Of a stretch of 64,000 bases of DNA, positions 1 through 64,000 are shown in pieces. The position numbers and the translations under genes were made by a program. Source of the stretch: Treponema brennaborense (GTDB taxonomy: Bacteria; Spirochaetota; Spirochaetia; Treponematales; Treponemataceae). The notes beneath the pieces are model-generated. The model did no database searches, had not been told where the DNA came from, and was given only the letters and a program-made list of their open reading frames with translations. How positions within the stretch are numbered: position 1 is the first letter of the stretch; every line of letters begins with the position of its first letter. The DNA lies in the NCBI GenBank assembly GCA_023666275.1, contig JAMPCJ010000010.1:1-64000 (forward strand). The letters run 5' to 3'.

Positions 1-4
1 AGAC

Positions 5-34
5 AACCCCTACTTGCGAGGCGGGGTTTTCTTT
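5..34 (+). terminator. Possible intrinsic terminator at left edge
   Basis: AACCCC (5-10) pairs with GGGGTT (23-28) around a 12-base loop and runs into a T-rich tail. It would end a plus-strand gene lying left of the window. The stem is short, so this is a moderate call. Confidence 0.4.
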
Positions 35-65
35 CCTCCAAACCACCTATCTTTCCGGCACGCTA

Positions 66-90
66 CTGCCTGCGGGCAAGCCCGCGGCAG
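66..90. repeat. Strong GC-rich hairpin
   Basis: CTGCC plus GCGGGC pair with GCCCGC plus GGCAG around a 2-base AA loop, with one bulged T (position 71). No T tract follows, so it is probably a palindromic repeat and not a terminator. Confidence 0.5.
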
Positions 91-205
91 GATTGCGCGC
101 CGTGCTCCATTAGCCTAAATCGGCGGCGCGTTCACTGCATTCGCTCCGCGTGCCAATCGTGGCGCCGTCTTCGGCTTCGCGACTCATTGCAAGTGCAAGC
201 ACTTT

Positions 206-274
206 TGTCATTGCGAGTTGCGAAGCAACGAAGCAATCTTACAATGGATCGCTTCACTTTCGTTCGCGATGACA
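206..274. repeat. Palindromic element of the GTCATTGCGAG/GAAGCAATC type
   Basis: The ends TGTCATTGCGA (206-216) and TCGCGATGACA (264-274) are inverted copies with one mismatch. Inside them GAAGCAATC and GATCGCTTC are also inverted copies with one mismatch. Short intergenic palindromes starting GTCATTGCGAG and containing CGAAGCAATC are common in many bacterial genomes. A related copy lies at 53309-53348 and a fragment near 27840. Confidence 0.6.
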
Positions 275-387
275 ATGTCGGCGTCGGTGGCGCGTTCATT
301 TATTGCAATTCATGCGCGTTATGCGGCAAATATAGCACAATTCGGTGCACGGCGCAACGGTGCACGCAGAAAAGGATATTTTTCCCC

Positions 388-617
388 TGCATGCGGAATA
401 CGGGAATGTTTCCGAGTGGCTCGGATTGCCTGCCGTGAAGCGCGGAGAACCTTTCCGAGTACTCGGATTGCTTGCCGTGGAACGCGGGAATGCTTCCGAC
501 TGCTCGGATTGCCTATCATGTAACGCGGAGACGCTTCCGACTACTCGGATTCCTTGCCATAGAGCGCGGGGAACGTTTTCGAGTGCTCGGATTGCCTGTC
601 ATGGAACGCAGGAACGA
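388..617. repeat. Degenerate minisatellite, 41-42-bp unit
   Basis: The string CTCGGATT recurs at 420, 462, 503, 544 and 586, giving unit lengths of 42, 41, 41 and 42. Each unit continues with a variable GCC-TGGAACGCGG-like stretch and a TTCCGA-like end. About five units are present, the first and last partial. There are no unique spacers, so it is not a CRISPR array. Confidence 0.75.
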
Positions 618-696
618 ATTTTGCGGTTTCGGCTGCCGCACGCCCGTTTCTGCCCAACAGACAGGCTTCAATGACAGCCATACCGCAGTTTACTAA

Positions 697-814
697 CAGA
701 CAGAATTCTCCCTGAATGTGTGTCATACATTTACCTGAAATTCTCTCTCGCGCACGGGTGAATGTCTGCCTCACATTCAGTTCAAATTCTGTCTGAATTC
801 CAGGTGAATGTATG
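697..814. repeat. Crossed inverted repeats (order A-B-A'-B')
   Basis: Segment A (697-720, beginning CAGACAGAATT and ending CTGAATGTG) is matched in reverse complement by A' (772-795). Segment B (724-743) is matched in reverse complement by B' (795-814). The order means the two stems cannot nest: they exclude each other or form a pseudoknot. TGAATGT-like words recur throughout. No gene is attached. Confidence 0.5.
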
Positions 815-1037
815 GCTGAATTTCAGACGCAGTATTTTTATACATTTTATTTATTGGAGGGAAGAAAACTCCTACTTGCGAGGCGATGACGGCGCATTCA
901 GTTGCGCTAACCGAACGCGCCGCTACAGGACAGCCCAACCGTATCGATAACGGCGCGTTCACCGCGTCCGTTCCAAGTAGCGACCGAGGCGCCGTTTAAC
1001 CAAACGCGTTTGCGTTTGGTGCGCATGAGCAATACGG

Positions 1038-1290
1038 CAAGTTCGAGCCAACGGCGCCGCATAAAGCACGCGCACCGCAACAAGTGAACGCGCCGTTACC
1101 GGAAATCCAAGTGCATCGAACGAGCACACGCGAGTTCGAGCCAACGGCGCCACGACAAGCACACGAACTGCAACAAGTGAACGCGCCGTTACCGGAAATC
1201 CAAGTGCATCGAACGAGCACACGCGAGTTCGAGCCAACGGCGCCACGACAAGCACACGAACTGCAAGAAGTGCCTGCGCCGTTACCGGAG
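1038..1290. repeat. 93-bp tandem repeat, about 2.7 copies
   Basis: GTTCGAGCCAACGGCGCC begins at 1041, 1134 and 1227, and CAAGTGAACGCGCCGTTACC at 1081 and 1174, so the period is exactly 93. The two central copies are near identical. The last partial copy overlaps the 3' end of the NFACT gene: the string GCCGTTACCGGA in every unit contains, on the minus strand, that gene's final codon and TAA stop. The unit length is a multiple of three, which is why an antisense frame shows a 31-residue repeat. Confidence 0.8.
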
Positions 1291-2769
1291 CTGCATGCTT
1301 TCCAGGTTTCGCAGGCGTTCGTCTTCGATCGTTACGGACAGATTTTTTTCATGCGTCGGCAGCACGGTTCCTTTGGGCGCGTTTTTTGCGCGGCGCAGAT
1401 ATTTGACTTGCGTATAATATATATCCGCGGAACGCGCTTTGCGGGCTTTCGAATGGTACACCGCAAGATTCGCGGCGTCGAGCAGCACATCGAGGGGAAC
1501 GGTTTTTCCGGCGCGGTGCTTGATGAACACGTACCCGCCGGCAAAGTCGCGCGTATGCAGCCAAAAGTCCTGACCGCGCACATGGTGCCGCAGCAGTTCG
1601 TCGTTTTCCGCCGCCGTCCGCCCGACAAGCACGTGCCAGCCGCGGATTTCATAGGCAATGCCCGGATGCGTTTTTTCTATCTGCTGAACGGGCTTTGTCT
1701 GTTTGAGCAGAAGCTGCCGCATTTTCACGGGATTTTGTTCCGCCGAAATCCGTTTGTAATCCGCATCGAGTTTTGCGAGCGCGCTTTTTGCTTTTTTTAT
1801 ATCGTATTCGAGGTTTTCGAGCCCCGAAAGCGCTTTTTTGTACTTTTCGTAATAAACCGCGGCATTGTCGTGCGCGCGTTTTGAAGGATCGATCGGAATG
1901 CGGATTTCCGCGCCGCTGTCGTAATCGATGCATTCGAGAAACGGGGAATCCGCGCGTATCAAATGGCCGTAAGATAAAATGAGATCGCCTTGATGTTTCC
2001 ATTGTTCCGCAGCGAGAAAGCGGCTGCGTTTTTCTTCGAGCCGCAAAAGCGCCTGTTCCATGCGGCTGCGGTGCACGGCATATTGTTTTTCCGCCTGTTC
2101 CGAAAGCGCCGTGCGCGAAAGCGTTTCCGCATGTTCCGCGTACCAGCTATCGATGTACTCGTTGAACGGAAGCTTCGGCGCGCCGCCTGTTTGTCCGCCT
2201 TCGGCGCCTTGTTCGGTTTGTCCGCTTGCGGCGTCCCGATCCTGCGGAAAAGCACGCACGGGGAACCGCTGTGCCGCTTCCTGCATCGCCTGCACAGACG
2301 GCGTTTCCGCGGAGGGCGGACAAAATACCGCGCCGGAAATTTCGCCGCGTTTTGGACGGCGGAAAAAAACATCGAGAATTTGCAGCCGGCCGTCGGTTAC
2401 GATGATATTCGCCGCGCCGCTCCACAAACGGATAAACATAAAGAATTGTTCGCCGCCGCGCGTCAGTTCCAGCCGCACAATCCGTTCGAGTCCGAGCTGA
2501 GCGCACGAAACGATTTTCGCGCCTTTGATGCGCGAACGAAGAAATTCCATAAAGCGCAGCGGTTTTTCGTTCGGCGGAATTTTGCGGCGCGTTTCATGCA
2601 GGCGGCAGGCGCCCGCCGCAAGGCTGACGAACAGAGTGCGCGCGCAGCCGGCTTTGTACAAATACAGCGCGACAGAATCGAATCCCGGCTGCACGATGCG
2701 CTGGATAAACGAACCTGCCATATCGAGTTCCGAAAGAATCACATTTATTTCATTGCAGTTAAGCGACAT
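1282..2769 (-). CDS. NFACT-family protein (RqcH-like)
   Basis: 495-residue protein with the NFACT-N/FbpA-like N-terminal domain (about 1-170), a charged, partly coiled-coil middle (about 230-365) and a C-terminal NFACT-R (DUF814) domain containing a RGQDFWLH motif. The family binds stalled 50S subunits and, as bacterial RqcH, recruits tRNA-Ala to add alanine tails during ribosome quality control. It is shorter than Firmicute RqcH (about 570). The motif that is usually Asp-Arg is Glu95-Arg96 here. The ATG at 2769 has no Shine-Dalgarno sequence; an extended -10 lies 9 bases upstream. The 3' end lies inside a 93-bp repeat. The family call is firm, tailing activity is inferred. Confidence 0.85.
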   Translation of the reverse strand: MSLNCNEINVILSELDMAGSFIQRIVQPGFDSVALYLYKAGCARTLFVSLAAGACRLHETRRKIPPNEKPLRFMEFLRSRIKGAKIVSCAQLGLERIVRLELTRGGEQFFMFIRLWSGAANIIVTDGRLQILDVFFRRPKRGEISGAVFCPPSAETPSVQAMQEAAQRFPVRAFPQDRDAASGQTEQGAEGGQTGGAPKLPFNEYIDSWYAEHAETLSRTALSEQAEKQYAVHRSRMEQALLRLEEKRSRFLAAEQWKHQGDLILSYGHLIRADSPFLECIDYDSGAEIRIPIDPSKRAHDNAAVYYEKYKKALSGLENLEYDIKKAKSALAKLDADYKRISAEQNPVKMRQLLLKQTKPVQQIEKTHPGIAYEIRGWHVLVGRTAAENDELLRHHVRGQDFWLHTRDFAGGYVFIKHRAGKTVPLDVLLDAANLAVYHSKARKARSADIYYTQVKYLRRAKNAPKGTVLPTHEKNLSVTIEDERLRNLESMQLR

Positions 2770-2778
2770 ACGGCGGAC

Positions 2779-2787
2779 AGTATATCA
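2779..2787 (-). promoter_or_regulatory. Extended -10 promoter of NFACT gene
   Basis: On the minus strand the sequence reads TGATATACT, an extended -10 (TGnTATACT), with 9 bases between it and the ATG at 2769. No good -35 was found. The leader would be only a few bases long. Confidence 0.45.
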
Positions 2788-2837
2788 CGCGGAAAGCGGA
2801 GCAGAAAGCCCCGCACGACTTGATGCGTTTCCGCTTA

Positions 2838-2867
2838 TTGCCGATTTGCGTGTTTCCGTACTATAAT
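2838..2867 (+). promoter_or_regulatory. Sigma-70 promoter of DUF362 gene
   Basis: TTGCCG, an 18-base spacer and a perfect TATAAT (2862-2867). The leader is short and carries AAAGGAA ahead of the ATG at 2890. Confidence 0.6.
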
Positions 2868-2889
2868 ACAGCATATAAAAGGAACTGAT

Positions 2890-4023
2890 ATGACATCATC
2901 TGTCGCGCAGCTTGCCTGCACGGAATACGATCCCGACAGCGTACTCGCTGTTATGCGGCAATTGCTTGCGCTGGTGCCGCCGCCGGATGTCCGCGGAAAA
3001 ACGGTACTGCTTAAACCGAATATTCTGCTGCCCAAAAAACCGGAAGCCGCCGTATGCACGCATCCGGTTGTCGTCGCCGCCGCGGTGCGCGCGTTTATCG
3101 AACTCGGCGCAAAAAAAGTGCTTGCGGGAGAATCGCCTGCCGTTGCGGGTTCGGCATCCGCCGCAAAAGCAACCGGAATGCTTGCCGCCGTTGAGCAGGC
3201 AGGCGGCGAATGGGTCGATTTTTCGGAAACGGTAACCGTCCGCAGCCCCGACGGAAAATTGACACGGAGTTTCGAATTCGCAGCCCCGTTCGCGCAGGCG
3301 GATATTGTGGTATCGATAGCAAAACTGAAAACGCATCAGCTCATGGCGTACACCGGCGCAATGAAAAATCTTTTCGGGCTCGTGCCGGGGCTCAAAAAAG
3401 CGCAGACGCACTATCGTTTTCCGGACAAGCGCGATTTTGCGGCATATCTTACCGACTTGAACATAGCCGCAAAGCCCGCCTACGCGATTATGGACGCGGT
3501 AATAGGCATGGAGGGCAAAGGCGGTCCGGGCAACGGCACGCCGATCCGCTTGGGTTTTCTCGCGGCGTCCGACAACATACTCGCGCTGGACTGGGCATGC
3601 GCGGAACTTGTGGGATATAATCCGCATCAAATACTCAACTTGGAAGATGCTTTGAACCGCAGGATATGGCTTTCCTCGCCCGATGAAATCACGACAAAAG
3701 GCGACGAATCTTCCGCGCTGCGTCCGGCGAAATTCCGCATCGTAAAAGAAACAAGCACCTACATCAATTTGCAGAAACGCCTGCCCGCCTTTGTCAATGT
3801 GCTTGCAAAAGCGGTTTTCGTAAAAACGCCGCGCTTCGACAGGAAAAAATGCATATCATGCGGCAAATGCGTTGAAATTTGCCCTGCGCATATATTATCA
3901 TTTCAGTCGGACAGCAAAAAAATACAGAAAAAGCATGTAGCAATCGATAAAAACAAATGCCTGCATTGTTTTTGCTGCCATGAAATTTGTCCGGTCGAAG
4001 CAATATCATTGAAACGCTTTTAA
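2890..4023 (+). CDS. DUF362 protein with 2x[4Fe-4S] ferredoxin domain
   Basis: 377 residues. An N-terminal DUF362 domain (about 20-280) is followed by a bacterial ferredoxin domain with two Cys-rich motifs, CISCGKCVEICP (about 321-332) and CLHCFCCHEICP (about 357-368), each able to hold a [4Fe-4S] cluster. The protein is cytoplasmic with no signal peptide. DUF362-ferredoxin fusions are widespread in anaerobes; the substrate is unknown and an electron-transfer role is inferred. The start has AAAGGAACTGAT before the ATG and its own promoter. It is divergent from the NFACT gene. Confidence 0.85.
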   Translation: MTSSVAQLACTEYDPDSVLAVMRQLLALVPPPDVRGKTVLLKPNILLPKKPEAAVCTHPVVVAAAVRAFIELGAKKVLAGESPAVAGSASAAKATGMLAAVEQAGGEWVDFSETVTVRSPDGKLTRSFEFAAPFAQADIVVSIAKLKTHQLMAYTGAMKNLFGLVPGLKKAQTHYRFPDKRDFAAYLTDLNIAAKPAYAIMDAVIGMEGKGGPGNGTPIRLGFLAASDNILALDWACAELVGYNPHQILNLEDALNRRIWLSSPDEITTKGDESSALRPAKFRIVKETSTYINLQKRLPAFVNVLAKAVFVKTPRFDRKKCISCGKCVEICPAHILSFQSDSKKIQKKHVAIDKNKCLHCFCCHEICPVEAISLKRF

Positions 4024-4172
4024 GGAATCGATAAACCCGCCGCAGCTTCCTCATGCGCGCACGGCTTTTATGCCGCCGATATAAACGCAGACGGGAAACA
4101 TTGCGCGTATTTGTTTATGCAAAACAGCGGCACAATCGGCTGTTTTTGCAAAGGAGATTTTACACACAAACC

Positions 4173-5177
4173 ATGACGCGAAATATATGCTGCGGCGCGG
4201 AAAATTCATGCCGCAATAATGCGCGGAAAGCCGCATCCCGATTCAAAAAAAGCGGCGCCGAATTCCGTGCCGGCAAAAACGCAGCCGCGCAGCCGGACAG
4301 CCCCGCATCGCTTCCGCCGCCGATGTGTTCGTATCCGCTTTCGGTGCCGTACACCGCGCTGCTGTTTCATTCGAAAAGCATTCCGACCGTACTGAAGTTT
4401 TTTTACGAAATCCTGCACGATTTTTTTCTGCTGCAATTTGCCGTCAAATTCAAACTGAAAAAGATTCCGGTTATCCGCGCCGACAATACGCTTGACAACG
4501 CCGTGCCGTTTACGCCGGAAAAAATAACAACATATCTGGGATTTATCAATTATTGGATTCATCCGCTGTCTTTTATGCTCTGCCGCATGGGAACGCACCG
4601 CGGGCTGGCGCACTGCATACGTTTTTTGAAGCTGATGACGCGCTGCTACAAAGAAGCCGCGCGCATTTATCGTTTCCGCATGACCACGACGCGCCGCCCG
4701 GACTGTTTTGTAAGCCCGGCGTTTTCGCGCATGTGGCGCGCGGATCCGCATCTGCTGTGCGTGCCGAGCCTGCATGTTTCGATTTGCATTCTGACGTATA
4801 CGTTTTACCGTGATTTATTCGAGCGGGAAGCCGATTTTTTTTCGGCGGAAGAAAAAAATGCATACAACGGCGAATTGTACAAGCAGGCAGTGGCGATTAT
4901 CGAATCTGTTTTATACGTGAAACAGCACAGCGTAAACTGCATTCCCGCGGCGCTGTACATGATGACGCATATTCCGGGCGTACCGTTTACGATTCAGCAG
5001 GCAGTCGAGGTTATACAAGAATTATTTGCGCACAGCAGCGATATTTCCGAACAAAACAAAAAGCTCATCCGTGCGCATATTCTGCACATGTTCGAACAGC
5101 TGCTGCTGGAAGGCTGCTGCGAAACAGACTGGACGGTTCCGGTAAAACGCTGGCTGCTTTCCTACACGGCGTCATAG
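4173..5177 (+). CDS. Conserved hypothetical protein (not recognised)
   Basis: 334 residues from the ATG at 4173, chosen because an AGGAG lies at 4152-4156 (a long 16-base gap); the frame is open upstream to 4053 but that extension is very basic and unlikely to be translated. The N-terminal 60 residues are low-complexity and polar, then a mostly helical protein follows with a conserved-looking core (TYLGFINYWIHPLSFMLCRM) and a PSLHVSICIL segment. PSLH recalls one motif of PAP2-type phosphatases, but the partner motifs are not visible, so no function is claimed. It stands convergent to the helicase gene. Confidence 0.6.
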   Translation: MTRNICCGAENSCRNNARKAASRFKKSGAEFRAGKNAAAQPDSPASLPPPMCSYPLSVPYTALLFHSKSIPTVLKFFYEILHDFFLLQFAVKFKLKKIPVIRADNTLDNAVPFTPEKITTYLGFINYWIHPLSFMLCRMGTHRGLAHCIRFLKLMTRCYKEAARIYRFRMTTTRRPDCFVSPAFSRMWRADPHLLCVPSLHVSICILTYTFYRDLFEREADFFSAEEKNAYNGELYKQAVAIIESVLYVKQHSVNCIPAALYMMTHIPGVPFTIQQAVEVIQELFAHSSDISEQNKKLIRAHILHMFEQLLLEGCCETDWTVPVKRWLLSYTAS

Positions 5178-5242
5178 CTCGTTTTTCGGAAGCACGCGCC
5201 GCACTTCCGCGCAGCTCAGCGCAGAGCGTGCAAAAAAGCGCG

Positions 5243-7273
5243 CTAATATTCCGTTTCCGCATGAATCGGTTTCGATGCGGATTTGCGGTACAAACCGGCG
5301 TTTGAAGTCCGCCCTTTGCCGGAAACAAATTGTTCGGGGTTTTTGTTCTGCTTTCCTCCGGAAAATCTTCGGGAATCGCGGCGGAAAACACCGCGTCCGT
5401 CGGCATCGCGGCGATCCGCAAAACTGCGCCGTCCGCCCCCGCGGGAAAAACCGGAACGCATTCTGCCGTTTCCGCCCGCTTCTTTTGTGTCGACATGAAT
5501 ATGCGGGCAGGAAGAATCCCGCTTTGAAAGGTCGAGCAGCTCTTTTCCGGCTTTTACCGGAAGACTGAACAGCGAAAAATTTTCCGCCATATCTATTTTA
5601 TCCACAAAATGCTGCGGAATATGCAGCAGGGAACTGAAATACTCCGCAATGCCGCGCGGATTATAGCCGTCCCGTCTGCCGAGCGTAGCGTACAGCCGAA
5701 TCTGCTGAGCGCCGGCGGAAGACTTGCCGGAAGAAATGTTTCCGTAGCGCGCCGGATCGAGCGATTTGCCGTAAGTGAGCGCGAGAACTTCAGCGAGCAC
5801 TTTTAACGGATCGCCGCCGCGGCACAATTCTTCCGCCATTTGCAGGAATTCCGGCGATGCACTGCCGGTTTTCCGCTCGGAAAGGCGGCGCGGTTTTTCT
5901 TCGGCAGCAGCTTCAAGCTGTTCCGAGTGCGCAGCGGCATTGTCTGCGGCAGGCGCTTCTGTTTCGTCAGCGTTTTTTGCCGCAGCGGTTCCGCTCTGAA
6001 GTTCGGCGGCGGCGCTGTCCTGATTTTCTTCAGGCGGCGGATTGCCGGCAGCAGAAGTTTCGGCATCATCGTTTTCGATACCCAGCGCTTTTTTCATTTC
6101 TTCGAACAGACGCGCGCGCTTTACTTCAAGAACGCGTGCAACAGACGGAATGCTTTCTTCTTCCAGCGGTCCTTTTGTTGCTTTGCGCGTTGCGCTGCGC
6201 AGATATTCCAGCTTCCGCCGTTCTTCCGGACGCACAAACGTATACGCCACGCCTTTTGCGCCGGCGCGTCCCGTCCGTCCGATGCGGTGAATATACGTCG
6301 GTCCGTCAAAGGGCATCGCGTAATTTACGACGTGCGTCAAACCTTCGATGTCTATTCCGCGCGCCGCAACATCCGTAGCAACAAGAATGCGCGTTTTTTT
6401 TCTGCGGAAACGGGAGAGAATTTTTTCCCGCTGACTTTGCGGAATATCGCCGTGCAGCGCCGCTGCTTCATAACCGCGTTCGTCGAGCTGGCGCGAAACA
6501 GCATCCGCATCCATTTTTGTCTGCGTGAACACAAGCCCGTAAAAATCGGCGGAAATATCAATCAGGCGGACAAGCGCCTCGATTTTTTCGCTTTCGCGGA
6601 CAATCCAGTAGCGCTGTTCCGTCAAGATCGGTTCTTCCGGACGTTCTTCTTCCTGCACGATTTCGTAATCGCCCATGAATTTCGCCGCAATCTTCAAAAT
6701 CGGCGGCGGCATCGTCGCGGAAAACAGCAGAATTCTGCTGTCGGGGTTCGCCTGCGAAAAAATAGTTTCTATATCATCGATAAATCCCATATCCAGCATT
6801 TCGTCGGCTTCATCGAGAATAAAATACGAAATGCCGGACAGCGAAAGCGTTCCGCGCTCAAGGTGATCTTTTACCCTGCCGGGAGTACCCACAACGATTT
6901 CGGTACCGCGGCGCAGACTGCGCAATTGTTCGCCGTAAGCAGCGCCGCCGTATACGGCGGTTAAACGCGGATAATCGCCTGTCGCAAAAGACTGGATTTC
7001 GCGGCACACTTGCAGCGCAAGTTCGCGGGTCGGCGTAAGAATAAGCGCCTGCACGTGATCGGCATTGCTGCGGATTGTCTGAACAAGCGGCAGACCGAAC
7101 GCCGCCGTTTTTCCGGTACCGGTGCGGGCTTTTGCAATTACATTGGCGTCCCCGTTTAAAAGCCGCGGAATAGCCAAAACCTGAATCGGGGACGGAGCTT
7201 CAAAACCTTTCGCAGCCACGGCGGCGAGCGTTGTTTCGTCAAGTCCCAAATCTTCAAAAGAAATTGTTTCCAT
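5243..7273 (-). CDS. deaD: DEAD-box ATP-dependent RNA helicase (DeaD/CsdA type)
   Basis: 676 residues. The helicase core carries the Q motif, ARTGTGKT (Walker A), PTRELAL, DEAD, SAT, the ATDVAARGID motif and HRIGRTGRAG. A linker of about 90 residues rich in Ala, Glu and Pro follows, then a DbpA-type RNA-binding fold (about 520-595) and an Arg/Gly-rich tail. This is the DeaD/CsdA arrangement, acting in ribosome assembly and mRNA unwinding, often at low temperature. The ATG at 7273 starts a typical METISFEDLGL N-terminus but has no Shine-Dalgarno sequence; a perfect ACTGTACAGT palindrome lies 12 bases upstream. Confidence 0.92.
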   Translation of the reverse strand: METISFEDLGLDETTLAAVAAKGFEAPSPIQVLAIPRLLNGDANVIAKARTGTGKTAAFGLPLVQTIRSNADHVQALILTPTRELALQVCREIQSFATGDYPRLTAVYGGAAYGEQLRSLRRGTEIVVGTPGRVKDHLERGTLSLSGISYFILDEADEMLDMGFIDDIETIFSQANPDSRILLFSATMPPPILKIAAKFMGDYEIVQEEERPEEPILTEQRYWIVRESEKIEALVRLIDISADFYGLVFTQTKMDADAVSRQLDERGYEAAALHGDIPQSQREKILSRFRRKKTRILVATDVAARGIDIEGLTHVVNYAMPFDGPTYIHRIGRTGRAGAKGVAYTFVRPEERRKLEYLRSATRKATKGPLEEESIPSVARVLEVKRARLFEEMKKALGIENDDAETSAAGNPPPEENQDSAAAELQSGTAAAKNADETEAPAADNAAAHSEQLEAAAEEKPRRLSERKTGSASPEFLQMAEELCRGGDPLKVLAEVLALTYGKSLDPARYGNISSGKSSAGAQQIRLYATLGRRDGYNPRGIAEYFSSLLHIPQHFVDKIDMAENFSLFSLPVKAGKELLDLSKRDSSCPHIHVDTKEAGGNGRMRSGFSRGGGRRSFADRRDADGRGVFRRDSRRFSGGKQNKNPEQFVSGKGRTSNAGLYRKSASKPIHAETEY

Positions 7274-7412
7274 ATAATGGTTTTACTGTACAGTTTTTTC
7301 AAAATCATTACAAGCATACCATGCTGTTGTTTGCGTTTTTTTGACATTTCGATACAAATATCAACAAAGCTTCGATTTGCGGTGCAAACTGCGATGCGAA
7401 ACACCGCGCTAC

Positions 7413-7441
7413 TTTTCAATCGAGGCTTTTCCGAGTAAAAT
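7413..7441 (+). promoter_or_regulatory. Promoter of dnaE, predicts leaderless mRNA
   Basis: TTTTCA (7413-7418), a 17-base spacer and TAAAAT (7436-7441), followed by six bases (GTTCCT) and the ATG at 7448. No Shine-Dalgarno sequence is present, so transcription would start at or next to the A of the start codon. Confidence 0.5.
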
Positions 7442-7447
7442 GTTCCT

Positions 7448-10948
<3,501 letters not shown>

Positions 10949-10949
10949 T

Positions 10950-11546
10950 ATGAACATTGTATTATACTTGTGCAGCATTTGTGCGTCGGCGGTTTTTTTA
11001 TACAGCTTTTTATGTTTTATTCGGATTGTAATTACTTGGTTCCCGCAAATCGCTTACAGCAAATTCGGAAACTTCATGGCAGCAATATGCGATCCGTATC
11101 TCGATTTATTCAAGCGGACAAAATTTCTGCGGGTCGGCGCGCTCGATTTTTCTCCGATTATAGCAATCAGCGTACTTGCGCTCGCGACTTCCGTACTTAA
11201 TTCGATTATTACGCTCCGCAGAATATCAATCGGCATTATCTGCGCCATGGTAATCAGAATGGGCTGGTCGATAGCGTCGTCGCTGATTACAGTCATTATA
11301 ATCGTTCTGGCGATACGCCTCATTGCGCACTTGCTGAACAAAGACATGAATACGCGATTTTGGAATTCCATCGATAATTTATTTACTCCGCTCTATAATT
11401 GGATACGCAGACTCTTTTTCAAAGGACAGTTCACTCCGTTCAAAACGCCTCTTATCATAATGCTGGCGGGAACAATTTTTTTGTACATCGCAGGCACGTT
11501 ATTCGTAAATTTGCTGGTAAATCTGCTCGCTTCGATGCCGTTTTGA
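10950..11546 (+). CDS. YggT family integral membrane protein
   Basis: 198 residues. It has two repeats of the YggT module, each with paired transmembrane helices around a Pro-Leu-Tyr loop (DPYLDLFKR near residue 48, FTPLYNWIRR near 143). The start is ATG 10950, with GGAAGGAG overlapping the end of dnaE. The longer frame upstream lies inside dnaE. The family function is unsettled; it has been linked to cell-envelope and division processes. It sits in an operon with dnaE and recG (21-base gap to recG). Confidence 0.85.
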   Translation: MNIVLYLCSICASAVFLYSFLCFIRIVITWFPQIAYSKFGNFMAAICDPYLDLFKRTKFLRVGALDFSPIIAISVLALATSVLNSIITLRRISIGIICAMVIRMGWSIASSLITVIIIVLAIRLIAHLLNKDMNTRFWNSIDNLFTPLYNWIRRLFFKGQFTPFKTPLIIMLAGTIFLYIAGTLFVNLLVNLLASMPF

Positions 11547-11567
11547 ATTTCACGGAAAATTACATAC

Positions 11568-13862
11568 ATGAAACTGCGCGAAATTGAAACGCCGGTAACA
11601 GCGCTGTCCGGCATCGGACCGGCAGCCGCGAAACTATTGGCGAAATGCAACATTTTCACAGTCGCCGACTTGCTTTCGTTTTATCCGCGAACCTGGGAAG
11701 ACCGCACGCGCCGCGTCCCGATAGCCGCATTCGCTTCTGCCCCGAAAGTTCATACCATTGCCCGTGTGGAAGCGCATGAATGGTTCGGCTACGGCAGAAT
11801 GCGCACACTGAAGCTTATCATCAGCGACGGCAGCGCAACGGCAAGCCTTGTCTGTTTCAATCGGCCTTTTTACGAAAAAACATTTCCCGTCGGTTCTGTC
11901 ATCAGCGTAACGGCGCCGTTTTCAGTGCGCTACAACAGCATCCAGACATCATCTTTCGAAGCGGAATGCATCGCCAAAAACGGCACGCTTGAAGCATACG
12001 CGCAAATGCCGGTGCCGTGTTCGAAAGTCATCAGCGTGTATCCGCTTACCGCCGGAATTACGCAGGCGCAAATCCGCAAAGCCGTCGCCAAAGCGCTCAA
12101 AGAATACGGGCGCGGAATATCGGACGAAATACCGGAACACATAGCGGCAAAATACAATCTCATGCGGAAACAGCGCGCAATCGCGGCAATGCATCAGCCG
12201 GAAACGCTGGAAGAAGCGCAAAACGCGCGGAAAACACTGATATTCGAGGAACTTTTTTTATTCCAGCTTGCTATTGTCCGGCGGTTTTACGAACGGAAAA
12301 GAAAACTTCCGGAAATAACAGCGGATGCGTTTTCCGTAAAATCGGAACTCTCGGAATCGGAGCACGACGGCGGCAATTCGGAAAGCGGCAAAGACAGCGC
12401 TTCCCGCATCGATGACGATGGTTTCGCCGCGTCCTTATCGCCGAGACAAAAGTCGTTTTTTTTCAGCCTTGCTTTCAAACTCACCGCCGATCAAAAACGC
12501 ACCGTACTTGACTGCAATACCGATATAGACATGATGTACGCCGAAAACGCAGGGCAGCAATCCTGCGCCGCTATGTCGCGGCTTATACAAGGAGATGTCG
12601 GCTCCGGAAAAACGCTGGCGGCGTTCTTTGCCGCGCTGCGGGTTATCGACTGGGGCGGACAATGCGCGTTTCTCGCACCGACGGAACTGCTTGCCCGCCA
12701 GCATGCGGAAAACGCAGCGCGAATGCTCGAAAACACGTGCAGCGTGCGGCTTGCGTTTCTCACGGGCAACGTGAAATCGGCCAGCCGCAAACAGCTGCTT
12801 TGCGCATTAAAAAACGGCGAAGTCGACATTATAATCGGAACACATGCGCTTTTTTCGCCGCAAGTCGCATACAACGATTTGCGGCTCTGCATCATAGACG
12901 AACAGCATCGCTTCGGTGTGCTTCAGCGCAATGCAATTCTGGCAAAAGGACGCAAAGTTCCGCCGGCAAAAGACACGCAGACAGAAAAAAACAGCGCGGA
13001 AAATCCGGCCGTTTTTTCGCCGCCGGGATTGCTGATGCTCAGCGCCACGCCGATTCCGCGGACGCTCGCGCTGACTGTTTTCGGCGATCTCGATATTTCA
13101 TACATACGCACAATGCCCGCCGGCAGAAAACCGATTCAAACACATCTTACCAAACGCGGCAACGAAAACCGCGTGTATGAAGCTGTCCGCAAAGAACTTG
13201 CAGCCGGGCATCAGGCATATTTTGTGTACCCGCGCATCGAAACCGACAAAGATATGCAAACCGAACAGACGGAAAAAAATGAGCCGGCGAACGAAGACAT
13301 GCCCGCCCGATTTTCAGACGGACAATCGTTAAAAACAGCGGAAGACATGTACGCGTTTCTTTCCGCCGAAGTATATCCGGAATTCAAGTGCGCCGTCATC
13401 CATTCCCGCGTCGACGAAGAAACACAGCACCGCATCCTCGAAGATTTCAGGCTCGGAAAGATACAAATACTTGTCGCGACAAGCGTTGTCGAAGTCGGCG
13501 TCGATGTTCCGAATGCTACATGCATGGTCATTGAACAAGCGGAACGATTCGGGCTTGCGGCGCTTCATCAGCTGCGCGGACGGGTAGGACGGAGCCCGCT
13601 TCAGTCGCACTGCTTTCTCATATACGGGAACAAACTTTCGGAAACAGGAAAAGCACGGCTCAAAGCGCTGCATGAATCAACAGACGGATTCCGCATTGCA
13701 GAACAGGACATGATTCTCCGCGGTCCGGGCGAAGTTTCCGGCATTCAGCAGTCCGGATATCTGACGCTCGGAATTGCGGATCCGCTGCGGGATAAAGAAA
13801 TGCTTATCTGCGCCCGCGATGAAGCTGTGCGGTATCTTTCAGAACAGCTGCCGCCTCAATAA
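11568..13862 (+). CDS. recG: ATP-dependent DNA helicase RecG
   Basis: 764 residues. It has an N-terminal wedge/OB domain (about 60-150), Walker A GDVGSGKT, the DEQH box in IIDEQHRFGVLQR, motif VI LRGRVGRS, and the C-terminal region with GPGEVSGIQQSG typical of RecG. It remodels stalled forks and Holliday junctions. Two polar insertions (about 255-285 and 465-485) lengthen it relative to E. coli RecG (693). The stop lies inside the 3' end of the convergent HAD gene (59-base overlap). Confidence 0.95.
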   Translation: MKLREIETPVTALSGIGPAAAKLLAKCNIFTVADLLSFYPRTWEDRTRRVPIAAFASAPKVHTIARVEAHEWFGYGRMRTLKLIISDGSATASLVCFNRPFYEKTFPVGSVISVTAPFSVRYNSIQTSSFEAECIAKNGTLEAYAQMPVPCSKVISVYPLTAGITQAQIRKAVAKALKEYGRGISDEIPEHIAAKYNLMRKQRAIAAMHQPETLEEAQNARKTLIFEELFLFQLAIVRRFYERKRKLPEITADAFSVKSELSESEHDGGNSESGKDSASRIDDDGFAASLSPRQKSFFFSLAFKLTADQKRTVLDCNTDIDMMYAENAGQQSCAAMSRLIQGDVGSGKTLAAFFAALRVIDWGGQCAFLAPTELLARQHAENAARMLENTCSVRLAFLTGNVKSASRKQLLCALKNGEVDIIIGTHALFSPQVAYNDLRLCIIDEQHRFGVLQRNAILAKGRKVPPAKDTQTEKNSAENPAVFSPPGLLMLSATPIPRTLALTVFGDLDISYIRTMPAGRKPIQTHLTKRGNENRVYEAVRKELAAGHQAYFVYPRIETDKDMQTEQTEKNEPANEDMPARFSDGQSLKTAEDMYAFLSAEVYPEFKCAVIHSRVDEETQHRILEDFRLGKIQILVATSVVEVGVDVPNATCMVIEQAERFGLAALHQLRGRVGRSPLQSHCFLIYGNKLSETGKARLKALHESTDGFRIAEQDMILRGPGEVSGIQQSGYLTLGIADPLRDKEMLICARDEAVRYLSEQLPPQ

Positions 13863-14532
13863 GCGATTCGCATTTTTTCCAGACATGTGCCAAAACAGTG
13901 TCATCAGGCACTGCCAAATCCGGAATAAATATCGCTTTCATTCCCGCAGCAGCGGCAGCACGCAGTCCCGCGGGAGAATCTTCCGCAGCAAAACAATGTT
14001 CCGGCGGCATCCGCAGCAATTCGGCGGCTTTCAAAAAAATATCAGGCGCGGGCTTTCCGCAGGCGACATCGCCGCCGCAGACAATAACCGAAAAGAACTG
14101 CATAATCCCCGCACGCTTGAGCAGACTTTCCGCGGACGCTCTGGAAGAAGATGTCGCAAGCGCGAGCGGAATTCCATACGCAGCCGCAAAAGCGCATAAT
14201 TCATGCAAACCGAGTTTTTCCGGCGGACCGTTTTCTTCGATAAAAGACTGTATTTCTTTTCGGGCCTCGGCGTAAAAAGCATCATACGGAAAAGAAGTGC
14301 CGAACGCTTCCAAAAGCAGCCGACGGGAATCAGCCACCGTCCGCCCGATGCATGAAGCAAAAAGGTCGTCCGTTATTTCATATCCGTATTCCCGCGCTTT
14401 TTTCTTCCACACAGATTTGCATAAACGTTCCGTATCAAACAAAACGCCGTCCATGTCGCATATAAGCGCATATTCCGGCGGCGGCATATCAGCCGCAGAA
14501 TGCCCGTTCACGGCATTGCCCGAAGCACACAT
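13804..14532 (-). CDS. HAD-superfamily hydrolase, phosphatase/beta-phosphoglucomutase-like
   Basis: 242 residues. It contains the HAD motifs DMDGVLFDTE (nucleophile Asp26, acid/base Asp28), ATSSSRAS (motif II), KPAPDIFLKAA (motif III) and EDSPAGLRAA (motif IV), with the small helical cap between I and II. This is subfamily IA, which includes phosphoglycolate phosphatase and beta-phosphoglucomutase; the substrate cannot be told from sequence. A start at the ATG at 14487 is equally possible. It sits 24 bases downstream of the sigma-factor gene, so probably shares its transcript. Confidence 0.88.
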   Translation of the reverse strand: MCASGNAVNGHSAADMPPPEYALICDMDGVLFDTERLCKSVWKKKAREYGYEITDDLFASCIGRTVADSRRLLLEAFGTSFPYDAFYAEARKEIQSFIEENGPPEKLGLHELCAFAAAYGIPLALATSSSRASAESLLKRAGIMQFFSVIVCGGDVACGKPAPDIFLKAAELLRMPPEHCFAAEDSPAGLRAAAAAGMKAIFIPDLAVPDDTVLAHVWKKCESLIEAAAVLKDTAQLHRGRR

Positions 14533-14556
14533 TGTCCGTCTGTCCGTTCATGCAGG

Positions 14557-15426
14557 CTACGCGACAAACGCTTCCAAACGTTCGAGGCGGCGCGGATGCT
14601 GCAGTCTTGTTATCGCTTTTTTCTCAATTTGGCGGATGCGTTCTTTTGTCAAATTAAATACAACGCCCACTTCCTTCAGCGACATGGATTTGTTTCCGTT
14701 AAGACCATAGCGGCAGCGAAGCACGTCGGCTTCTTTTTCCGTAAGCGTATCAAGCACATTGCGTATTTCATCCTGCATATTGACACGAACCGCTGCCGCT
14801 TCCGGCGATTCATACTGATTGTCCTCGATAAATTCCCCGATGCTCGCGCTTTCGGCATCGGCGGGACGGACGGCTGCGTCAAGAGAAATCATATCGCGGG
14901 TAATATTGAGCATATCCCGTACATGAGCGGCTGTCATGTTCAGCAAATCGGCAATCTCTCTGATTTCTTCTTCTTCCGTTTTGTTCGGAGAAATCAATTT
15001 CCGCGCTTTTTCTATCTGCACGATTTCATTTGCGCGGTTCAGCGGCAGCCGAATCAGACGCGATTTTTCGCAAATCGCTTTCAAAACAGCCTGCCGTATC
15101 CACCAAACAGCGTACGAAATAAAATGATACCCTTTCGATACGTCAAAGCGCTCTATCGCCGTCATCAGTCCGATGTTTCCTTCGCTTATCAAATCGAGAA
15201 GATCGACTCCGTGATTTTGATATTTTTTTGCCACATTGACAACAAATCGAAGATTCGATTTTACGATTTTGTCTTTCGCCTGTTTATCGCCGTTCGCGGC
15301 AAGTTCCGCCAAAGCATTTTCTTCTTCTCTTGATAACAACGGATACCGATTGATATCTCTCAGATACATTGAAACTAAATTATCATCATTGAAACTTTTT
15401 GATACGTTCGTTTTTATATGCGCCAT
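14557..15426 (-). CDS. Sigma-70 family alternative sigma factor (RpoS-like/TP1012-type)
   Basis: 289 residues with regions 1.2 (NLVSMYLRDINRYPLLSREEE), 2 (DLISEGNIGLMTAIERFD, then the tryptophan-rich -10 reader HFISYAVWWIRQAV), 3, and 4 (EVGVVFNLTKERIRQIEKKA helix-turn-helix). There is no region 1.1, so it is not the primary sigma. Its place next to groES matches T. pallidum TP1012, described as a sigma-43. The start has AAAGGAG 6 bases upstream. A near-consensus sigma-54 promoter precedes it, and the gene continues into a HAD phosphatase. Confidence 0.92.
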   Translation of the reverse strand: MAHIKTNVSKSFNDDNLVSMYLRDINRYPLLSREEENALAELAANGDKQAKDKIVKSNLRFVVNVAKKYQNHGVDLLDLISEGNIGLMTAIERFDVSKGYHFISYAVWWIRQAVLKAICEKSRLIRLPLNRANEIVQIEKARKLISPNKTEEEEIREIADLLNMTAAHVRDMLNITRDMISLDAAVRPADAESASIGEFIEDNQYESPEAAAVRVNMQDEIRNVLDTLTEKEADVLRCRYGLNGNKSMSLKEVGVVFNLTKERIRQIEKKAITRLQHPRRLERLEAFVA

Positions 15427-15478
15427 ATTTATCTCCTTTTTAAGGTATATATCAAATAAAACTCTATACTAGGAGAGA

Positions 15479-15494
15479 TGCAAATACCATGCCA
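15479..15494 (-). promoter_or_regulatory. Sigma-54 (-24/-12) promoter of the alternative sigma gene
   Basis: The minus strand reads TGGCATGGTATTTGCA, against the RpoN consensus TGGCACG-N4-TTGCW: 11 of 12 defined positions match, and the invariant GG and GC have the required 10-base gap. Transcription would begin near 15468, leaving a leader of about 42 bases with AAAGGAG. No equally good -35/-10 pair with normal spacing was found here. Confidence 0.7.
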
Positions 15495-15789
15495 AAAATA
15501 TGTTTTATACGTGTATTTTATTTAAATTACCGTATTTTGCGGGTGCAAAGCCGGCATTTACGGAATTTTTAATTTATTGTGCCATAAATAATTACAGAAA
15601 CCCAAAAAATGCCGCATCTGCAAAAACAAAATATTTGCCGAAATTTTTCGTTTCTGCCGCATACGCACAAAACCGAAAAAAACAAAGGGTCATTTTGATA
15701 CATATCCGCGCAAAATCGCTTTTTTTGCATCAAAAAAAGCCAGAATTCGGAAAACACGCGAAAAACAGGAGTTATCTGTGTTTTTTTTA

Positions 15790-15819
15790 TTGACGATAGA
15801 ATGTTTTTTTTCGTATATT
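15790..15819 (+). promoter_or_regulatory. Sigma-70 promoter of groES
   Basis: TTGACG (15790-15795), an 18-base spacer and TATATT (15814-15819): five of six in both boxes. The start site would be near 15826, just upstream of the hairpin at 15838. Confidence 0.65.
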
Positions 15820-15837
15820 TGGTATTGCAGTCAATTA

Positions 15838-15857
15838 AAACTGAATCAATTCAGTTT
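15838..15857 (+). promoter_or_regulatory. Perfect inverted repeat in groES leader
   Basis: AAACTGAA, a TCAA spacer and TTCAGTTT form a perfect 8-bp inverted repeat between the promoter and the GGAGG of groES. It is not CIRCE (TTAGCACTC-N9-GAGTGCTAA). It could be a repressor site or an RNA thermometer-like hairpin. Confidence 0.5.
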
Positions 15858-15898
15858 CGTATTGTATTTTTTGTTCAAATTTTTGGAGGCAAACGTAT

Positions 15899-16165
15899 AT
15901 GAAGGTTAAACCGTTGGCAGACCGTGTTTTGGTAAAAACAGAAAAATCGGAAGCAAAAACAGCAAGCGGAATTATCATTCCCGATACCGCTCAGGAAAAA
16001 ACGCAGATTGCATCTGTTATCGCAGTGGGCGATGATTCGGAAAAAATCAAAGTAAAAGTCGGCGAACGCGTTATGTACGACAAATATTCGGGAACATCGA
16101 TAAAAATAGACGGAGAAGATCATCTTATATTGAAAGCCGCCGACATTATCGCCGTCATTGAATAG
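15899..16165 (+). CDS. groES: Co-chaperonin GroES
   Basis: 88 residues, slightly shorter than usual (about 95). It has the N-terminal KPLADRVLVK strand, the mobile loop that contacts GroEL (about 18-33, with SGIIIPD), and the C-terminal DIIAVI strand. GGAGG lies 9 bases before the ATG. groEL is not next to it; T. pallidum also keeps the two genes apart. The 3' end overlaps the convergent TPR lipoprotein gene by 11 bases. Confidence 0.95.
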   Translation: MKVKPLADRVLVKTEKSEAKTASGIIIPDTAQEKTQIASVIAVGDDSEKIKVKVGERVMYDKYSGTSIKIDGEDHLILKAADIIAVIE

Positions 16166-17942
16166 GCATTTTCATCTCGGACTGCAAAAGCCGGGCTTTT
16201 GTGTTTGACGGATCAAGCGAAATGCTGTACTGGGCAGCCAGTGCGGCATTTTTTTTGTCCCCTGTTCCGGCAAACAATGCGGCAATTCTGTAATAAATTT
16301 CCGACTTCAAAAGAATATCTTCTGTCCTGCCTGCAATATCACGGTATTTTTCAAGCGCACGGTCTGTTTGTCCCAAAACAAGATACAAATCCGCAAGATT
16401 CAAAGCGGCAGGCATACCGAATGATTTTTCGGCTGCGTGTTCGTATAACCTGACAGCGCGCTCATAATCTTTATGCTTCAATCCGATAAAGGCGCTGTAC
16501 TCTGCTTCCCAAACAGACAGCCGATCGCACAGCACATCCAAATCGGCTGTTCCGTATGCGCTTTCAAAATAATCCGCCAGAATTTTTTCCGCATCATCCG
16601 TTTTTTGTCCGCAAAGAAACAAAAAAACGGCATAACGCACAAAATAACTGCTGTCTGCGGATTCTTTCGCATCCGAAAGATTGCTTTCAAGAAGTTTCCA
16701 TATATCGATTATTTTCTGCTGCGCATCGGCATTATTTATTATCCATAAAAACTTCAAATATTCGACACGAAGTTCCGCAGAATCACTGATATCAAGCGCC
16801 TGCTCGAAACGATGAACCGCGTCGGCAACGGGAATACGGTTCTGCTTTTCGGGGTTATGCGGCTCGGCGGTTTTCAATCCGGACGCCCGCATTGCTTTCA
16901 TAAACGAATTTTCCGGCATTTCGCGCGACTGCTCAAGCACAAACCGGCTGTAATGCACAAGCCCCGGCACAAAATCGGGATATAAGGAAACGAGCTTCTC
17001 CAAAAAAAAGCGCAGATTTTCATACCGATGCGTTTCACGCGCGTATAAAGCAGCGTTCAGCAGCAATGACGGCTTCGACTGCTCCGGCAAAAGCGCCATC
17101 ATCTGCCATAGCTCTCCCGCCTGCTCTTTTTCGCCCAGCATATTGTATGCGTCAGCCGCAAGCAGTCCGGTTTCCGTATCGGAGAACAACCCAGCTTGCT
17201 CAATAAAAGAAACACAAGCGGAATAATGACCGCTGTCATAAGCAAGCAGCGCGCAAAACAATGCGTCATCGCGGCTGGCAAACGACGGAATATATCTTTC
17301 GCAAAGTTTATATGCCTGATCGTATTTTCCGGATGCGGCATACAGCACGGCGGCATTCCGCAAAAATATACGCCCTGCGGTTGCAGACGCAGCGGAAACA
17401 TACTGCGGAATAAGCGCGCGGCTGAAAAAAAGCGTTTCCGCAGCCGGCACATCAGCAGAATCGGAAAGCGTTTTCTGAATACAGGCTGTCTTCAAAAGCG
17501 CAAGTTCCGCAAGCAGCGGTTCATATTTTGTGCCTGCAAGACATTTCTCGTAATTTTCCGCCTTGCCGATACAAGCAAGCGCTTTTTCCGCATTGCCGCT
17601 TTTATGCGCAGCCAGCGCGTTGTCAGCCGCAAGCCACACATACACCGCGGCAAGATCGGAATTATCCGGCAGTTTTTTCAGTGATTTCTGCAAAAACTGC
17701 TCAGCCCGATCATTCCTGCCGAGCAGCAGATACCTGCGCACAATACCGAGTTTATTGAAAGAACCGTATGCTTTCGGCGCAAGCGCATCAAGCGCAGACA
17801 GCGCGGAAACAACATCTTTCTGCGCGATCGCCGCATCAACCGCCGCCAGCCGTTCCGTAAAAACCGCGTCTTTGGTGCGCACACCGCAGGAAAAACACAC
17901 GGCAGCGCAAACACAAATACAAAGGCGGCGAACGGCATTCAT
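16155..17942 (-). CDS. TPR-repeat lipoprotein
   Basis: 595 residues. A short lipoprotein-type signal (LCICVCAAVCFSC, lipidation probably at Cys19) is followed by tandem helix-pair repeats of tetratricopeptide type along the whole length; the clearest are near the C-terminus (ALNLADLYLVLGQTDRALEKY and the repeat after it). TPR lipoproteins serve as periplasmic scaffolds; no partner is known. The ATG overlaps the nusB stop (ATGA), so translation is coupled to nusB. Confidence 0.8.
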   Translation of the reverse strand: MNAVRRLCICVCAAVCFSCGVRTKDAVFTERLAAVDAAIAQKDVVSALSALDALAPKAYGSFNKLGIVRRYLLLGRNDRAEQFLQKSLKKLPDNSDLAAVYVWLAADNALAAHKSGNAEKALACIGKAENYEKCLAGTKYEPLLAELALLKTACIQKTLSDSADVPAAETLFFSRALIPQYVSAASATAGRIFLRNAAVLYAASGKYDQAYKLCERYIPSFASRDDALFCALLAYDSGHYSACVSFIEQAGLFSDTETGLLAADAYNMLGEKEQAGELWQMMALLPEQSKPSLLLNAALYARETHRYENLRFFLEKLVSLYPDFVPGLVHYSRFVLEQSREMPENSFMKAMRASGLKTAEPHNPEKQNRIPVADAVHRFEQALDISDSAELRVEYLKFLWIINNADAQQKIIDIWKLLESNLSDAKESADSSYFVRYAVFLFLCGQKTDDAEKILADYFESAYGTADLDVLCDRLSVWEAEYSAFIGLKHKDYERAVRLYEHAAEKSFGMPAALNLADLYLVLGQTDRALEKYRDIAGRTEDILLKSEIYYRIAALFAGTGDKKNAALAAQYSISLDPSNTKARLLQSEMKMPIQ

Positions 17943-18367
17943 CGGCGTGTGTTACTTTCGCAGTTTTTCCGCACATTGTCCAGAACCGCGTTTATAAACT
18001 TATAAGCATCATCGGAGCCGAATTCTTTGGAAATATCGATTGCCTCATCGATAATAATGGAATGATGCACATCCGCCTGAAATAAAAGCGAATATACACT
18101 TATGCGCAGAATTGCGAGATCGACTTTATTCAAGCGCGAAAAATCCCAATTTACCAGATATTTTTTTATCTCAGCATCGATTTCGGCAAGATGCGCAACC
18201 GTTCCCGAAATAAGAAGCCGTGCAAAATCAAAGCTGTCATCATCGCTGCGCTTAGGCGTGTTCTTGTCAATCCATGAAAAATCCATCAGCGTTTCAACAG
18301 GGCATCCGCCCACATCGTAAGAAAACAATGCCTGAAACGCCAGTATCCGCCCTTTTCTTCTGGACAC
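17939..18367 (-). CDS. nusB: Transcription antitermination factor NusB
   Basis: 142 residues from a GTG at 18367, read as VSRRKGRILAFQALF, the usual NusB N-terminus. AGGA lies five bases upstream and the start falls 7 bases after the foldase stop; an ATG ten codons upstream is possible but would overlap that gene. It binds boxA with NusE in rRNA antitermination. The all-helical fold and conserved NKVDLAILRI and DEAIDISKEFGSDDAYKFINAVLD segments are clear. It is encoded between the foldase and the TPR lipoprotein. Confidence 0.93.
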   Translation of the reverse strand: MSRRKGRILAFQALFSYDVGGCPVETLMDFSWIDKNTPKRSDDDSFDFARLLISGTVAHLAEIDAEIKKYLVNWDFSRLNKVDLAILRISVYSLLFQADVHHSIIIDEAIDISKEFGSDDAYKFINAVLDNVRKNCESNTRR

Positions 18368-18374
18368 GATAATC

Positions 18375-19457
18375 CTACCAGTCGAGAAGTTTATCAAGCG
18401 CCTCGCCGGATTTCAGCATCTGAAAATTTTCCGGTTTGCGAAGCTCCGAAGTGATTTCTTTTGAAGACGCAACAAGGAATTCCTGCTGTTTCTGCTGCGC
18501 GAGATTTGTTTTTATGTATTCATATACGGTAACTGTTTGATCCGGCTGTACGACATCGCTTAAGCCGAGCATTTTCGCTTCGTATTTTTCGCGGATTGTA
18601 TAAAACTGAAAATCGTCGTCCGTTTCCGTAACTTCAGACAGGAAATTCTTGTCTTTTTTAAACAATTCGAGAAGCGCATCATAATTTAATCCGAGCTGCT
18701 GCGCAGCCTGCGCATTTTTCGAAACGAGAATATCGCCGGCTTGAAAAACGGAATTTGCCGCGGCGGATTTTGCCTTTACTTCTTCTATTTTTGCCTTTTT
18801 ATTTTTCAAATCGGCATACAGCTTGTCCGCTTCTTTTTTTGCGGAAGACGCATCTTTCCCTTTCGGGACAACAACCAAAAACAGCTTAAGAATATCGCTT
18901 TGAACAAAATTCGCTTTATTTATTTCAAAAAACGAACGGATTTCCGCATCCGTCGGCGCAACATTCTGAAGCTCGCTGCGTTTTTGCGAAATAATATACT
19001 GCTGCGCAATAAGCTGATTTTTGAGAAATGATTTATATTCGGCAACATTCATGCCTACCTGATCATAAAAAAACGCGTCGATAGACTGACCGGTCTGCTG
19101 GCGGACAATGGCGGCAAACTCCTGCTCCGTAATGTTTCTTCCGACTTGCTGTGCCAGCGTGTCGAGAAACGCCTGGTTTGCCTGAGAATCCGTGACAACA
19201 AGTCCGGCTTTTTGAGCAGCCTGCACAATCAATTTTTCATCGATCATGCCGTCAAGGATTTCTTTTTTCTGCTCGACCGTAAAATTTCCCGTCCGCATTT
19301 GGCGCTGATAAACATCGACACGCGCTTTCAGCTGCTTCAGTGTAATTGATTCCGTTTTATTTAATTTGACATTGACAATCGGCAGAAGATCCGCCTGAGC
19401 GAACGCCGATACGCCGGCAAACAGCATTCCCAGCGTACAAATTAGTATCCGTTTCAT
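18375..19457 (-). CDS. Periplasmic foldase/peptidyl-prolyl isomerase-like protein (SurA/PrsA type)
   Basis: 360 residues from ATG 19457 (AAGGAAG upstream; signal peptide MKRILICTLGMLFAGVSAFA). The upstream extension of the frame lacks a signal. A SurA-N-like helical domain (about 35-175) is followed by a parvulin-position segment (about 180-290) in which the catalytic signature is not obvious, so isomerase activity is uncertain. Position next to nusB and alaS matches T. pallidum TP1016, reported as a PrsA-like protein. It probably assists outer-membrane protein folding. Confidence 0.82.
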   Translation of the reverse strand: MKRILICTLGMLFAGVSAFAQADLLPIVNVKLNKTESITLKQLKARVDVYQRQMRTGNFTVEQKKEILDGMIDEKLIVQAAQKAGLVVTDSQANQAFLDTLAQQVGRNITEQEFAAIVRQQTGQSIDAFFYDQVGMNVAEYKSFLKNQLIAQQYIISQKRSELQNVAPTDAEIRSFFEINKANFVQSDILKLFLVVVPKGKDASSAKKEADKLYADLKNKKAKIEEVKAKSAAANSVFQAGDILVSKNAQAAQQLGLNYDALLELFKKDKNFLSEVTETDDDFQFYTIREKYEAKMLGLSDVVQPDQTVTVYEYIKTNLAQQKQQEFLVASSKEITSELRKPENFQMLKSGEALDKLLDW

Positions 19458-19492
19458 CAAAAAACTTCCTTTTCCCTCTATAATAAAAAATA

Positions 19493-19520
19493 AATATACA
19501 AGCCGTCCATATATTGTAAA
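19493..19520 (-). promoter_or_regulatory. Promoter of the foldase-nusB-TPR operon
   Basis: On the minus strand TTTACA (-35), a 16-base spacer and TATATT (-10), about 36 bases upstream of the ATG at 19457, leaving a leader with AAGGAAG. Confidence 0.5.
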
Positions 19521-19618
19521 CACAAACTGTCCGCGCCCGTTACAAAAAACGGGAAATTCCATACGCTGCCGCCACGCCGTCAATTGCAAAGCATGCGCAG
19601 CGGCAGACAAAAGACCCG

Positions 19619-21403
19619 TCAGCTGATAACCGCACGAATTCTGCGCACGCCGGCGGAAGATGACTGTTCCTTGAGTATTTTGAAATGACCAATTTGACCG
19701 GTATGTTCCACATGCGGACCGCCGCAAACTTCTTTCGAAAAATCACCGATTGTATATACTTTTACTTTTTGTTCGTATTTTTCGCCGAACAGCGCACGCG
19801 CACCGGATTTTTTCGCATCTTCCAGATTCATAATTTCCATAGTAACCGGCAAATCGCGCGCAATTTGTTCGTTTACCAGATCTTCTGCCCGTTTGATTTC
19901 ATCCGCAGTCATAGGCTGCGGATGCGTAAAATCAAAGCGCATGCGCTCCGAGGTAATATTGGAGCCTTTCTGCTCGACATGCGTTCCCAGAATCAGAACG
20001 AGCGCCTGCTGGAGCAAATGCGTCGCGGTATGATATTTCGTTACCGTTTCGGAATGATCCGCCAAGCCGCCTTTGAATGTGCCGGCACCCTGCGCACGCG
20101 ATAATTCCTGATGTTTTTTTTCGGCTTCCGCAAAACCCGCTCTGTCAACCGTCAGCGCATGTTCCGCCGCAAGCTCTTCCGTCAATTCCAGCGGAAAACC
20201 GAACGTATCATACAAGCGGAATGCCACGCGCCCCGGTATTTCTTTTTTGGGATTTTTCAAAAGATTCGGAAGAAGTTTTTCAAACTCGGCTTCGCCTTTG
20301 CGCAAGGTTTCTCCGAATTTATTTTCTTCGGCGGCAAGCTCGGAACGAATTTTATCCGCGTTTTCCGCAAGTTCCGGATAGGCGCCTTTGAAATTTGTTA
20401 TAACCGTTTCGGCAAGCTCGGAAAGAAACGCATGTTCGATGCCGAGTTTTCTGCCGTGCCGAATAGCGCGGCGTATAAGGCGGCGCAGCACATAGCCCGC
20501 ACCGATGTTCGACGGAGAAACGCCTTTGGGATCGCCGAGAATAAACACCGAGGAACGGACATGATCCGCAATGATGCGCATGCTCCGGTCTTTTTCCAGA
20601 TCGGCACCGTACACGCAGCCGGAAAGTTTTTCGATCGCGGCAATAATCGGCTGAAATATCTCCGTAAGATATACGCTTGTTTTTCCCTGCAGAACCGTTA
20701 CCGTGCGTTCCAGCCCCATGCCGGTATCGACATTCCGGCGCGGCAGCTTCTTCAAGGTTTCCGCATCGACGCGGTTGTATTCCATGAATACGTTGTTCCA
20801 AATTTCAAGCCAGTTTTTGCTGTCCGTCTGCTTATTCGAACCGGCAGGCGGAAAACCTTCGCCGACCCAATAAAAAATTTCGGTATCGGGACCGCAGGGA
20901 CCCGTCGGACCGGCAGCCCACCAGTTATCCTGCGCGCCGAGATACGCGATTTTATCTTCCGGCATGCCGTTTTCTTTCCAATAGGAAGCGGATTCGTCAT
21001 CGCGCGGCGCGTTTTCGTCGCCGGCAAATACCGTTACGGACAAACGGCGCGGATCAAGCCCCAGCCATTCGGGAGATGTCAAAAATTCATAACTGAACGC
21101 GATTGATTCTTTTTTGAAATAATCGCCGAGCGACCAGTTTCCGAGCATCTCAAAACAGGTAAGATGACTGGGATCGCCTACTTCATCGATGTCGCCGGTG
21201 CGGATGCATTTCTGATAATCCGTGAGACGCGTTCCGGCAGGATGCGGCTCGCCGAGCAAAAACGGAACGAGCGGATGCATTCCCGCCGTCGTAAAAAGAA
21301 CCGACGGATCATTATCCGGAATCAGCGATTTTCCGGAAATTTCGGCATGATTTTTGCTTTTAAAGAACTCAATATACTTAGAACGAAGTTCGTTTGCAGT
21401 CAT
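19619..21403 (-). CDS. alaS: Alanyl-tRNA synthetase, short form without C-Ala domain
   Basis: 594 residues against about 875 in most bacteria. The class II aminoacylation core is complete (TTAGMHPLVPF, LTCFEMLGNWSLGDYF), followed by the tRNA-recognition helices and the editing domain with its zinc ligands HTATH and CGGPHVEH. The protein ends directly after the editing domain (SSSAGVRRIRAVIS), so the C-Ala/DHHA1 domain is absent. T. pallidum AlaS is equally short, so this is a lineage trait and not damage. It has its own promoter 10 bases ahead of the ATG. Confidence 0.95.
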   Translation of the reverse strand: MTANELRSKYIEFFKSKNHAEISGKSLIPDNDPSVLFTTAGMHPLVPFLLGEPHPAGTRLTDYQKCIRTGDIDEVGDPSHLTCFEMLGNWSLGDYFKKESIAFSYEFLTSPEWLGLDPRRLSVTVFAGDENAPRDDESASYWKENGMPEDKIAYLGAQDNWWAAGPTGPCGPDTEIFYWVGEGFPPAGSNKQTDSKNWLEIWNNVFMEYNRVDAETLKKLPRRNVDTGMGLERTVTVLQGKTSVYLTEIFQPIIAAIEKLSGCVYGADLEKDRSMRIIADHVRSSVFILGDPKGVSPSNIGAGYVLRRLIRRAIRHGRKLGIEHAFLSELAETVITNFKGAYPELAENADKIRSELAAEENKFGETLRKGEAEFEKLLPNLLKNPKKEIPGRVAFRLYDTFGFPLELTEELAAEHALTVDRAGFAEAEKKHQELSRAQGAGTFKGGLADHSETVTKYHTATHLLQQALVLILGTHVEQKGSNITSERMRFDFTHPQPMTADEIKRAEDLVNEQIARDLPVTMEIMNLEDAKKSGARALFGEKYEQKVKVYTIGDFSKEVCGGPHVEHTGQIGHFKILKEQSSSAGVRRIRAVIS

Positions 21404-21412
21404 AACGGACTA

Positions 21413-21441
21413 ATTATACGTGCTATCAAGAAAAGTTACAA
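21413..21441 (-). promoter_or_regulatory. Promoter of alaS, near-leaderless
   Basis: TTGTAA (21441-21436), a 17-base spacer and a perfect TATAAT (21418-21413), then nine bases to the ATG. No Shine-Dalgarno sequence fits in the predicted leader of about 2-3 bases. Confidence 0.65.
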
Positions 21442-21503
21442 GATCACGGCTTTGCGTATCGGCAATAAAAATGCACGCAAAAATATATTCCGAAAAGCAG
21501 CCG

Positions 21504-22001
21504 TCAATCATGCCGAATTACCGTAACGTTATTCTGCGTGCGCTGGGGGGGGAATAATCTGTCTATCTTTTTAATAAAAAAATCGATATTGCTGCTGATG
21601 AACAATATGCAGTACACAAATACCGCGACAGCAAACACCAGATAAAAACCGATAATGATAAAACTGCCGGATAAATCTCTGCTGAATACGGAAAAAATAA
21701 ACAGGCACAGTATCATAAGCGCACCGCAGGCATACCAGTTTTTCAAAGACACAACCGGAACAGTTTTGTGCGCCGCGGCGTATTCCGCGGATTGTATTTT
21801 TTCCATTATCGGCGCGGCGCTGTCTGCCGCAGACACAAACGGCGCGGCGGCGGCTTTTTCGGCGATCGTCATCATGCGGACCTGCGTTCGGCATGTTCTG
21901 CAAAAAAGCAAATGCAGCGTAACGCGCAGCGGCAGATGTTCGTTTTTATCAAGCGCGCAGAACATATCCAAAACAGCGGTGCATCGTTTGTTGTTTTCCA
22001 T
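21504..22001 (-). CDS. Membrane anti-sigma factor (zinc-finger type)
   Basis: 165 residues. The N-terminus carries the His/Cys pattern of anti-sigma zinc fingers (HLLFCRTCRTQ, about 30-40), which binds the ECF sigma. Two transmembrane helices (about 88-106 and 111-135) and a C-terminal tail of about 30 residues follow. It is encoded 92 bases downstream of the ECF sigma gene, the same pairing as T. pallidum TP0092/TP0093. A C8 run in the coding strand lies in the last 16 codons, so slippage would replace the tail. Confidence 0.75.
   Translation of the reverse strand: MENNKRCTAVLDMFCALDKNEHLPLRVTLHLLFCRTCRTQVRMMTIAEKAAAAPFVSAADSAAPIMEKIQSAEYAAAHKTVPVVSLKNWYACGALMILCLFIFSVFSRDLSGSFIIIGFYLVFAVAVFVYCILFISSNIDFFIKKIDRLFPPQRTQNNVTVIRHD
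21545..21552. repeat. G8 homopolymer inside the anti-sigma gene
   Basis: Eight G on the plus strand encode Phe-Pro-Pro-Gln on the minus strand. One base more or less gives an early stop (TAA) within about nine codons, changing or removing the last dozen residues. Confidence 0.8.
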
Positions 22002-22093
22002 TTTTTATTCCTTATCAAAAGTACAAATCGTACAAATATTTTTCGTTTTCATTCGGCAGCGCAAAAGCAGCCGATTTTTGCCGAATGCCGTCA

Positions 22094-22693
22094 TCAGTGC
22101 ACGATATCGGCAAGTTTTTCCCGCAGTATTTTTTTTGCACGGAAAATATGGGATTTTATCGTGTTCACCGGCAAAGCTATAACCTCGCTGATTTCTTTGT
22201 ACGGCATGTCGTAAAAAAAATACATGTCAAGGCAAAGAACATATTTTTCGGGCAGACCGCTGATTGCTTCGCGCACCGATTCCGCCGCTGCTTTGCGCAG
22301 ATGCCGCGCTTCGGGACCGAGGTCTGTATCGAATACGGGCATTTCGTCGCACAAAGACACATATTCTTTGCGCCTGTTGACAGCGTTCACGGCTGTATTG
22401 TATGCAATCCGCAGCAGCCAGGTCGAAAAAAGCGATTCTCCGCGGAATGTGGACAGCTTCATAAATGCTTTTAAAAACACATCCTGCACAAAATCATCCG
22501 CATCGGAGGCATTTTTGAAAAAACTCCAGCCGAGCGCGAAAACTCTTTTGCGGTACAGTTTGATGAGTTCTGCGAATTTCTGCGTGTCTCCGGCTTTTAC
22601 TTCACGCACCAGCGCCGCGTCCCGTTTGGCGGCCGCAGCATGGTTGGAATTGCAGGCAGTTTCACTAAGTTTATCCGTCCGAAAAACAGCCAC
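22094..22693 (-). CDS. ECF (RpoE-type) sigma factor
   Basis: 199 residues, starting at a GTG. Region 2 shows RRKRVFALGWSFFKNASDADDFVQDVFLKAF and region 4 the YKEISEVIALPVNTIKSHIFRAKKIL helix-turn-helix, with no region 3, as in ECF sigmas. It is encoded upstream of its presumed membrane anti-sigma factor and 18 bases after a small membrane-protein gene. This matches the T. pallidum sigma-24 (TP0092) arrangement. It is probably released in response to envelope signals. Confidence 0.9.
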   Translation of the reverse strand: MAVFRTDKLSETACNSNHAAAAKRDAALVREVKAGDTQKFAELIKLYRKRVFALGWSFFKNASDADDFVQDVFLKAFMKLSTFRGESLFSTWLLRIAYNTAVNAVNRRKEYVSLCDEMPVFDTDLGPEARHLRKAAAESVREAISGLPEKYVLCLDMYFFYDMPYKEISEVIALPVNTIKSHIFRAKKILREKLADIVH

Positions 22694-22711
22694 TTGCGAA
22701 AAACCACAGTT

Positions 22712-23041
22712 TTATCCGTTCGGATATAATTTATAAAATACGATAAGACTTATGCCGAGCGCAAACGGAATAAGTCCGCCGAGCAAAGCATAAGACAAAC
22801 CATTCAGCAGCAAAAATAATATACTCAGCACAAAACCGACTCCGGCAAGCAGCAGTCCCGCCAGCAATGAAATGAGTTTTAAATTATAGTGCACAGGTTT
22901 GAAATTGCCTGTTTTTATCGACAAACAGATTTGATAATGCTGCCACAGCAGATAGAAAAAAATAATAATGCCGCCGAAGAAAATTCCCACAATCGGGATA
23001 ATGGATATTATCACCTGCGCTGCCGGAGAAATCGTTTCCAT
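22712..23041 (-). CDS. Small integral membrane protein
   Basis: 109 residues with three hydrophobic segments (about 10-32, 53-78 and 82-104) and a short basic loop between the first and second. No named family is recognised. It lies upstream of the ECF sigma on the same strand with an 18-base gap, so it may share a transcript and take part in the same envelope response. Confidence 0.65.
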   Translation of the reverse strand: METISPAAQVIISIIPIVGIFFGGIIIFFYLLWQHYQICLSIKTGNFKPVHYNLKLISLLAGLLLAGVGFVLSILFLLLNGLSYALLGGLIPFALGISLIVFYKLYPNG

Positions 23042-23150
23042 ACCGCTTTACTGCCTCCATAACTATATAAATTACCGACACTATTTATGACACATCGCAG
23101 TCTCCGATAGTTGCAGAAAATAACGCAGATTTTTATGACGGAAGTTTTTA

Positions 23151-23657
23151 TTATTCGATAATCATATACTCGGTAAAATATATTGTTTGTATTTTGCCGA
23201 GCACCAGTTCCGCATTGATTAAATCGAGCAAGGCTTCTTTTACGGACTGTTCGCCGGCAGCAAGCAAATCCGCCTGCGTTTGCCGCATAATGTACGAAAC
23301 GCAAAGCATCCGCAGCTGCTGAGTTTTTCGGCATAATTCTTCGTAAAAAGCCGTATCGTTTTCGGCATACGGAAAAACCGGAGAAAGCACCACGGAAACA
23401 GGCGTTTCGTCGGCGGCGGCAATGCGCAGCTGCCCGATTCCGTCAAACAGCTCCAGCTGCGCATCCGCATTGTTTTTGTTTAATTCGGCAAGCGTAATCG
23501 AATCCGAAAAATCGGCATGACGGCGCACGGCGCGCAATCCCGAACCGGGCTGCGCACGTCCCGAAACAAATGCCGCCGCGCTGACAAGTATGATTGCCGC
23601 GGCAAAGACGGCAAGCAGCAGCGCGCATATTTTCCGAACCGTATTCAGCGTATTCAC
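23151..23657 (-). CDS. FliL-like membrane protein
   Basis: 168 residues from a GTG at 23657, chosen for AAAAGGAG just upstream; the longer frame is open but has no start signal. One N-terminal transmembrane helix (about 5-28) is followed by a periplasmic domain ending GKIQTIYFTEYMIIE, which resembles the C-terminal YFTEF-type strand of FliL, the stator-associated flagellar protein. No other flagellar genes are nearby, so it may be a second FliL paralogue or another stomatin-like-fold protein. A 30-bp direct repeat containing TATAAT lies upstream. Confidence 0.6.
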   Translation of the reverse strand: MNTLNTVRKICALLLAVFAAAIILVSAAAFVSGRAQPGSGLRAVRRHADFSDSITLAELNKNNADAQLELFDGIGQLRIAAADETPVSVVLSPVFPYAENDTAFYEELCRKTQQLRMLCVSYIMRQTQADLLAAGEQSVKEALLDLINAELVLGKIQTIYFTEYMIIE

Positions 23658-23786
23658 CGTGTCTCCTTTTTCTGCGGCGCGGATACACACCGCCTTTCGA
23701 TTTTTCCGCGCTTTTGCAGAGATGCCGTATGGCGCACAAACTTCGGCACGCCGCAAAACGCAAACAGTGCGTTCCGTTCTTTCTAT

Positions 23787-23816
23787 TATACAGCATATAC
23801 GGATATGAATGATAGT
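23787..23816. repeat. 30-bp direct repeat, copy 1
   Basis: It begins TATACAGCATATACGG and is identical over 30 bases to 24885-24914. It lies between the FliL-like gene and the DUF3791/DUF3990 module. On the minus strand its end forms a TATAAT box pointing at the FliL-like gene. Confidence 0.9.
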
Positions 23817-23867
23817 GTGCAGCCCGTTTGCTTCCGCAGCCGCTTCGGTGTTCCGCCGCGAACGGCA

Positions 23868-24071
23868 TCAGATAACGGCATTTGAAATGCGGCTGTCAAT
23901 ATCCTGCACAATCAGATTTTCTCCGAGCGTATGGAGCGATTCGAAAAAACATAATATGTACTCGTATATATCGTATGTGTCGAAAAGTTCCGCAACTTCC
24001 GCGCCCGTAAGATTTTTCGCATAACGGTATCTTTCCATGCAGTAAATCAAAAAAATTCCTTCTTTGCTCAT
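23868..24071 (-). CDS. DUF3791 family protein
   Basis: 67 residues, helical, with the features of DUF3791 (an N-terminal FLIYCMERY segment, LTGAEVAELFDTYDIYEYI, and ESLHTLGENLIVQDID near the end). It is the last gene of a three-gene module; its ATG follows the previous stop with no gap. DUF3791 genes are typically found next to DUF3990 genes, as here. An antitoxin-like or accessory role is inferred. Confidence 0.8.
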   Translation of the reverse strand: MSKEGIFLIYCMERYRYAKNLTGAEVAELFDTYDIYEYILCFFESLHTLGENLIVQDIDSRISNAVI

Positions 24072-24311
24072 TCAGGCTTCCTCCGGATAGTCATAAGTAC
24101 CGGTTATAAGCTCGTCCTGATACAGAGAATACAATGTAAGCGGACTGTAATGCCACAATTTTGTCTTTTCTTCGGAAAGTTCGGCGTAGAGTTTTGACTT
24201 ATAAAAATACGACACAGCCTGTACCTCGCTTATGTTGCTGTTCTTCACAATAAGTTCTATGATTTGCGGTATGATTACGGCAAGCAGCGCGCTGAATTGA
24301 TTTTCGTTCAT
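24072..24311 (-). CDS. Small helical protein of the DUF3990 module
   Basis: 79 residues. The first half is a long amphipathic helix pair ([19 protein letters not shown]), followed by [21 protein letters not shown] and a polar end. The pattern is like the DUF3791-related small proteins encoded with DUF3990. The ATG overlaps the DUF3990 stop (ATGA) and its own stop abuts the next start, so the three are translationally coupled. A possible antitoxin; not proven. Confidence 0.7.
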
Positions 24312-24790
24312 ACGACAAATCCCCGTTGAAAGTGAAGGTATTTCAAAGACTTTTCCGTTGCAAACACAAGCTGATTGTACAGTTTTTTGATTTTCAGAGT
24401 TTCCAATGTCTGTTCTTTGGTGAGAATGCCCGCCGCATAAAGCGTTACGGTCTGATATACATTGTCATTCGCCACCGCTCCGTAAATCATATCATACTGC
24501 CTGCCGCCGCAAATGCCTTGTCTGCACGCGGACACAAAGTCCAGCCATTTTTCGTCAGGCAAATCAAAGCGCAGAAGCGCACATTCCGAAAAGGCACTGT
24601 TTTCATCAATTTCATAAACATTCACTGTCGGAGTTCCCGTTTTACGGTCGGCTGTCACTTTTTTCGCAAAACTTTTTGCCTGTTCATCGTTGGTTGTCGT
24701 ATAAAACCCGAAGCCGAAATCCAAAAAACGATTTTGCTTTACCAGGCTCGGATGTTCGACAAGCGTATTGCTGCCATGATACAGTATCAT
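24308..24790 (-). CDS. DUF3990 protein, ADP-ribosyltransferase-like fold
   Basis: 160 residues from the ATG at 24790 (AAGGAG eight bases upstream). The signature of DUF3990 is clear: ILYHGSN at the start, [29 protein letters not shown]-like [12 protein letters not shown], and [18 protein letters not shown] recall the family as belonging to the ADP-ribosyltransferase superfamily, in which HGS and the GFYTT segment form the NAD pocket. It leads a compact operon with two small helical proteins and is probably the effector or toxin of the set. The operon is bounded by 30-bp direct repeats. Confidence 0.82.
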
Positions 24791-24884
24791 ATTCAACACT
24801 CCTTCGATCGCTTATTGCGCGATTTTTCGGCTTTTATTATGGAGTTTCTTTATTTTGCGCCGCCTGTATATCTTCTGAATTAAC

Positions 24885-24914
24885 TATACAGCATATACGG
24901 ATATGAATGATAGT
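24885..24914. repeat. 30-bp direct repeat, copy 2
   Basis: Identical to 23787-23816, 1098 bases away. It lies just upstream of the DUF3990 gene; on the minus strand its edge gives a TATAGT box that could drive the module. Confidence 0.9.
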
Positions 24915-24924
24915 CCCCGCCCGC

Positions 24925-24954
24925 AAAAAAAACAGCCGCCCCGAAAGGGGCGGC
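24925..24954 (-). terminator. Intrinsic terminator of the pectinesterase gene
   Basis: GCCGCCCC and GGGGCGGC form a perfect 8-bp stem with a 4-base loop; on the minus strand a TGTTTTTTTT tail follows directly. Confidence 0.9.
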
Positions 24955-25017
24955 CGACGCACGCCGCAAACGAATCAGTGCGGCGTGATGTCAAAACACA
25001 CGTTTTGCGGAATGTCT

Positions 25018-27318
25018 TTATTCCGTGATGTCAACGCGCACATAGTAAATCGAAAGAGCGTATCCTGAGGCAGCACGTTCTAAAGTGTACGTTCCCGCTG
25101 TAAGCGTCCAAACATAGGCTGCGTCCGCAGTCGGCGCTTCTGCCGGATTTTCCGATGAAGCCGTCGCTGTTCCGTCGGAACTTTTAATTGTTACATTGTC
25201 AGTTGTTGTTGCTTTTTCAGCCGTGTAATATCCAGCAAGAACCATTGCTTTCGCATTTTTAGTTACAGTAAAAGTTATTTTTCCGCTGCTGTCCATCTTG
25301 ATTCCGGTGGAAATATTCTTTTTCGTACCGTCAATCAGCGTAACTTCTTTATTGCCGCCCAGTGTAACACCGCTACCGCCAATCGTAAAGGCGCTGTTGT
25401 TCGCTCCTGCATGATCGCCGAAACTGGTTCCACCTCCGCCTGCTGATGAAGAAGTATCTTTTGAATTATACCATTCCGCGGATGTCCAAGTCGCTGCTTC
25501 CGGCGTACAGGCAATTGTTCCTGTTTTGCCGCTTCCGTCGCGCGCCGTCGCGGTAAACGTTACAGTTCCGGCAGCCTTGAACGTAACTTTGCCCGTCATT
25601 TCGTTGACTTCGCCGACCGACAAATCAGAGGACGTCCATTTCACGTCCTTGTTTGAAGCATTGTCAGGCGTTACCGCAGCTTTCAGCTGAACAGGCGCAC
25701 CGACGGTGTACTTATTGGTGTCGGCAGTTACGGTTATAGCGGTAACGGGAACATTTACAAGCGTATTATCATATTCAACAACAATCTTCTTGATATATGA
25801 CGTATCAGCGGCGGTGATAGTTATCTCTGCCGCGCCGCTGTAGTTTATGTACGCTTTTTCCAGTATTTTGTCTGTGCTGTCGCTGTTGAAGTCGTAGACA
25901 GCCTCGCCCTGTTCACCCGCTTTGATTGTGCCGTAGCCGGAATAACAGCCGGAAACATAAATTATGCAGTTCCCGTCTGCATTAAATTTGATTGTATTTC
26001 CGTTCGAGCCGGTTGCAGAACCGGAGTCATGCGATTTAAATCCGTTGATTGTAAGTCCTGTCGCGGAAAGTCCGTCTGCCTGCGCAAAATCGTAGACAGT
26101 TATTTGGGGCTCGCTTTCGCCGGCAAGCAAATCAGAAGAAGCATCCGCGTCAACGTCCCACTTGTTAGCGGTAATTACAGCATCGATGTCCCAGTATGTT
26201 TCCGCATCTTTCGAGAATTTTCCGCTCGCAGTATTATACACCCTGTTCAAAATTGCTTTGCGTCCGCTGTATTCTTTGTTTTTCACATCCTCGGACAGTC
26301 TTGCGCCGTATTTCGACGAAGCATTGAATTTTGTATCCGTTTTGAAGCCGACATACTGCTGATCGGCAGTGCCGTTTGCCGCGCTTGCCCAAATATCCGC
26401 ATTCAGCGCCACACCGCAATACTCGGAATTCACAACGGCAACTTGGTTGTAATAACTCGTCAATGCGGAAGTCGCCCAAGGATTGCGTCCGAGATACACG
26501 TTGCTCAAAGTGCTTTCGGCTTCAAGATTCGAATTGTAAATGACAAGACCTTTTCCGACCTTTGTGGTAAGAGCCGCACGCGGAGCCGTAAAATACGCTT
26601 TGTTGGTTCTGCCGCCGACCGCGCGGAGCACGCATTTTTCGTAAAGCGCAGCGGTTCCCGCCGTATCCATCCACAAAAAGTCAACATCGCCCTCGATATA
26701 GCATTCGTAGAACCAGGCTTTTGCCACCGTGCGGATTGTATCCTGATGACTTAAGAACGAACAGTTATAAGCGGCAATATTGCCTTTGCCGTCGCTTGCA
26801 AGCACTTCCGCCTGCGCGTTGCCTTGATTCTCGCCGTATTTGTTTTCGAGTGCAATGTTTTCCAGCATCAGGCTTCCCGTGCTCTGGTTGTCAAGATACA
26901 AAAGTTCGCGTGATTTTTGGCTGTTGGTATTCGGATTTCCTTTAATGAGAACATCAAGCCCGTATTCGGCAGTTCCGGTTCCTTTAATCGTAATATTCGC
27001 GCTGCCGCTGTGCTTCAGCTGGTTCTCGTCGCTTACCGTATACGTTCCCGCGGGAATCGTGATTACAACGTCGCCCGACGCGGCGGCTGCCGCTGCCCAG
27101 GCTTCTTCGATGCTCGTGCCGCTGTATGATGCTCCGCCGCCGCTTACCGTAATTGTGCCGGACTCGGCAGGTGCGCTCGGCAGCCGTCTGTCAGGTATAG
27201 TACCGGACGTCGGTGTCGGGTCCGGATCGTCATCTCCGCCTCCGCACGAGAAGAACAGGCTTCCGAAGATAAGCGCCGCGGCAGCCAAAAGCGCGGCAAT
27301 ACGTGTTGTTTTTTTCAC
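25018..27318 (-). CDS. Pectinesterase-family lipoprotein with Ig-like domain
   Basis: 766 residues from a GTG at 27318 with AAGGAGG five bases upstream. A lipoprotein signal ends FFSC (Cys25), followed by an acidic Asp/Pro linker. A right-handed beta-helix of the carbohydrate esterase family 8 type covers about 50-370, with HQDTI, the DVDFL catalytic region and YLGRNPW matching pectin methylesterase motifs. Next come a segment like a carbohydrate-binding module (about 385-510), a bacterial Ig-like (Big_2) domain (about 515-595, VTAITVTADTNKYTVGAPVQL) and a final beta domain (about 610-765). It should remove methyl esters from pectin at the cell surface. It is monocistronic with a strong terminator. 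Confidence 0.85.
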   Translation of the reverse strand: MKKTTRIAALLAAAALIFGSLFFSCGGGDDDPDPTPTSGTIPDRRLPSAPAESGTITVSGGGASYSGTSIEEAWAAAAAASGDVVITIPAGTYTVSDENQLKHSGSANITIKGTGTAEYGLDVLIKGNPNTNSQKSRELLYLDNQSTGSLMLENIALENKYGENQGNAQAEVLASDGKGNIAAYNCSFLSHQDTIRTVAKAWFYECYIEGDVDFLWMDTAGTAALYEKCVLRAVGGRTNKAYFTAPRAALTTKVGKGLVIYNSNLEAESTLSNVYLGRNPWATSALTSYYNQVAVVNSEYCGVALNADIWASAANGTADQQYVGFKTDTKFNASSKYGARLSEDVKNKEYSGRKAILNRVYNTASGKFSKDAETYWDIDAVITANKWDVDADASSDLLAGESEPQITVYDFAQADGLSATGLTINGFKSHDSGSATGSNGNTIKFNADGNCIIYVSGCYSGYGTIKAGEQGEAVYDFNSDSTDKILEKAYINYSGAAEITITAADTSYIKKIVVEYDNTLVNVPVTAITVTADTNKYTVGAPVQLKAAVTPDNASNKDVKWTSSDLSVGEVNEMTGKVTFKAAGTVTFTATARDGSGKTGTIACTPEAATWTSAEWYNSKDTSSSAGGGGTSFGDHAGANNSAFTIGGSGVTLGGNKEVTLIDGTKKNISTGIKMDSSGKITFTVTKNAKAMVLAGYYTAEKATTTDNVTIKSSDGTATASSENPAEAPTADAAYVWTLTAGTYTLERAASGYALSIYYVRVDITE

Positions 27319-27961
27319 AGTTTCCTCCTTAAAAAAACGGACGTTTTTTTTAAGAACCTGTGCTACAATGAAAAACAGAAAATCATGAAAAAAGATTGAA
27401 AAATGCACTGAAAAACAAGGAAAATCGTGATTTTTCGTGCGTTTCGGAAGAAAAATCGGCAGGTGCAAAAATCAAACCGCGCGCGTGCCGTTTCGTGATT
27501 TAAACGTCCGTTTTTTTCGAAAAATCCGCGGAAATTTCCGTACAGACTGCCGGCAGGAAATTTTCGGGGCGCAGACCGCGTTTTTCGGGGCTGTATGGCA
27601 GGCATTTCCGAATTTATTTGCGTAAAGTATCAAACGTATTTGCGGTAAAACGTGCCGAAATTCGCTTGAATTTTGAATTTATTTGCGTAAATACGTACGC
27701 ATTTTTACGGTAATACGTTTGAGTATTTGCGGTATATCAAATAGCTTATTTTGTCCCGCGCAGCTTTCGGCTCGACAAATGTGCACGGGTGCTTCCGGCA
27801 TTGCAAGAGCGCAAGGATACGGCAATCTGTTGTGCAGTGAATTGCTTCGTCGCGAGCCGCAGGCTCGCTTACGAGTTTCTTTCAGAAACTCGCGGCGGCT
27901 TTTCGGCAGGCGTTGCAAAAAAAATGATTTTCGTGCTAGAATTAAAATTACGGAGGAGAGA
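27319..27961. other. Non-coding region between pectinesterase and VapBC
   Basis: Within 27610-27740 there are direct repeats (GAATTTATTTGCGTAAA at 27610 and 27675; GTATTTGCGGTA at 27636 and 27723) and an inverted pair (TCAAACGTATT at 27630-27640, AATACGTTTGA at 27712-27722). Two perfect hairpins follow at 27852-27892. An ATTGCTTCGTCGCGAG fragment near 27841 resembles the GTCATTGCGAG palindromic family. No gene was found. Confidence 0.55.
27852..27892. repeat. Two adjacent perfect hairpins
   Basis: GCGAGCC-GCA-GGCTCGC (27852-27868) and CGAGTTTCT-TTC-AGAAACTCG (27872-27892). Neither has a T tail. They lie about 70 bases upstream of the vapB start and could be palindromic repeats or an operator region. 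Confidence 0.7.
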
Positions 27962-28171
27962 ATGGCTGAAGAAATGCTCAAACTTTACAAAACGCTCACC
28001 AGCGAACAACAAAAAGAAGCTTACGACTTTGTTTCTTATCTTTGCGCCAAAAACACTTCTCAAAATGTGTCCTCCGAAAATCCTGTAACTTCGCTTTTCG
28101 GCTCGATGTCCGAAAATGACGCGGCTCAGCTGCGCGGTGAAAAGTTTAAATTCCACGAAGCGGCATTTTGA
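27962..28171 (+). CDS. VapB-like antitoxin
   Basis: 69 residues from ATG 27962 (GGAGGAGAGA upstream); the longer frame is not needed. A helical N-terminus (AEEMLKLYKTLTSEQQKEAYDFVSYL) is followed by a polar linker and a C-terminal tail LFGSMSENDAAQLRGEKFKF, the sort of extended segment that wraps the PIN toxin. Its stop overlaps the toxin start. Antitoxin function is inferred from position and size. Confidence 0.75.
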   Translation: MAEEMLKLYKTLTSEQQKEAYDFVSYLCAKNTSQNVSSENPVTSLFGSMSENDAAQLRGEKFKFHEAAF

Positions 28172-28563
28172 AATATTTTCTTGACGCGAATTTTATAAGC
28201 TATTTTATCGGCGGCAAAAAAGAAGCGTTAAATTTTATAAATGATGTTTCCTCAATCGACGAAATAAAAATTCCCGACATTGCGTATTACGAAATTTTGC
28301 GCGGACTTTTTTATAAGGACGCAAAAAATGTCCTTGAGAAATTCGAAGCTTTCGCAAAATACTTCGGCGTAATATCGATGACAGCGGAAACAATGAAAAT
28401 TGCCGCAAAAATCTATGCCGATTTGCGTCATAGAGGAAAAATCATCGAGGATGATGACATTTTAATTGCCGCATTGACAATCGAATGCGGCGCAACACTT
28501 TTGACAAGCAATAAAAGGCATTTCGAAAATATTGAAAATTTGAAAATACTGAATTTGTTTTAG
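28168..28563 (+). CDS. VapC-like PIN-domain toxin (ribonuclease)
   Basis: 131 residues. PIN-domain acidic residues are in place: Asp6 (YFLDANFI), Glu42 (YYEILRG) and Asp95-97 (IIEDDDILIAAL), with the LLTSNKRHF C-terminal motif. VapC toxins cut tRNA or rRNA in a metal-dependent way. The start is a TTG overlapping the antitoxin stop (TTGA), which would keep toxin translation low and coupled to the antitoxin. Confidence 0.88.
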   Translation: MKYFLDANFISYFIGGKKEALNFINDVSSIDEIKIPDIAYYEILRGLFYKDAKNVLEKFEAFAKYFGVISMTAETMKIAAKIYADLRHRGKIIEDDDILIAALTIECGATLLTSNKRHFENIENLKILNLF

Positions 28564-28578
28564 AGAATTCCCACGCTT

Positions 28579-28767
28579 TCAGCAGGTACTGCCTGTACTT
28601 GCCGAGTTTTCTGAACTCTTTATCAAACCCCGCCGCATTTTCGCCGGCGTTTCCAGCGGTTCATAAAGTTTGCAGTACGGATAAAAATAATAAAAAAAGC
28701 TCAAACCAACGGCAAAAACTGCCGATAATAGGCACAGCATTATGCGCGGAATATAAACGCGGAACAA
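28579..28767 (-). CDS. Possible small membrane protein (weak)
   Basis: A 62-codon frame from a TTG, with a plausible transmembrane helix (RIMLCLLSAVFAVGLSFFYYFY) and a polar tail. It has no clear ribosome binding site, and it overlaps the proposed promoter of the plus-strand gene at 28809. Reported because of the hydrophobic segment; it may be non-coding. Confidence 0.2.
   Translation of the reverse strand: MFRVYIPRIMLCLLSAVFAVGLSFFYYFYPYCKLYEPLETPAKMRRGLIKSSENSASTGSTC
28702..28728 (+). promoter_or_regulatory. Sigma-28-like promoter
   Basis: CAAA (28702-28705), 15 bases, then a perfect GCCGATAA (28721-28728), against the FliA pattern TAAA-N15-GCCGATAA. It would start the gene at 28809 with a leader of about 70 bases. 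GCCGATAA also occurs by chance in coding parts of this window, so support is moderate. Confidence 0.4.
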
Positions 28768-28808
28768 ACGGCGGCGGGACTTTCCGTTTCCGCCGGTAAG
28801 GAGAATTC

Positions 28809-30923
28809 GTGACTACAGGACAAAAAACAGCCGCAAGTCTTTTAATCACCGTTTTCGTATCGTCCGCGCTGGCGGCGGCTTTTTCCGCAAAAATAATTCC
28901 GTTTGTCGAAACGCATGTGTACCGCAAAACGGTTGTACAGAATGCGGCGGCGCATCTTGCCGATATATCCGGCGCGCTCGAAGAATACACAAACAAACTG
29001 CGGCAGACGTTTTCCGTATTTGCGGATTCCGCCGCGGTAAAGCACAGCATCCTGCCCGAAGCGCAGCAAACCGATATTGCGGAGCGGAACCGTCTTGCGC
29101 GGCTTTTGCTTGCGGAAACAGACGGGCTTGCGGGAATCGCAGCTGCGGACGATGAGGGCCGCATTTGCTTCAGCACGTTTGCGCAGGATGCGGCGGCGGA
29201 AATTCCCTCGGGCGCGAACCGCGCAATAACCGAAAAACGCTCGGAATTGCCGCAGAAAAGTCCGCCGCCGTGTTCCGTTTTTTTCGACAGCGAGAAAAAC
29301 CGGCAAATATATTCCGTGCCTTTTTACGATTCATACAGCGGCAGAAACGGAACGGCATTATTTTACGTCGGCGCGGCAGGCTTCAGCCGTTTTTTGGCCG
29401 ATAAAATGCTGATACATATTTCCGATGCCGCGGACATTGCGGCACTCGGAACAAAAAACGCCGCATCCGCATCAAGTGCCGAAACGCCGTCCGATGCGGA
29501 CAGCGGAACAAACGCGCGGCACGCCGTATACGGCACAGGCGGCTTTGTCTTAGGCTTATCCGGCGAAGCAGATACGCTTATCCCGCAAATCCAAAAGCAC
29601 TGGGAAGAAAACGCATCCGCCGTATCAGGCACGGCATACCTGAACGGCGCGGAAAACGGCGGCAGGATTCTCGTTTCCGACGCATCGTTTCCGCAAGGCA
29701 TTGTCGCGCAAATTCTTCCGGAAAACATGTTTTTTCTTTCCGCCGCGGAAAAAATGCTGCTTTCAGCCGCTGCGTTTATCACCTTGTATCTGATTGTTTT
29801 TCTGCTGTTCAGCATTAAGCCGGACGATTTTACCGTTATCAGAAGAAAAATAAAAAAGCTGCAAACTGCGTTTCTGGCTGATTACTTCGAACGAAAAGAT
29901 CAATATAATTGGGAAGAAATTTCGCATTCGCTGGAACTGCACAAGCAGGAACTGTTTGCCGAACTGAAAAAAAGTTTTCGCCGCAAATCGAAAAGCGATA
30001 CGGAACGCATCGACGCGCTGCTGGATCGAAGCTGGGACGACATGCTGTCCGTGATAAAAAATGCGCCGCACGAATCGGCAAAGCAGACGGAAAACGCCTG
30101 CGAAGATATTCCCGTATACCCCGAAACAATCGAAATAATCGAACCGATCGAAGAAACGAATCCGACATCGTTCAATCCGAAAGCTTTCGCGGAAACTGCG
30201 CCGTCCGAGCAAATCGCCGCGGCGTTCGGCGCTTCCGCAGAAGAGCCGCCGAAACCGCAGAACACGCAGGCAGAGAACACGGAAAATGCAGCCGCAGCAC
30301 CCGCAGACACCGAAAACGTTTGCCTGCCGGAGAGCGCACCGATAATCGAAAAATATCCGCAGATGCCGAAAGCCGAAGAAAACGGCGCATTTTTTGCCGA
30401 AGCCGTTTCCGGTGCTTGCGCGGATAATGCCGAAGAACCGCAGCCGAACGGAACACCGCGGCAAAGCGCATTTTCGGATACGGCTGCGCAGGCAATGCAA
30501 AGCGAACTGCAAAGCGCGGAACGGGAAAAACAATCCGAATCCTGCGGCGGCGATGCCGCATTCACGTTTACGCAGGAAACTGCCGCAGAACGCGGCGCGG
30601 TGCAGAAAAGCGATGCGCATTCTTTTGCCGCAGTCGGCAATGTTTCCGCTTATCCCGCAGCAGAAGCGCCGGCAGAACAGCCGCAGAACATACCGGATGA
30701 AGAAAGCGCGGAAATTATCACGGCTGTACATGATGCGGTTCCGTTCAGCTTTGCCGTGCAGTTTGCGCAGGATTCCGCTGCCGACATGCTCCCCGCTGCC
30801 GATGAAAACAATGCGATTATCGAAAAAAACGGCATTTTCATGATTCAGGATAATCTAAGCATCAGCGATGTTTTAATCGATCCGGACTTTAAAACGCTCG
30901 TCGATTCGATACTGAAAAATTAA
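28809..30923 (+). CDS. Large two-TM protein with extracytoplasmic sensor-like domain
   Basis: 704 residues from a GTG with AAGGAG upstream. A transmembrane helix at about 8-30, a periplasmic region of about 280 residues laid out like a Cache-type sensor domain (LAEIDG-like LLLAETDGLAGIAAADDEGRI; IYSVPFYD), a second helix at about 318-337, a charged helical stretch, then a long Ala/Glu/Pro-rich disordered tail (about 430-670) ending in a short conserved-looking ISDVLIDPDFKTLVDSILKN. No HAMP, kinase or methyl-accepting domain is seen. Function unknown; probably signalling or scaffold. The next gene follows after 71 bases. Confidence 0.75.
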   Translation: MTTGQKTAASLLITVFVSSALAAAFSAKIIPFVETHVYRKTVVQNAAAHLADISGALEEYTNKLRQTFSVFADSAAVKHSILPEAQQTDIAERNRLARLLLAETDGLAGIAAADDEGRICFSTFAQDAAAEIPSGANRAITEKRSELPQKSPPPCSVFFDSEKNRQIYSVPFYDSYSGRNGTALFYVGAAGFSRFLADKMLIHISDAADIAALGTKNAASASSAETPSDADSGTNARHAVYGTGGFVLGLSGEADTLIPQIQKHWEENASAVSGTAYLNGAENGGRILVSDASFPQGIVAQILPENMFFLSAAEKMLLSAAAFITLYLIVFLLFSIKPDDFTVIRRKIKKLQTAFLADYFERKDQYNWEEISHSLELHKQELFAELKKSFRRKSKSDTERIDALLDRSWDDMLSVIKNAPHESAKQTENACEDIPVYPETIEIIEPIEETNPTSFNPKAFAETAPSEQIAAAFGASAEEPPKPQNTQAENTENAAAAPADTENVCLPESAPIIEKYPQMPKAEENGAFFAEAVSGACADNAEEPQPNGTPRQSAFSDTAAQAMQSELQSAEREKQSESCGGDAAFTFTQETAAERGAVQKSDAHSFAAVGNVSAYPAAEAPAEQPQNIPDEESAEIITAVHDAVPFSFAVQFAQDSAADMLPAADENNAIIEKNGIFMIQDNLSISDVLIDPDFKTLVDSILKN

Positions 30924-30959
30924 CCGCCTCCGACGCCGAAAAACTGCATTATCAGCCGA

Positions 30960-30988
30960 TTGACAGCAGACTTTTTTTCCAACATAAT
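30960..30988 (+). promoter_or_regulatory. Near-consensus promoter six bases before the ATG
   Basis: A perfect TTGACA (30960-30965), a 17-base spacer and CATAAT (30983-30988), then six bases (TACATT) and the ATG at 30995. No Shine-Dalgarno sequence is present, so a leaderless mRNA is predicted. Confidence 0.75.
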
Positions 30989-30994
30989 TACATT

Positions 30995-32536
30995 ATGGCT
31001 CATAACGATAATTCAGGCGAAAATATCTTTCAGCGTTTTTTTTCGTCTTTGTTCAAATCTTCCGATCCCGAAGCGGAAAAAAAACGGCAGCTGAAAGCTA
31101 TTGCGAAGCACCTTTCTCATTCCAAATACAAGTTTTATAAATTCAATTCCGATGAAGCGCTGCCGGCTATGGGAAAGTTTTTCTATGAGCTGTACAAAGC
31201 ACTGAACGCGGCGCAGGCAATGTTCAACAGCATTCAGAATCCCAACGCAATAAAAAACATGGTTATCGAATATTCGCTGACGGAACAGCAGAAAAAAACA
31301 ATGGACTGCCTGACGGAAGAATACATCAAGGAACAGGCAAAAACAGTGCCGATACGGCAGCTCTCGGCGCAGATAAACAGCAATATTGCGCAGCTTTCAA
31401 AAGGATTCGACTCGGAACAGATAACCAAAATAGACAGATTATATGCCAAACTTTCCGCATTCCGCGCATTGTGTACATTCGACTACTATTTTCTGCTTAA
31501 AAAATTCGATGCCAACCTCAAGGAACACGATTTTTCTTCCGTGCCGAAATTCGAAACAATCCGCGCGGAATATATCGCGGAGGAACTGAAAGACTTCATT
31601 GCCGTTGCCTGGGCAGTTCCCGTCAAAGAAAACTGGTCCGATGTTATGGGTGTTTTCAAACTGATGAAAGGCGTCGAGCCGATTGCCGCGGGTTTATGGA
31701 CAAAAGTGCTTTCCAGAATAACCGATCTGAAAAGCTCTGCCGCGCTCGAAATGATTATACGGCTCATTACGAAAAATCCGGATTTTGCCATAGAAATACA
31801 GGAAAATCTGGAACCGATTATCGAGCCGCAAATAGATAAAATCCGCGCACAGGCTGAAGCGGCGATAAAAAAAATCGAACTTGAACAGAAAAATTCGCAA
31901 GTGGATAAAATTCTCGCGGTCATATTCGGCACGACATCCGTAACAAAACTGAAAAATTACACGGAAAACGGTTCGCTGCTCTTTGCAAAAAAAATGATCG
32001 GCGAGTACACAATGTATCAGCCGCTGAATTATATGAAAGCATTTTTAATCGATTATTTCAAAAGAAGCGTCCGCGAATTTGCCGATCTTGTGCTTATCCG
32101 CGGAAAATGGCAGACAGCATCTCTGTCAAATGAAATGTCGGATTCCTACCATGCGCTGCTCGACGTTTCCGAACAAATCACCGTATTCGATAATTCTCTG
32201 GCGGAAGATTCTTCGCAGGGCATAAAAATCAGGAATATGCTGCTGAAAGCAGATCATGACAAAGAAGCAAAGCGGCTTCTTACCTCGGCGCTGAAAGATA
32301 CCAATGCAAAAGCTACACGTCTTGTTCAAACAGGTTCGCAGGAACTTGTCGTATTCGCACGGCACGTAAAAAGCGTGCTCGAAGATCACGAAAAGCATGA
32401 ACCGGTGCTGCTTATAAACTGGAAAGAACTCGACCGATTCGCGGAAACTCCGATAAAAGAAAATGCCATTTCCATTTACAAAATGATTTATCAGTTTATA
32501 ACGCTTATGCAGTTTTATATAAAAAAAGACGCATAA
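30995..32536 (+). CDS. Conserved spirochaete protein, possibly DUF5312 (function unknown)
   Basis: 513 residues, soluble, almost entirely helical, with no signal peptide or transmembrane segment. It starts AHNDNSGENIFQRFFSSLF and has several heptad-like stretches (for example 285-310, AEAAIKKIELEQKN). I recall a Treponema-specific family of this type annotated DUF5312 but cannot confirm it. It is well separated from neighbours and has its own strong promoter directly at the start codon. Confidence 0.7.
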   Translation: MAHNDNSGENIFQRFFSSLFKSSDPEAEKKRQLKAIAKHLSHSKYKFYKFNSDEALPAMGKFFYELYKALNAAQAMFNSIQNPNAIKNMVIEYSLTEQQKKTMDCLTEEYIKEQAKTVPIRQLSAQINSNIAQLSKGFDSEQITKIDRLYAKLSAFRALCTFDYYFLLKKFDANLKEHDFSSVPKFETIRAEYIAEELKDFIAVAWAVPVKENWSDVMGVFKLMKGVEPIAAGLWTKVLSRITDLKSSAALEMIIRLITKNPDFAIEIQENLEPIIEPQIDKIRAQAEAAIKKIELEQKNSQVDKILAVIFGTTSVTKLKNYTENGSLLFAKKMIGEYTMYQPLNYMKAFLIDYFKRSVREFADLVLIRGKWQTASLSNEMSDSYHALLDVSEQITVFDNSLAEDSSQGIKIRNMLLKADHDKEAKRLLTSALKDTNAKATRLVQTGSQELVVFARHVKSVLEDHEKHEPVLLINWKELDRFAETPIKENAISIYKMIYQFITLMQFYIKKDA

Positions 32537-32614
32537 AATTCGGCAGATTGCTGTCTGCAAAATTGAGGACGGCGCAGACAGCGGACAACTTTTTCGACCG
32601 ACGGAGTTATTTTT

Positions 32615-33835
32615 ATGAATAAAGCACTTGAAACACTTAAACAGCGGGGATTTTTTCAGCAATGTACTGACATAGACGGCTTGTCGGCGCTTATGGATAA
32701 CGGACCGGTAACATTTTATGTCGGCTGCGATCCGACCGGCCACAGCCTGCACATCGGGCACATGGTTCCGTTTTTCGCGCTGCGGCATCTGCGGGAAGCA
32801 GGGCACATCGGCATTGCACTGATCGGCGGCGGCACTGCGCGCATCGGGGATCCTTCCGGCAAAACGGAAATGCGCAAAATGCTCACATACGAAACTATCG
32901 ATAAAAACGTGGAATCCATTCAGCGCCAGCTCGATGCTTTTATCGGCTTTGACGGAAAAACGGCAATGAGCGACAATAATAAAATTTGGCTTGCGGATTT
33001 GAATTATATCGATTTTCTCCGCGATATAGGTTCCTGTTTTTCCGTAAATAAAATGCTCACATTCGAATCATACAAAAAGCGCATGGAAACCGGATTATCG
33101 TTTATCGAATTCAATTACCAGCTGCTGCAAAGTTTCGATTTTCTCAAGCTGCACGAACGGCATAACTGCTGCCTGCAAATAGGCGGCGACGATCAATGGG
33201 GAAATATTGTCGCCGGCGTGGATCTTATCAGGCGGAAAACAGGGCACGAAACATTCGGGCTTACATTTCCGCTTATAACTCGTTCCGACGGGAAAAAAAT
33301 GGGCAAAACAGAAAAGGGCGCATTGTTTCTTGATGCACAGCTCACGCCTGTTTTCGATTTTTTTCAATACTGGCGCAATATAAATGATGCGGATGTCCGC
33401 AAATTCTTTTTGCTGTTCACGTTTCTGCCGCTTTCCGAAATAGACAGCATTTTAAACGGCAACATCAACGAAGCGAAAGAACGGCTTGCGTATGAAGTAA
33501 CGCTTCTCATTCACGGAAAAGACGCGGCAGAACAGGCACTGGCAGGCGCGCGTGCGGCATTCGGCAGCGGAGAAAATACCGAAGCCATGCCAAGCGCATT
33601 TGTTTCAAAAGCATTGTTTGAGCAAGGCATCGGGATAATAGACTTATTTGCCGCCGCAAATATCGGCGGTTCCAAAAGCGATATACGCCGGCTGATTCAG
33701 CAAGGCGGCGCCGCACTTAACGGAAATACAATAACAGATATAAAATCCGTTATTACAAAAGACGCATTCAACGACAGCGGAGAAATAATTCTTCGGGCGG
33801 GGAAAAAGAAATTTATGCGCGTCGTGCCGCAATAA
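32615..33835 (+). CDS. tyrS: Tyrosyl-tRNA synthetase
   Basis: 406 residues. Class I signature HSLHIGHMVPF (HIGH) and the KMGKTEKGA (KMSKS-like) loop bracket a Rossmann fold; the tyrosine-pocket motifs YQLLQSFDF and GGDDQWGN are present, and a C-terminal S4 domain (about 340-406) binds tRNA-Tyr. CGGAG precedes the ATG. No T-box leader is visible. The end overlaps the convergent ParB-domain gene by 23 bases. Confidence 0.96.
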   Translation: MNKALETLKQRGFFQQCTDIDGLSALMDNGPVTFYVGCDPTGHSLHIGHMVPFFALRHLREAGHIGIALIGGGTARIGDPSGKTEMRKMLTYETIDKNVESIQRQLDAFIGFDGKTAMSDNNKIWLADLNYIDFLRDIGSCFSVNKMLTFESYKKRMETGLSFIEFNYQLLQSFDFLKLHERHNCCLQIGGDDQWGNIVAGVDLIRRKTGHETFGLTFPLITRSDGKKMGKTEKGALFLDAQLTPVFDFFQYWRNINDADVRKFFLLFTFLPLSEIDSILNGNINEAKERLAYEVTLLIHGKDAAEQALAGARAAFGSGENTEAMPSAFVSKALFEQGIGIIDLFAAANIGGSKSDIRRLIQQGGAALNGNTITDIKSVITKDAFNDSGEIILRAGKKKFMRVVPQ

Positions 33836-34400
33836 CACGTACGAGAGAAAACGAACCGACAATAAGTGCGGCGGCGGCACAAATATCAAGCAGCGTATGG
33901 AGAACGGGCGTAATCAGCTGATTTTTCGTACATACTGCGCCGCCGATTATGAGCAAAATTCCTGCCGGAAGCAAAAACATTGTTTTTTTTGCCCTGCGGA
34001 TTTTGCGCACGCCGAGTTCTCCCGCCGGCGGTAATATAAACTGCTTGACGGCATTCCATAAGCGGCGGAAAAAATTCGGGCTCCGCAGTTTTTTTAACGC
34101 CGCATATCCGTCAAGCAATTCTTCTTCCGTAAACGGAAGCCGCTGAACATTTTCTTCCAGCTCCATTTCAAGCAAATCCGCTTTGTCATCGGCATTCACG
34201 ACAACAGCATTTATATCCGTCCAGCCGAGCTGTTTCGCCGCCGCAAGCCGGCGTTCGCCTGCAATCAGTTCATATTTTTCATTGACTGTTACGGGATTCA
34301 TCAAGCCGTATTTTTGCATGCTTTCTTTTAACGGTTCAAGATCTCCGATATCTTTGCGAATTCGCTTTTTGACTTTTATGCTGTCGATATTTATTACCAT
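33813..34400 (-). CDS. ParB/Sulfiredoxin-domain protein with C-terminal membrane anchor
   Basis: 195 residues. The N-terminal ParB/Srx fold (about 3-95) has the nucleotide-binding motifs GERR (48-51) and ENVQR (83-87). Instead of the helix-turn-helix DNA-binding domain of ParB, a short basic linker leads to two transmembrane helices (about 141-157 and 168-190). It therefore looks like a membrane-tethered CTP-binding switch protein. No parA is nearby. Function unknown; involvement in envelope or chromosome positioning is speculation. Confidence 0.78.
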   Translation of the reverse strand: MVINIDSIKVKKRIRKDIGDLEPLKESMQKYGLMNPVTVNEKYELIAGERRLAAAKQLGWTDINAVVVNADDKADLLEMELEENVQRLPFTEEELLDGYAALKKLRSPNFFRRLWNAVKQFILPPAGELGVRKIRRAKKTMFLLPAGILLIIGGAVCTKNQLITPVLHTLLDICAAAALIVGSFSLVRVIAARRA

Positions 34401-34436
34401 TGCCCCTCCGATTAAAACATATTGATGTTTTTTCCG

Positions 34437-37073
34437 TCAGTCAAGAAGGAAATTATGATCAGGCTCTGTTTCTTCCCGACTTTCGGGAACGGCAAACATT
34501 TCGAATATGCCGTTATCGGCGCCGGTCGAAAAAATATCCGCATCTTCCGAAAGCGAAGCGGGGATTTGTTTCGATTCCGATGTATTTTTCGAACCGCCGC
34601 TTCCCGTTTCCAAAAACGATAAATCCAATTCAAGCGCGCCGCCGGATTCATTCAAAAACTCGAAGCCCTGAGCACCGGATCGGTATCTGTCAACAGACAG
34701 GCGTTCAAGTCCCAGCGCTTTTGCCTGCACACGGTTTGAATGGAATTCGCACATTGTATCCGGCTGCGTGCCTTCAAGAAAATATTGGGTTGTTTTATTA
34801 TTTCCGCAGTCCGGAGTCAAAAGCTGTCCGGAAACGGAACAAACAACAGCCTGCACCAATCCTGTCTGCGGTACGGCAAATGCGCGGTACGGCAAATCTT
34901 CATTGGCAATGCGCATATATTCACCCCAGGCAACGCCCGCAAGCGTAGATCCGGTAAGTTCCGTTCCGAGCGTCTGCCCTACTCTGTCGAATCCGAACCA
35001 AACGGCGGTTGTTATATAAGGCGTATAGCCGACAGCCCAGGCGTCCGCCCAGTTTTGAGTTGTTCCTGTTTTTCCGGCGGCGGGCATTGTATACGAACGT
35101 CCGTCTTTGGCGGTATATTTAAAGCGCGAGCCCCAGCCGGCACCGCGGGCAAGCGTTCCGATTCTTGCGCTGTTCATCAGTATGTCGGTCATGATGTATG
35201 CGTTCTGCGGGCTGATAATCTGCGCCGCGCCGCCTTTCCGTTTTTGTTCCGTCCGCAGTTCCTGCTCCGGATTCAAAAACACTTTGCCGGTTCTGTCTTC
35301 CACAGACCGAATAGCAAACGGCGTTACTTCCCTGCCTTGATTCGCAAACACCGCAAACGCACGCGCCAGCTCGATCGGGCGCACGGAACACACGCCGAGC
35401 CCCAAAGGATACACTCGATTAAAGCCGCGCTCCGGCAGTTCTTCTGCGGGAATGCCGAGCAATGCCGCAGAACGTTCTATCGCCGCATCGAATCCGACGC
35501 CTTCAAGCACTTTTATGGACGGCACATTCATTGAAGTAGCAAGTGCGTACCATAGCTGCACCTGCCCGGTCCATTCGCCCCTGAAATTCTGCGGTATATA
35601 CGCATGCCCGTCGTCGGTATAAAACACGGTAGGCAAATCGTAAATAATCGACGAAGCAGTGAATTTCCGGCTGTCAATCGCCGCGGAATAATATAACGGC
35701 TTGAATGTACTGCCCGGCTGAATTTTCGCCTGCACCGCACGGATAAATTGGTTTTCCGCATTAAATTCGCTGCCGCCGACAAGCGCCGTTATGTATCCGG
35801 TATCATTCTCGACGGAAATAAGCGTTCCCTCTATCGTCGTGCGGGTATTTTGTATTTTCTGGTTCGCGTTGACGCGGTTTATTACGCCTACTTTCAGCGA
35901 TTCCATATTGAACATGAGCGACATCACGTCAAGCAGCGGATTTATTTCGTTTTTAAATGCGGAAACCGCAACCGTTTCATTGCGCTGTCTGGCAATTTTC
36001 AAATCGGGAATATTGAACACAAGAGAAACAAGTTCCGTAAACGGTATGTACATCGTGGCTGCATCGCTGCGGCGCGCACCGCTGGAACTTTGATACGATC
36101 GGTTCGCATAGGCTATTTTTTCGGTCATGACATTTTGCGCGGCAAGCTGATTTTTCATATTCATTGTCGTATTCACGGTAAAACCGCCGGTATACACATC
36201 GAGCGTCCCGTAAATCATGGAAGTCAGCTGCCGCAGCACGTACTCGCTGAACCAGGGCGCTTTATCTTCACGCATAAAATATGCCGACGAACTGATGCGC
36301 GTATAATCGAATCCCGCCCAATAATCATCAAAAGACTGTTCCGCAGTTTCGCTTGAAAGATAATTATCGGCAACCATTTGATTCAGGACAGCCTGCTGGC
36401 GGTCCATGGCGCGGTTCGGATGATCAAACGGATTGTAATACGCGGGGTTCGACAGCTGAATAACAAGAATGGCAGCTTCAGCCGGCGTTATTTCCGCAGC
36501 ATCGTGCCCGAAATAATATTTCGATGCGGCATTCACGCCGTAAGTGCCGCCGCCGAAATAAATTTTATTCAAATACAATTCAAGTATTTCTTTTTTCGAA
36601 TAGCGGCGCTCCATTTGGATTGCCCACCACAATTCTTTCAATTTGCGGGAATAAGAAATATCCGAACGGTCGCAGTACAGCGTACCGGCAATCTGCTGCG
36701 TCAGCGTACTGCCGCCGCCGAGCGACATGCCGAAAATCCGTCCGAAAACGGCACGGAAAAGCGCCTTGAAACTAAAACCGTTGTGATTGAAAAAAACGCG
36801 GTCTTCGCGTACTACAAGCGCATCAATCATGTGCTGCGGCAAAGTATTTATCGAAATCATTTCGCGTTTTTCATCGGACGAAAATTCCGTAATCAGTTCG
36901 CCGTTTATATCAAGAAGCCGTGTCGGAAGTGCGGGCTTAAATTCCGAAAACTGTTCGGTGCGGATTGTGTTCACCGTAGAGGCAAGCATGATTCCCAGTG
37001 CCGCACCCATAAAAACCGCGCAGAACATGGGAATGAAAACCAATACAACAGTTCTCTTTTTTATTTTTTCCAT
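34437..37073 (-). CDS. Penicillin-binding protein 1A (class A, bifunctional)
   Basis: 878 residues. A short cytoplasmic N-terminus and one transmembrane helix (about 8-32) are followed by the glycosyltransferase-51 domain (VREDRVFFNHNG, GGGSTLTQQIAGTLY, YSKKEILELYLNKIYFG) and the transpeptidase with SxxK (PGSTFKP), SxN (SMN) and KTG (GKTGTTQ). It polymerises and cross-links peptidoglycan. The insertion between the domains (about 335-410) is long. The start has no clear Shine-Dalgarno sequence; GATAAT lies 11 bases upstream. It follows nth on the same strand after a 107-base gap. Confidence 0.95.
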   Translation of the reverse strand: MEKIKKRTVVLVFIPMFCAVFMGAALGIMLASTVNTIRTEQFSEFKPALPTRLLDINGELITEFSSDEKREMISINTLPQHMIDALVVREDRVFFNHNGFSFKALFRAVFGRIFGMSLGGGSTLTQQIAGTLYCDRSDISYSRKLKELWWAIQMERRYSKKEILELYLNKIYFGGGTYGVNAASKYYFGHDAAEITPAEAAILVIQLSNPAYYNPFDHPNRAMDRQQAVLNQMVADNYLSSETAEQSFDDYWAGFDYTRISSSAYFMREDKAPWFSEYVLRQLTSMIYGTLDVYTGGFTVNTTMNMKNQLAAQNVMTEKIAYANRSYQSSSGARRSDAATMYIPFTELVSLVFNIPDLKIARQRNETVAVSAFKNEINPLLDVMSLMFNMESLKVGVINRVNANQKIQNTRTTIEGTLISVENDTGYITALVGGSEFNAENQFIRAVQAKIQPGSTFKPLYYSAAIDSRKFTASSIIYDLPTVFYTDDGHAYIPQNFRGEWTGQVQLWYALATSMNVPSIKVLEGVGFDAAIERSAALLGIPAEELPERGFNRVYPLGLGVCSVRPIELARAFAVFANQGREVTPFAIRSVEDRTGKVFLNPEQELRTEQKRKGGAAQIISPQNAYIMTDILMNSARIGTLARGAGWGSRFKYTAKDGRSYTMPAAGKTGTTQNWADAWAVGYTPYITTAVWFGFDRVGQTLGTELTGSTLAGVAWGEYMRIANEDLPYRAFAVPQTGLVQAVVCSVSGQLLTPDCGNNKTTQYFLEGTQPDTMCEFHSNRVQAKALGLERLSVDRYRSGAQGFEFLNESGGALELDLSFLETGSGGSKNTSESKQIPASLSEDADIFSTGADNGIFEMFAVPESREETEPDHNFLLD

Positions 37074-37180
37074 AACGGCATATTATTATCAAAAATGCAA
37101 TAAAATACAAGAGAGAATGAATGGAGCGGCGAAGACACAAAGCACGCGAATACAACGAAAACAGCGCACGCAGGGTTCGA

Positions 37181-37825
37181 TTATTTGCGGACTACGTTGT
37201 TTTTGGGACAAATATCCGCAATCAAACAGGCATCACAGGCGGGAGCGCGGGCAGTACACACGTATCTGCCGTGCAAAATCAGCCAGTGATGAGCGTGAAG
37301 CAGATATTCGGACGGAATGCGTGCAAGCAGATCCTGTTCCACTGCCGCCGGAGTGCTTCCGCCGGACAAGCCCATCCGCGGCGAAATGCGGAGCAGATGC
37401 GTGTCAACGGGCATTACCGGCTTGCCGTAGACAACATTGAGGATGACATTTGCTGTTTTCCGTCCGACGCCGGGAAGCCGCTGCAAATCTTCCATAGTAT
37501 CGGGAACTTTTGAATGAAATTGTTCCGCCAGCATTTTGCTCATTGCAATAATGTGCTGCGCTTTTACGCGATACAAGCCGATCGACTTTATATACGGAAT
37601 AAGCCCGCTTTCGCCCAAAGCCATCATTTTTTCCGGCGTATCGGCAGCCGCATACAGCGCGGCAGCAGCTTTATTCACGCTTTTATCGGTGGCTTGAGCG
37701 GAAAGCATCACGGAAACCAGCATAGTAAACGGATTCGGTGCGATAAGTTCCGTTTTGGGCTCCGGATTTCGATTCCTGAAACGATCGAAAACCGTCCGTA
37801 TTTCCGCATCTGTTAAAAAACGCAT
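37181..37825 (-). CDS. nth: Endonuclease III
   Basis: 214 residues. The helix-hairpin-helix with the catalytic lysine (LPGVGRKTANV), the catalytic aspartate (VDTH), and the C-terminal [4Fe-4S] ligands in the pattern C-X6-C-X2-C-X5-C (last 25 residues) are all present. It removes oxidised pyrimidines and nicks abasic sites. It starts 15 bases after the metK stop, so the two form an operon. Confidence 0.96.
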   Translation of the reverse strand: MRFLTDAEIRTVFDRFRNRNPEPKTELIAPNPFTMLVSVMLSAQATDKSVNKAAAALYAAADTPEKMMALGESGLIPYIKSIGLYRVKAQHIIAMSKMLAEQFHSKVPDTMEDLQRLPGVGRKTANVILNVVYGKPVMPVDTHLLRISPRMGLSGGSTPAAVEQDLLARIPSEYLLHAHHWLILHGRYVCTARAPACDACLIADICPKNNVVRK

Positions 37826-37840
37826 ACCGGCGGCCGCAAT

Positions 37841-39010
37841 TTATTTCAGCGCTTTTTTCAGTGCGTCGGCTTTATCTGTTTTTTCCCAGCTGAATTCTTC
37901 GCGCCCGAAATGCCCGTAAGACGCAGTGGACTGATATATCGGCTTTTTCAAATCGAGCGTCTGCACAATGCCTGCCGGCGAACAATCAAAAACATTTTGA
38001 ACCGCGTCTGCGATATGCGCCGGCGGGACTGTTTCCGTTCCGAACGTATCGACCATAACAGAAACGGGGAACGGAACGCCGATTGCATAAGCAAGCTGCA
38101 CTTCGCAGCGTTCCGCCAATCCGGCAGCCACAATATTTTTTGCAATATAGCGCGCCATATATGCAGCGGATCTGTCTACTTTAGACGGATCTTTTCCCGA
38201 AAAACAGCCGCCGCCGTGCCGTCCCATGCCGCCGTATGTGTCGACAATGATTTTTCTGCCGGTCAAGCCGGTATCGCCGAACGGACCGCCGATGGCAAAA
38301 CGTCCCGTCGGATTGATGAAAAACCGTGTTTTTTCGTCAAGCAAACCGGTAGGCGCAAGTTCCGGTTTTATAATTTCTTCTATTATACTTTCTTTCAGCG
38401 TGTCATAAGCAATATCGGGGCTGTGCTGATGCGAAACAACAACCGTGTCTATGCGCAGCGGTTTTTGCCCCTCATATTCTATTGTTACCTGGCTTTTTGA
38501 ATCGGGACGGAGCCACGGAAGTTTTTTTTCTTTCCGCAGTTTGGCCGCCCGCCGCAGGATTTTATGCGCGTACATAATCGGTGCAGGCATAAGCTCCGGC
38601 GTTTCGGAACAGGCAAAACCGAACATCATTCCCTGATCGCCGGCGCCCTGCTTTCCTTGGTATTCACTGAGACCGCAGCCGGCAACTCCTTGATTTATAT
38701 CGGAAGACTGCGAATGTATCATGTTCATCACAGCCATAGAATCGCAGTCAAGTCCGAATTCCGCGTCTGTATATCCGATTTCGCGGGCAATAGAACGCGC
38801 GATGGATTGAACATCAACAAATGTGTGTGTTGTTATTTCTCCGCCGACAAGAACAAGCGCCGTTGAAGCGAACGTTTCGCAGGCAACATGGCTTTCCGGA
38901 TCATCGCGAAGACAGGCATCAAGTATTGCGTCGGAAATTTGATCACATAATTTATCGGGATGACCTTCACCGACGGATTCTGATGTAAACAAATAATGTT
39001 CTTTTTTCAT
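37841..39010 (-). CDS. metK: S-adenosylmethionine synthetase
   Basis: 389 residues. The signature hexapeptide GAGDQG (as in [13 protein letters not shown]), the P-loop-like [17 protein letters not shown] and the N-terminal [13 protein letters not shown] are all present. It makes SAM from methionine and ATP. AGGAG precedes the ATG, and a leader of about 45 bases is too short to hold a SAM riboswitch; none was seen. Confidence 0.97.
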
Positions 39011-39061
39011 ACAAAACTCCTAAACAAAACAGATATCCTCTACACAATAATGATAAAATAT

Positions 39062-39067
39062 ATTATA
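39062..39067 (-). promoter_or_regulatory. -10 box of metK
   Basis: A perfect TATAAT on the minus strand about 50 bases ahead of the start. The best -35 (TTGCAC) has only a 15-base gap, so the -35 is uncertain. Confidence 0.5.
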
Positions 39068-39111
39068 CTATCTCCAGCTTATGTGCAAGCAAAAACAAAG
39101 GGAGGCGATAT

Positions 39112-39420
39112 ATGGCTTTATATAAGACATATCATAAAACGCAAAAAACGTGTAACGTAACTTTCGAGATTTCCGCCGAAGCGGCAAAAGGTGCGAAAGA
39201 AGTATGGCTCGCAGGAGATTTCAACAGCTGGAGCAGCGTCGATACGCCGATGAAAAAACAGGCGGACGGCAGTTTCAAAACGAAGCTGACGCTTGAAACC
39301 GGAAAAGAATATCAATTCCGCTATCTTCTTGACGGCAAACAGTGGGAAAATGATTGGGCTGCCGATAAATATGTACCGGCGCCGTTTTCATGCACAGACA
39401 ATTCGGTTGTTATTGTCTGA
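39112..39420 (+). CDS. Stand-alone CBM48 (glycogen-binding/isoamylase-N) domain protein
   Basis: 102 residues, essentially a single beta-sandwich domain: VWLAGDFNSWSS, DGSFKTKLTLETGKEYQFRYLLDG and WENDWAADKYVPAPF match the carbohydrate-binding module family 48 found at the front of branching enzymes and in AMPK-beta. There is no catalytic domain and no signal peptide, so it is a cytoplasmic glycogen- or starch-binding adaptor candidate. GGGAGG precedes the ATG. It overlaps apbE tail-to-tail by 11 bases. Confidence 0.85.
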   Translation: MALYKTYHKTQKTCNVTFEISAEAAKGAKEVWLAGDFNSWSSVDTPMKKQADGSFKTKLTLETGKEYQFRYLLDGKQWENDWAADKYVPAPFSCTDNSVVIV

Positions 39421-40510
39421 CATCATGTTCCGGCAGCGGCGCGATTCTGTGAAATGATGCATCCAGCACATCGATTTTTACATCGGAATGCACCGTTGTC
39501 ATAATTTCTTTATTTTTCAATACACAGATGCCGGCAGCAATTGCGTTGCCGGAAACTTCGGCAGAAAGCAGCGCAAAGCCTTTTTCTTCGCCGAGTACAA
39601 AAACAGCGGTTGCAAGCGCATCCGCAAGCATTGAAGATTCCCCGATAACAGTACAAGACGCAAGATTATTCCGCACCGGCAAGCCTGTTGCCGGATCGAA
39701 TATATGATGATAAATAACGCCGCCACGTTCAAAATATCTTTCGTATATTCCCGATGTAACAACCGTTTTTCCGGCAAGTTCGGCCGCGATAATCGGCGGA
39801 TTTGCGGGTTCAAGCGGATTTTTTATGCCGACGCGCCAGGGCGACGGAGTGCTCCCGACAATTTTTTCGCCGAATGCATAAATATTTCCGCCTAAATCAA
39901 TGAGCGCGCGCGGGATATTCCGGCGGCGCAGTATTTTTACCAGTTCATCGGCGGCGTATCCTTTTGCGATGCCGCCTGCGTCCAAAAACATGCCTTCTTT
40001 TTCAAGAAAAACCGTACCGCAGGTTTCGTCGATATGCAGAAACCGGTAATCGACAAGCGGCAGAACCGCTTCGATTTCCGCATCCGAGGGCACGTAACCG
40101 TCGGAAACAGTTCCGGTTTCCATATCGGTAACGGAAACCTGCCACAAGCGCGCAATTGCGCCGACAGTCGGATCAAACGCGCCGCCGGTTTTTTCGGCAA
40201 TCAGTTTTGCGGCGGAAAGGACGGCAATTGTGTCCTCGGAAACAGCGACAGGATGCATTCCCGCAGCCGAGTGGATTGCGGCGATGTCGGAATCGGTTCT
40301 GTGCGCGCTCAAGCGGCTGTCTATTTCTTTTAAGCGGGCATACAGTTCATCGTACAACTCGGCAGAACCGCTGTCAAACAAATTGACGGAACAGACCGTT
40401 CCGAGCGCAAGATATGTGCGAGGCGGCATGCTGTGTTTCTGCCTGCATGACAGCAGGGAACAGATGCACAGCACAAATCGAACCGCAAAAAAAACACGGC
40501 GCATATTCAT
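39410..40510 (-). CDS. apbE: FAD:protein FMN transferase (ApbE), lipoprotein
   Basis: 366 residues. The signal peptide ends LCICSLLSC with lipidation probably at Cys22. ApbE motifs are clear: GTVCSVNLFD, FDPTVGAI, DAGGIAKGYAAD, IDLGGNIYAFG and HHIFDPATGLP. It attaches FMN to proteins such as RnfG/RnfD or NqrC on the outer face of the membrane; T. pallidum ApbE also has FAD pyrophosphatase activity. It is 14 bases downstream of aspS on the same strand. Confidence 0.93.
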   Translation of the reverse strand: MNMRRVFFAVRFVLCICSLLSCRQKHSMPPRTYLALGTVCSVNLFDSGSAELYDELYARLKEIDSRLSAHRTDSDIAAIHSAAGMHPVAVSEDTIAVLSAAKLIAEKTGGAFDPTVGAIARLWQVSVTDMETGTVSDGYVPSDAEIEAVLPLVDYRFLHIDETCGTVFLEKEGMFLDAGGIAKGYAADELVKILRRRNIPRALIDLGGNIYAFGEKIVGSTPSPWRVGIKNPLEPANPPIIAAELAGKTVVTSGIYERYFERGGVIYHHIFDPATGLPVRNNLASCTVIGESSMLADALATAVFVLGEEKGFALLSAEVSGNAIAAGICVLKNKEIMTTVHSDVKIDVLDASFHRIAPLPEHDVRQ

Positions 40511-40524
40511 CCTGCGTTTTCCTG

Positions 40525-42363
40525 CTATGGAAGCTGAACGGACGGCGGATCCTGAACCGATAAATGCAAATCGCGCAGCTGGCTTTCGTCGATTTCAGAC
40601 GGGCATTCGTCCATGGGACTGACCGCAAACGTATTTTTTGGAAATGCAATTACTTCCCGAATGGAATTTTCCCTGCACATAAGCATGCACAAGCGGTCAA
40701 GTCCGGGAGCTATTCCTCCGTGCGGCGGCGCGCCGTATTTCATTGCTTCCGTAAGAAAGCCGAATTTTTTCTGTCCTTCGGCTTCGTCGAAACCGACTAT
40801 TTTGAAAATGCGTTTTTGCAGTTCGGGATCATGAATGCGGATAGAACCTGACGCAAGTTCATAGCCGTTCAGCACCAGATCGTACAAATCGCCTTTTACG
40901 CTGCCGGGATCGGATTCCAGCGAATCGAGATATTTTTCCTGCGGCATAGTAAACATGTGATGTTCCGTATCCCATTTATTTTCGTCTTCATTCCAGGAAA
41001 ACATCGGGAAATCGATTATCCAGGCAAACGCCCAGGCGTCGGAATCGCATAAGCCGAGTTCATGGCCGATTTTCAAACGCACGGCGCCCAGCGCAGTGCA
41101 CGCGGTTTTCCGCTTTTTATCGGCAACGAATAAAAGCAAGTCGCCGGGAGCCGCGTTTAAGGAAGTGCATATTGTCCGCGCGTGTTCCGCAAAAAACTTG
41201 CCGAGCCCGCCTTCAAGCAGCGGATTTTCCGCAGAACCGGCAACTTTCATCCAGCCGAGCCCTTTTGCTTTGTAAATTTTCGCAGCGGCGTCGAGTTCGT
41301 CAATCCGTTTGCGGCTGAATTTTTCCGCGGCGCCGGGAACAACAAGCGCTTTTACCGCGCCGGCGGTTTTTCCGCTTTCATCGGGAATCAGTGCGTCTTT
41401 GAATGCCTGAAAATCACCGAGTTCCGCCATAAATGCGGCATCCTGCATTTTCAGATCAAAACGAAGATCCGGCTTATCGCTGCCGTACCAGTTCATCGCG
41501 TCATCGTAGGCAATTCGCGGAAAATGCGCAGGCAGGCGGACATTCAGCGCTTCTTCGAAAACGGCGCTCATCAGTCCTTCCGTCATCGACAGAACATCAT
41601 CCCGCGAAACAAAACTCATTTCCATGTCTATCTGCGTGAATTCCGGCTGACGGTCGCCGCGTGCGTCTTCATCGCGGTAGCAGCGGGCAATTTGAAAATA
41701 GCGGTCAAAGCCGGAACACATGAGAATCTGTTTGTACAGCTGCGGCGACTGCGGAAGCGCGTAAAATTTTCCCGGATACAAGCGGCTCGGCACAAGATAA
41801 TCGCGCGCGCCTTCCGGCGTGGATTTTATAAACGTAGGCGTTTCGATTTCATAAAAACCGTTTGCATCGAGATATTTGCGGGCAGCGAACGCGACTTTAT
41901 GGCGCAGCGCAAGATGCTGCTGCATTTTTGCCGAACGGAGATCCAAATAGCGGTATTTCAAGCGCAAATCTTCGTTCGGAATAACGGGGGAGCCGTCTTT
42001 GTTCAATTCATCAATCATAAACGGCAGAACAGCCGCTTTCCCGAGGATTTCGACGGCAGAAGCGGAAACTTCGATTTCGCCGGTAAGCATGTCCGCGTTT
42101 ATCATGGAATCGGGACGAAGCCTGACCGTTCCGCAAACCGCGACGCAGTATTCCATGCGCAGGTCTTTTGCGGAAGCGGCAAGCGCGGCGGGAGAATCCG
42201 CATCAATCACAACTTGCGTAACTCCGTATCTGTCCCGCAAATTGATAAACGTAATGCCGCCGTGTTCCCTGATACGGTGGATCCAGCCATTCAATATAAC
42301 AGTTTTTCCCTCATCCGCTTTGCGCAGCGCGCCGCAGGTATGAGTGCGTTTCATTGTTTCCAT
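40525..42363 (-). CDS. aspS: Aspartyl-tRNA synthetase
   Basis: 612 residues from the ATG at 42363. The N-terminal OB-fold anticodon domain (ILNGWIHRIREHGGITFINLRDR), class II motif 2 (FQIARCYRDEDARGDRQPEFTQIDMEMSF, in part), the bacterial GAD insertion (about 300-430) and motif 3 (GGIAPGLDRL) are present. A second ATG lies three codons in. A promoter with its -10 ending six bases before the first ATG and no Shine-Dalgarno sequence supports a leaderless start. apbE follows. Confidence 0.96.
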   Translation of the reverse strand: METMKRTHTCGALRKADEGKTVILNGWIHRIREHGGITFINLRDRYGVTQVVIDADSPAALAASAKDLRMEYCVAVCGTVRLRPDSMINADMLTGEIEVSASAVEILGKAAVLPFMIDELNKDGSPVIPNEDLRLKYRYLDLRSAKMQQHLALRHKVAFAARKYLDANGFYEIETPTFIKSTPEGARDYLVPSRLYPGKFYALPQSPQLYKQILMCSGFDRYFQIARCYRDEDARGDRQPEFTQIDMEMSFVSRDDVLSMTEGLMSAVFEEALNVRLPAHFPRIAYDDAMNWYGSDKPDLRFDLKMQDAAFMAELGDFQAFKDALIPDESGKTAGAVKALVVPGAAEKFSRKRIDELDAAAKIYKAKGLGWMKVAGSAENPLLEGGLGKFFAEHARTICTSLNAAPGDLLLFVADKKRKTACTALGAVRLKIGHELGLCDSDAWAFAWIIDFPMFSWNEDENKWDTEHHMFTMPQEKYLDSLESDPGSVKGDLYDLVLNGYELASGSIRIHDPELQKRIFKIVGFDEAEGQKKFGFLTEAMKYGAPPHGGIAPGLDRLCMLMCRENSIREVIAFPKNTFAVSPMDECPSEIDESQLRDLHLSVQDPPSVQLP

Positions 42364-42369
42364 ACGTAT

Positions 42370-42399
42370 ATAATACCGTGTTCGGCGCCATTGTTTCAA
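42370..42399 (-). promoter_or_regulatory. Promoter of aspS, predicts leaderless mRNA
   Basis: TTGAAA (42399-42394), an 18-base spacer and TATTAT (42375-42370), then six bases (ATACGT) to the ATG. Confidence 0.65.
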
Positions 42400-42488
42400 G
42401 GTTCAACAAAACGCACGGCGCAGGAAACGGCGGGGAAGCAATGCACGGCACACAGCGGCAATGTGCGCAAAACGGCTGACCGGTGATG

Positions 42489-44024
42489 TTATCTGGCAGA
42501 GAAAAAATTATACAAAGTGATGCCCAGCGTCGAAACCGAAACCGTCATTGTAACCAGCGACGAATATCGGTTGACAAAATAAATAAGCCGCGTAGCAGGA
42601 ACCGAAATAACCGCTTCGGGAGGAATCGGTTCCGTTCGTGAAATAGGATTGTTGTTCAAATCGTGTAGCTTGACTCTTCTTCCGCTTGTTGCTTCGTCAT
42701 TAAATCCGCCGGCAAGATTTATGTAATATTCATAATAACGACCGGGCACGTAGGGATATTTTCCGGGAATTTTCACCTGCCCCGCAACGACGACAAAATA
42801 CTGCTTAAACGGAATAATAAGTCTGTCGCCGCTTTCAAGCACAATATCGGCGGAAAAATCGCCTTTATACAAAATCTTCTGCAAATCAATCGGAATTACC
42901 TGCGTTCCGCGCATCACGTATGAATTTTCAAGGTCTGCCGACGGCTGAATATGCGATGCATACGTATATACCGCGGTACTAAGCGATTCTCCGCTGTAAA
43001 ACCGATGCGTAATCTTTTGAGCACCCTCGACCTGAACAGTACCCTGCACCTGAATAGAATTATCGGCATCAATGGCACCTTCTATTTCCAAAATGTTCAT
43101 TTTGTCTTTTTTGCTGAAAATCTGCACGGCATCGCCGTCTTTCAGGTCATAAGACTGCAATTCTTCAAAAGTCCCTTCCTTTGTGCTTCCCTGCAAATCC
43201 GTTTCCGAAGAAAGGCATTTTATTACAAAACGGGACGGATCGGCTTCGTTTGTAAAACCGCCGCCGTATTTTTCAACTATTTCTTTGATGCCCTCTCCGG
43301 CAAGCAGCTGGTAATTGCCCGGACGGTACACTGTTCCGGAAATAGAAACGCGGCGTTCCGCACAGCCGACCGTTATCGTACAGCCCGGTATCACATACGG
43401 ATTTTTGGTAAAATCGCCGTTCCGCGTTGCTTCGTATAAATCGCACAGGATTTCTTTGCCGTCGGGCATAAGCAGGCGCACATCGCGCAAAGACGACTGA
43501 GATGTCAATTTTCCATCCAGCACATCGGAAACACGGGAAAGACCGTACGCGTTTACCAAAGCGGATTCATTTACTTCGCCCCTAACCAGTACCGTGAACA
43601 TGCCGGGGGACGTCAGTACGAACTGTACTCCCGACAGCGGATAATTTTTGGAAACAAGTTTTTCGACTTGATCCTTGAGCGCAAGCAAAGTTTGTCCGCG
43701 CGCATTCAAAATACCCAAATTATGGACTTTCAGCATATAATTCGCATCAAGCATAAGCGTAGTGCTGACGGGCGTTGTTCCGGCGATATACGCAAGCTGG
43801 TACACATCGCCGGGCGTTGCGGGATAGTCCGACGTGGACATAGCAAGACGCAGAATGCCGGCGGAATCCCCTGACAAGTCCGTTTCTCCGAAAAGCGAAA
43901 GAGAAATACCGGAATTATTTGCCGATGAAGAAGAAGACGATGAAGTGCTTGAGAAATTTTGAGTCCAGACGGCTGAAAGCAAAAACAGACAGCATATCCT
44001 GCAAAGTTGTCTTTTTATACCCAT
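42489..44024 (-). CDS. Polysaccharide export protein (Wza-like, SLBB domains)
   Basis: 511 residues from ATG 44024 (GGAGA seven bases upstream). A signal peptide (about 1-22) and a Ser-rich linker are followed by a poly_export domain (TPGDVYQLAYIAGT, DANYMLKVHNLG) and several SLBB-type repeats (VRGEV, ISGTVYRPGNYQLL, VAGQVKIPGKYPYVPG), ending in a C-terminal hydrophobic segment. It would form the export channel for a surface or capsular polysaccharide. Its ATG overlaps the Wzz stop (TAATG), so the two are coupled. No glycosyltransferases are nearby. Confidence 0.88.
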   Translation of the reverse strand: MGIKRQLCRICCLFLLSAVWTQNFSSTSSSSSSSANNSGISLSLFGETDLSGDSAGILRLAMSTSDYPATPGDVYQLAYIAGTTPVSTTLMLDANYMLKVHNLGILNARGQTLLALKDQVEKLVSKNYPLSGVQFVLTSPGMFTVLVRGEVNESALVNAYGLSRVSDVLDGKLTSQSSLRDVRLLMPDGKEILCDLYEATRNGDFTKNPYVIPGCTITVGCAERRVSISGTVYRPGNYQLLAGEGIKEIVEKYGGGFTNEADPSRFVIKCLSSETDLQGSTKEGTFEELQSYDLKDGDAVQIFSKKDKMNILEIEGAIDADNSIQVQGTVQVEGAQKITHRFYSGESLSTAVYTYASHIQPSADLENSYVMRGTQVIPIDLQKILYKGDFSADIVLESGDRLIIPFKQYFVVVAGQVKIPGKYPYVPGRYYEYYINLAGGFNDEATSGRRVKLHDLNNNPISRTEPIPPEAVISVPATRLIYFVNRYSSLVTMTVSVSTLGITLYNFFSAR

Positions 44025-45070
44025 TACCAATTCTCCCCGTTTTTTAATTTTGCCATTGCCTGCGGATCGTTTTTGATATTTTTGAGCGCATTCAAGAAGA
44101 ATGCAATGAACACGGAAATAAAAAACGAAGCAAACGCAACGATGATGCACAGCATGCCGCGGCTCGGCTTGCTTTTTTGGTCGGGAACTTCCGCATATTC
44201 AAGCACCTGGAATGTCGGCGTTTCGCTGCTCATCGTAATTTTCAATAATTCGTATTCCTGCCGCAGCTGTTTGTATACCAATTCCTGGACTTCCATTTCA
44301 CGCTTCAGCTGCGCATATTCCAGCGCAATGCGCGGAACCAATGCCGTTGACGAAACCGCACGTCCGCTTTCCATGTCATGCATTTCTTTTTCGAGCCGAT
44401 ATATTTCTTTCAGCGTGGCGTCCTGTGTTTTTTCGAGATTTTCTTTTTTCAGCTGATTTTGATCGAGTCCCAAGTCCTTAAAGCGCATTTCAAGCTGATC
44501 CGTAGCGAAATTGACGACTTTGCAGGCAAACTCCGGATCTCTGTCCGTGAAAGACAAAGTCAGCACGCCCGTCGTATCGTCAAGTTCCGCCTCAAAAACT
44601 TTTTTCAAGGCTTTGCGGCTTTCGGCACGCAAATGTTTTTCGATTTTATATCGTTCCACAAGATCAAACGCATCCACGATTTTATCCAAAAACGAATTCG
44701 TCGAGCACAAATACACGGCAAGTTCTCCGTTTGACCCCGAAGCACCGCCGGCTTTTATTCCTGCCAGCTCGGCAAGACTTCCGAGTGAGGAAGAACTGAG
44801 CATACTGGATAAAGAGGAACCGGAAGAATCATTTGTATTTATTATCATTTCCGACTGCGGGGTATACAGATTCGGCATGAAACTTTTTTCGGAAGGCAAA
44901 ACGAGCGATAAAATCGATACGGCAAGCGCAATTATCATGCCGGAAACAGTTACGGCAATAATGAGTTTTTTGTAATGCAGCAAAACCGCACATAAATCTA
45001 TCAATGAAATTTCATCGTCTTCAGCCGGTTTTGTTTCGGGAATTTTTTGTTGGTCCAAATTGTTCTCCAT
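44024..45070 (-). CDS. Wzz-type chain-length determinant/polysaccharide co-polymerase
   Basis: 348 residues from the ATG at 45070 (MENNLDQQ). Two transmembrane helices (about 36-57 and 308-330) bracket a periplasmic domain with a long coiled coil (about 190-280), the PCP/Wzz layout. A proline-rich motif after the coil (VPDQKSKPSRGM) is typical of the family. No tyrosine-kinase domain is fused. TATATT lies four bases before the ATG and no ribosome binding site is seen. It pairs with the SLBB export protein. Confidence 0.87.
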   Translation of the reverse strand: MENNLDQQKIPETKPAEDDEISLIDLCAVLLHYKKLIIAVTVSGMIIALAVSILSLVLPSEKSFMPNLYTPQSEMIINTNDSSGSSLSSMLSSSSLGSLAELAGIKAGGASGSNGELAVYLCSTNSFLDKIVDAFDLVERYKIEKHLRAESRKALKKVFEAELDDTTGVLTLSFTDRDPEFACKVVNFATDQLEMRFKDLGLDQNQLKKENLEKTQDATLKEIYRLEKEMHDMESGRAVSSTALVPRIALEYAQLKREMEVQELVYKQLRQEYELLKITMSSETPTFQVLEYAEVPDQKSKPSRGMLCIIVAFASFFISVFIAFFLNALKNIKNDPQAMAKLKNGENW

Positions 45071-45230
45071 TGGGAATATAGATCGGCAGCCATGAATACA
45101 CCGCCGCAAAAATTTGACGCAGCAGCTGCGCCTGTGTTTTCGGCGTGTTTACACAATTTTCATACCGCAAATACAAGCGGGATTATACAGAATATCGGGT
45201 TCCGTTGCAATACAACAACATGCACGGCTT

Positions 45231-46151
45231 TTACGCGGACGGCGGCATCGAAAAAAACACGGAAAAGAAATGCATAATGCTTCCGGCAATAACAAACAAA
45301 TGCCAAATGCAGTGCGTCCATTTTATTTTTTTCAGCGCGTAAAAAATAATTCCGATTGTATAGCATAATCCGCCGGCAAGCAGAAATATCAGGCTGCGGG
45401 CAGGAAGCACGGCGCACATCGGTTTTGCCGCGAAAACAATCAGCCAGCCCATGAGCAGATACGTTATGCCGGAAAGCATCCGCATTTTGCTGCCGAAAAT
45501 TGCATAAAACACGACGCCGGCTGCCGCAAGCCCCCAAATAATGCCGAAAATCGTCCAGCCGAGCGCGCCGCGGAGCGAAGCCAGACAATACGGCGTATAT
45601 GTGCCGGCTATCAATATATAAATAGAAGAATGATCGAAAACCGCGAATACCTTTTTTGCCCCGTAAGGCGTAAGCGCGTGATACAATGTGGACATCAAAT
45701 ACAGCAGAACCAGAGCAGATCCGAAAATCGAGCAGCCGACCGTATAATTTACGCGAAGCGGCGGCGGCACAACCGCAGCGGCGCGGACCAACAGCAATAC
45801 AAGCGCGGCTATGGAAAGCCCCGCGCCCACGCCGTGCGATACGGAATTGAATATTTCTTCCGCTGTCGAGTACTGCTTCGGGATTGCCGCATATTCCGCA
45901 CGTTTTGCCTCGCGGATGCGGCGGCGGTTCTCTTTGCGGCAGGCTTTATCCATTGCCTTTTTGCCGCCTGCGGAAAGTTCCGTGCGCAGTTCACACTTTA
46001 TGTCCGCGACAGCAGCTTTTGCCTGCTTTTTTACGGCTTTAATGCGCGCTTTCGCTTCGCGGCGGAGCGAATTTCTTTGCGCGGCGGATATTTGTTCCGT
46101 TATTTTTTCGCCGCAAGCACCGCTGCTGTGAGCATTTTTTTCTTCAATCAT
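45231..46151 (-). CDS. Hemolysin III/YqfA family membrane protein with N-terminal extension
   Basis: 306 residues from ATG 46151 (AGGAAA upstream). The C-terminal part (about 95-306) has seven transmembrane helices and the PAQR/HlyIII zinc-site motifs ([40 protein letters not shown]). The first 93 residues are a charged, Lys/Arg/Ala-rich, coiled-coil-like extension not usual in this family. It overlaps the upstream methyltransferase gene by 8 bases. The cellular role of bacterial members is not settled; haemolysis is only a historical name. Confidence 0.85.
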
Positions 46152-46917
46152 CTTTTTTCCTATTTTGCCGCACTGTTTCATACAGCAGTATGCCCGCGGC
46201 AACAGACACATTCAGGCTGTCGAGCCTGCCGCACGTAGGAATCGAAACCATTGCATCGCAATGCTGCCGCAGCAGCCTGCCGATTCCGCGTCCCTCACTC
46301 CCCATAATAAGCACCGTCCGAGCGGCAAACGGAACGTCTTCAGCGGCAGTGCCCGAAGCATCCGCGCCGTAAATCCAGTAGCCGGCGGCTTTTAATTGTT
46401 CCGCGGCGCGCACAAGGTTCGGCACAACCGCAATCGGCACCCAGGCGCTTGCACCGGCACTTGCGCGGGCAACTACTTCCCCATCTTTTGCGCTGTGACG
46501 GGAAGGCAGCACCAGCAAATCAACGCCGAATTGATCGCAGCTCCTGATAACCGCGCCGATATTATGCGGATCGGTAACCGAGTCAAGCACGACAACAAGC
46601 GAACGGGACTCGGCAGACGCTTCCGCATGGTTTGCTATAAATGCATCGAGCGCTGCCGTGCGGGCGGCGTTATCGGCTGCCAGCTGCAAAATAATGCCGC
46701 GGTGATCCCGCGCCGTTTCCGGCAATGACGCGGCGGCGGCATCTAATTCCGCAAGCGGCACGGCACGGCACGGAATGCCGCGCTCGGCCGCCGAGGCGCA
46801 GATTTTTTTTACGCGCGGTCCCGGATTCGCGAACAAAACAGTCATTCCGCTTCGTTCTTCCGGCAGCGATGCTTTTATGCGTTCTTCAATGGCATGAAAA
46901 CCGGTTATATATTTCAA
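46144..46917 (-). CDS. TrmH/SpoU-family RNA 2'-O-methyltransferase (RlmB-like)
   Basis: 257 residues. An N-terminal L30e-like substrate-binding domain (about 1-80) is followed by the SPOUT domain with the knot motifs [40 protein letters not shown] and [23 protein letters not shown]. RlmB methylates G2251 of 23S rRNA in E. coli; the exact target here is not proven. It follows the SEC-C gene on the same strand and overlaps the hemolysin III gene. Confidence 0.9.
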
Positions 46918-46966
46918 TGCAGGCGCCGCCTTTCGTTATTTTCGGCGGCGGGAATGAAATAAATTT

Positions 46967-47461
46967 TCAGCGTCCGCAGCATTTTTTGTACTTTTTGCCG
47001 GAACCGCACGGGCATAAATCGTTCCGTCCGATTTTCGCGCCCTCGCGGACAATCATTTCAGGGACAAGCGAACCCGATTCATACAGCCAGTCCCCGTCTT
47101 TTTTCACGAAGCGGGAAATTTCATGGTGCACGTCCCGCATGCCTTTGCGCGTGTATGTCGCCGTAAATTCCACGGTACCTTCGTCATCATCGGCGGAACC
47201 TTTTTCCGTGCGGATGATTTTCAAACCGTGCCAGACGGATTCTTCGCTCCATTTGCGGGTTTCCTCAAGATCGATTTCGCCTTCGCCTTCAGTCGGGACG
47301 CAGGTTTTCACGATAAAGTCTATTTCATGCATGACATACGCCGAATAGCGGGCGCGCATCAGCATTTCCGGAGCTGCGGCTTTTTCTTTTCCGGAAATAA
47401 TACATCCGCAGCACGCGGCATATTCTTTGCCGGAGCCGCACGGGCAAATTGTTTCTTTCAT
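46967..47461 (-). CDS. YchJ-like SEC-C motif protein
   Basis: 164 residues. Two SEC-C zinc motifs sit at the ends, [14 protein letters not shown] (about 6-19) and [14 protein letters not shown] (about 150-163), around an NTF2-like domain with the YchJ signature MRARYSAYV. YchJ is a small zinc protein of unknown role. TATACT lies nine bases before the ATG with no Shine-Dalgarno sequence, a near-leaderless start. Confidence 0.88.
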
Positions 47462-47535
47462 ATTATTCAGAGTATACTAAAAGCGCATTGAAATGCAACC
47501 GCAGTGCCGCAATTAAAGCGTCCCCGCATATTCGG

Positions 47536-47660
47536 GGAAACGTCTTCGCGTGGCAAGAGGAAGAGTATTCCCGTGGCTGAGGAAACGTCTTCGCGTGCAA
47601 GAGGAAGAGCATTCCCGTGGCAGAGGAAATGCTTTCGCGTGCAGGGGAAGCACGCAGGCG
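47536..47660. repeat. Degenerate minisatellite, 44-45-bp unit
   Basis: GGAAACGTCTTCGCGT starts at 47536 and 47581 and a diverged copy (GGAAATGCTTTCGCGT) at 47625. About 2.7 units fill most of the gap between the SEC-C gene and the murA stop. The copies carry GGAAGAG and TTCCCGTGGC strings. Confidence 0.75.
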
Positions 47661-47665
47661 GATTG

Positions 47666-48964
47666 TTACGAGCATCCTGCTTTTTTTTCTATATGCGCGC
47701 CGATGCTTTGCAGACGTTTCGCAAGATGCTCGTAACCGCGTTCTATTTGGTAAATATTCCTGATAACGCTTTCGCCGTGCGCACACATGGCGGCAATGAC
47801 CATTGCCATGCCTGCCCGCACATCGGGAGAAATAAGATCCGTTCCGTGCAGAATGCTCGGTCCGGACACAACTGCCCGATGCGGGTCGCAGAGCGTTATC
47901 CGCGCGCCCATGCCGATAAGCTTGTCCACAAAAAACATCCGCGATTCAAACATCTTTTCATGGATAAGCACCGTGCCTTCAACCTGCGTCGCAACAACGG
48001 TCATGATGCTCGTAAGATCCGCGGGGAAGCCCGGCCACGGTGCATCGTCGATTTTCGGTATCATGCCGCCGAAATCCGCGTTTACCTGAAGCGGCTGTCC
48101 TGCAGGCACGGAAAGAACGGAATCGTCGGTGTCCCAGCGGATGCCCAGTTTGCCGAACGAAACTTTCAGCGGACGCATATCGCGCGGATTTATTCCCGCA
48201 ATAGAAATCGAACCGCGCGTTGCCGCCGCCAGCCCGATGAAAGAACCTATTTCCATGTAATCGGGACCGATTGAAAAATCGCAGCCGTGCAGTTCTTTTA
48301 CGCCGACGATGCGCAGAATATTCGAGCCGGCGCCGCTGATATTCGCGCCCATTGCCGAAAGCATGGCGCACAAATCGCGCACATGCGGTTCGCAGGCGGC
48401 GTTTGTCAAAATCGTTTCGCCCTCCGCGAGCACCGCCGCCATCAGCGCGTTTTCCGTTGCGGTAACAGACGCTTCATCGAGGAAAATATCCGCACCCACA
48501 AGTTTATTTGCCGAAAACGAAAACAAACTTTCGGTATCGATGCGCGCGCCGAGTTCTTTCAGCGCGAACAAATGAGTGTCCAGCCGGCGGCGGCCTATTA
48601 CATCTCCGCCGGGCGGCGGCAGCACCGCTTTGCCTTTGCGCGCAATAAGCGGTCCCGCAATAAGAATAGACGCGCGGATTTTGAACGAAAGCTCAGGCGG
48701 AATATCGATGCGGCTGATTTCAGAGGCTTTCAGTTTCCAGGTGTTTGCCGCCGCATGCTTCACGCTGACGCCGAGGGATTTCAGGATTTCCAGCATCACG
48801 CGGGTATCTTCGATATCGGGAATATTGCGCAGCGTAATTTCTTCCGTTGTCAGAAGCGACGCCGCAAGACATGGCAGCGCGGCATTTTTATTGCCGCTGG
48901 CCTGTATTGTTCCCTTTACCGGAAATCCGCCTTCTATATGATATTCATCGGTATATTCGTTCAT
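47666..48964 (-). CDS. murA: UDP-N-acetylglucosamine 1-carboxyvinyltransferase
   Basis: 432 residues from ATG 48964 (AAGGATTGAAT upstream). Both halves of the EPSP-synthase-like fold are present, with SGNKNAALPC near the N-terminus. The catalytic loop reads PPPGGDVIGRRRLDTH: Asp121 replaces the Cys that reacts with fosfomycin in most bacteria. The same change in mycobacteria, chlamydiae and Borrelia gives intrinsic fosfomycin resistance with full enzyme activity. It starts two bases after the pepT stop, forming an operon. Confidence 0.96.
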   Translation of the reverse strand: MNEYTDEYHIEGGFPVKGTIQASGNKNAALPCLAASLLTTEEITLRNIPDIEDTRVMLEILKSLGVSVKHAAANTWKLKASEISRIDIPPELSFKIRASILIAGPLIARKGKAVLPPPGGDVIGRRRLDTHLFALKELGARIDTESLFSFSANKLVGADIFLDEASVTATENALMAAVLAEGETILTNAACEPHVRDLCAMLSAMGANISGAGSNILRIVGVKELHGCDFSIGPDYMEIGSFIGLAAATRGSISIAGINPRDMRPLKVSFGKLGIRWDTDDSVLSVPAGQPLQVNADFGGMIPKIDDAPWPGFPADLTSIMTVVATQVEGTVLIHEKMFESRMFFVDKLIGMGARITLCDPHRAVVSGPSILHGTDLISPDVRAGMAMVIAAMCAHGESVIRNIYQIERGYEHLAKRLQSIGAHIEKKAGCS

Positions 48965-48966
48965 AT

Positions 48967-50304
48967 TCAATCCTTGTGCATATCTGCCTGCGCGGCGCTG
49001 CCTGTGTCGGCGGCACACGCCAAAGCGACGATATTCAGCAGCGTTTTCACGGCGCATGTCATTTGCGAAAGAGATGCCCATTCCGTGCGGGAATGGAAAT
49101 TATGTCCGCCGGTAAAAATATTGGGCGTCGGCAGTCCCATTTCGGACAGCCGCGAGCCGTCCGTGCCGCCGCGGATCGGTTTGAATACCGGTTCGATGCC
49201 GGTTTTTTTCACCGCCCGAACGAGCAGTTCCAGCACGGCGGGGTTTCTATCAACGGCAGTTTTCATATTGAGATACTGCTTTGTGTGGTCCGTTTCCGCG
49301 CGGCCGCCGGGGAAACGGCATTCGACGGCTTTCGCAAACGCATCGACTGCGGCAATGCGGCGCTGCATGCCGACATCGTCAAAATCGCGCAGGAACACAG
49401 TCGCTTCGGCACATTCGATATGACCGCTTATTTCCATAGGCGCGTAAAAACCAAGCAGCGCATCTGTTGCTTCGGGGCTTTCGTTTTGCGGCAGCAGAGA
49501 AATAAACGCAGCCGCCATAGTTACGGCGTTTACCATGTCGGGTCGCGCCGTGCCGGTGTGTTTTGCTTTGCCGATAAAACGAACCGTGCTTTTCCAGGCA
49601 TTAAAGCATTCGCACTCTATTTCGCCGGCACGTCCGCCGTCAACCGTATAGCAGAACGGCGACCGAATCCAATCAAACGGCACATTATCCATACCGTGCC
49701 CCGTTTCTTCATCCGGAGAAAATATAATTTCGATTTGTCCGTGCGCAGACGGCGCCGTTTTCAGCAGATACTCGGCCGCCGTCATAATGACTGCGATGCC
49801 GGCTTTGTCATCGGCGCCGAGCAGCGTAGTGCCGTCGGAAGTGATTACCGTATCGCCGGCGGAAACAGCGCGCACGGCATCTTCCGAAAGCTCGAATCCG
49901 GATTCGCCGCAGCGCGCAGCCGCATTCTCGTTTTTCCCGCGGAAAACCTGCGGACGGACATTTTTGCCGGAAACTTCTTCCGCCGTATCCAGATGCGCGA
50001 TAAAACAAACAGACGGAAAAGATTCGCAGCCGCAGGACGGCGGAATGCGCGCGCAGACATAGGCGTGTTCCGTAACGCGTACGTCATGTATGCCGAAAGA
50101 ACGCAGTTCCTCCGCAAGACTTTCCGCAAAAGCCCGCTCCGTTTCCGCAGACGGCTGAATTCCCTGATCCGCACGCACGGAATCGCTTTGCGTATCAGTG
50201 CGCACATACGAAAGAAAACGCGCCAAAAGCGGTTCCGAAACATCGGTTTCCGCAAGGAACCGCAGCAATGCCTGCGGTTCCTGCATGTTGTCTGATAATG
50301 CCAT
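48967..50304 (-). CDS. pepT: Peptidase T (tripeptide aminopeptidase)
   Basis: 445 residues from ATG 50304. M20B metallopeptidase motifs are present: the zinc-site HLDTAEE, GADDKAG, the catalytic PDEETGHG, and the VDGG and GGTDGSRL motifs. It releases N-terminal residues from tripeptides in the cytoplasm. Length is slightly above E. coli PepT (408). The ATG has a -10-like TACCAT six bases upstream and no Shine-Dalgarno sequence. murA follows directly. Confidence 0.94.
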   Translation of the reverse strand: MALSDNMQEPQALLRFLAETDVSEPLLARFLSYVRTDTQSDSVRADQGIQPSAETERAFAESLAEELRSFGIHDVRVTEHAYVCARIPPSCGCESFPSVCFIAHLDTAEEVSGKNVRPQVFRGKNENAAARCGESGFELSEDAVRAVSAGDTVITSDGTTLLGADDKAGIAVIMTAAEYLLKTAPSAHGQIEIIFSPDEETGHGMDNVPFDWIRSPFCYTVDGGRAGEIECECFNAWKSTVRFIGKAKHTGTARPDMVNAVTMAAAFISLLPQNESPEATDALLGFYAPMEISGHIECAEATVFLRDFDDVGMQRRIAAVDAFAKAVECRFPGGRAETDHTKQYLNMKTAVDRNPAVLELLVRAVKKTGIEPVFKPIRGGTDGSRLSEMGLPTPNIFTGGHNFHSRTEWASLSQMTCAVKTLLNIVALACAADTGSAAQADMHKD

Positions 50305-50310
50305 ACCCGT

Positions 50311-50339
50311 ATGGTATGATATTTCGGCAGTCAAGACAA
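50311..50339 (-). promoter_or_regulatory. Promoter of pepT-murA, predicts leaderless mRNA
   Basis: TTGTCT (50339-50334), a 17-base spacer and TACCAT (50316-50311), then six bases (ACGGGT) to the ATG. Each box matches four of six. Confidence 0.4.
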
Positions 50340-50392
50340 TCCCTGCGGCATTCATACAAGGCACGGGCGCAAAAAGCAAACGAGTGCTGTTT

Positions 50393-52198
50393 CTATTTTC
50401 CGCGGGACGCCGCAAAGCGCACCGCCGCGAACAAAAGAAGCAGCGCATAAAAGAACATGACGGCGGCAAACGTATACGTGCCGAAAAATCCGATCAGCGC
50501 ATAATACAAAACATTCTGCAAATACATAATGCCGTCAAAAAAAGCAAACGCCACCAGCGTGAATACGGGAATTACCGGAATCCACTTGAATTTAAAAACG
50601 GAATTGTATGCCATCCGATAGTTCCAGCCGAATACGGCAGTCCACACAAAAATAATCATCAGAATAAACGGATATGCGGTGCGGCTGACAAGCGCATGTT
50701 CGAAGACTTCCGCCGAATAACCGAAATCATCGGCGCGTTCGGCAAAATTGATGAGCTGCATAAGCGGCATATCCTGCGCCCCGAAAGAAGCGGAACATAC
50801 TTGCTGAAAATCGCCGTAAGGAATCGGCATTACATACTGGAACGAATATTCCGCCGCATCGTTTGTTTCCGCGTACTGCGTGTACACCGGAATAGTTTCT
50901 ACGCCGCGGTAATCTCTGTCAACGGATTTGAGCAGCACATACGGAACAAACGTGCGTTCGGTATCTATATCGATGCTCAGCGGCAGCCAGGGAAACATGT
51001 TTGCGGGAGCGGCGTACATTTTCGCAAGCGGCGCGCGAATGGAATGCAGCAGGCGGCCGTTTTTGTCATACGAATACACATAAAAGTCCCGAAAATAATG
51101 AATTAAACCGCCGCCTTTTTTCCAGGAAGAAATACCTGCGCAGAAAACAACATCGCGCCCTTTATCGGCTTTGGGACAGACAAAGCGGACATTCCGATAC
51201 TGCTCGAACAGCTGCATGTCATTCATTTCATCACTGAAAAAATACTGCTTTTCAAGTTCGTCCTGCGCAATTCGGCAGTACCGCTGAATATCGGGGTCGT
51301 TCGGGTACGAACGCGCAAGCGTATGGTAAACAAAATACGCGCCGAGAAAATCGCCTTTCGACAGCAGTTTGTATCCGGCAACTTTTTCGGCAAACACCTG
51401 CTGCGGTTCTCCGAAGCGCACTTCTTCGGCAGCGGAAAGCATCCGCCAGGCTTCGTTTGCAAGCTGACGCGCTTCGCTTTGATTGCCGTCGCCGGGCAGA
51501 CAGAGGGAAACGGCTTTTTCCGCATAATAATGGGCGTCGAACCAATTGCCGGAAGCCGCGGCGGCACGCGCAGCCTGCATAAAATCCGCGGAATCAAACT
51601 GCGCTTCGTTGCGGACGGGAAGCGTTTCTTCGGCGGCGGCAGCTTCCCTGACGGCAGGAAAATCAGCCGGCTGCTGGCCTTGCGCGGCGGCATTCTTTTC
51701 CGCAATTTCGGTTTTCAATTCCGCCGCCTCCGAATCGGCAGGAAAAAGCAAAAGCGCCATGTCGATATACTGTTCGGCGCGTTCGTAATCCGGATCCGAC
51801 TGAACCATATACCGTTCCGCGAGGCGGCAATATGCGGCAAACGATTCGCGGCGGTTTTCCTCAAGCTGCATCTGCCTGCTGACAAACGGGCGGCCTATTT
51901 CCGCGGCGAAAAAACAAATAACCGTGCAGATAAAGCCCGCGGCGAGCACTGTTTTGCTGCACCGAAGCATCAGCGGCGAAAAGCGCTGCGGATGTTCGGA
52001 CGCCAATTTGCCGAAACCGAAAGAATAGCCCACAAGCAAACCGCTGGCGCAGAACGGCGGCAGGAATTCGAAAAAATACAGCAGCATGCGGCTGAAAAAA
52101 ATGCCGTCATGCACCGCACCCGCCGCCGCGAACGCCGCGCACAAGCCGAGGAACACATAAATGCCAAGGGTCGCCAATACGTATAAAGCAAGCATCAT
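50393..52198 (-). CDS. Multi-TM protein with TPR-like soluble domain (unknown function)
   Basis: 601 residues from ATG 52198, which overlaps the upstream stop (ATGA). Three N-terminal transmembrane helices (about 4-125), a soluble region of about 330 residues including TPR-like pairs (YERAEQYIDMALLLFPADSEAAELK; WFDAHYYAEKAVSLC; GDFLGAYFVYHTLARSYPNDPDI), then three or four C-terminal helices (about 495-597). No family is recognised. It is co-transcribed with the 324-residue membrane protein just upstream; together they look like an envelope complex. Confidence 0.75.
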   Translation of the reverse strand: MMLALYVLATLGIYVFLGLCAAFAAAGAVHDGIFFSRMLLYFFEFLPPFCASGLLVGYSFGFGKLASEHPQRFSPLMLRCSKTVLAAGFICTVICFFAAEIGRPFVSRQMQLEENRRESFAAYCRLAERYMVQSDPDYERAEQYIDMALLLFPADSEAAELKTEIAEKNAAAQGQQPADFPAVREAAAAEETLPVRNEAQFDSADFMQAARAAAASGNWFDAHYYAEKAVSLCLPGDGNQSEARQLANEAWRMLSAAEEVRFGEPQQVFAEKVAGYKLLSKGDFLGAYFVYHTLARSYPNDPDIQRYCRIAQDELEKQYFFSDEMNDMQLFEQYRNVRFVCPKADKGRDVVFCAGISSWKKGGGLIHYFRDFYVYSYDKNGRLLHSIRAPLAKMYAAPANMFPWLPLSIDIDTERTFVPYVLLKSVDRDYRGVETIPVYTQYAETNDAAEYSFQYVMPIPYGDFQQVCSASFGAQDMPLMQLINFAERADDFGYSAEVFEHALVSRTAYPFILMIIFVWTAVFGWNYRMAYNSVFKFKWIPVIPVFTLVAFAFFDGIMYLQNVLYYALIGFFGTYTFAAVMFFYALLLLFAAVRFAASRGK

Positions 52199-53169
52199 GC
52201 CGCGCCCCACTGATTCGGATCGGATTTTCGGCAGAAATTGATAATGCCGGTCAGCATGCAGACCAAGGCTGTCATTCCGTTAAGCACACAGGAAGCGGCA
52301 AACGGTTCGGCGAAAAAACTGCCGCCGCGGTTTGCAAGCACCGTTATTATGCGCGTGCCGTATTCGGAAGAATACAAGCATACATTTCCCGCCCAAATAA
52401 ACAAAAAACCGGCGATAATCAAAGACAAATTTATGAGCCGCCAGGAACTGACGCGCTTTAATCCGATGAGCGAAAAAAACGCCAGCGCAATGGAAGCAAA
52501 ACGCAGGCAGGAAGCCGGCGGAGAATGCAGCGCCTCGCGCGTCATATCGCGGAACGAACGCAGACAGCGCACAAACAAATCAAACGAGGGCGAAAAACGC
52601 ACCGTGCTCCCGATCAGCGGGTCCGCATAGCGTGAATGATAATCCGCCTCCGCGGCTATATCATCGCATACGGAAACCGTATAGTCCTTAATATCGGCGG
52701 CACTTCCGTTCCGCAGCGAACAGCAAATGCCGAACGGCGTACCGTCTTCCGAATATCCGGCAAAATAAAAAATTTTGCCGCCGACCTGCCTGAAATATCC
52801 GGGACTCAGCGTTAAATCCGTATATTCCGCAACAGGCGCGGCAAAAAAACGCTCGCCTGCCTTGGCGCAAAACGGAATTACCGCAAGCCACACAAAAGCG
52901 CAAATCAGCGCATATACCGCAAAACTAAGCGCGGAATTCGACGGATGGCGGATAAGAAAAAAAATCACGCACAAACAGGCGGAAAGCGCCGCAAACGGAG
53001 CGAAAAAAACAATGCCTTCCAAAAACAGCGGAAACGAAAAAACAGCGTTTTCCAAACCGGCAACAAGGCGCGCGCAGTCGAAATACACCATATAGGCAGC
53101 CGCACCGACGCACACGAGCGCGGCAAAAACATATACAAAAACAGCAAAAAGCCACAACGATGTTTTCAT
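52195..53169 (-). CDS. Multi-TM protein, partner of the downstream gene (unknown function)
   Basis: 324 residues. Three transmembrane helices at about 5-30, 50-75 and 83-105, an extracytoplasmic domain of about 105 residues (110-215, with LSPGYFRQVGGKIFYFAGYSEDG-like beta strands), then three more helices (about 220-315). The layout resembles permease-like subunits with a periplasmic domain, as in LptF/LptG, but the similarity is only topological. The stop overlaps the next start by 4 bases. Confidence 0.72.
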   Translation of the reverse strand: MKTSLWLFAVFVYVFAALVCVGAAAYMVYFDCARLVAGLENAVFSFPLFLEGIVFFAPFAALSACLCVIFFLIRHPSNSALSFAVYALICAFVWLAVIPFCAKAGERFFAAPVAEYTDLTLSPGYFRQVGGKIFYFAGYSEDGTPFGICCSLRNGSAADIKDYTVSVCDDIAAEADYHSRYADPLIGSTVRFSPSFDLFVRCLRSFRDMTREALHSPPASCLRFASIALAFFSLIGLKRVSSWRLINLSLIIAGFLFIWAGNVCLYSSEYGTRIITVLANRGGSFFAEPFAASCVLNGMTALVCMLTGIINFCRKSDPNQWGAA

Positions 53170-53276
53170 ACAACCAGAATATCATGAAGAATAAACAAAC
53201 TCAATTTTTTTTCCGAAAAATCCTTCTTTTTTTTCGGCGCCGCAGAAAATGCCGGCTCACGGGAACACCGCATTCG

Positions 53277-53348
53277 GCATCGCGGGAAGTGCCGCAGGCA
53301 CGGCAATTCGTCATCGCGAGAAGTGCCGCAGGCACGACGAAGCGATTC
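53277..53348. repeat. Two tandem palindromic repeats (GTCATCGCGAG family)
   Basis: CATCGCG-GAAGTGCCGCAGG recurs with a 34-base period (53278 and 53312). Each contains the hairpin GTGCC-GCA-GGCAC. The second copy continues into CGAAGCGATTC, so it resembles the element at 206-274. Confidence 0.65.
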
Positions 53349-53426
53349 TCTGCCCGCCCGAACGCCGCAAAAGCCGCGCAGAAAATGCGCGCATTCCAAG
53401 CGCACGATGCCGCGCGAAAGAAACAG

Positions 53427-53454
53427 TTGACACTACCCCCCCCCGTGCTATAAA
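53427..53454 (+). promoter_or_regulatory. Phase-variable promoter of the OMP operon (C9 in the spacer)
   Basis: A perfect TTGACA (53427-53432) and TATAAA (53449-53454) are separated by 16 bases, nine of which are an uninterrupted C run (53436-53444). Gain of one C gives the 17-base optimum; further changes weaken it. The start site would be near 53461, with AAGGAG at 53478-53483 for the gene at 53492. Confidence 0.85.
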
Positions 53455-53491
53455 AGCCTATCTTTTTTTATTATTTTAAGGAGTTTTTTGC

Positions 53492-54139
53492 ATGAAAAAA
53501 CAGCTGAAAAAAATCGTGCCGCTTTTGGCGGCAATGCTTGCCTGCGCGGCGGCTTCCGCCTGGGACTGGGGTTCTTACTGCGGCGCACTGGACGGAAAAC
53601 ATTGTATCTTTAAAGCCGGAATCGGGTACGGCGTCGCACCGGAAAAATGGGAGCAGAAAGCCGGCGCACCGTTTTCCGGTTCAAAACTAGACTCTGATAT
53701 AGCCACCGTACTTTCCGGTATCAGCGACAATACATTTCTCAACTTGACCAGCGGCTTTGTGCTTCCGGTTCAAATAGAATTTCTTCTCGGCAAGGTTCCG
53801 ATCGGAATTACGATGGGCTGCCGCTTTCAGTGGGGAAAAAACAAGGACATAGAACACGCTGTATTCAAAACGTTCAGTTCCGCCGTTATGGCAGGACTGG
53901 ACTATCACATGGCTCCCGGACCACGATGGCTCGACTTTTACGCGGGCGCAAAACTGGGAGGCAACTTCGGCTCTTTCACTGTTGAAAATACCTACTGGAA
54001 TGAGTCGGCAAAGAAAAGCAGCAAAGCCTTTGCATACGACGTACATGCGGGCGCAACGTTTTGGGGAGAACATGTCGGCATAAATACGGAAATAGGCAGC
54101 CTCACCAAACTGAGCATGTCGCTGATTTTCAATTTCTAG
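53492..54139 (+). CDS. Outer-membrane beta-barrel protein (candidate, phase-variable)
   Basis: 215 residues. A signal peptide (cleavage probably after ASA at about 23) is followed by alternating polar/hydrophobic strands rich in Gly and aromatics, ending in SLIFNF with a C-terminal Phe as in BAM substrates. The size fits an eight-stranded barrel (OmpW/OmpA-like class). In T. pallidum the OmpW-like TP0126 is controlled by a homopolymer in its promoter, and this gene has the same arrangement. A lipoprotein gene follows after 21 bases. The family is not confirmed; the barrel is inferred. Confidence 0.75.
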   Translation: MKKQLKKIVPLLAAMLACAAASAWDWGSYCGALDGKHCIFKAGIGYGVAPEKWEQKAGAPFSGSKLDSDIATVLSGISDNTFLNLTSGFVLPVQIEFLLGKVPIGITMGCRFQWGKNKDIEHAVFKTFSSAVMAGLDYHMAPGPRWLDFYAGAKLGGNFGSFTVENTYWNESAKKSSKAFAYDVHAGATFWGEHVGINTEIGSLTKLSMSLIFNF

Positions 54140-54160
54140 TTCTGCAAGGAAATACGAAAC

Positions 54161-54655
54161 ATGAAAAAATTTCATTTTATCCCGATACTCTGTGCGGTTT
54201 TCTGCGCGGGAGCATTATTGGCAGGCTGCTCCGATTCTTTGGTGGTCAGCTCCGGCGGAGGTGGCGGCGGCAGCGGCAGCAGTACGAGCGGCGGCAGTTC
54301 ATCAAGCGGAAGCGTCTCCGGCGGTGGTACACCTAGCGGCAGCAGTGGCGGCGGCTCTGTCTCCGACAGCGCGGAGGGGGGGGGTACCAATAGCAGCTAC
54401 GACAACAGCAGCTATTCGTTAAGCGGCACAACGTGGATTGAACCAAATTCCGGAATAACCTTGAGTTTTTACGACAACAATGAGGTATGTTATACAGAAC
54501 CTGTAGCATATGATACTTATTATTCTTATTCCTACAACTCTTATGGCTATAACGATGGTTCGGGAACTGCTTATGTGGCAGACACTGCGGTACTTTTCTC
54601 TGTTTCGGGAAGTACGCTTGTTTGGGACGGGCTGACTTTCTATCAAAACTACTAG
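54161..54655 (+). CDS. Surface lipoprotein candidate with phase-variable G9 tract
   Basis: 164 residues. The signal peptide ends LLAGC (Cys23 lipidated). A Gly/Ser-only linker (about 30-75) precedes a small beta-rich domain (about 85-164) containing a Tyr/Ser-rich strand (DTYYSYSYNSYGY). G9 at 54376-54384 encodes Glu72-Gly-Gly-Gly75; one extra G gives TAG three codons past the tract and one fewer gives TAA about 12 codons on, so only this length (or plus or minus three) makes the full protein. It is the second gene of the OMP operon. The domain is not recognised. Confidence 0.75.
   Translation: MKKFHFIPILCAVFCAGALLAGCSDSLVVSSGGGGGGSGSSTSGGSSSSGSVSGGGTPSGSSGGGSVSDSAEGGGTNSSYDNSSYSLSGTTWIEPNSGITLSFYDNNEVCYTEPVAYDTYYSYSYNSYGYNDGSGTAYVADTAVLFSVSGSTLVWDGLTFYQNY
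54376..54384. repeat. G9 homopolymer in a coding region
   Basis: Nine consecutive G in the lipoprotein gene, in frame, at the end of the Gly/Ser linker. It is a slipped-strand mispairing site by its length. Confidence 0.9.
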
Positions 54656-54703
54656 CCGCCCCAAACAGTCGATTCGCAATGTGTTAAAAAAGGAGGCATT
54701 ATT

Positions 54704-55039
54704 ATGATGCAATTGTTTTCAGACATTTTTGAAAAATTTCTTGATGTCATTTCGGTTCTCATTTTGATTGCGGGCGCCATTGTCGGCGGAATAATCGGCA
54801 ACTCTTTTGATCATCTCATGATGGGAGTGATAATCGGTCTTTTGGCGGTTTTTATTTCCGAAGTCTTTATTTTCGGATCGCTTGCGCAAATCATTGCCAT
54901 AAAAACGCTTTTGGAAGAGCAAAGCAAGATGCTGAAGAAAATAGCAGACAACGCTGCGTACAGCAGCTCAAAACAGGAAAAGCAAAGCAATATTTCACAA
55001 AAGATTCCGCCGAGCAATCTCCACACTAACGGCGAGTAA
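54704..55039 (+). CDS. Small membrane protein with cytoplasmic coiled coil
   Basis: 111 residues. AAGGAGG precedes ATG 54704 (a second ATG follows directly). Two transmembrane helices (about 12-33 and 39-62, rich in Gly in GAIVGGIIGNSF) are followed by a short helix LLEEQSKMLKKIADN and a polar tail. No family is recognised. It lies 48 bases after the lipoprotein gene and is followed by a terminator, so it is probably the last gene of the OMP operon. Confidence 0.65.
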   Translation: MMQLFSDIFEKFLDVISVLILIAGAIVGGIIGNSFDHLMMGVIIGLLAVFISEVFIFGSLAQIIAIKTLLEEQSKMLKKIADNAAYSSSKQEKQSNISQKIPPSNLHTNGE

Positions 55040-55084
55040 AGCCTCGGTTTTCTCCCCGCCCACGCATTTCCGCGGCGGGTGCGC

Positions 55085-55130
55085 AAAAAAAATCGGCAGT
55101 GCAAAACAAAATGCACTGCCGATTTTTTTT
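55085..55130. terminator. Bidirectional intrinsic terminator
   Basis: ATCGGCAGTGCA and TGCACTGCCGAT form a perfect 12-bp stem with an 8-base loop, flanked by A8 on the left and T8 on the right. It ends the OMP operon (plus) and the porin gene (minus). Confidence 0.95.
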
Positions 55131-55149
55131 AATGCGTATTCAATTCACA

Positions 55150-56220
55150 TTAAAATGAATAAACCCAGGAAAGCGGGAATTTCACGAACGCATTGCCGTC
55201 CCGGAATTCAATGTCGGCGGCAACGGAAAATTCATGACTGCCGAACGTAAAACCGAGCGAAGGTTCGATTCCGAAAGCCGGCTTTTCTTCCGTGTCGCCG
55301 AAATCCAAAAAGCACTGTCCGCCGAGCCCAGCCGACAATTTTTCATTGATGCCGTAGCCCACGTTTGCGCCGATATACATGTCGTAGGGATTATCAGCGT
55401 CGTCGGAATCCGTGTCGGCGGCGACTTCCGCAGCAATCGCAAAATCGCTCACATTCCATTCAACTGAAGCGTTGATGATGTTTTTTCCCTCAAGCGAAAT
55501 GCTTTCCGAATAATCCAATTCTTCCAGCGCGCCGCCGCCCTCGTAATGACCGAAGCCCGCGCGGATAATCAAGTCATCGGACTGAAGCGGACGAACCATT
55601 GCGAAAATGCCGAAATTCCGTTCGTCGCCGTCGGCAATGTCGTTAACCTTTGCGCCGATCGAAAACAGCTCGCCGAAATCATATTCCGCACCGATGCCGA
55701 AATTAAATGGATTGGGTTCTCCGTCATTGTCTTCGCCGTTAAAAAAGTTTCTGCCCTCCAGCGGAATCGTCGCCGCAATCCGCAGCCCTTCAATCGGTTC
55801 TGCCATCAGCGTGAAACCGTCGGAACCGAGTCCGCCCGCGCCCGCGTTGTCGTCCCAAACCGGCAGGTACGAACCGTTCATCCACAAATCGTCGTGGAAT
55901 GCAAGCGTGAGCATGTTTATCGGACGGAAATGCAGCCAATAATCCGGATCCGACCAAGCAAGATACAAATGGTCGGTGTCAGCCGTGTCGAGGCTGAATT
56001 CGACTTCGAGATACGCGTCCACTTTTTCCGAAGAAAATTCCACGGAAGCGTTTTCCGAAATGCCTGCGAAATTCGTTTCATTTTCGTTGCCGGTAAACTT
56101 GTTGTCAACAGTTACGACATCGGAAGAAACCTCGTTCGCAAAACTGAATTCCTGCGCGCAAAGTGCGGACGCGCCGAAAACCGAAATCGCCGCCAGCGAA
56201 ATCAAAATTCTTTTGTTCAT
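55150..56220 (-). CDS. Porin-like outer-membrane beta-barrel protein
   Basis: 356 residues. A signal peptide (MNKRILISLAAISVFGASALCA) is followed by some 16 amphipathic strands with acidic loops (DTADTD, NGEDNDGEPN, DTDSDDADN), ending FPLSWVYSF with a C-terminal Phe. The acidic loops and barrel layout recall treponemal porin-like families, but the exact family is not clear. AAGGAG precedes the ATG. A palindrome sits between the promoter region and the start. Monocistronic. Confidence 0.78.
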   Translation of the reverse strand: MNKRILISLAAISVFGASALCAQEFSFANEVSSDVVTVDNKFTGNENETNFAGISENASVEFSSEKVDAYLEVEFSLDTADTDHLYLAWSDPDYWLHFRPINMLTLAFHDDLWMNGSYLPVWDDNAGAGGLGSDGFTLMAEPIEGLRIAATIPLEGRNFFNGEDNDGEPNPFNFGIGAEYDFGELFSIGAKVNDIADGDERNFGIFAMVRPLQSDDLIIRAGFGHYEGGGALEELDYSESISLEGKNIINASVEWNVSDFAIAAEVAADTDSDDADNPYDMYIGANVGYGINEKLSAGLGGQCFLDFGDTEEKPAFGIEPSLGFTFGSHEFSVAADIEFRDGNAFVKFPLSWVYSF

Positions 56221-56240
56221 AACAACTCCTTGTTTTTATT

Positions 56241-56258
56241 TGTTAGCAATATCTAACA
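56241..56258 (-). promoter_or_regulatory. Possible operator upstream of the porin gene
   Basis: TGTTAG-N6-CTAACA is a perfect 6-bp inverted repeat ending just upstream of the AAGGAG of the porin. A weak promoter (TTGCAC, 17 bases, TACACT) precedes it on the minus strand, so a repressor bound here would block transcription. Confidence 0.4.
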
Positions 56259-56353
56259 GTCGCAAGTGTACAATATTGCTTTCTTTTGTGCAAGCACTTT
56301 TCGAAAAAACAGCAAAGCGGCGGCATGGTTCCTTTCCATACCGCGTCGGGGCG

Positions 56354-56493
56354 TCTGCAAACGGAAAAACGCGCCCGACACAAAAGAAAGCCTTTCGTAA
56401 ATTCGAAAAGGTTCCCTAACGCAAAAGAAAGCCTTTCGCAAATGCAAAAACGCCGCCCCGACGCAAAAGCGAGCTTGCTGCAAATGCAAAAAA
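56354..56493. repeat. Degenerate minisatellite, 41-42-bp unit
   Basis: CAAAAGAAAGCCTTTCG begins at 56381 and 56422 and a diverged copy at 56464; a partial unit precedes them. The array ends 5 bases before the ilvB stop. In one minus-strand frame it reads as a 14-residue repeat, but there is no start signal. Confidence 0.75.
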
Positions 56494-56497
56494 GTAT

Positions 56498-58285
56498 TTA
56501 CACGCTGTCCGAAAGCGGAATATTGCAGCAGACAAAGCGCGGTCCGCTTCCCGCCGGCGGGAACGCTTTCATGTACCAAGGAACGTTTTCGGAACATGCA
56601 TCGCTGCGGCAGGCGGACGCGGAAGCGCACGTGTACGCGGCGTGTTCCCATTCCGAACACGTCATGGCGCGCGGCGCATCGATAGCGAACGAGGGAATGC
56701 CGAACGCCGCGGCGACAGCGGCGAGACTGACGGGTTTTTCGTACACAGATGCCGAATACACGCCGCCGTATGATTCTTCCTGCTGCTGCCGAACAAGCCC
56801 CAGCGCATTGTTGTTAAAAACAAGAACGGTTACATCGAGATGCAGTTCCGCAAGCGTCGCCAGCTCCTGTATGTTCATCAGCAGCGATCCGTCTCCGGAA
56901 ATGCACAAAACGCGGCGGCCGGGACAGGCAAGCGCGGCACCGATTGCGGCAGGAAGGGCGAATCCCATCGTTCCGAGCGAGCCGGACGTCAGAAAACTCC
57001 GCGGGCGCATAAACGGATAGCACCGCGCCGTCCACATTTGATGCTGGCCGACATCCGAAGCAGCAATGACATTCTGCGCATCCAAACCGGCATTTAACAT
57101 AAATTGCGGAAGCAGCGGCAGAAGCGAAGATGCAGCCGAATCCGGGCGGTGCGGGGAATGCCGGCGGCGGGAATGCGCCGAAAGCAGAAACGAATCCCGT
57201 TTGCGGGCAGCTTTCATTTTCCGAAGCCATGTCTCGCGCGCACTCGCCGCTGCTTCGGACTCGGCGCAGAATTCCGCCGGATTTTTCCGCAGGAACGCAG
57301 TCAGCGCGGCAAACACGCAGGCGGCGTCAAAAACGATTGAAAGCGCCGACGGAACGATTTTATTTATTTCCGCCGCGTCTATGTCGATATGGATTATTTT
57401 TTTCCGCATAAAAACCGCGCGGTCCGGCGCCGCGGCGCGTTCGTCAAAACGGATGCCGGCGGCAATGATGAGATCGGCTTCCCGAAGCGCAGCGTTCGCC
57501 GCGGACATACCGTGAATGCCTGCCATGCCGAGATACAGTTCGCTGTCGGACGGAACGCAGCCGATTCCCATCAGGCTGACGGCAATCGGCAGCTGAAAAA
57601 CGGAACAAAATTCCGCAATGCGCGCCGCACTTTCGGCGGAATTGCAGCCGCCGCCCGCAAATAAAAGCGGTTTTTTCGCGGCGGACAGCAAATGCGCCGC
57701 ATTCCGTATCTGCGCGTCAGGCAACTCATCCGCCGCATGAATACGCGGCACAAACGGAAGCGGCCAAGCTTCGAATTCCGCCTCGGCATTCTGGACATCA
57801 AGCGGAACATCGATAAGAACAGGTCCCGCACGGCCGTCCGCGGCAATTTTAAAAGCGCGCGGAACGGCGTCAAGCAATTCTTCCGGACGTTTTATCAATA
57901 TGCTGTGCTTGGTAATGGGAAACGACAGCCCGAATGTGTCGACTTCCTGAAAGGCGTCGGTTCCGATGCGCTCGGAATCGACCTGCCCCGTAATCGCGAT
58001 AAGCGGAACGGAGTCGGAACGCGCGTCGGCAACGGCGGTAAGCAGATTGACCGCACCGGGGCCGCTTGTCGCGATGCATACGGCAGGAGTACCCGAAACA
58101 CGCGCCATTCCCTGCGCAATAAAGCCCGCGGCTTGTTCGTGGCGGGCAAGAATATGCCGAATCGAACTGCGCGCTATTTCATTGTACAGCGGCAAAACAG
58201 AACCGCCGGGAATTCCGGCGACAACCGTTATTCCCTGCCGTTCCAAAAGCGTTACGATAATCTGAGCTCCGGTTGCCTTAATCAT
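56498..58285 (-). CDS. Acetolactate synthase large-subunit-type enzyme
   Basis: 595 residues. The thiamine-diphosphate enzyme fold has three domains: the N-terminal pyrimidine domain with catalytic Glu in RHEQAAGF, the central FAD-binding-type domain, and the C-terminal domain with the TPP motif GDGSLLMNIQELATL...NNNALG. It joins two pyruvates (or pyruvate and 2-ketobutyrate). No regulatory subunit (ilvN), ilvC or ilvD is beside it, so an anabolic role cannot be read from context, and a catabolic or related TPP enzyme is possible. The C-terminal 15 residues extend past the usual end. Confidence 0.85.
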   Translation of the reverse strand: MIKATGAQIIVTLLERQGITVVAGIPGGSVLPLYNEIARSSIRHILARHEQAAGFIAQGMARVSGTPAVCIATSGPGAVNLLTAVADARSDSVPLIAITGQVDSERIGTDAFQEVDTFGLSFPITKHSILIKRPEELLDAVPRAFKIAADGRAGPVLIDVPLDVQNAEAEFEAWPLPFVPRIHAADELPDAQIRNAAHLLSAAKKPLLFAGGGCNSAESAARIAEFCSVFQLPIAVSLMGIGCVPSDSELYLGMAGIHGMSAANAALREADLIIAAGIRFDERAAAPDRAVFMRKKIIHIDIDAAEINKIVPSALSIVFDAACVFAALTAFLRKNPAEFCAESEAAASARETWLRKMKAARKRDSFLLSAHSRRRHSPHRPDSAASSLLPLLPQFMLNAGLDAQNVIAASDVGQHQMWTARCYPFMRPRSFLTSGSLGTMGFALPAAIGAALACPGRRVLCISGDGSLLMNIQELATLAELHLDVTVLVFNNNALGLVRQQQEESYGGVYSASVYEKPVSLAAVAAAFGIPSFAIDAPRAMTCSEWEHAAYTCASASACRSDACSENVPWYMKAFPPAGSGPRFVCCNIPLSDSV

Positions 58286-58442
58286 GCAGAAAGCCTACGG
58301 TGAAACAAACAGTCTGTCAATAAGCAGTCGGCAGCTACCGGCAACAGCACGAGGGCGCCGTTTTCGGAAAAACCGCGCGCATATCGGAACACAGGGCAGG
58401 CACGGCGCGCAAACGGCAAGTCTGCATGTTTTTCCGTGCGCT

Positions 58443-61400
58443 TCAGTTTTCCGGCAGCTTCTGCGACAATTGGTTCATCAGCGAATCGGGATCATTAAAG
58501 CGTTTTTCCCGCCGTTTATTGAACAAGCTGTACATAATGGGAGAAACATACAGCGTCAGCAGCGCCGCGGAAGAAAGCCCGCCGACAAACGTCATGCCGA
58601 TAGGCTGCATTTGTTCGCCGCCGTCGCCGGGGAAAAATCCCATGGGAATCATGCCGAGTACGGTCGTCAGCGTCGTCATCAAAATCGGGCGGAAGCGGCT
58701 TCTGCCGGCTTCGAGACAGGCATCAAACACAGGCATTTTTCTGCGCGTCAATTGGTTTGTATAGTCGACCAAAACAATTCCGTTATTGACGACAACACCG
58801 ACAAGCGCGACGATGCCGACAATCGAATACATGCTGAACGATTGTCCCATGAGCGTATACACCAGCACAACGCCTATCAGCAGCAGCGGGATTGACGTAA
58901 AAATGATAAACGGATCGACAAGCGATTCAAACTGCGCCGCCATAACGGCAAAAACGAGAAATACCGCCAGCACGATAACAATAATAAACGTACCACCGAA
59001 TTTTTCTATGTCCGCAGTTTCGCCGCTGTAATTGAGCGTTACGCTGTCCGGCACAACAAAATTATTTTGAATGCATTCTTTCACCAGCGGTTCTATTTCC
59101 CCCGCCGTAAAGCCCGTGCGGATATCCGCCGTAACGTGATTTATGCGCTGTTTGTTTTCCCGCCGAATAGCCTGCGGACTGCGTCCTTCCCGCAGCGTTA
59201 CAAAATTATCAAGCGTCATCAGTCCGGCATTCGTCGAAACCGTCAGCGTCGTAATATCCGACATCGAAGAAAGATCGTTTTCATCGATACACACGATAAC
59301 ATCATATTCGCTGCCGTTTTCATAAAATACGGTCGCCGTAGTGCCGGTTACGGCGGTGCGGAGCGTCGAAGCAATTGAGGAAACACTGACGCCGTAAAAT
59401 CCCGCCGTGTCGTAATCGATGACAATATCATATTTCGGCGAGCCGTTTTCCAAATCCGTATCGATATTTTCAAGCTGCGGAATTTTTTCTTTGAGCAGCG
59501 CGACAAGCGAATCTGCCGTAAGTGTCGCCGTAAGCGCATCGTCGGAAATGATTTCTATGTTAATGCCGCTTGACGAGCCGCCCATCCGCCGTCCCGCGGA
59601 AAACGTAATATTTGCATCCGGCCAGCGGCTGAGGTACGGCGTAATTTCTTTTTTCATGTCCGCCGGACTCATTTTTTGTTCTTCAAGCGGCGGCAAATTT
59701 ATTTGAATATCCCCGGAATTGGCGGTGCCGGAATTGAGGATGATGTTTTTATAATTATCGCCGATTTTATCGAGAATAATTTCCTGAAATTCAAACAGCC
59801 GCTCAAGCACAACGTCATTATCCGTACCGACCGGCAGCGTAATGGAAACAGACAGCTGATCATCGGATTCCGAACGGGGAGAAAAACTGATGCCCATCGA
59901 CGAAAAACGCATAACGGACAAAATAACTGCCAGCGCAGCGGCAGTAAGCACCAAAAAACGATTGCGCAGCGCCCAGCCCAGTGTACGCGCATAAACATCT
60001 TCCGCACGGCGGATGCCGTATTCCACGGCGGAATCGATTTTTATGAGAAGCGGACTGCGCAGCGGCTTCTGCGTGCGCGTATCGAGCCGAAGAATGCTGC
60101 CGCACAGCGCAGGCACAAGCGTTACCGCGACAAACAAAGACGCCGTCATCGCAACGCAGACCGTAATGACAAGTTCGTAAAACATTTGTCCGAGCATTTC
60201 CAGTTCCGCTTTGTATATCAGCATCGGTATGAATACGCACAACGTCGTCAGCGTTGACGCTACGATGGCATTCAGCATATTGCGGCTGCCGAGGATTGCC
60301 GCCACGGCGGATTTTTCTCCCCTGATGCGGTATATCTGGATATTTTCAAGAATAACGATGGAAGAATCGACCGTCATTCCCAGCGCGAGAATAAGGCCGG
60401 ACATTGTCATCATGTTGACCGTCAAATCCATTACCGCCATAACCATCAGCGTAATAAGCACCGATATGGGAATAGCCATTCCGATTATGACGGCGCTTTT
60501 GAAACTGCGCAGAAACAGGAAAATAATCGCCATAGCAAGAATGATGCCCTGAAATGCCGACTGATATACCTGCGTCATCGTCGAATCTATCATCGTGGTA
60601 TCATCGCTGACAACTTCCAGCGTTACGCCTTCCGGCAGCTGCGCATTTATAACCGGCAGCTGCTCGTAAACATCACGGGATATGCGGGTAATATTTGCGT
60701 CGGATTCATTTGAAACGGATATATATAATCCGGGCACGCCGTTTATAAACACCTTGCGGCTTTTCGTATCGAAATGTTCGTATACGTTTGCCACATCGGA
60801 AAGCCGCAGAACAGAACCGTCGCCGTATGTTTTAAGCACCGTTTCGCGTATTTCATCGAGCGATGTATAATACGCGTCCGTAACGACTTCATACTTTCGG
60901 TTATTCTGCGTAAGACTTCCGCCGGAAAGCTGCACGTTGCGCGAGGAAAGCGCACTCGTTATCGAAGAAAGCGGCAAGCCGTACGCCTCAAGCCTGTTTT
61001 GGGAAACATCCGCTTTTATTTGCCGCGCGCTGCCGCCGTTTACCGACGTGGAAGCAACGCCGTCGATGCGTTCAAGCAGCGGCTGAACGGTGTCTTCCGC
61101 AAGCGTTTTCAGTTCATTGCGCTGCAAATTGCCTTGAATCGCAAGCCGCATGAACGGCATGGAATTCATGTCGAATTTTCTGGCGGTCGGCGTGCTGCAG
61201 TCATCGGGCAGGCTTCTTGCCACATTCGAAATAACATTCTGAACATCGCTGAGCGCATCTTCCATATCACGGTCATAACCGAATTCAAGCGTAATGTAGC
61301 CGGAACCGGTTGCCGAAGAAGACGATATTTTTTTCAAACCGGAAACGGACGTCAAGCGGTTCACAAGGACTTTCGTAACATTTTCGTCTATTTCTTCCGG

Positions 61401-61565
61401 CCCGACATTGGGATACGAGGCGGAAACGGAAATAATCGGCAGCGTAGTCGACGGAAACAACGCAATGCCGAGCCGCGGAACAAAAACGGCGGCGATTACG
61501 CAGATAAGCACATACACCATTGTAATGGTAACCGGCCGCCGAACGGATAATTCCGATATATTCAT
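58443..61565 (-). CDS. RND-family efflux pump, inner-membrane transporter (AcrB-like)
   Basis: 1040 residues, twelve transmembrane helices in the 1+5+1+5 pattern with two large periplasmic loops. The N-terminus ELSVRRPVTITMVYVLICV, TM4 region LALGMTVDSSIVILENI and GVVVNNGIVLVDYTNQ place it in the HAE1 group. TM4 has one Asp followed by Ser where AcrB has Asp-Asp. It exports drugs or toxic compounds using the proton gradient. The start overlaps the adaptor stop (ATGA); it is the last gene of the tolC-adaptor-pump operon. Confidence 0.94.
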   Translation of the reverse strand: MNISELSVRRPVTITMVYVLICVIAAVFVPRLGIALFPSTTLPIISVSASYPNVGPEEIDENVTKVLVNRLTSVSGLKKISSSSATGSGYITLEFGYDRDMEDALSDVQNVISNVARSLPDDCSTPTARKFDMNSMPFMRLAIQGNLQRNELKTLAEDTVQPLLERIDGVASTSVNGGSARQIKADVSQNRLEAYGLPLSSITSALSSRNVQLSGGSLTQNNRKYEVVTDAYYTSLDEIRETVLKTYGDGSVLRLSDVANVYEHFDTKSRKVFINGVPGLYISVSNESDANITRISRDVYEQLPVINAQLPEGVTLEVVSDDTTMIDSTMTQVYQSAFQGIILAMAIIFLFLRSFKSAVIIGMAIPISVLITLMVMAVMDLTVNMMTMSGLILALGMTVDSSIVILENIQIYRIRGEKSAVAAILGSRNMLNAIVASTLTTLCVFIPMLIYKAELEMLGQMFYELVITVCVAMTASLFVAVTLVPALCGSILRLDTRTQKPLRSPLLIKIDSAVEYGIRRAEDVYARTLGWALRNRFLVLTAAALAVILSVMRFSSMGISFSPRSESDDQLSVSITLPVGTDNDVVLERLFEFQEIILDKIGDNYKNIILNSGTANSGDIQINLPPLEEQKMSPADMKKEITPYLSRWPDANITFSAGRRMGGSSSGINIEIISDDALTATLTADSLVALLKEKIPQLENIDTDLENGSPKYDIVIDYDTAGFYGVSVSSIASTLRTAVTGTTATVFYENGSEYDVIVCIDENDLSSMSDITTLTVSTNAGLMTLDNFVTLREGRSPQAIRRENKQRINHVTADIRTGFTAGEIEPLVKECIQNNFVVPDSVTLNYSGETADIEKFGGTFIIVIVLAVFLVFAVMAAQFESLVDPFIIFTSIPLLLIGVVLVYTLMGQSFSMYSIVGIVALVGVVVNNGIVLVDYTNQLTRRKMPVFDACLEAGRSRFRPILMTTLTTVLGMIPMGFFPGDGGEQMQPIGMTFVGGLSSAALLTLYVSPIMYSLFNKRREKRFNDPDSLMNQLSQKLPEN

Positions 61566-62533
61566 TCGGTTTCTCCTGCTATTCTGACAAGGCAGTCGTT
61601 TGTAACGGCGCCGGCGGTAATTACGGTTTCTCCGAGATGTATCCCGCTCACAATTTCTATATCGGTATCGTTGCTCAATCCCGCAGTCACTTCGCGGCGG
61701 ACAGCCCGCATGTTTTCATCGACTACATACACAACAGTCTGCGCATTATACGAACTAAGCGCCGATTTCGGCACCACGATAGTATTTTCGGAACGCTGCG
61801 TCGCAAGCCTGACAGAAGCAAACATTCCCGGCTTCACGCGCTCATCGTGCGTATTAAAATCAAGCGACACTTCGATTGTCCGCTTTGTCTGATCGACGAC
61901 AGGGCTCACCTGCGTGATATGCGCGGAAAACGTTTGTTCGGGAATCGAAACAAGCGAAACATAGCCGGGCAGTTTCGGAACAAGAAATGTGCTGTATTTC
62001 TCCGCGACATTCACGGTGATTTTCAAATCGTTCAGCGAACCGACTGCGGCGACTTCCGTGTTTGCGGAAACCGTTTCTCCCGTTTTTACCGGCACGGAAA
62101 CAACGGTCCCGCTTACGGTCGAAATGACGGGACTGACGGAATATGCGGATCCCGGCTTGGACGGATCCACGTACGCGAGGATTTCTCCTTTTTGTATCGT
62201 ATCGCCGATGTCTTTCAAGACTTTGGTAATTTTTCCCGACGTATCGGGATAAATGCTTACCTCGGATTTTGAGGAAACCATGCCGTTTACTTTAATGAGA
62301 TTTTCTATAGCGGAAAGTTTTGTGCGGACTGCGGAAACAGTTACCGCAGTTTCCTGCCGCGCATCGCCTGCCGTTCCGGCGCCGGTTCTTCCTCCGCCGC
62401 GTCCGGCAGGAGCAGTTTGTTTGGCATTCTGCATCAATATTCCCGCAGCAAGCACAACTATTACTGCGCAGACAACAATTTTCGCTATGATATCCGCTTT
62501 TTTCCGTTTGTTTTCCGTATTTGCCGTATCCAT
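61562..62533 (-). CDS. RND efflux periplasmic adaptor (membrane fusion protein)
   Basis: 323 residues from ATG 62533, chosen for GGGAG seven bases upstream; an ATG 11 codons earlier touches the tolC stop and lacks a site. One N-terminal transmembrane helix (about 15-37), a Gly-rich linker, a lipoyl/barrel-sandwich domain (SIYPDTSGKITKVLKDIGDTIQKGEILAYVD), beta-barrel and membrane-proximal domains. The alpha-hairpin is very short or absent, so it belongs to the hairpin-poor adaptors. It bridges pump and TolC. Confidence 0.92.
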   Translation of the reverse strand: MDTANTENKRKKADIIAKIVVCAVIVVLAAGILMQNAKQTAPAGRGGGRTGAGTAGDARQETAVTVSAVRTKLSAIENLIKVNGMVSSKSEVSIYPDTSGKITKVLKDIGDTIQKGEILAYVDPSKPGSAYSVSPVISTVSGTVVSVPVKTGETVSANTEVAAVGSLNDLKITVNVAEKYSTFLVPKLPGYVSLVSIPEQTFSAHITQVSPVVDQTKRTIEVSLDFNTHDERVKPGMFASVRLATQRSENTIVVPKSALSSYNAQTVVYVVDENMRAVRREVTAGLSNDTDIEIVSGIHLGETVITAGAVTNDCLVRIAGETE

Positions 62534-62566
62534 GTTCACACTCCCGAAAAAATCATCAGACCGCAT

Positions 62567-63898
62567 TTAAGCATTTTCTTCAGCGCCGCCGGACGCTTCA
62601 GCCGCCTCAAAGCGCGCATAAAAATCATCGACAGACAGCGCCAGCGCATCCGCAAGATTATATGCAGCGGATATATAATCGATTTCCGCCTGCAAAAGAT
62701 TCTGCCGCGCGCTTACCGTTTTCTGCCGCGCAAGTTCGGCATCCGTCTGCGACACAAGCCCCGCACGGTATCCCTCGGAAGACAGCTGCCAGGAACGCTC
62801 GGCTATTTGTTCGTTCAATACAGACAAATCAACGGTTTCCCGCAGACGGGCGATTTCCTGCACTTTTTTCCGTATATCATACTCCGCCTTTTTCAGAATA
62901 TTCAGATATTCCGCTTCCGCTTTTTCCGACGCGTGCTTATACGATTCAAGCGCCAAAAATTCCGACGCCCCCGGAATGAACGCATTCAATGGAAGAGAAA
63001 TACCGACCCTGAACGAACCGCTCAGCGAAAGCGCGTCTTTTGCGGCATTATCGTTCAGCGACAGATTTTCCGACAGCGACAGCGTAGGCGCGCGGCGGGA
63101 GGCAGTCTGCGTCCGATATGTGAGGCGCGCATCTTCCGCCGCAAAATATTTCAGCTTCACGTCGCACCGCGAATGCAAATACGCGTCGATAAGTTCCTGT
63201 TCATCAGGCAAATTCAATTTCCGCAGCGTTATCGCCCCGTCAATGCGGATATCATCGCCGGCGGAAAAATCAAGCCCGGTAAGCAGCGAAAAATCGGCAA
63301 GCGCCGCTTTGTACTCGCTCTCCGCTTTTTGAATCTGCGGCTTCACCGACTGCCGCGCATAATCTGCCTGAAGCAGTTCCAGTTCCGAGGCAAGTCCGCG
63401 GTTATACTGCGTTTGAATCAGCTGATATTCCGCTTCCGCAAGCGAAAGGCTGTCCTTCAGAATCCCGATATTCATCTGCGCCGCAATCAGCGAATAAAAC
63501 GACATGGAAACCTGCTGCTCGATTTGCGCTTTCAGTGCGGCATACGAAACAAGCTGCGTGTCATAGGAAAGCCGCAGTTTTTTCAGCTGATCGGGAATTC
63601 CCGCCGTGAACGAAATACTCACGCCCGCGGAACCGTTCCAGGACCAGGAAGAATCGATGTCCGTGCCGTGCGAATTCGACAGTCCCGCAGACAGCGACAT
63701 TGCGGGAAGAAATGTGTTCCAAGAGTCGGAATATGCTTTTTCTGTTTCCTTTAATGCAACGAGCTGCTGCTGCAAATCGATATTCCGCTCGAATGCGGAC
63801 TCAAGCGATTTATCAAGCGTCACGGAAAAATTATCGGCAGCGTATAATCCGCACAGTCCCGCATGCAATATAATAACGGCGAGCACAACATATTTCAT
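62567..63898 (-). CDS. TolC-family outer-membrane efflux protein
   Basis: 443 residues from ATG 63898 with signal peptide MKYVVLAVIILHAGLCGLYA; an upstream TTG would add residues before the signal. Two OEP repeats with long coiled-coil helices (LDKSLESAFERNIDLQQQLVAL and the matching stretch near 240-330) form the TolC trimer channel. It is the first gene of the efflux operon, which ends with the pump at 58443. Confidence 0.92.
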   Translation of the reverse strand: MKYVVLAVIILHAGLCGLYAADNFSVTLDKSLESAFERNIDLQQQLVALKETEKAYSDSWNTFLPAMSLSAGLSNSHGTDIDSSWSWNGSAGVSISFTAGIPDQLKKLRLSYDTQLVSYAALKAQIEQQVSMSFYSLIAAQMNIGILKDSLSLAEAEYQLIQTQYNRGLASELELLQADYARQSVKPQIQKAESEYKAALADFSLLTGLDFSAGDDIRIDGAITLRKLNLPDEQELIDAYLHSRCDVKLKYFAAEDARLTYRTQTASRRAPTLSLSENLSLNDNAAKDALSLSGSFRVGISLPLNAFIPGASEFLALESYKHASEKAEAEYLNILKKAEYDIRKKVQEIARLRETVDLSVLNEQIAERSWQLSSEGYRAGLVSQTDAELARQKTVSARQNLLQAEIDYISAAYNLADALALSVDDFYARFEAAEASGGAEENA

Positions 63899-64000
63899 GA
63901 CAGTAAAACCTTTTCGATATTCAAATGTTACTGTCAAAAGTATGTCATACAGGCATTTTTCTGCTGCGATCGCAAACGAAAAACGGCGCCGCGGTGTTCC

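Follow-up and report, generated by a model that had tools for sequence, protein, structure and literature searches.

We find that the promoter at positions 53427-53454 of the window (the whole stretch of 64,000 nt analysed from a Treponema brennaborense contig) is very probably a phase-variable sigma-70 promoter of the spacer-tract type, in which a homopolymer lies between the -35 and -10 boxes, and that it is one case of a genome-wide set. Its anatomy, the non-random set of tracts to which it belongs, their conservation and the differences in tract length between species are established here. Switching through the promoter spacer has been described for individual genes of a few pathogens. In this treponeme, which is not T. 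pallidum, it appears as a design repeated and conserved across the genome, and gut bacteria from other phyla seem to have acquired the same design independently. From such a design one can predict the surface proteins that vary, and the direction of slippage that raises their expression.

The promoter reads TTGACA-CTA-CCCCCCCCC-GTGC-TATAAA on the forward strand, and comprises a perfect -35 box (TTGACA, 6/6; 53427-53432), a 16-nt spacer (CTA-CCCCCCCCC-GTGC; 53433-53448) and a -10 box matching consensus at 5/6 positions (TATAAA; 53449-53454). An exact C9 homopolymer (53436-53444), the proposed slippage tract, falls entirely inside the spacer and leaves both boxes intact, as in promoters of the porA and TP0126 type; the preliminary description, which had reported a TTGACA and a TATAAA held 16 nt apart with nine unbroken C in between, is confirmed exactly, coordinates included. 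The arrangement TTGACA-N14-19-TATAAA occurs once in the 64-kb window, against 0.03 expected from shuffles, and a scan for consensus promoters passes over the site because its -10 box has no final T. The last three bases of the spacer form an extended -10 element (TGC; 53446-53448), which may render the response graded rather than on/off; such elements can also lower the sensitivity of a promoter to spacer length, and this counts against a switch. Transcription is expected, from the position of the -10 box, to start at 53461, followed by a Shine-Dalgarno sequence (AAGGAG; 53478-53483) and by the start codon of the first gene at 53492. Immediately 5' of the promoter lies a tandem 34-nt intergenic repeat (CATCGCGAGAAGTGCCGCAGGCACG; 53272-53336).

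The first gene (53492-54139, +) encodes a 215-aa signal-peptide outer-membrane protein. An AlphaFold2 model built from seven aligned family members has eight beta-strands at a mean pLDDT of 74, and matches the solved eight-stranded barrels OprF, OmpA, NspA and OmpW at Z 14-15; OmpW chains score about 14, and OmpA and OprF score equally, so that the comparison identifies the fold class only. By prediction only, then, the promoter drives a surface protein, and the earlier designation of the gene as a signal-peptide beta-barrel candidate agrees with the modelled structure. That the gene is different from TP0126, as had also been proposed, appears to hold: the Pfam OmpW model has no match at E<=0.01 in this genome, although the test is insensitive, since a genome that may be T. 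pallidum (G019) also yielded no match and the model may therefore miss treponemal members. Assignment of the protein to the LpxR lipid A deacylases was rejected (16 bits, against a Pfam cut-off of 26). A scan of GTDB contig proteins returned no relatives, and those described below came from a whole-genome search.

The second operon gene begins 21 nt past the first, and encodes a 164-aa lipoprotein with an LLAGC lipobox (54161-54655, +). Within its coding sequence is a G9 tract (54376-54384, +), in frame as assembled, and since a change in its length would shift the lipoprotein frame, a second, independent and translational switch is possible. A further small membrane protein (111 aa; 54704-55039, +), which has a separate AAGGAGG and for which family searches gave no clear family, is possibly co-transcribed. 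A 13-bp hairpin followed by a T run (55091-55131, +) is the likely terminator, common to the operon and to a convergent porin-like gene (55150-56220, -).

Two paralogues of the barrel gene, C1:77524 (74% protein identity) and C1:75514 (46%), are located 22-24 kb from the window locus, one contig carrying all three cassettes. Both possess TTGACA, C9 (C1:77468-77476 and C1:75458-75466, respectively) and TATAAA, and in both the tract stops 48 bases 5' of the start codon; the spacer of the 75514 paralogue is 15 nt long. Among the three copies, identity from the -35 box to the start codon is 91-95%, whereas mature coding DNA is 53-78% identical and the 200 bases upstream about 50%, making the promoter a conserved island. 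As regards the surroundings of these cassettes, a stretch resembling the 34-nt repeat also precedes the 75514 paralogue, and about ten TTCATACGTATGAA-like palindromes, reminiscent of an array of regulator sites, occur 150-400 bp 5' of it (L004 11070-11300). The lipoprotein gene 3' of the 77524 paralogue (L004 14191-14521) carries a frameshift beside its lipobox relative to the window copy, and consequently looks broken.

Orthologues of the barrel exist at 44-45% identity in two Treponema MAGs, G191 and G176. The G191 promoter reads TTGACA-TA-C9-ATTGA-TATAAT, with a 16-nt spacer, while that of G176 shares this layout with an extra ACCC after the C9, giving a spacer of 20 nt. A lipoprotein family common to this genome, G191 and G176 has tracts of C9, C8 and C10 among the three, each accompanied by seven non-tract spacer bases, yielding spacers of 16, 15 and 17 nt. 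Similar promoters thus differ in tract length (C8/C9/C10 at the lipoprotein, C9 versus C9ACCC at the barrel), and do so between species only, the lipoprotein orthologues being, on sequence comparison, the closest approach to observed tract variation. Together with retention of the tract in both paralogues and in the orthologues of two Treponema genomes, these orthologues lend support to the phase-variable reading that had been proposed for this promoter. Elsewhere in the family, 11 of the 13 matches to TTGAC-N-C7-N-TATAA among 190 genomes come from this genome and G176 (two in total for the reversed control). A profile search recovered weaker members of the barrel family from many other treponemes, mostly lacking a tract, which indicates that the tract has been gained or lost by lineage. 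In two of these other treponemes the barrel orthologues (L189, L190) are preceded by TTGACA-AAAGT(C/T)-G8-TAGAAT, apparently an independent gain of a spacer tract.

Long G/C runs are unusually common in this genome (G000), for which the stretches around tracts and one contig were examined. On that 90-kb contig, runs of length 4 to 9 number 143, 8, 1, 0, 2 and 4, so that the distribution has few runs of 5-7 and, after a gap, a second peak, the shape to be expected of slippage tracts that are maintained. Over the whole genome, 44 runs reach nine or more, where a first-order model predicts 2.6; the octamer count and run lengths imply 34 runs of exactly nine, 8 of ten and 2 of eleven, besides 28 of exactly eight. 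The pattern TTGAC-N-C7-N-TATAA is matched four times (reversed control, zero), and six C9 runs lie between promoter boxes, downstream of TTGAC, and precede barrel or lipoprotein genes. Three of the six precede predicted lipoprotein genes (C10:98089(-), C2:16154 and C13:75102(-)), the last two having poorer -10 boxes. A lipobox was found near the tract in 8 of the 44 cases, against a 5% background (p=0.002), by a crude automatic search whose calls at L014 and L017 proved to be barrel signal peptides and not lipoproteins.

Runs of G9 or G10 also occur in lipoprotein signal peptides or around the lipobox at L023, L032, L034, L037, L062, L065 and L069 of this genome, and likewise at the contig ends L019-L021; examples of the sequence at the lipobox are LAILGGGILAFAAAGC and LLTGGGIFFSC. 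In several of these the assembled sequence puts the hydrophobic signal out of phase with the lipobox, which suggests that many lipoproteins are switched on and off at translation. Another G9 (C14:44380-44389, L042) sits just 5' of an acyl-carrier-protein gene, near its 5' end, and may switch the synthesis of surface lipid or glycan at the translational level.

Under the proposed mechanism, slipped-strand mispairing during replication would add or remove C residues in the C9 run. Each such step would change the 16-nt distance between the -35 and -10 boxes by one base, and would rotate the boxes relative to each other as well. By analogy with TP0126 and porA, RNA polymerase should bind best near 17 nt, so that expression would be highest with C10, which gives that spacing, and lower with C8 or C11-12. 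The promoter would yield a small beta-barrel exposed at the surface together with a lipoprotein; as two paralogous cassettes carry the same switch, a population would hold mixed expression states of several surface proteins.

This scheme has precedents. In T. pallidum, TP0126 is transcribed best when the spacer tract gives 17 nt, and in Neisseria meningitidis porA a homopolymer lies between the -35 and -10 boxes, as here, and spacing controls transcription (both as described in PMC7864442); clones of T. pallidum Nichols differ from one another in the length of 24 out of 46 G/C tracts of at least eight (PMC10013896). The likeness to TP0126 extends to a spirochaete host, a homopolymer wholly in the spacer, an outer-membrane barrel gene and an expected optimum of 17 nt (PMC7864442). 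However, the tract is poly-G in TP0126 and C on the coding strand here, the present protein has no OmpW-family match (an insensitive test), and here three paralogous cassettes and further lipoprotein promoters carry the tract. porA differs in phylum and gene, and has a poly-G tract in a single-copy promoter. Neisseria opc and Bordetella fim2, fim3 and fimX likewise have poly-C in surface-protein promoters and length-dependent expression, yet their tracts overlap the -35 region or set activator distance; this type was rejected for the C9 promoter, which has a perfect TTGACA outside the tract. With neither box touched by the tract, the promoter is of the porA and TP0126 kind and not of the opc and fim kind.

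Spacer lengths bear on the direction of switching. The most frequent spacing of tract-free TTGACA-TATAAT pairs in three Treponema genomes is 17 nt, and 78 of 90 such pairs fall at 16-18 nt, compared to 4 of 15 tract promoters (p=4.5e-6, in a sample where orthologues are not independent); the other 11 tract promoters have spacers of 15 or 19-20 nt, against 12 of the 90 tract-free pairs outside 16-18 nt. Across four groups of genomes, one of 75 tract promoters has a 17-nt spacer, and spacers cluster at 15-16 nt. In its assembled, majority form a tract promoter therefore usually seems to be away from the optimum, as would be the case if these promoters are turned up by single slips. Alternatively, a changed spacing optimum on a stiff poly-C helix could account for the off-optimum spacers.

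A rival possibility is that the C9 is a fixed element that sets promoter strength through the stiffness of its GC helix or through a protein bound to it, with no meaningful variation of tract length within populations. In keeping with this, C9 is far the commonest length in the same four groups of genomes (62 of 75 assembled tracts are exactly nine), spacers show clustering and no even spread, and tracts are identical in one orthologous Mucispirillum pair (both C9, which counts against the switch) and in a cas12a pair. This narrow peak at C9 is the chief argument against fast switching, and might reflect either slow slippage or an element that is fixed. However, nine is also the mode outside promoters, coding DNA included (34 of the 44 runs), and is thus not a promoter-specific length; moreover, orthologous promoters do differ (C8/C9/C10, and C9 versus C9ACCC), both C and G versions exist, and flanking bases differ freely. 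On balance we regard a fixed element as unlikely.

Recent duplication or conversion of a cassette might also explain three like promoters with a functionless tract, given that one contig carries all three and that they have upstream repeat fragments in common. Promoter identity is nevertheless still 91-95% where protein identity has fallen to 46-74%, and the same layout recurs at unrelated lipoprotein genes and in other species, which leaves copying by descent very improbable. Since homopolymers are error-prone and a single assembled genome is at issue, a chance run or an assembly artefact might likewise be suspected; yet the tract occurs at three loci here and in independent assemblies, the 44 long runs far exceed the 2.6 expected, and reversed-pattern controls of the same genomes are zero, so that this explanation is extremely unlikely. 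A phase-variable promoter accordingly remains our preferred reading.

A tract of this kind is also found upstream of a CRISPR-Cas locus. In G191 and G176, TTGACA-N7-G9-TGT-TATAAT (L225 7628-7658 (-) in G191 and C39:5630-5660 (-) in G176), with a 19-nt spacer, lies about 135 bp 5' of a complete Cas12a gene (1321 aa, TIGR04330), which in G191 is accompanied by cas4, cas1 and an array of 13 Cas12a-type repeats. A phase-variable CRISPR-Cas system in these two Treponema species is possible, and a second TATAAT nearer the Cas12a gene may be a tract-free promoter. We found no report of phase-variable Cas12a in the open-access literature, itself weak evidence.

Beyond spirochaetes, a GTDB-wide search for TTGACA-N2-4-C8-N3-7-TATAA returned at least 113 stretches, with uncultured Clostridia and Mucispirillum dominating among the matches listed. 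In 13 of these genomes (Mucispirillum and uncultured Clostridia MAGs) the pattern occurs 2 to 10 times per genome, and never in the reversed control; as the genomes were chosen for having one match, only the excess over one counts. Many of the genes downstream begin with lipoprotein or signal-peptide sequences. A rule that the coding strand carries only C is true in this genome and fails generally, G-run versions occurring elsewhere. Our search of the open-access literature yielded no report of phase-variable promoters in Mucispirillum (again weak evidence), and as far as that literature shows, the multi-gene, multi-phylum extent of spacer tracts is new. A serious, though still tentative, possibility is a promoter-spacer phasome, evolved independently by host-associated bacteria of at least three phyla (Treponema, Mucispirillum, uncultured Clostridia), with C9 or G9 between the boxes of many promoters per genome, usually 1-2 bases off optimum, and with targets that include surface lipoproteins, barrels and, in two Treponema species, the Cas12a operon; an off-optimum tract length would let single slips switch genes up. 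Among the GTDB contigs L071-L183, the boxes around the tract are often near-identical, as in TTGACATT-C9-ATGATATAAT and TTGACAAAT-C9-GAGTATAAT.
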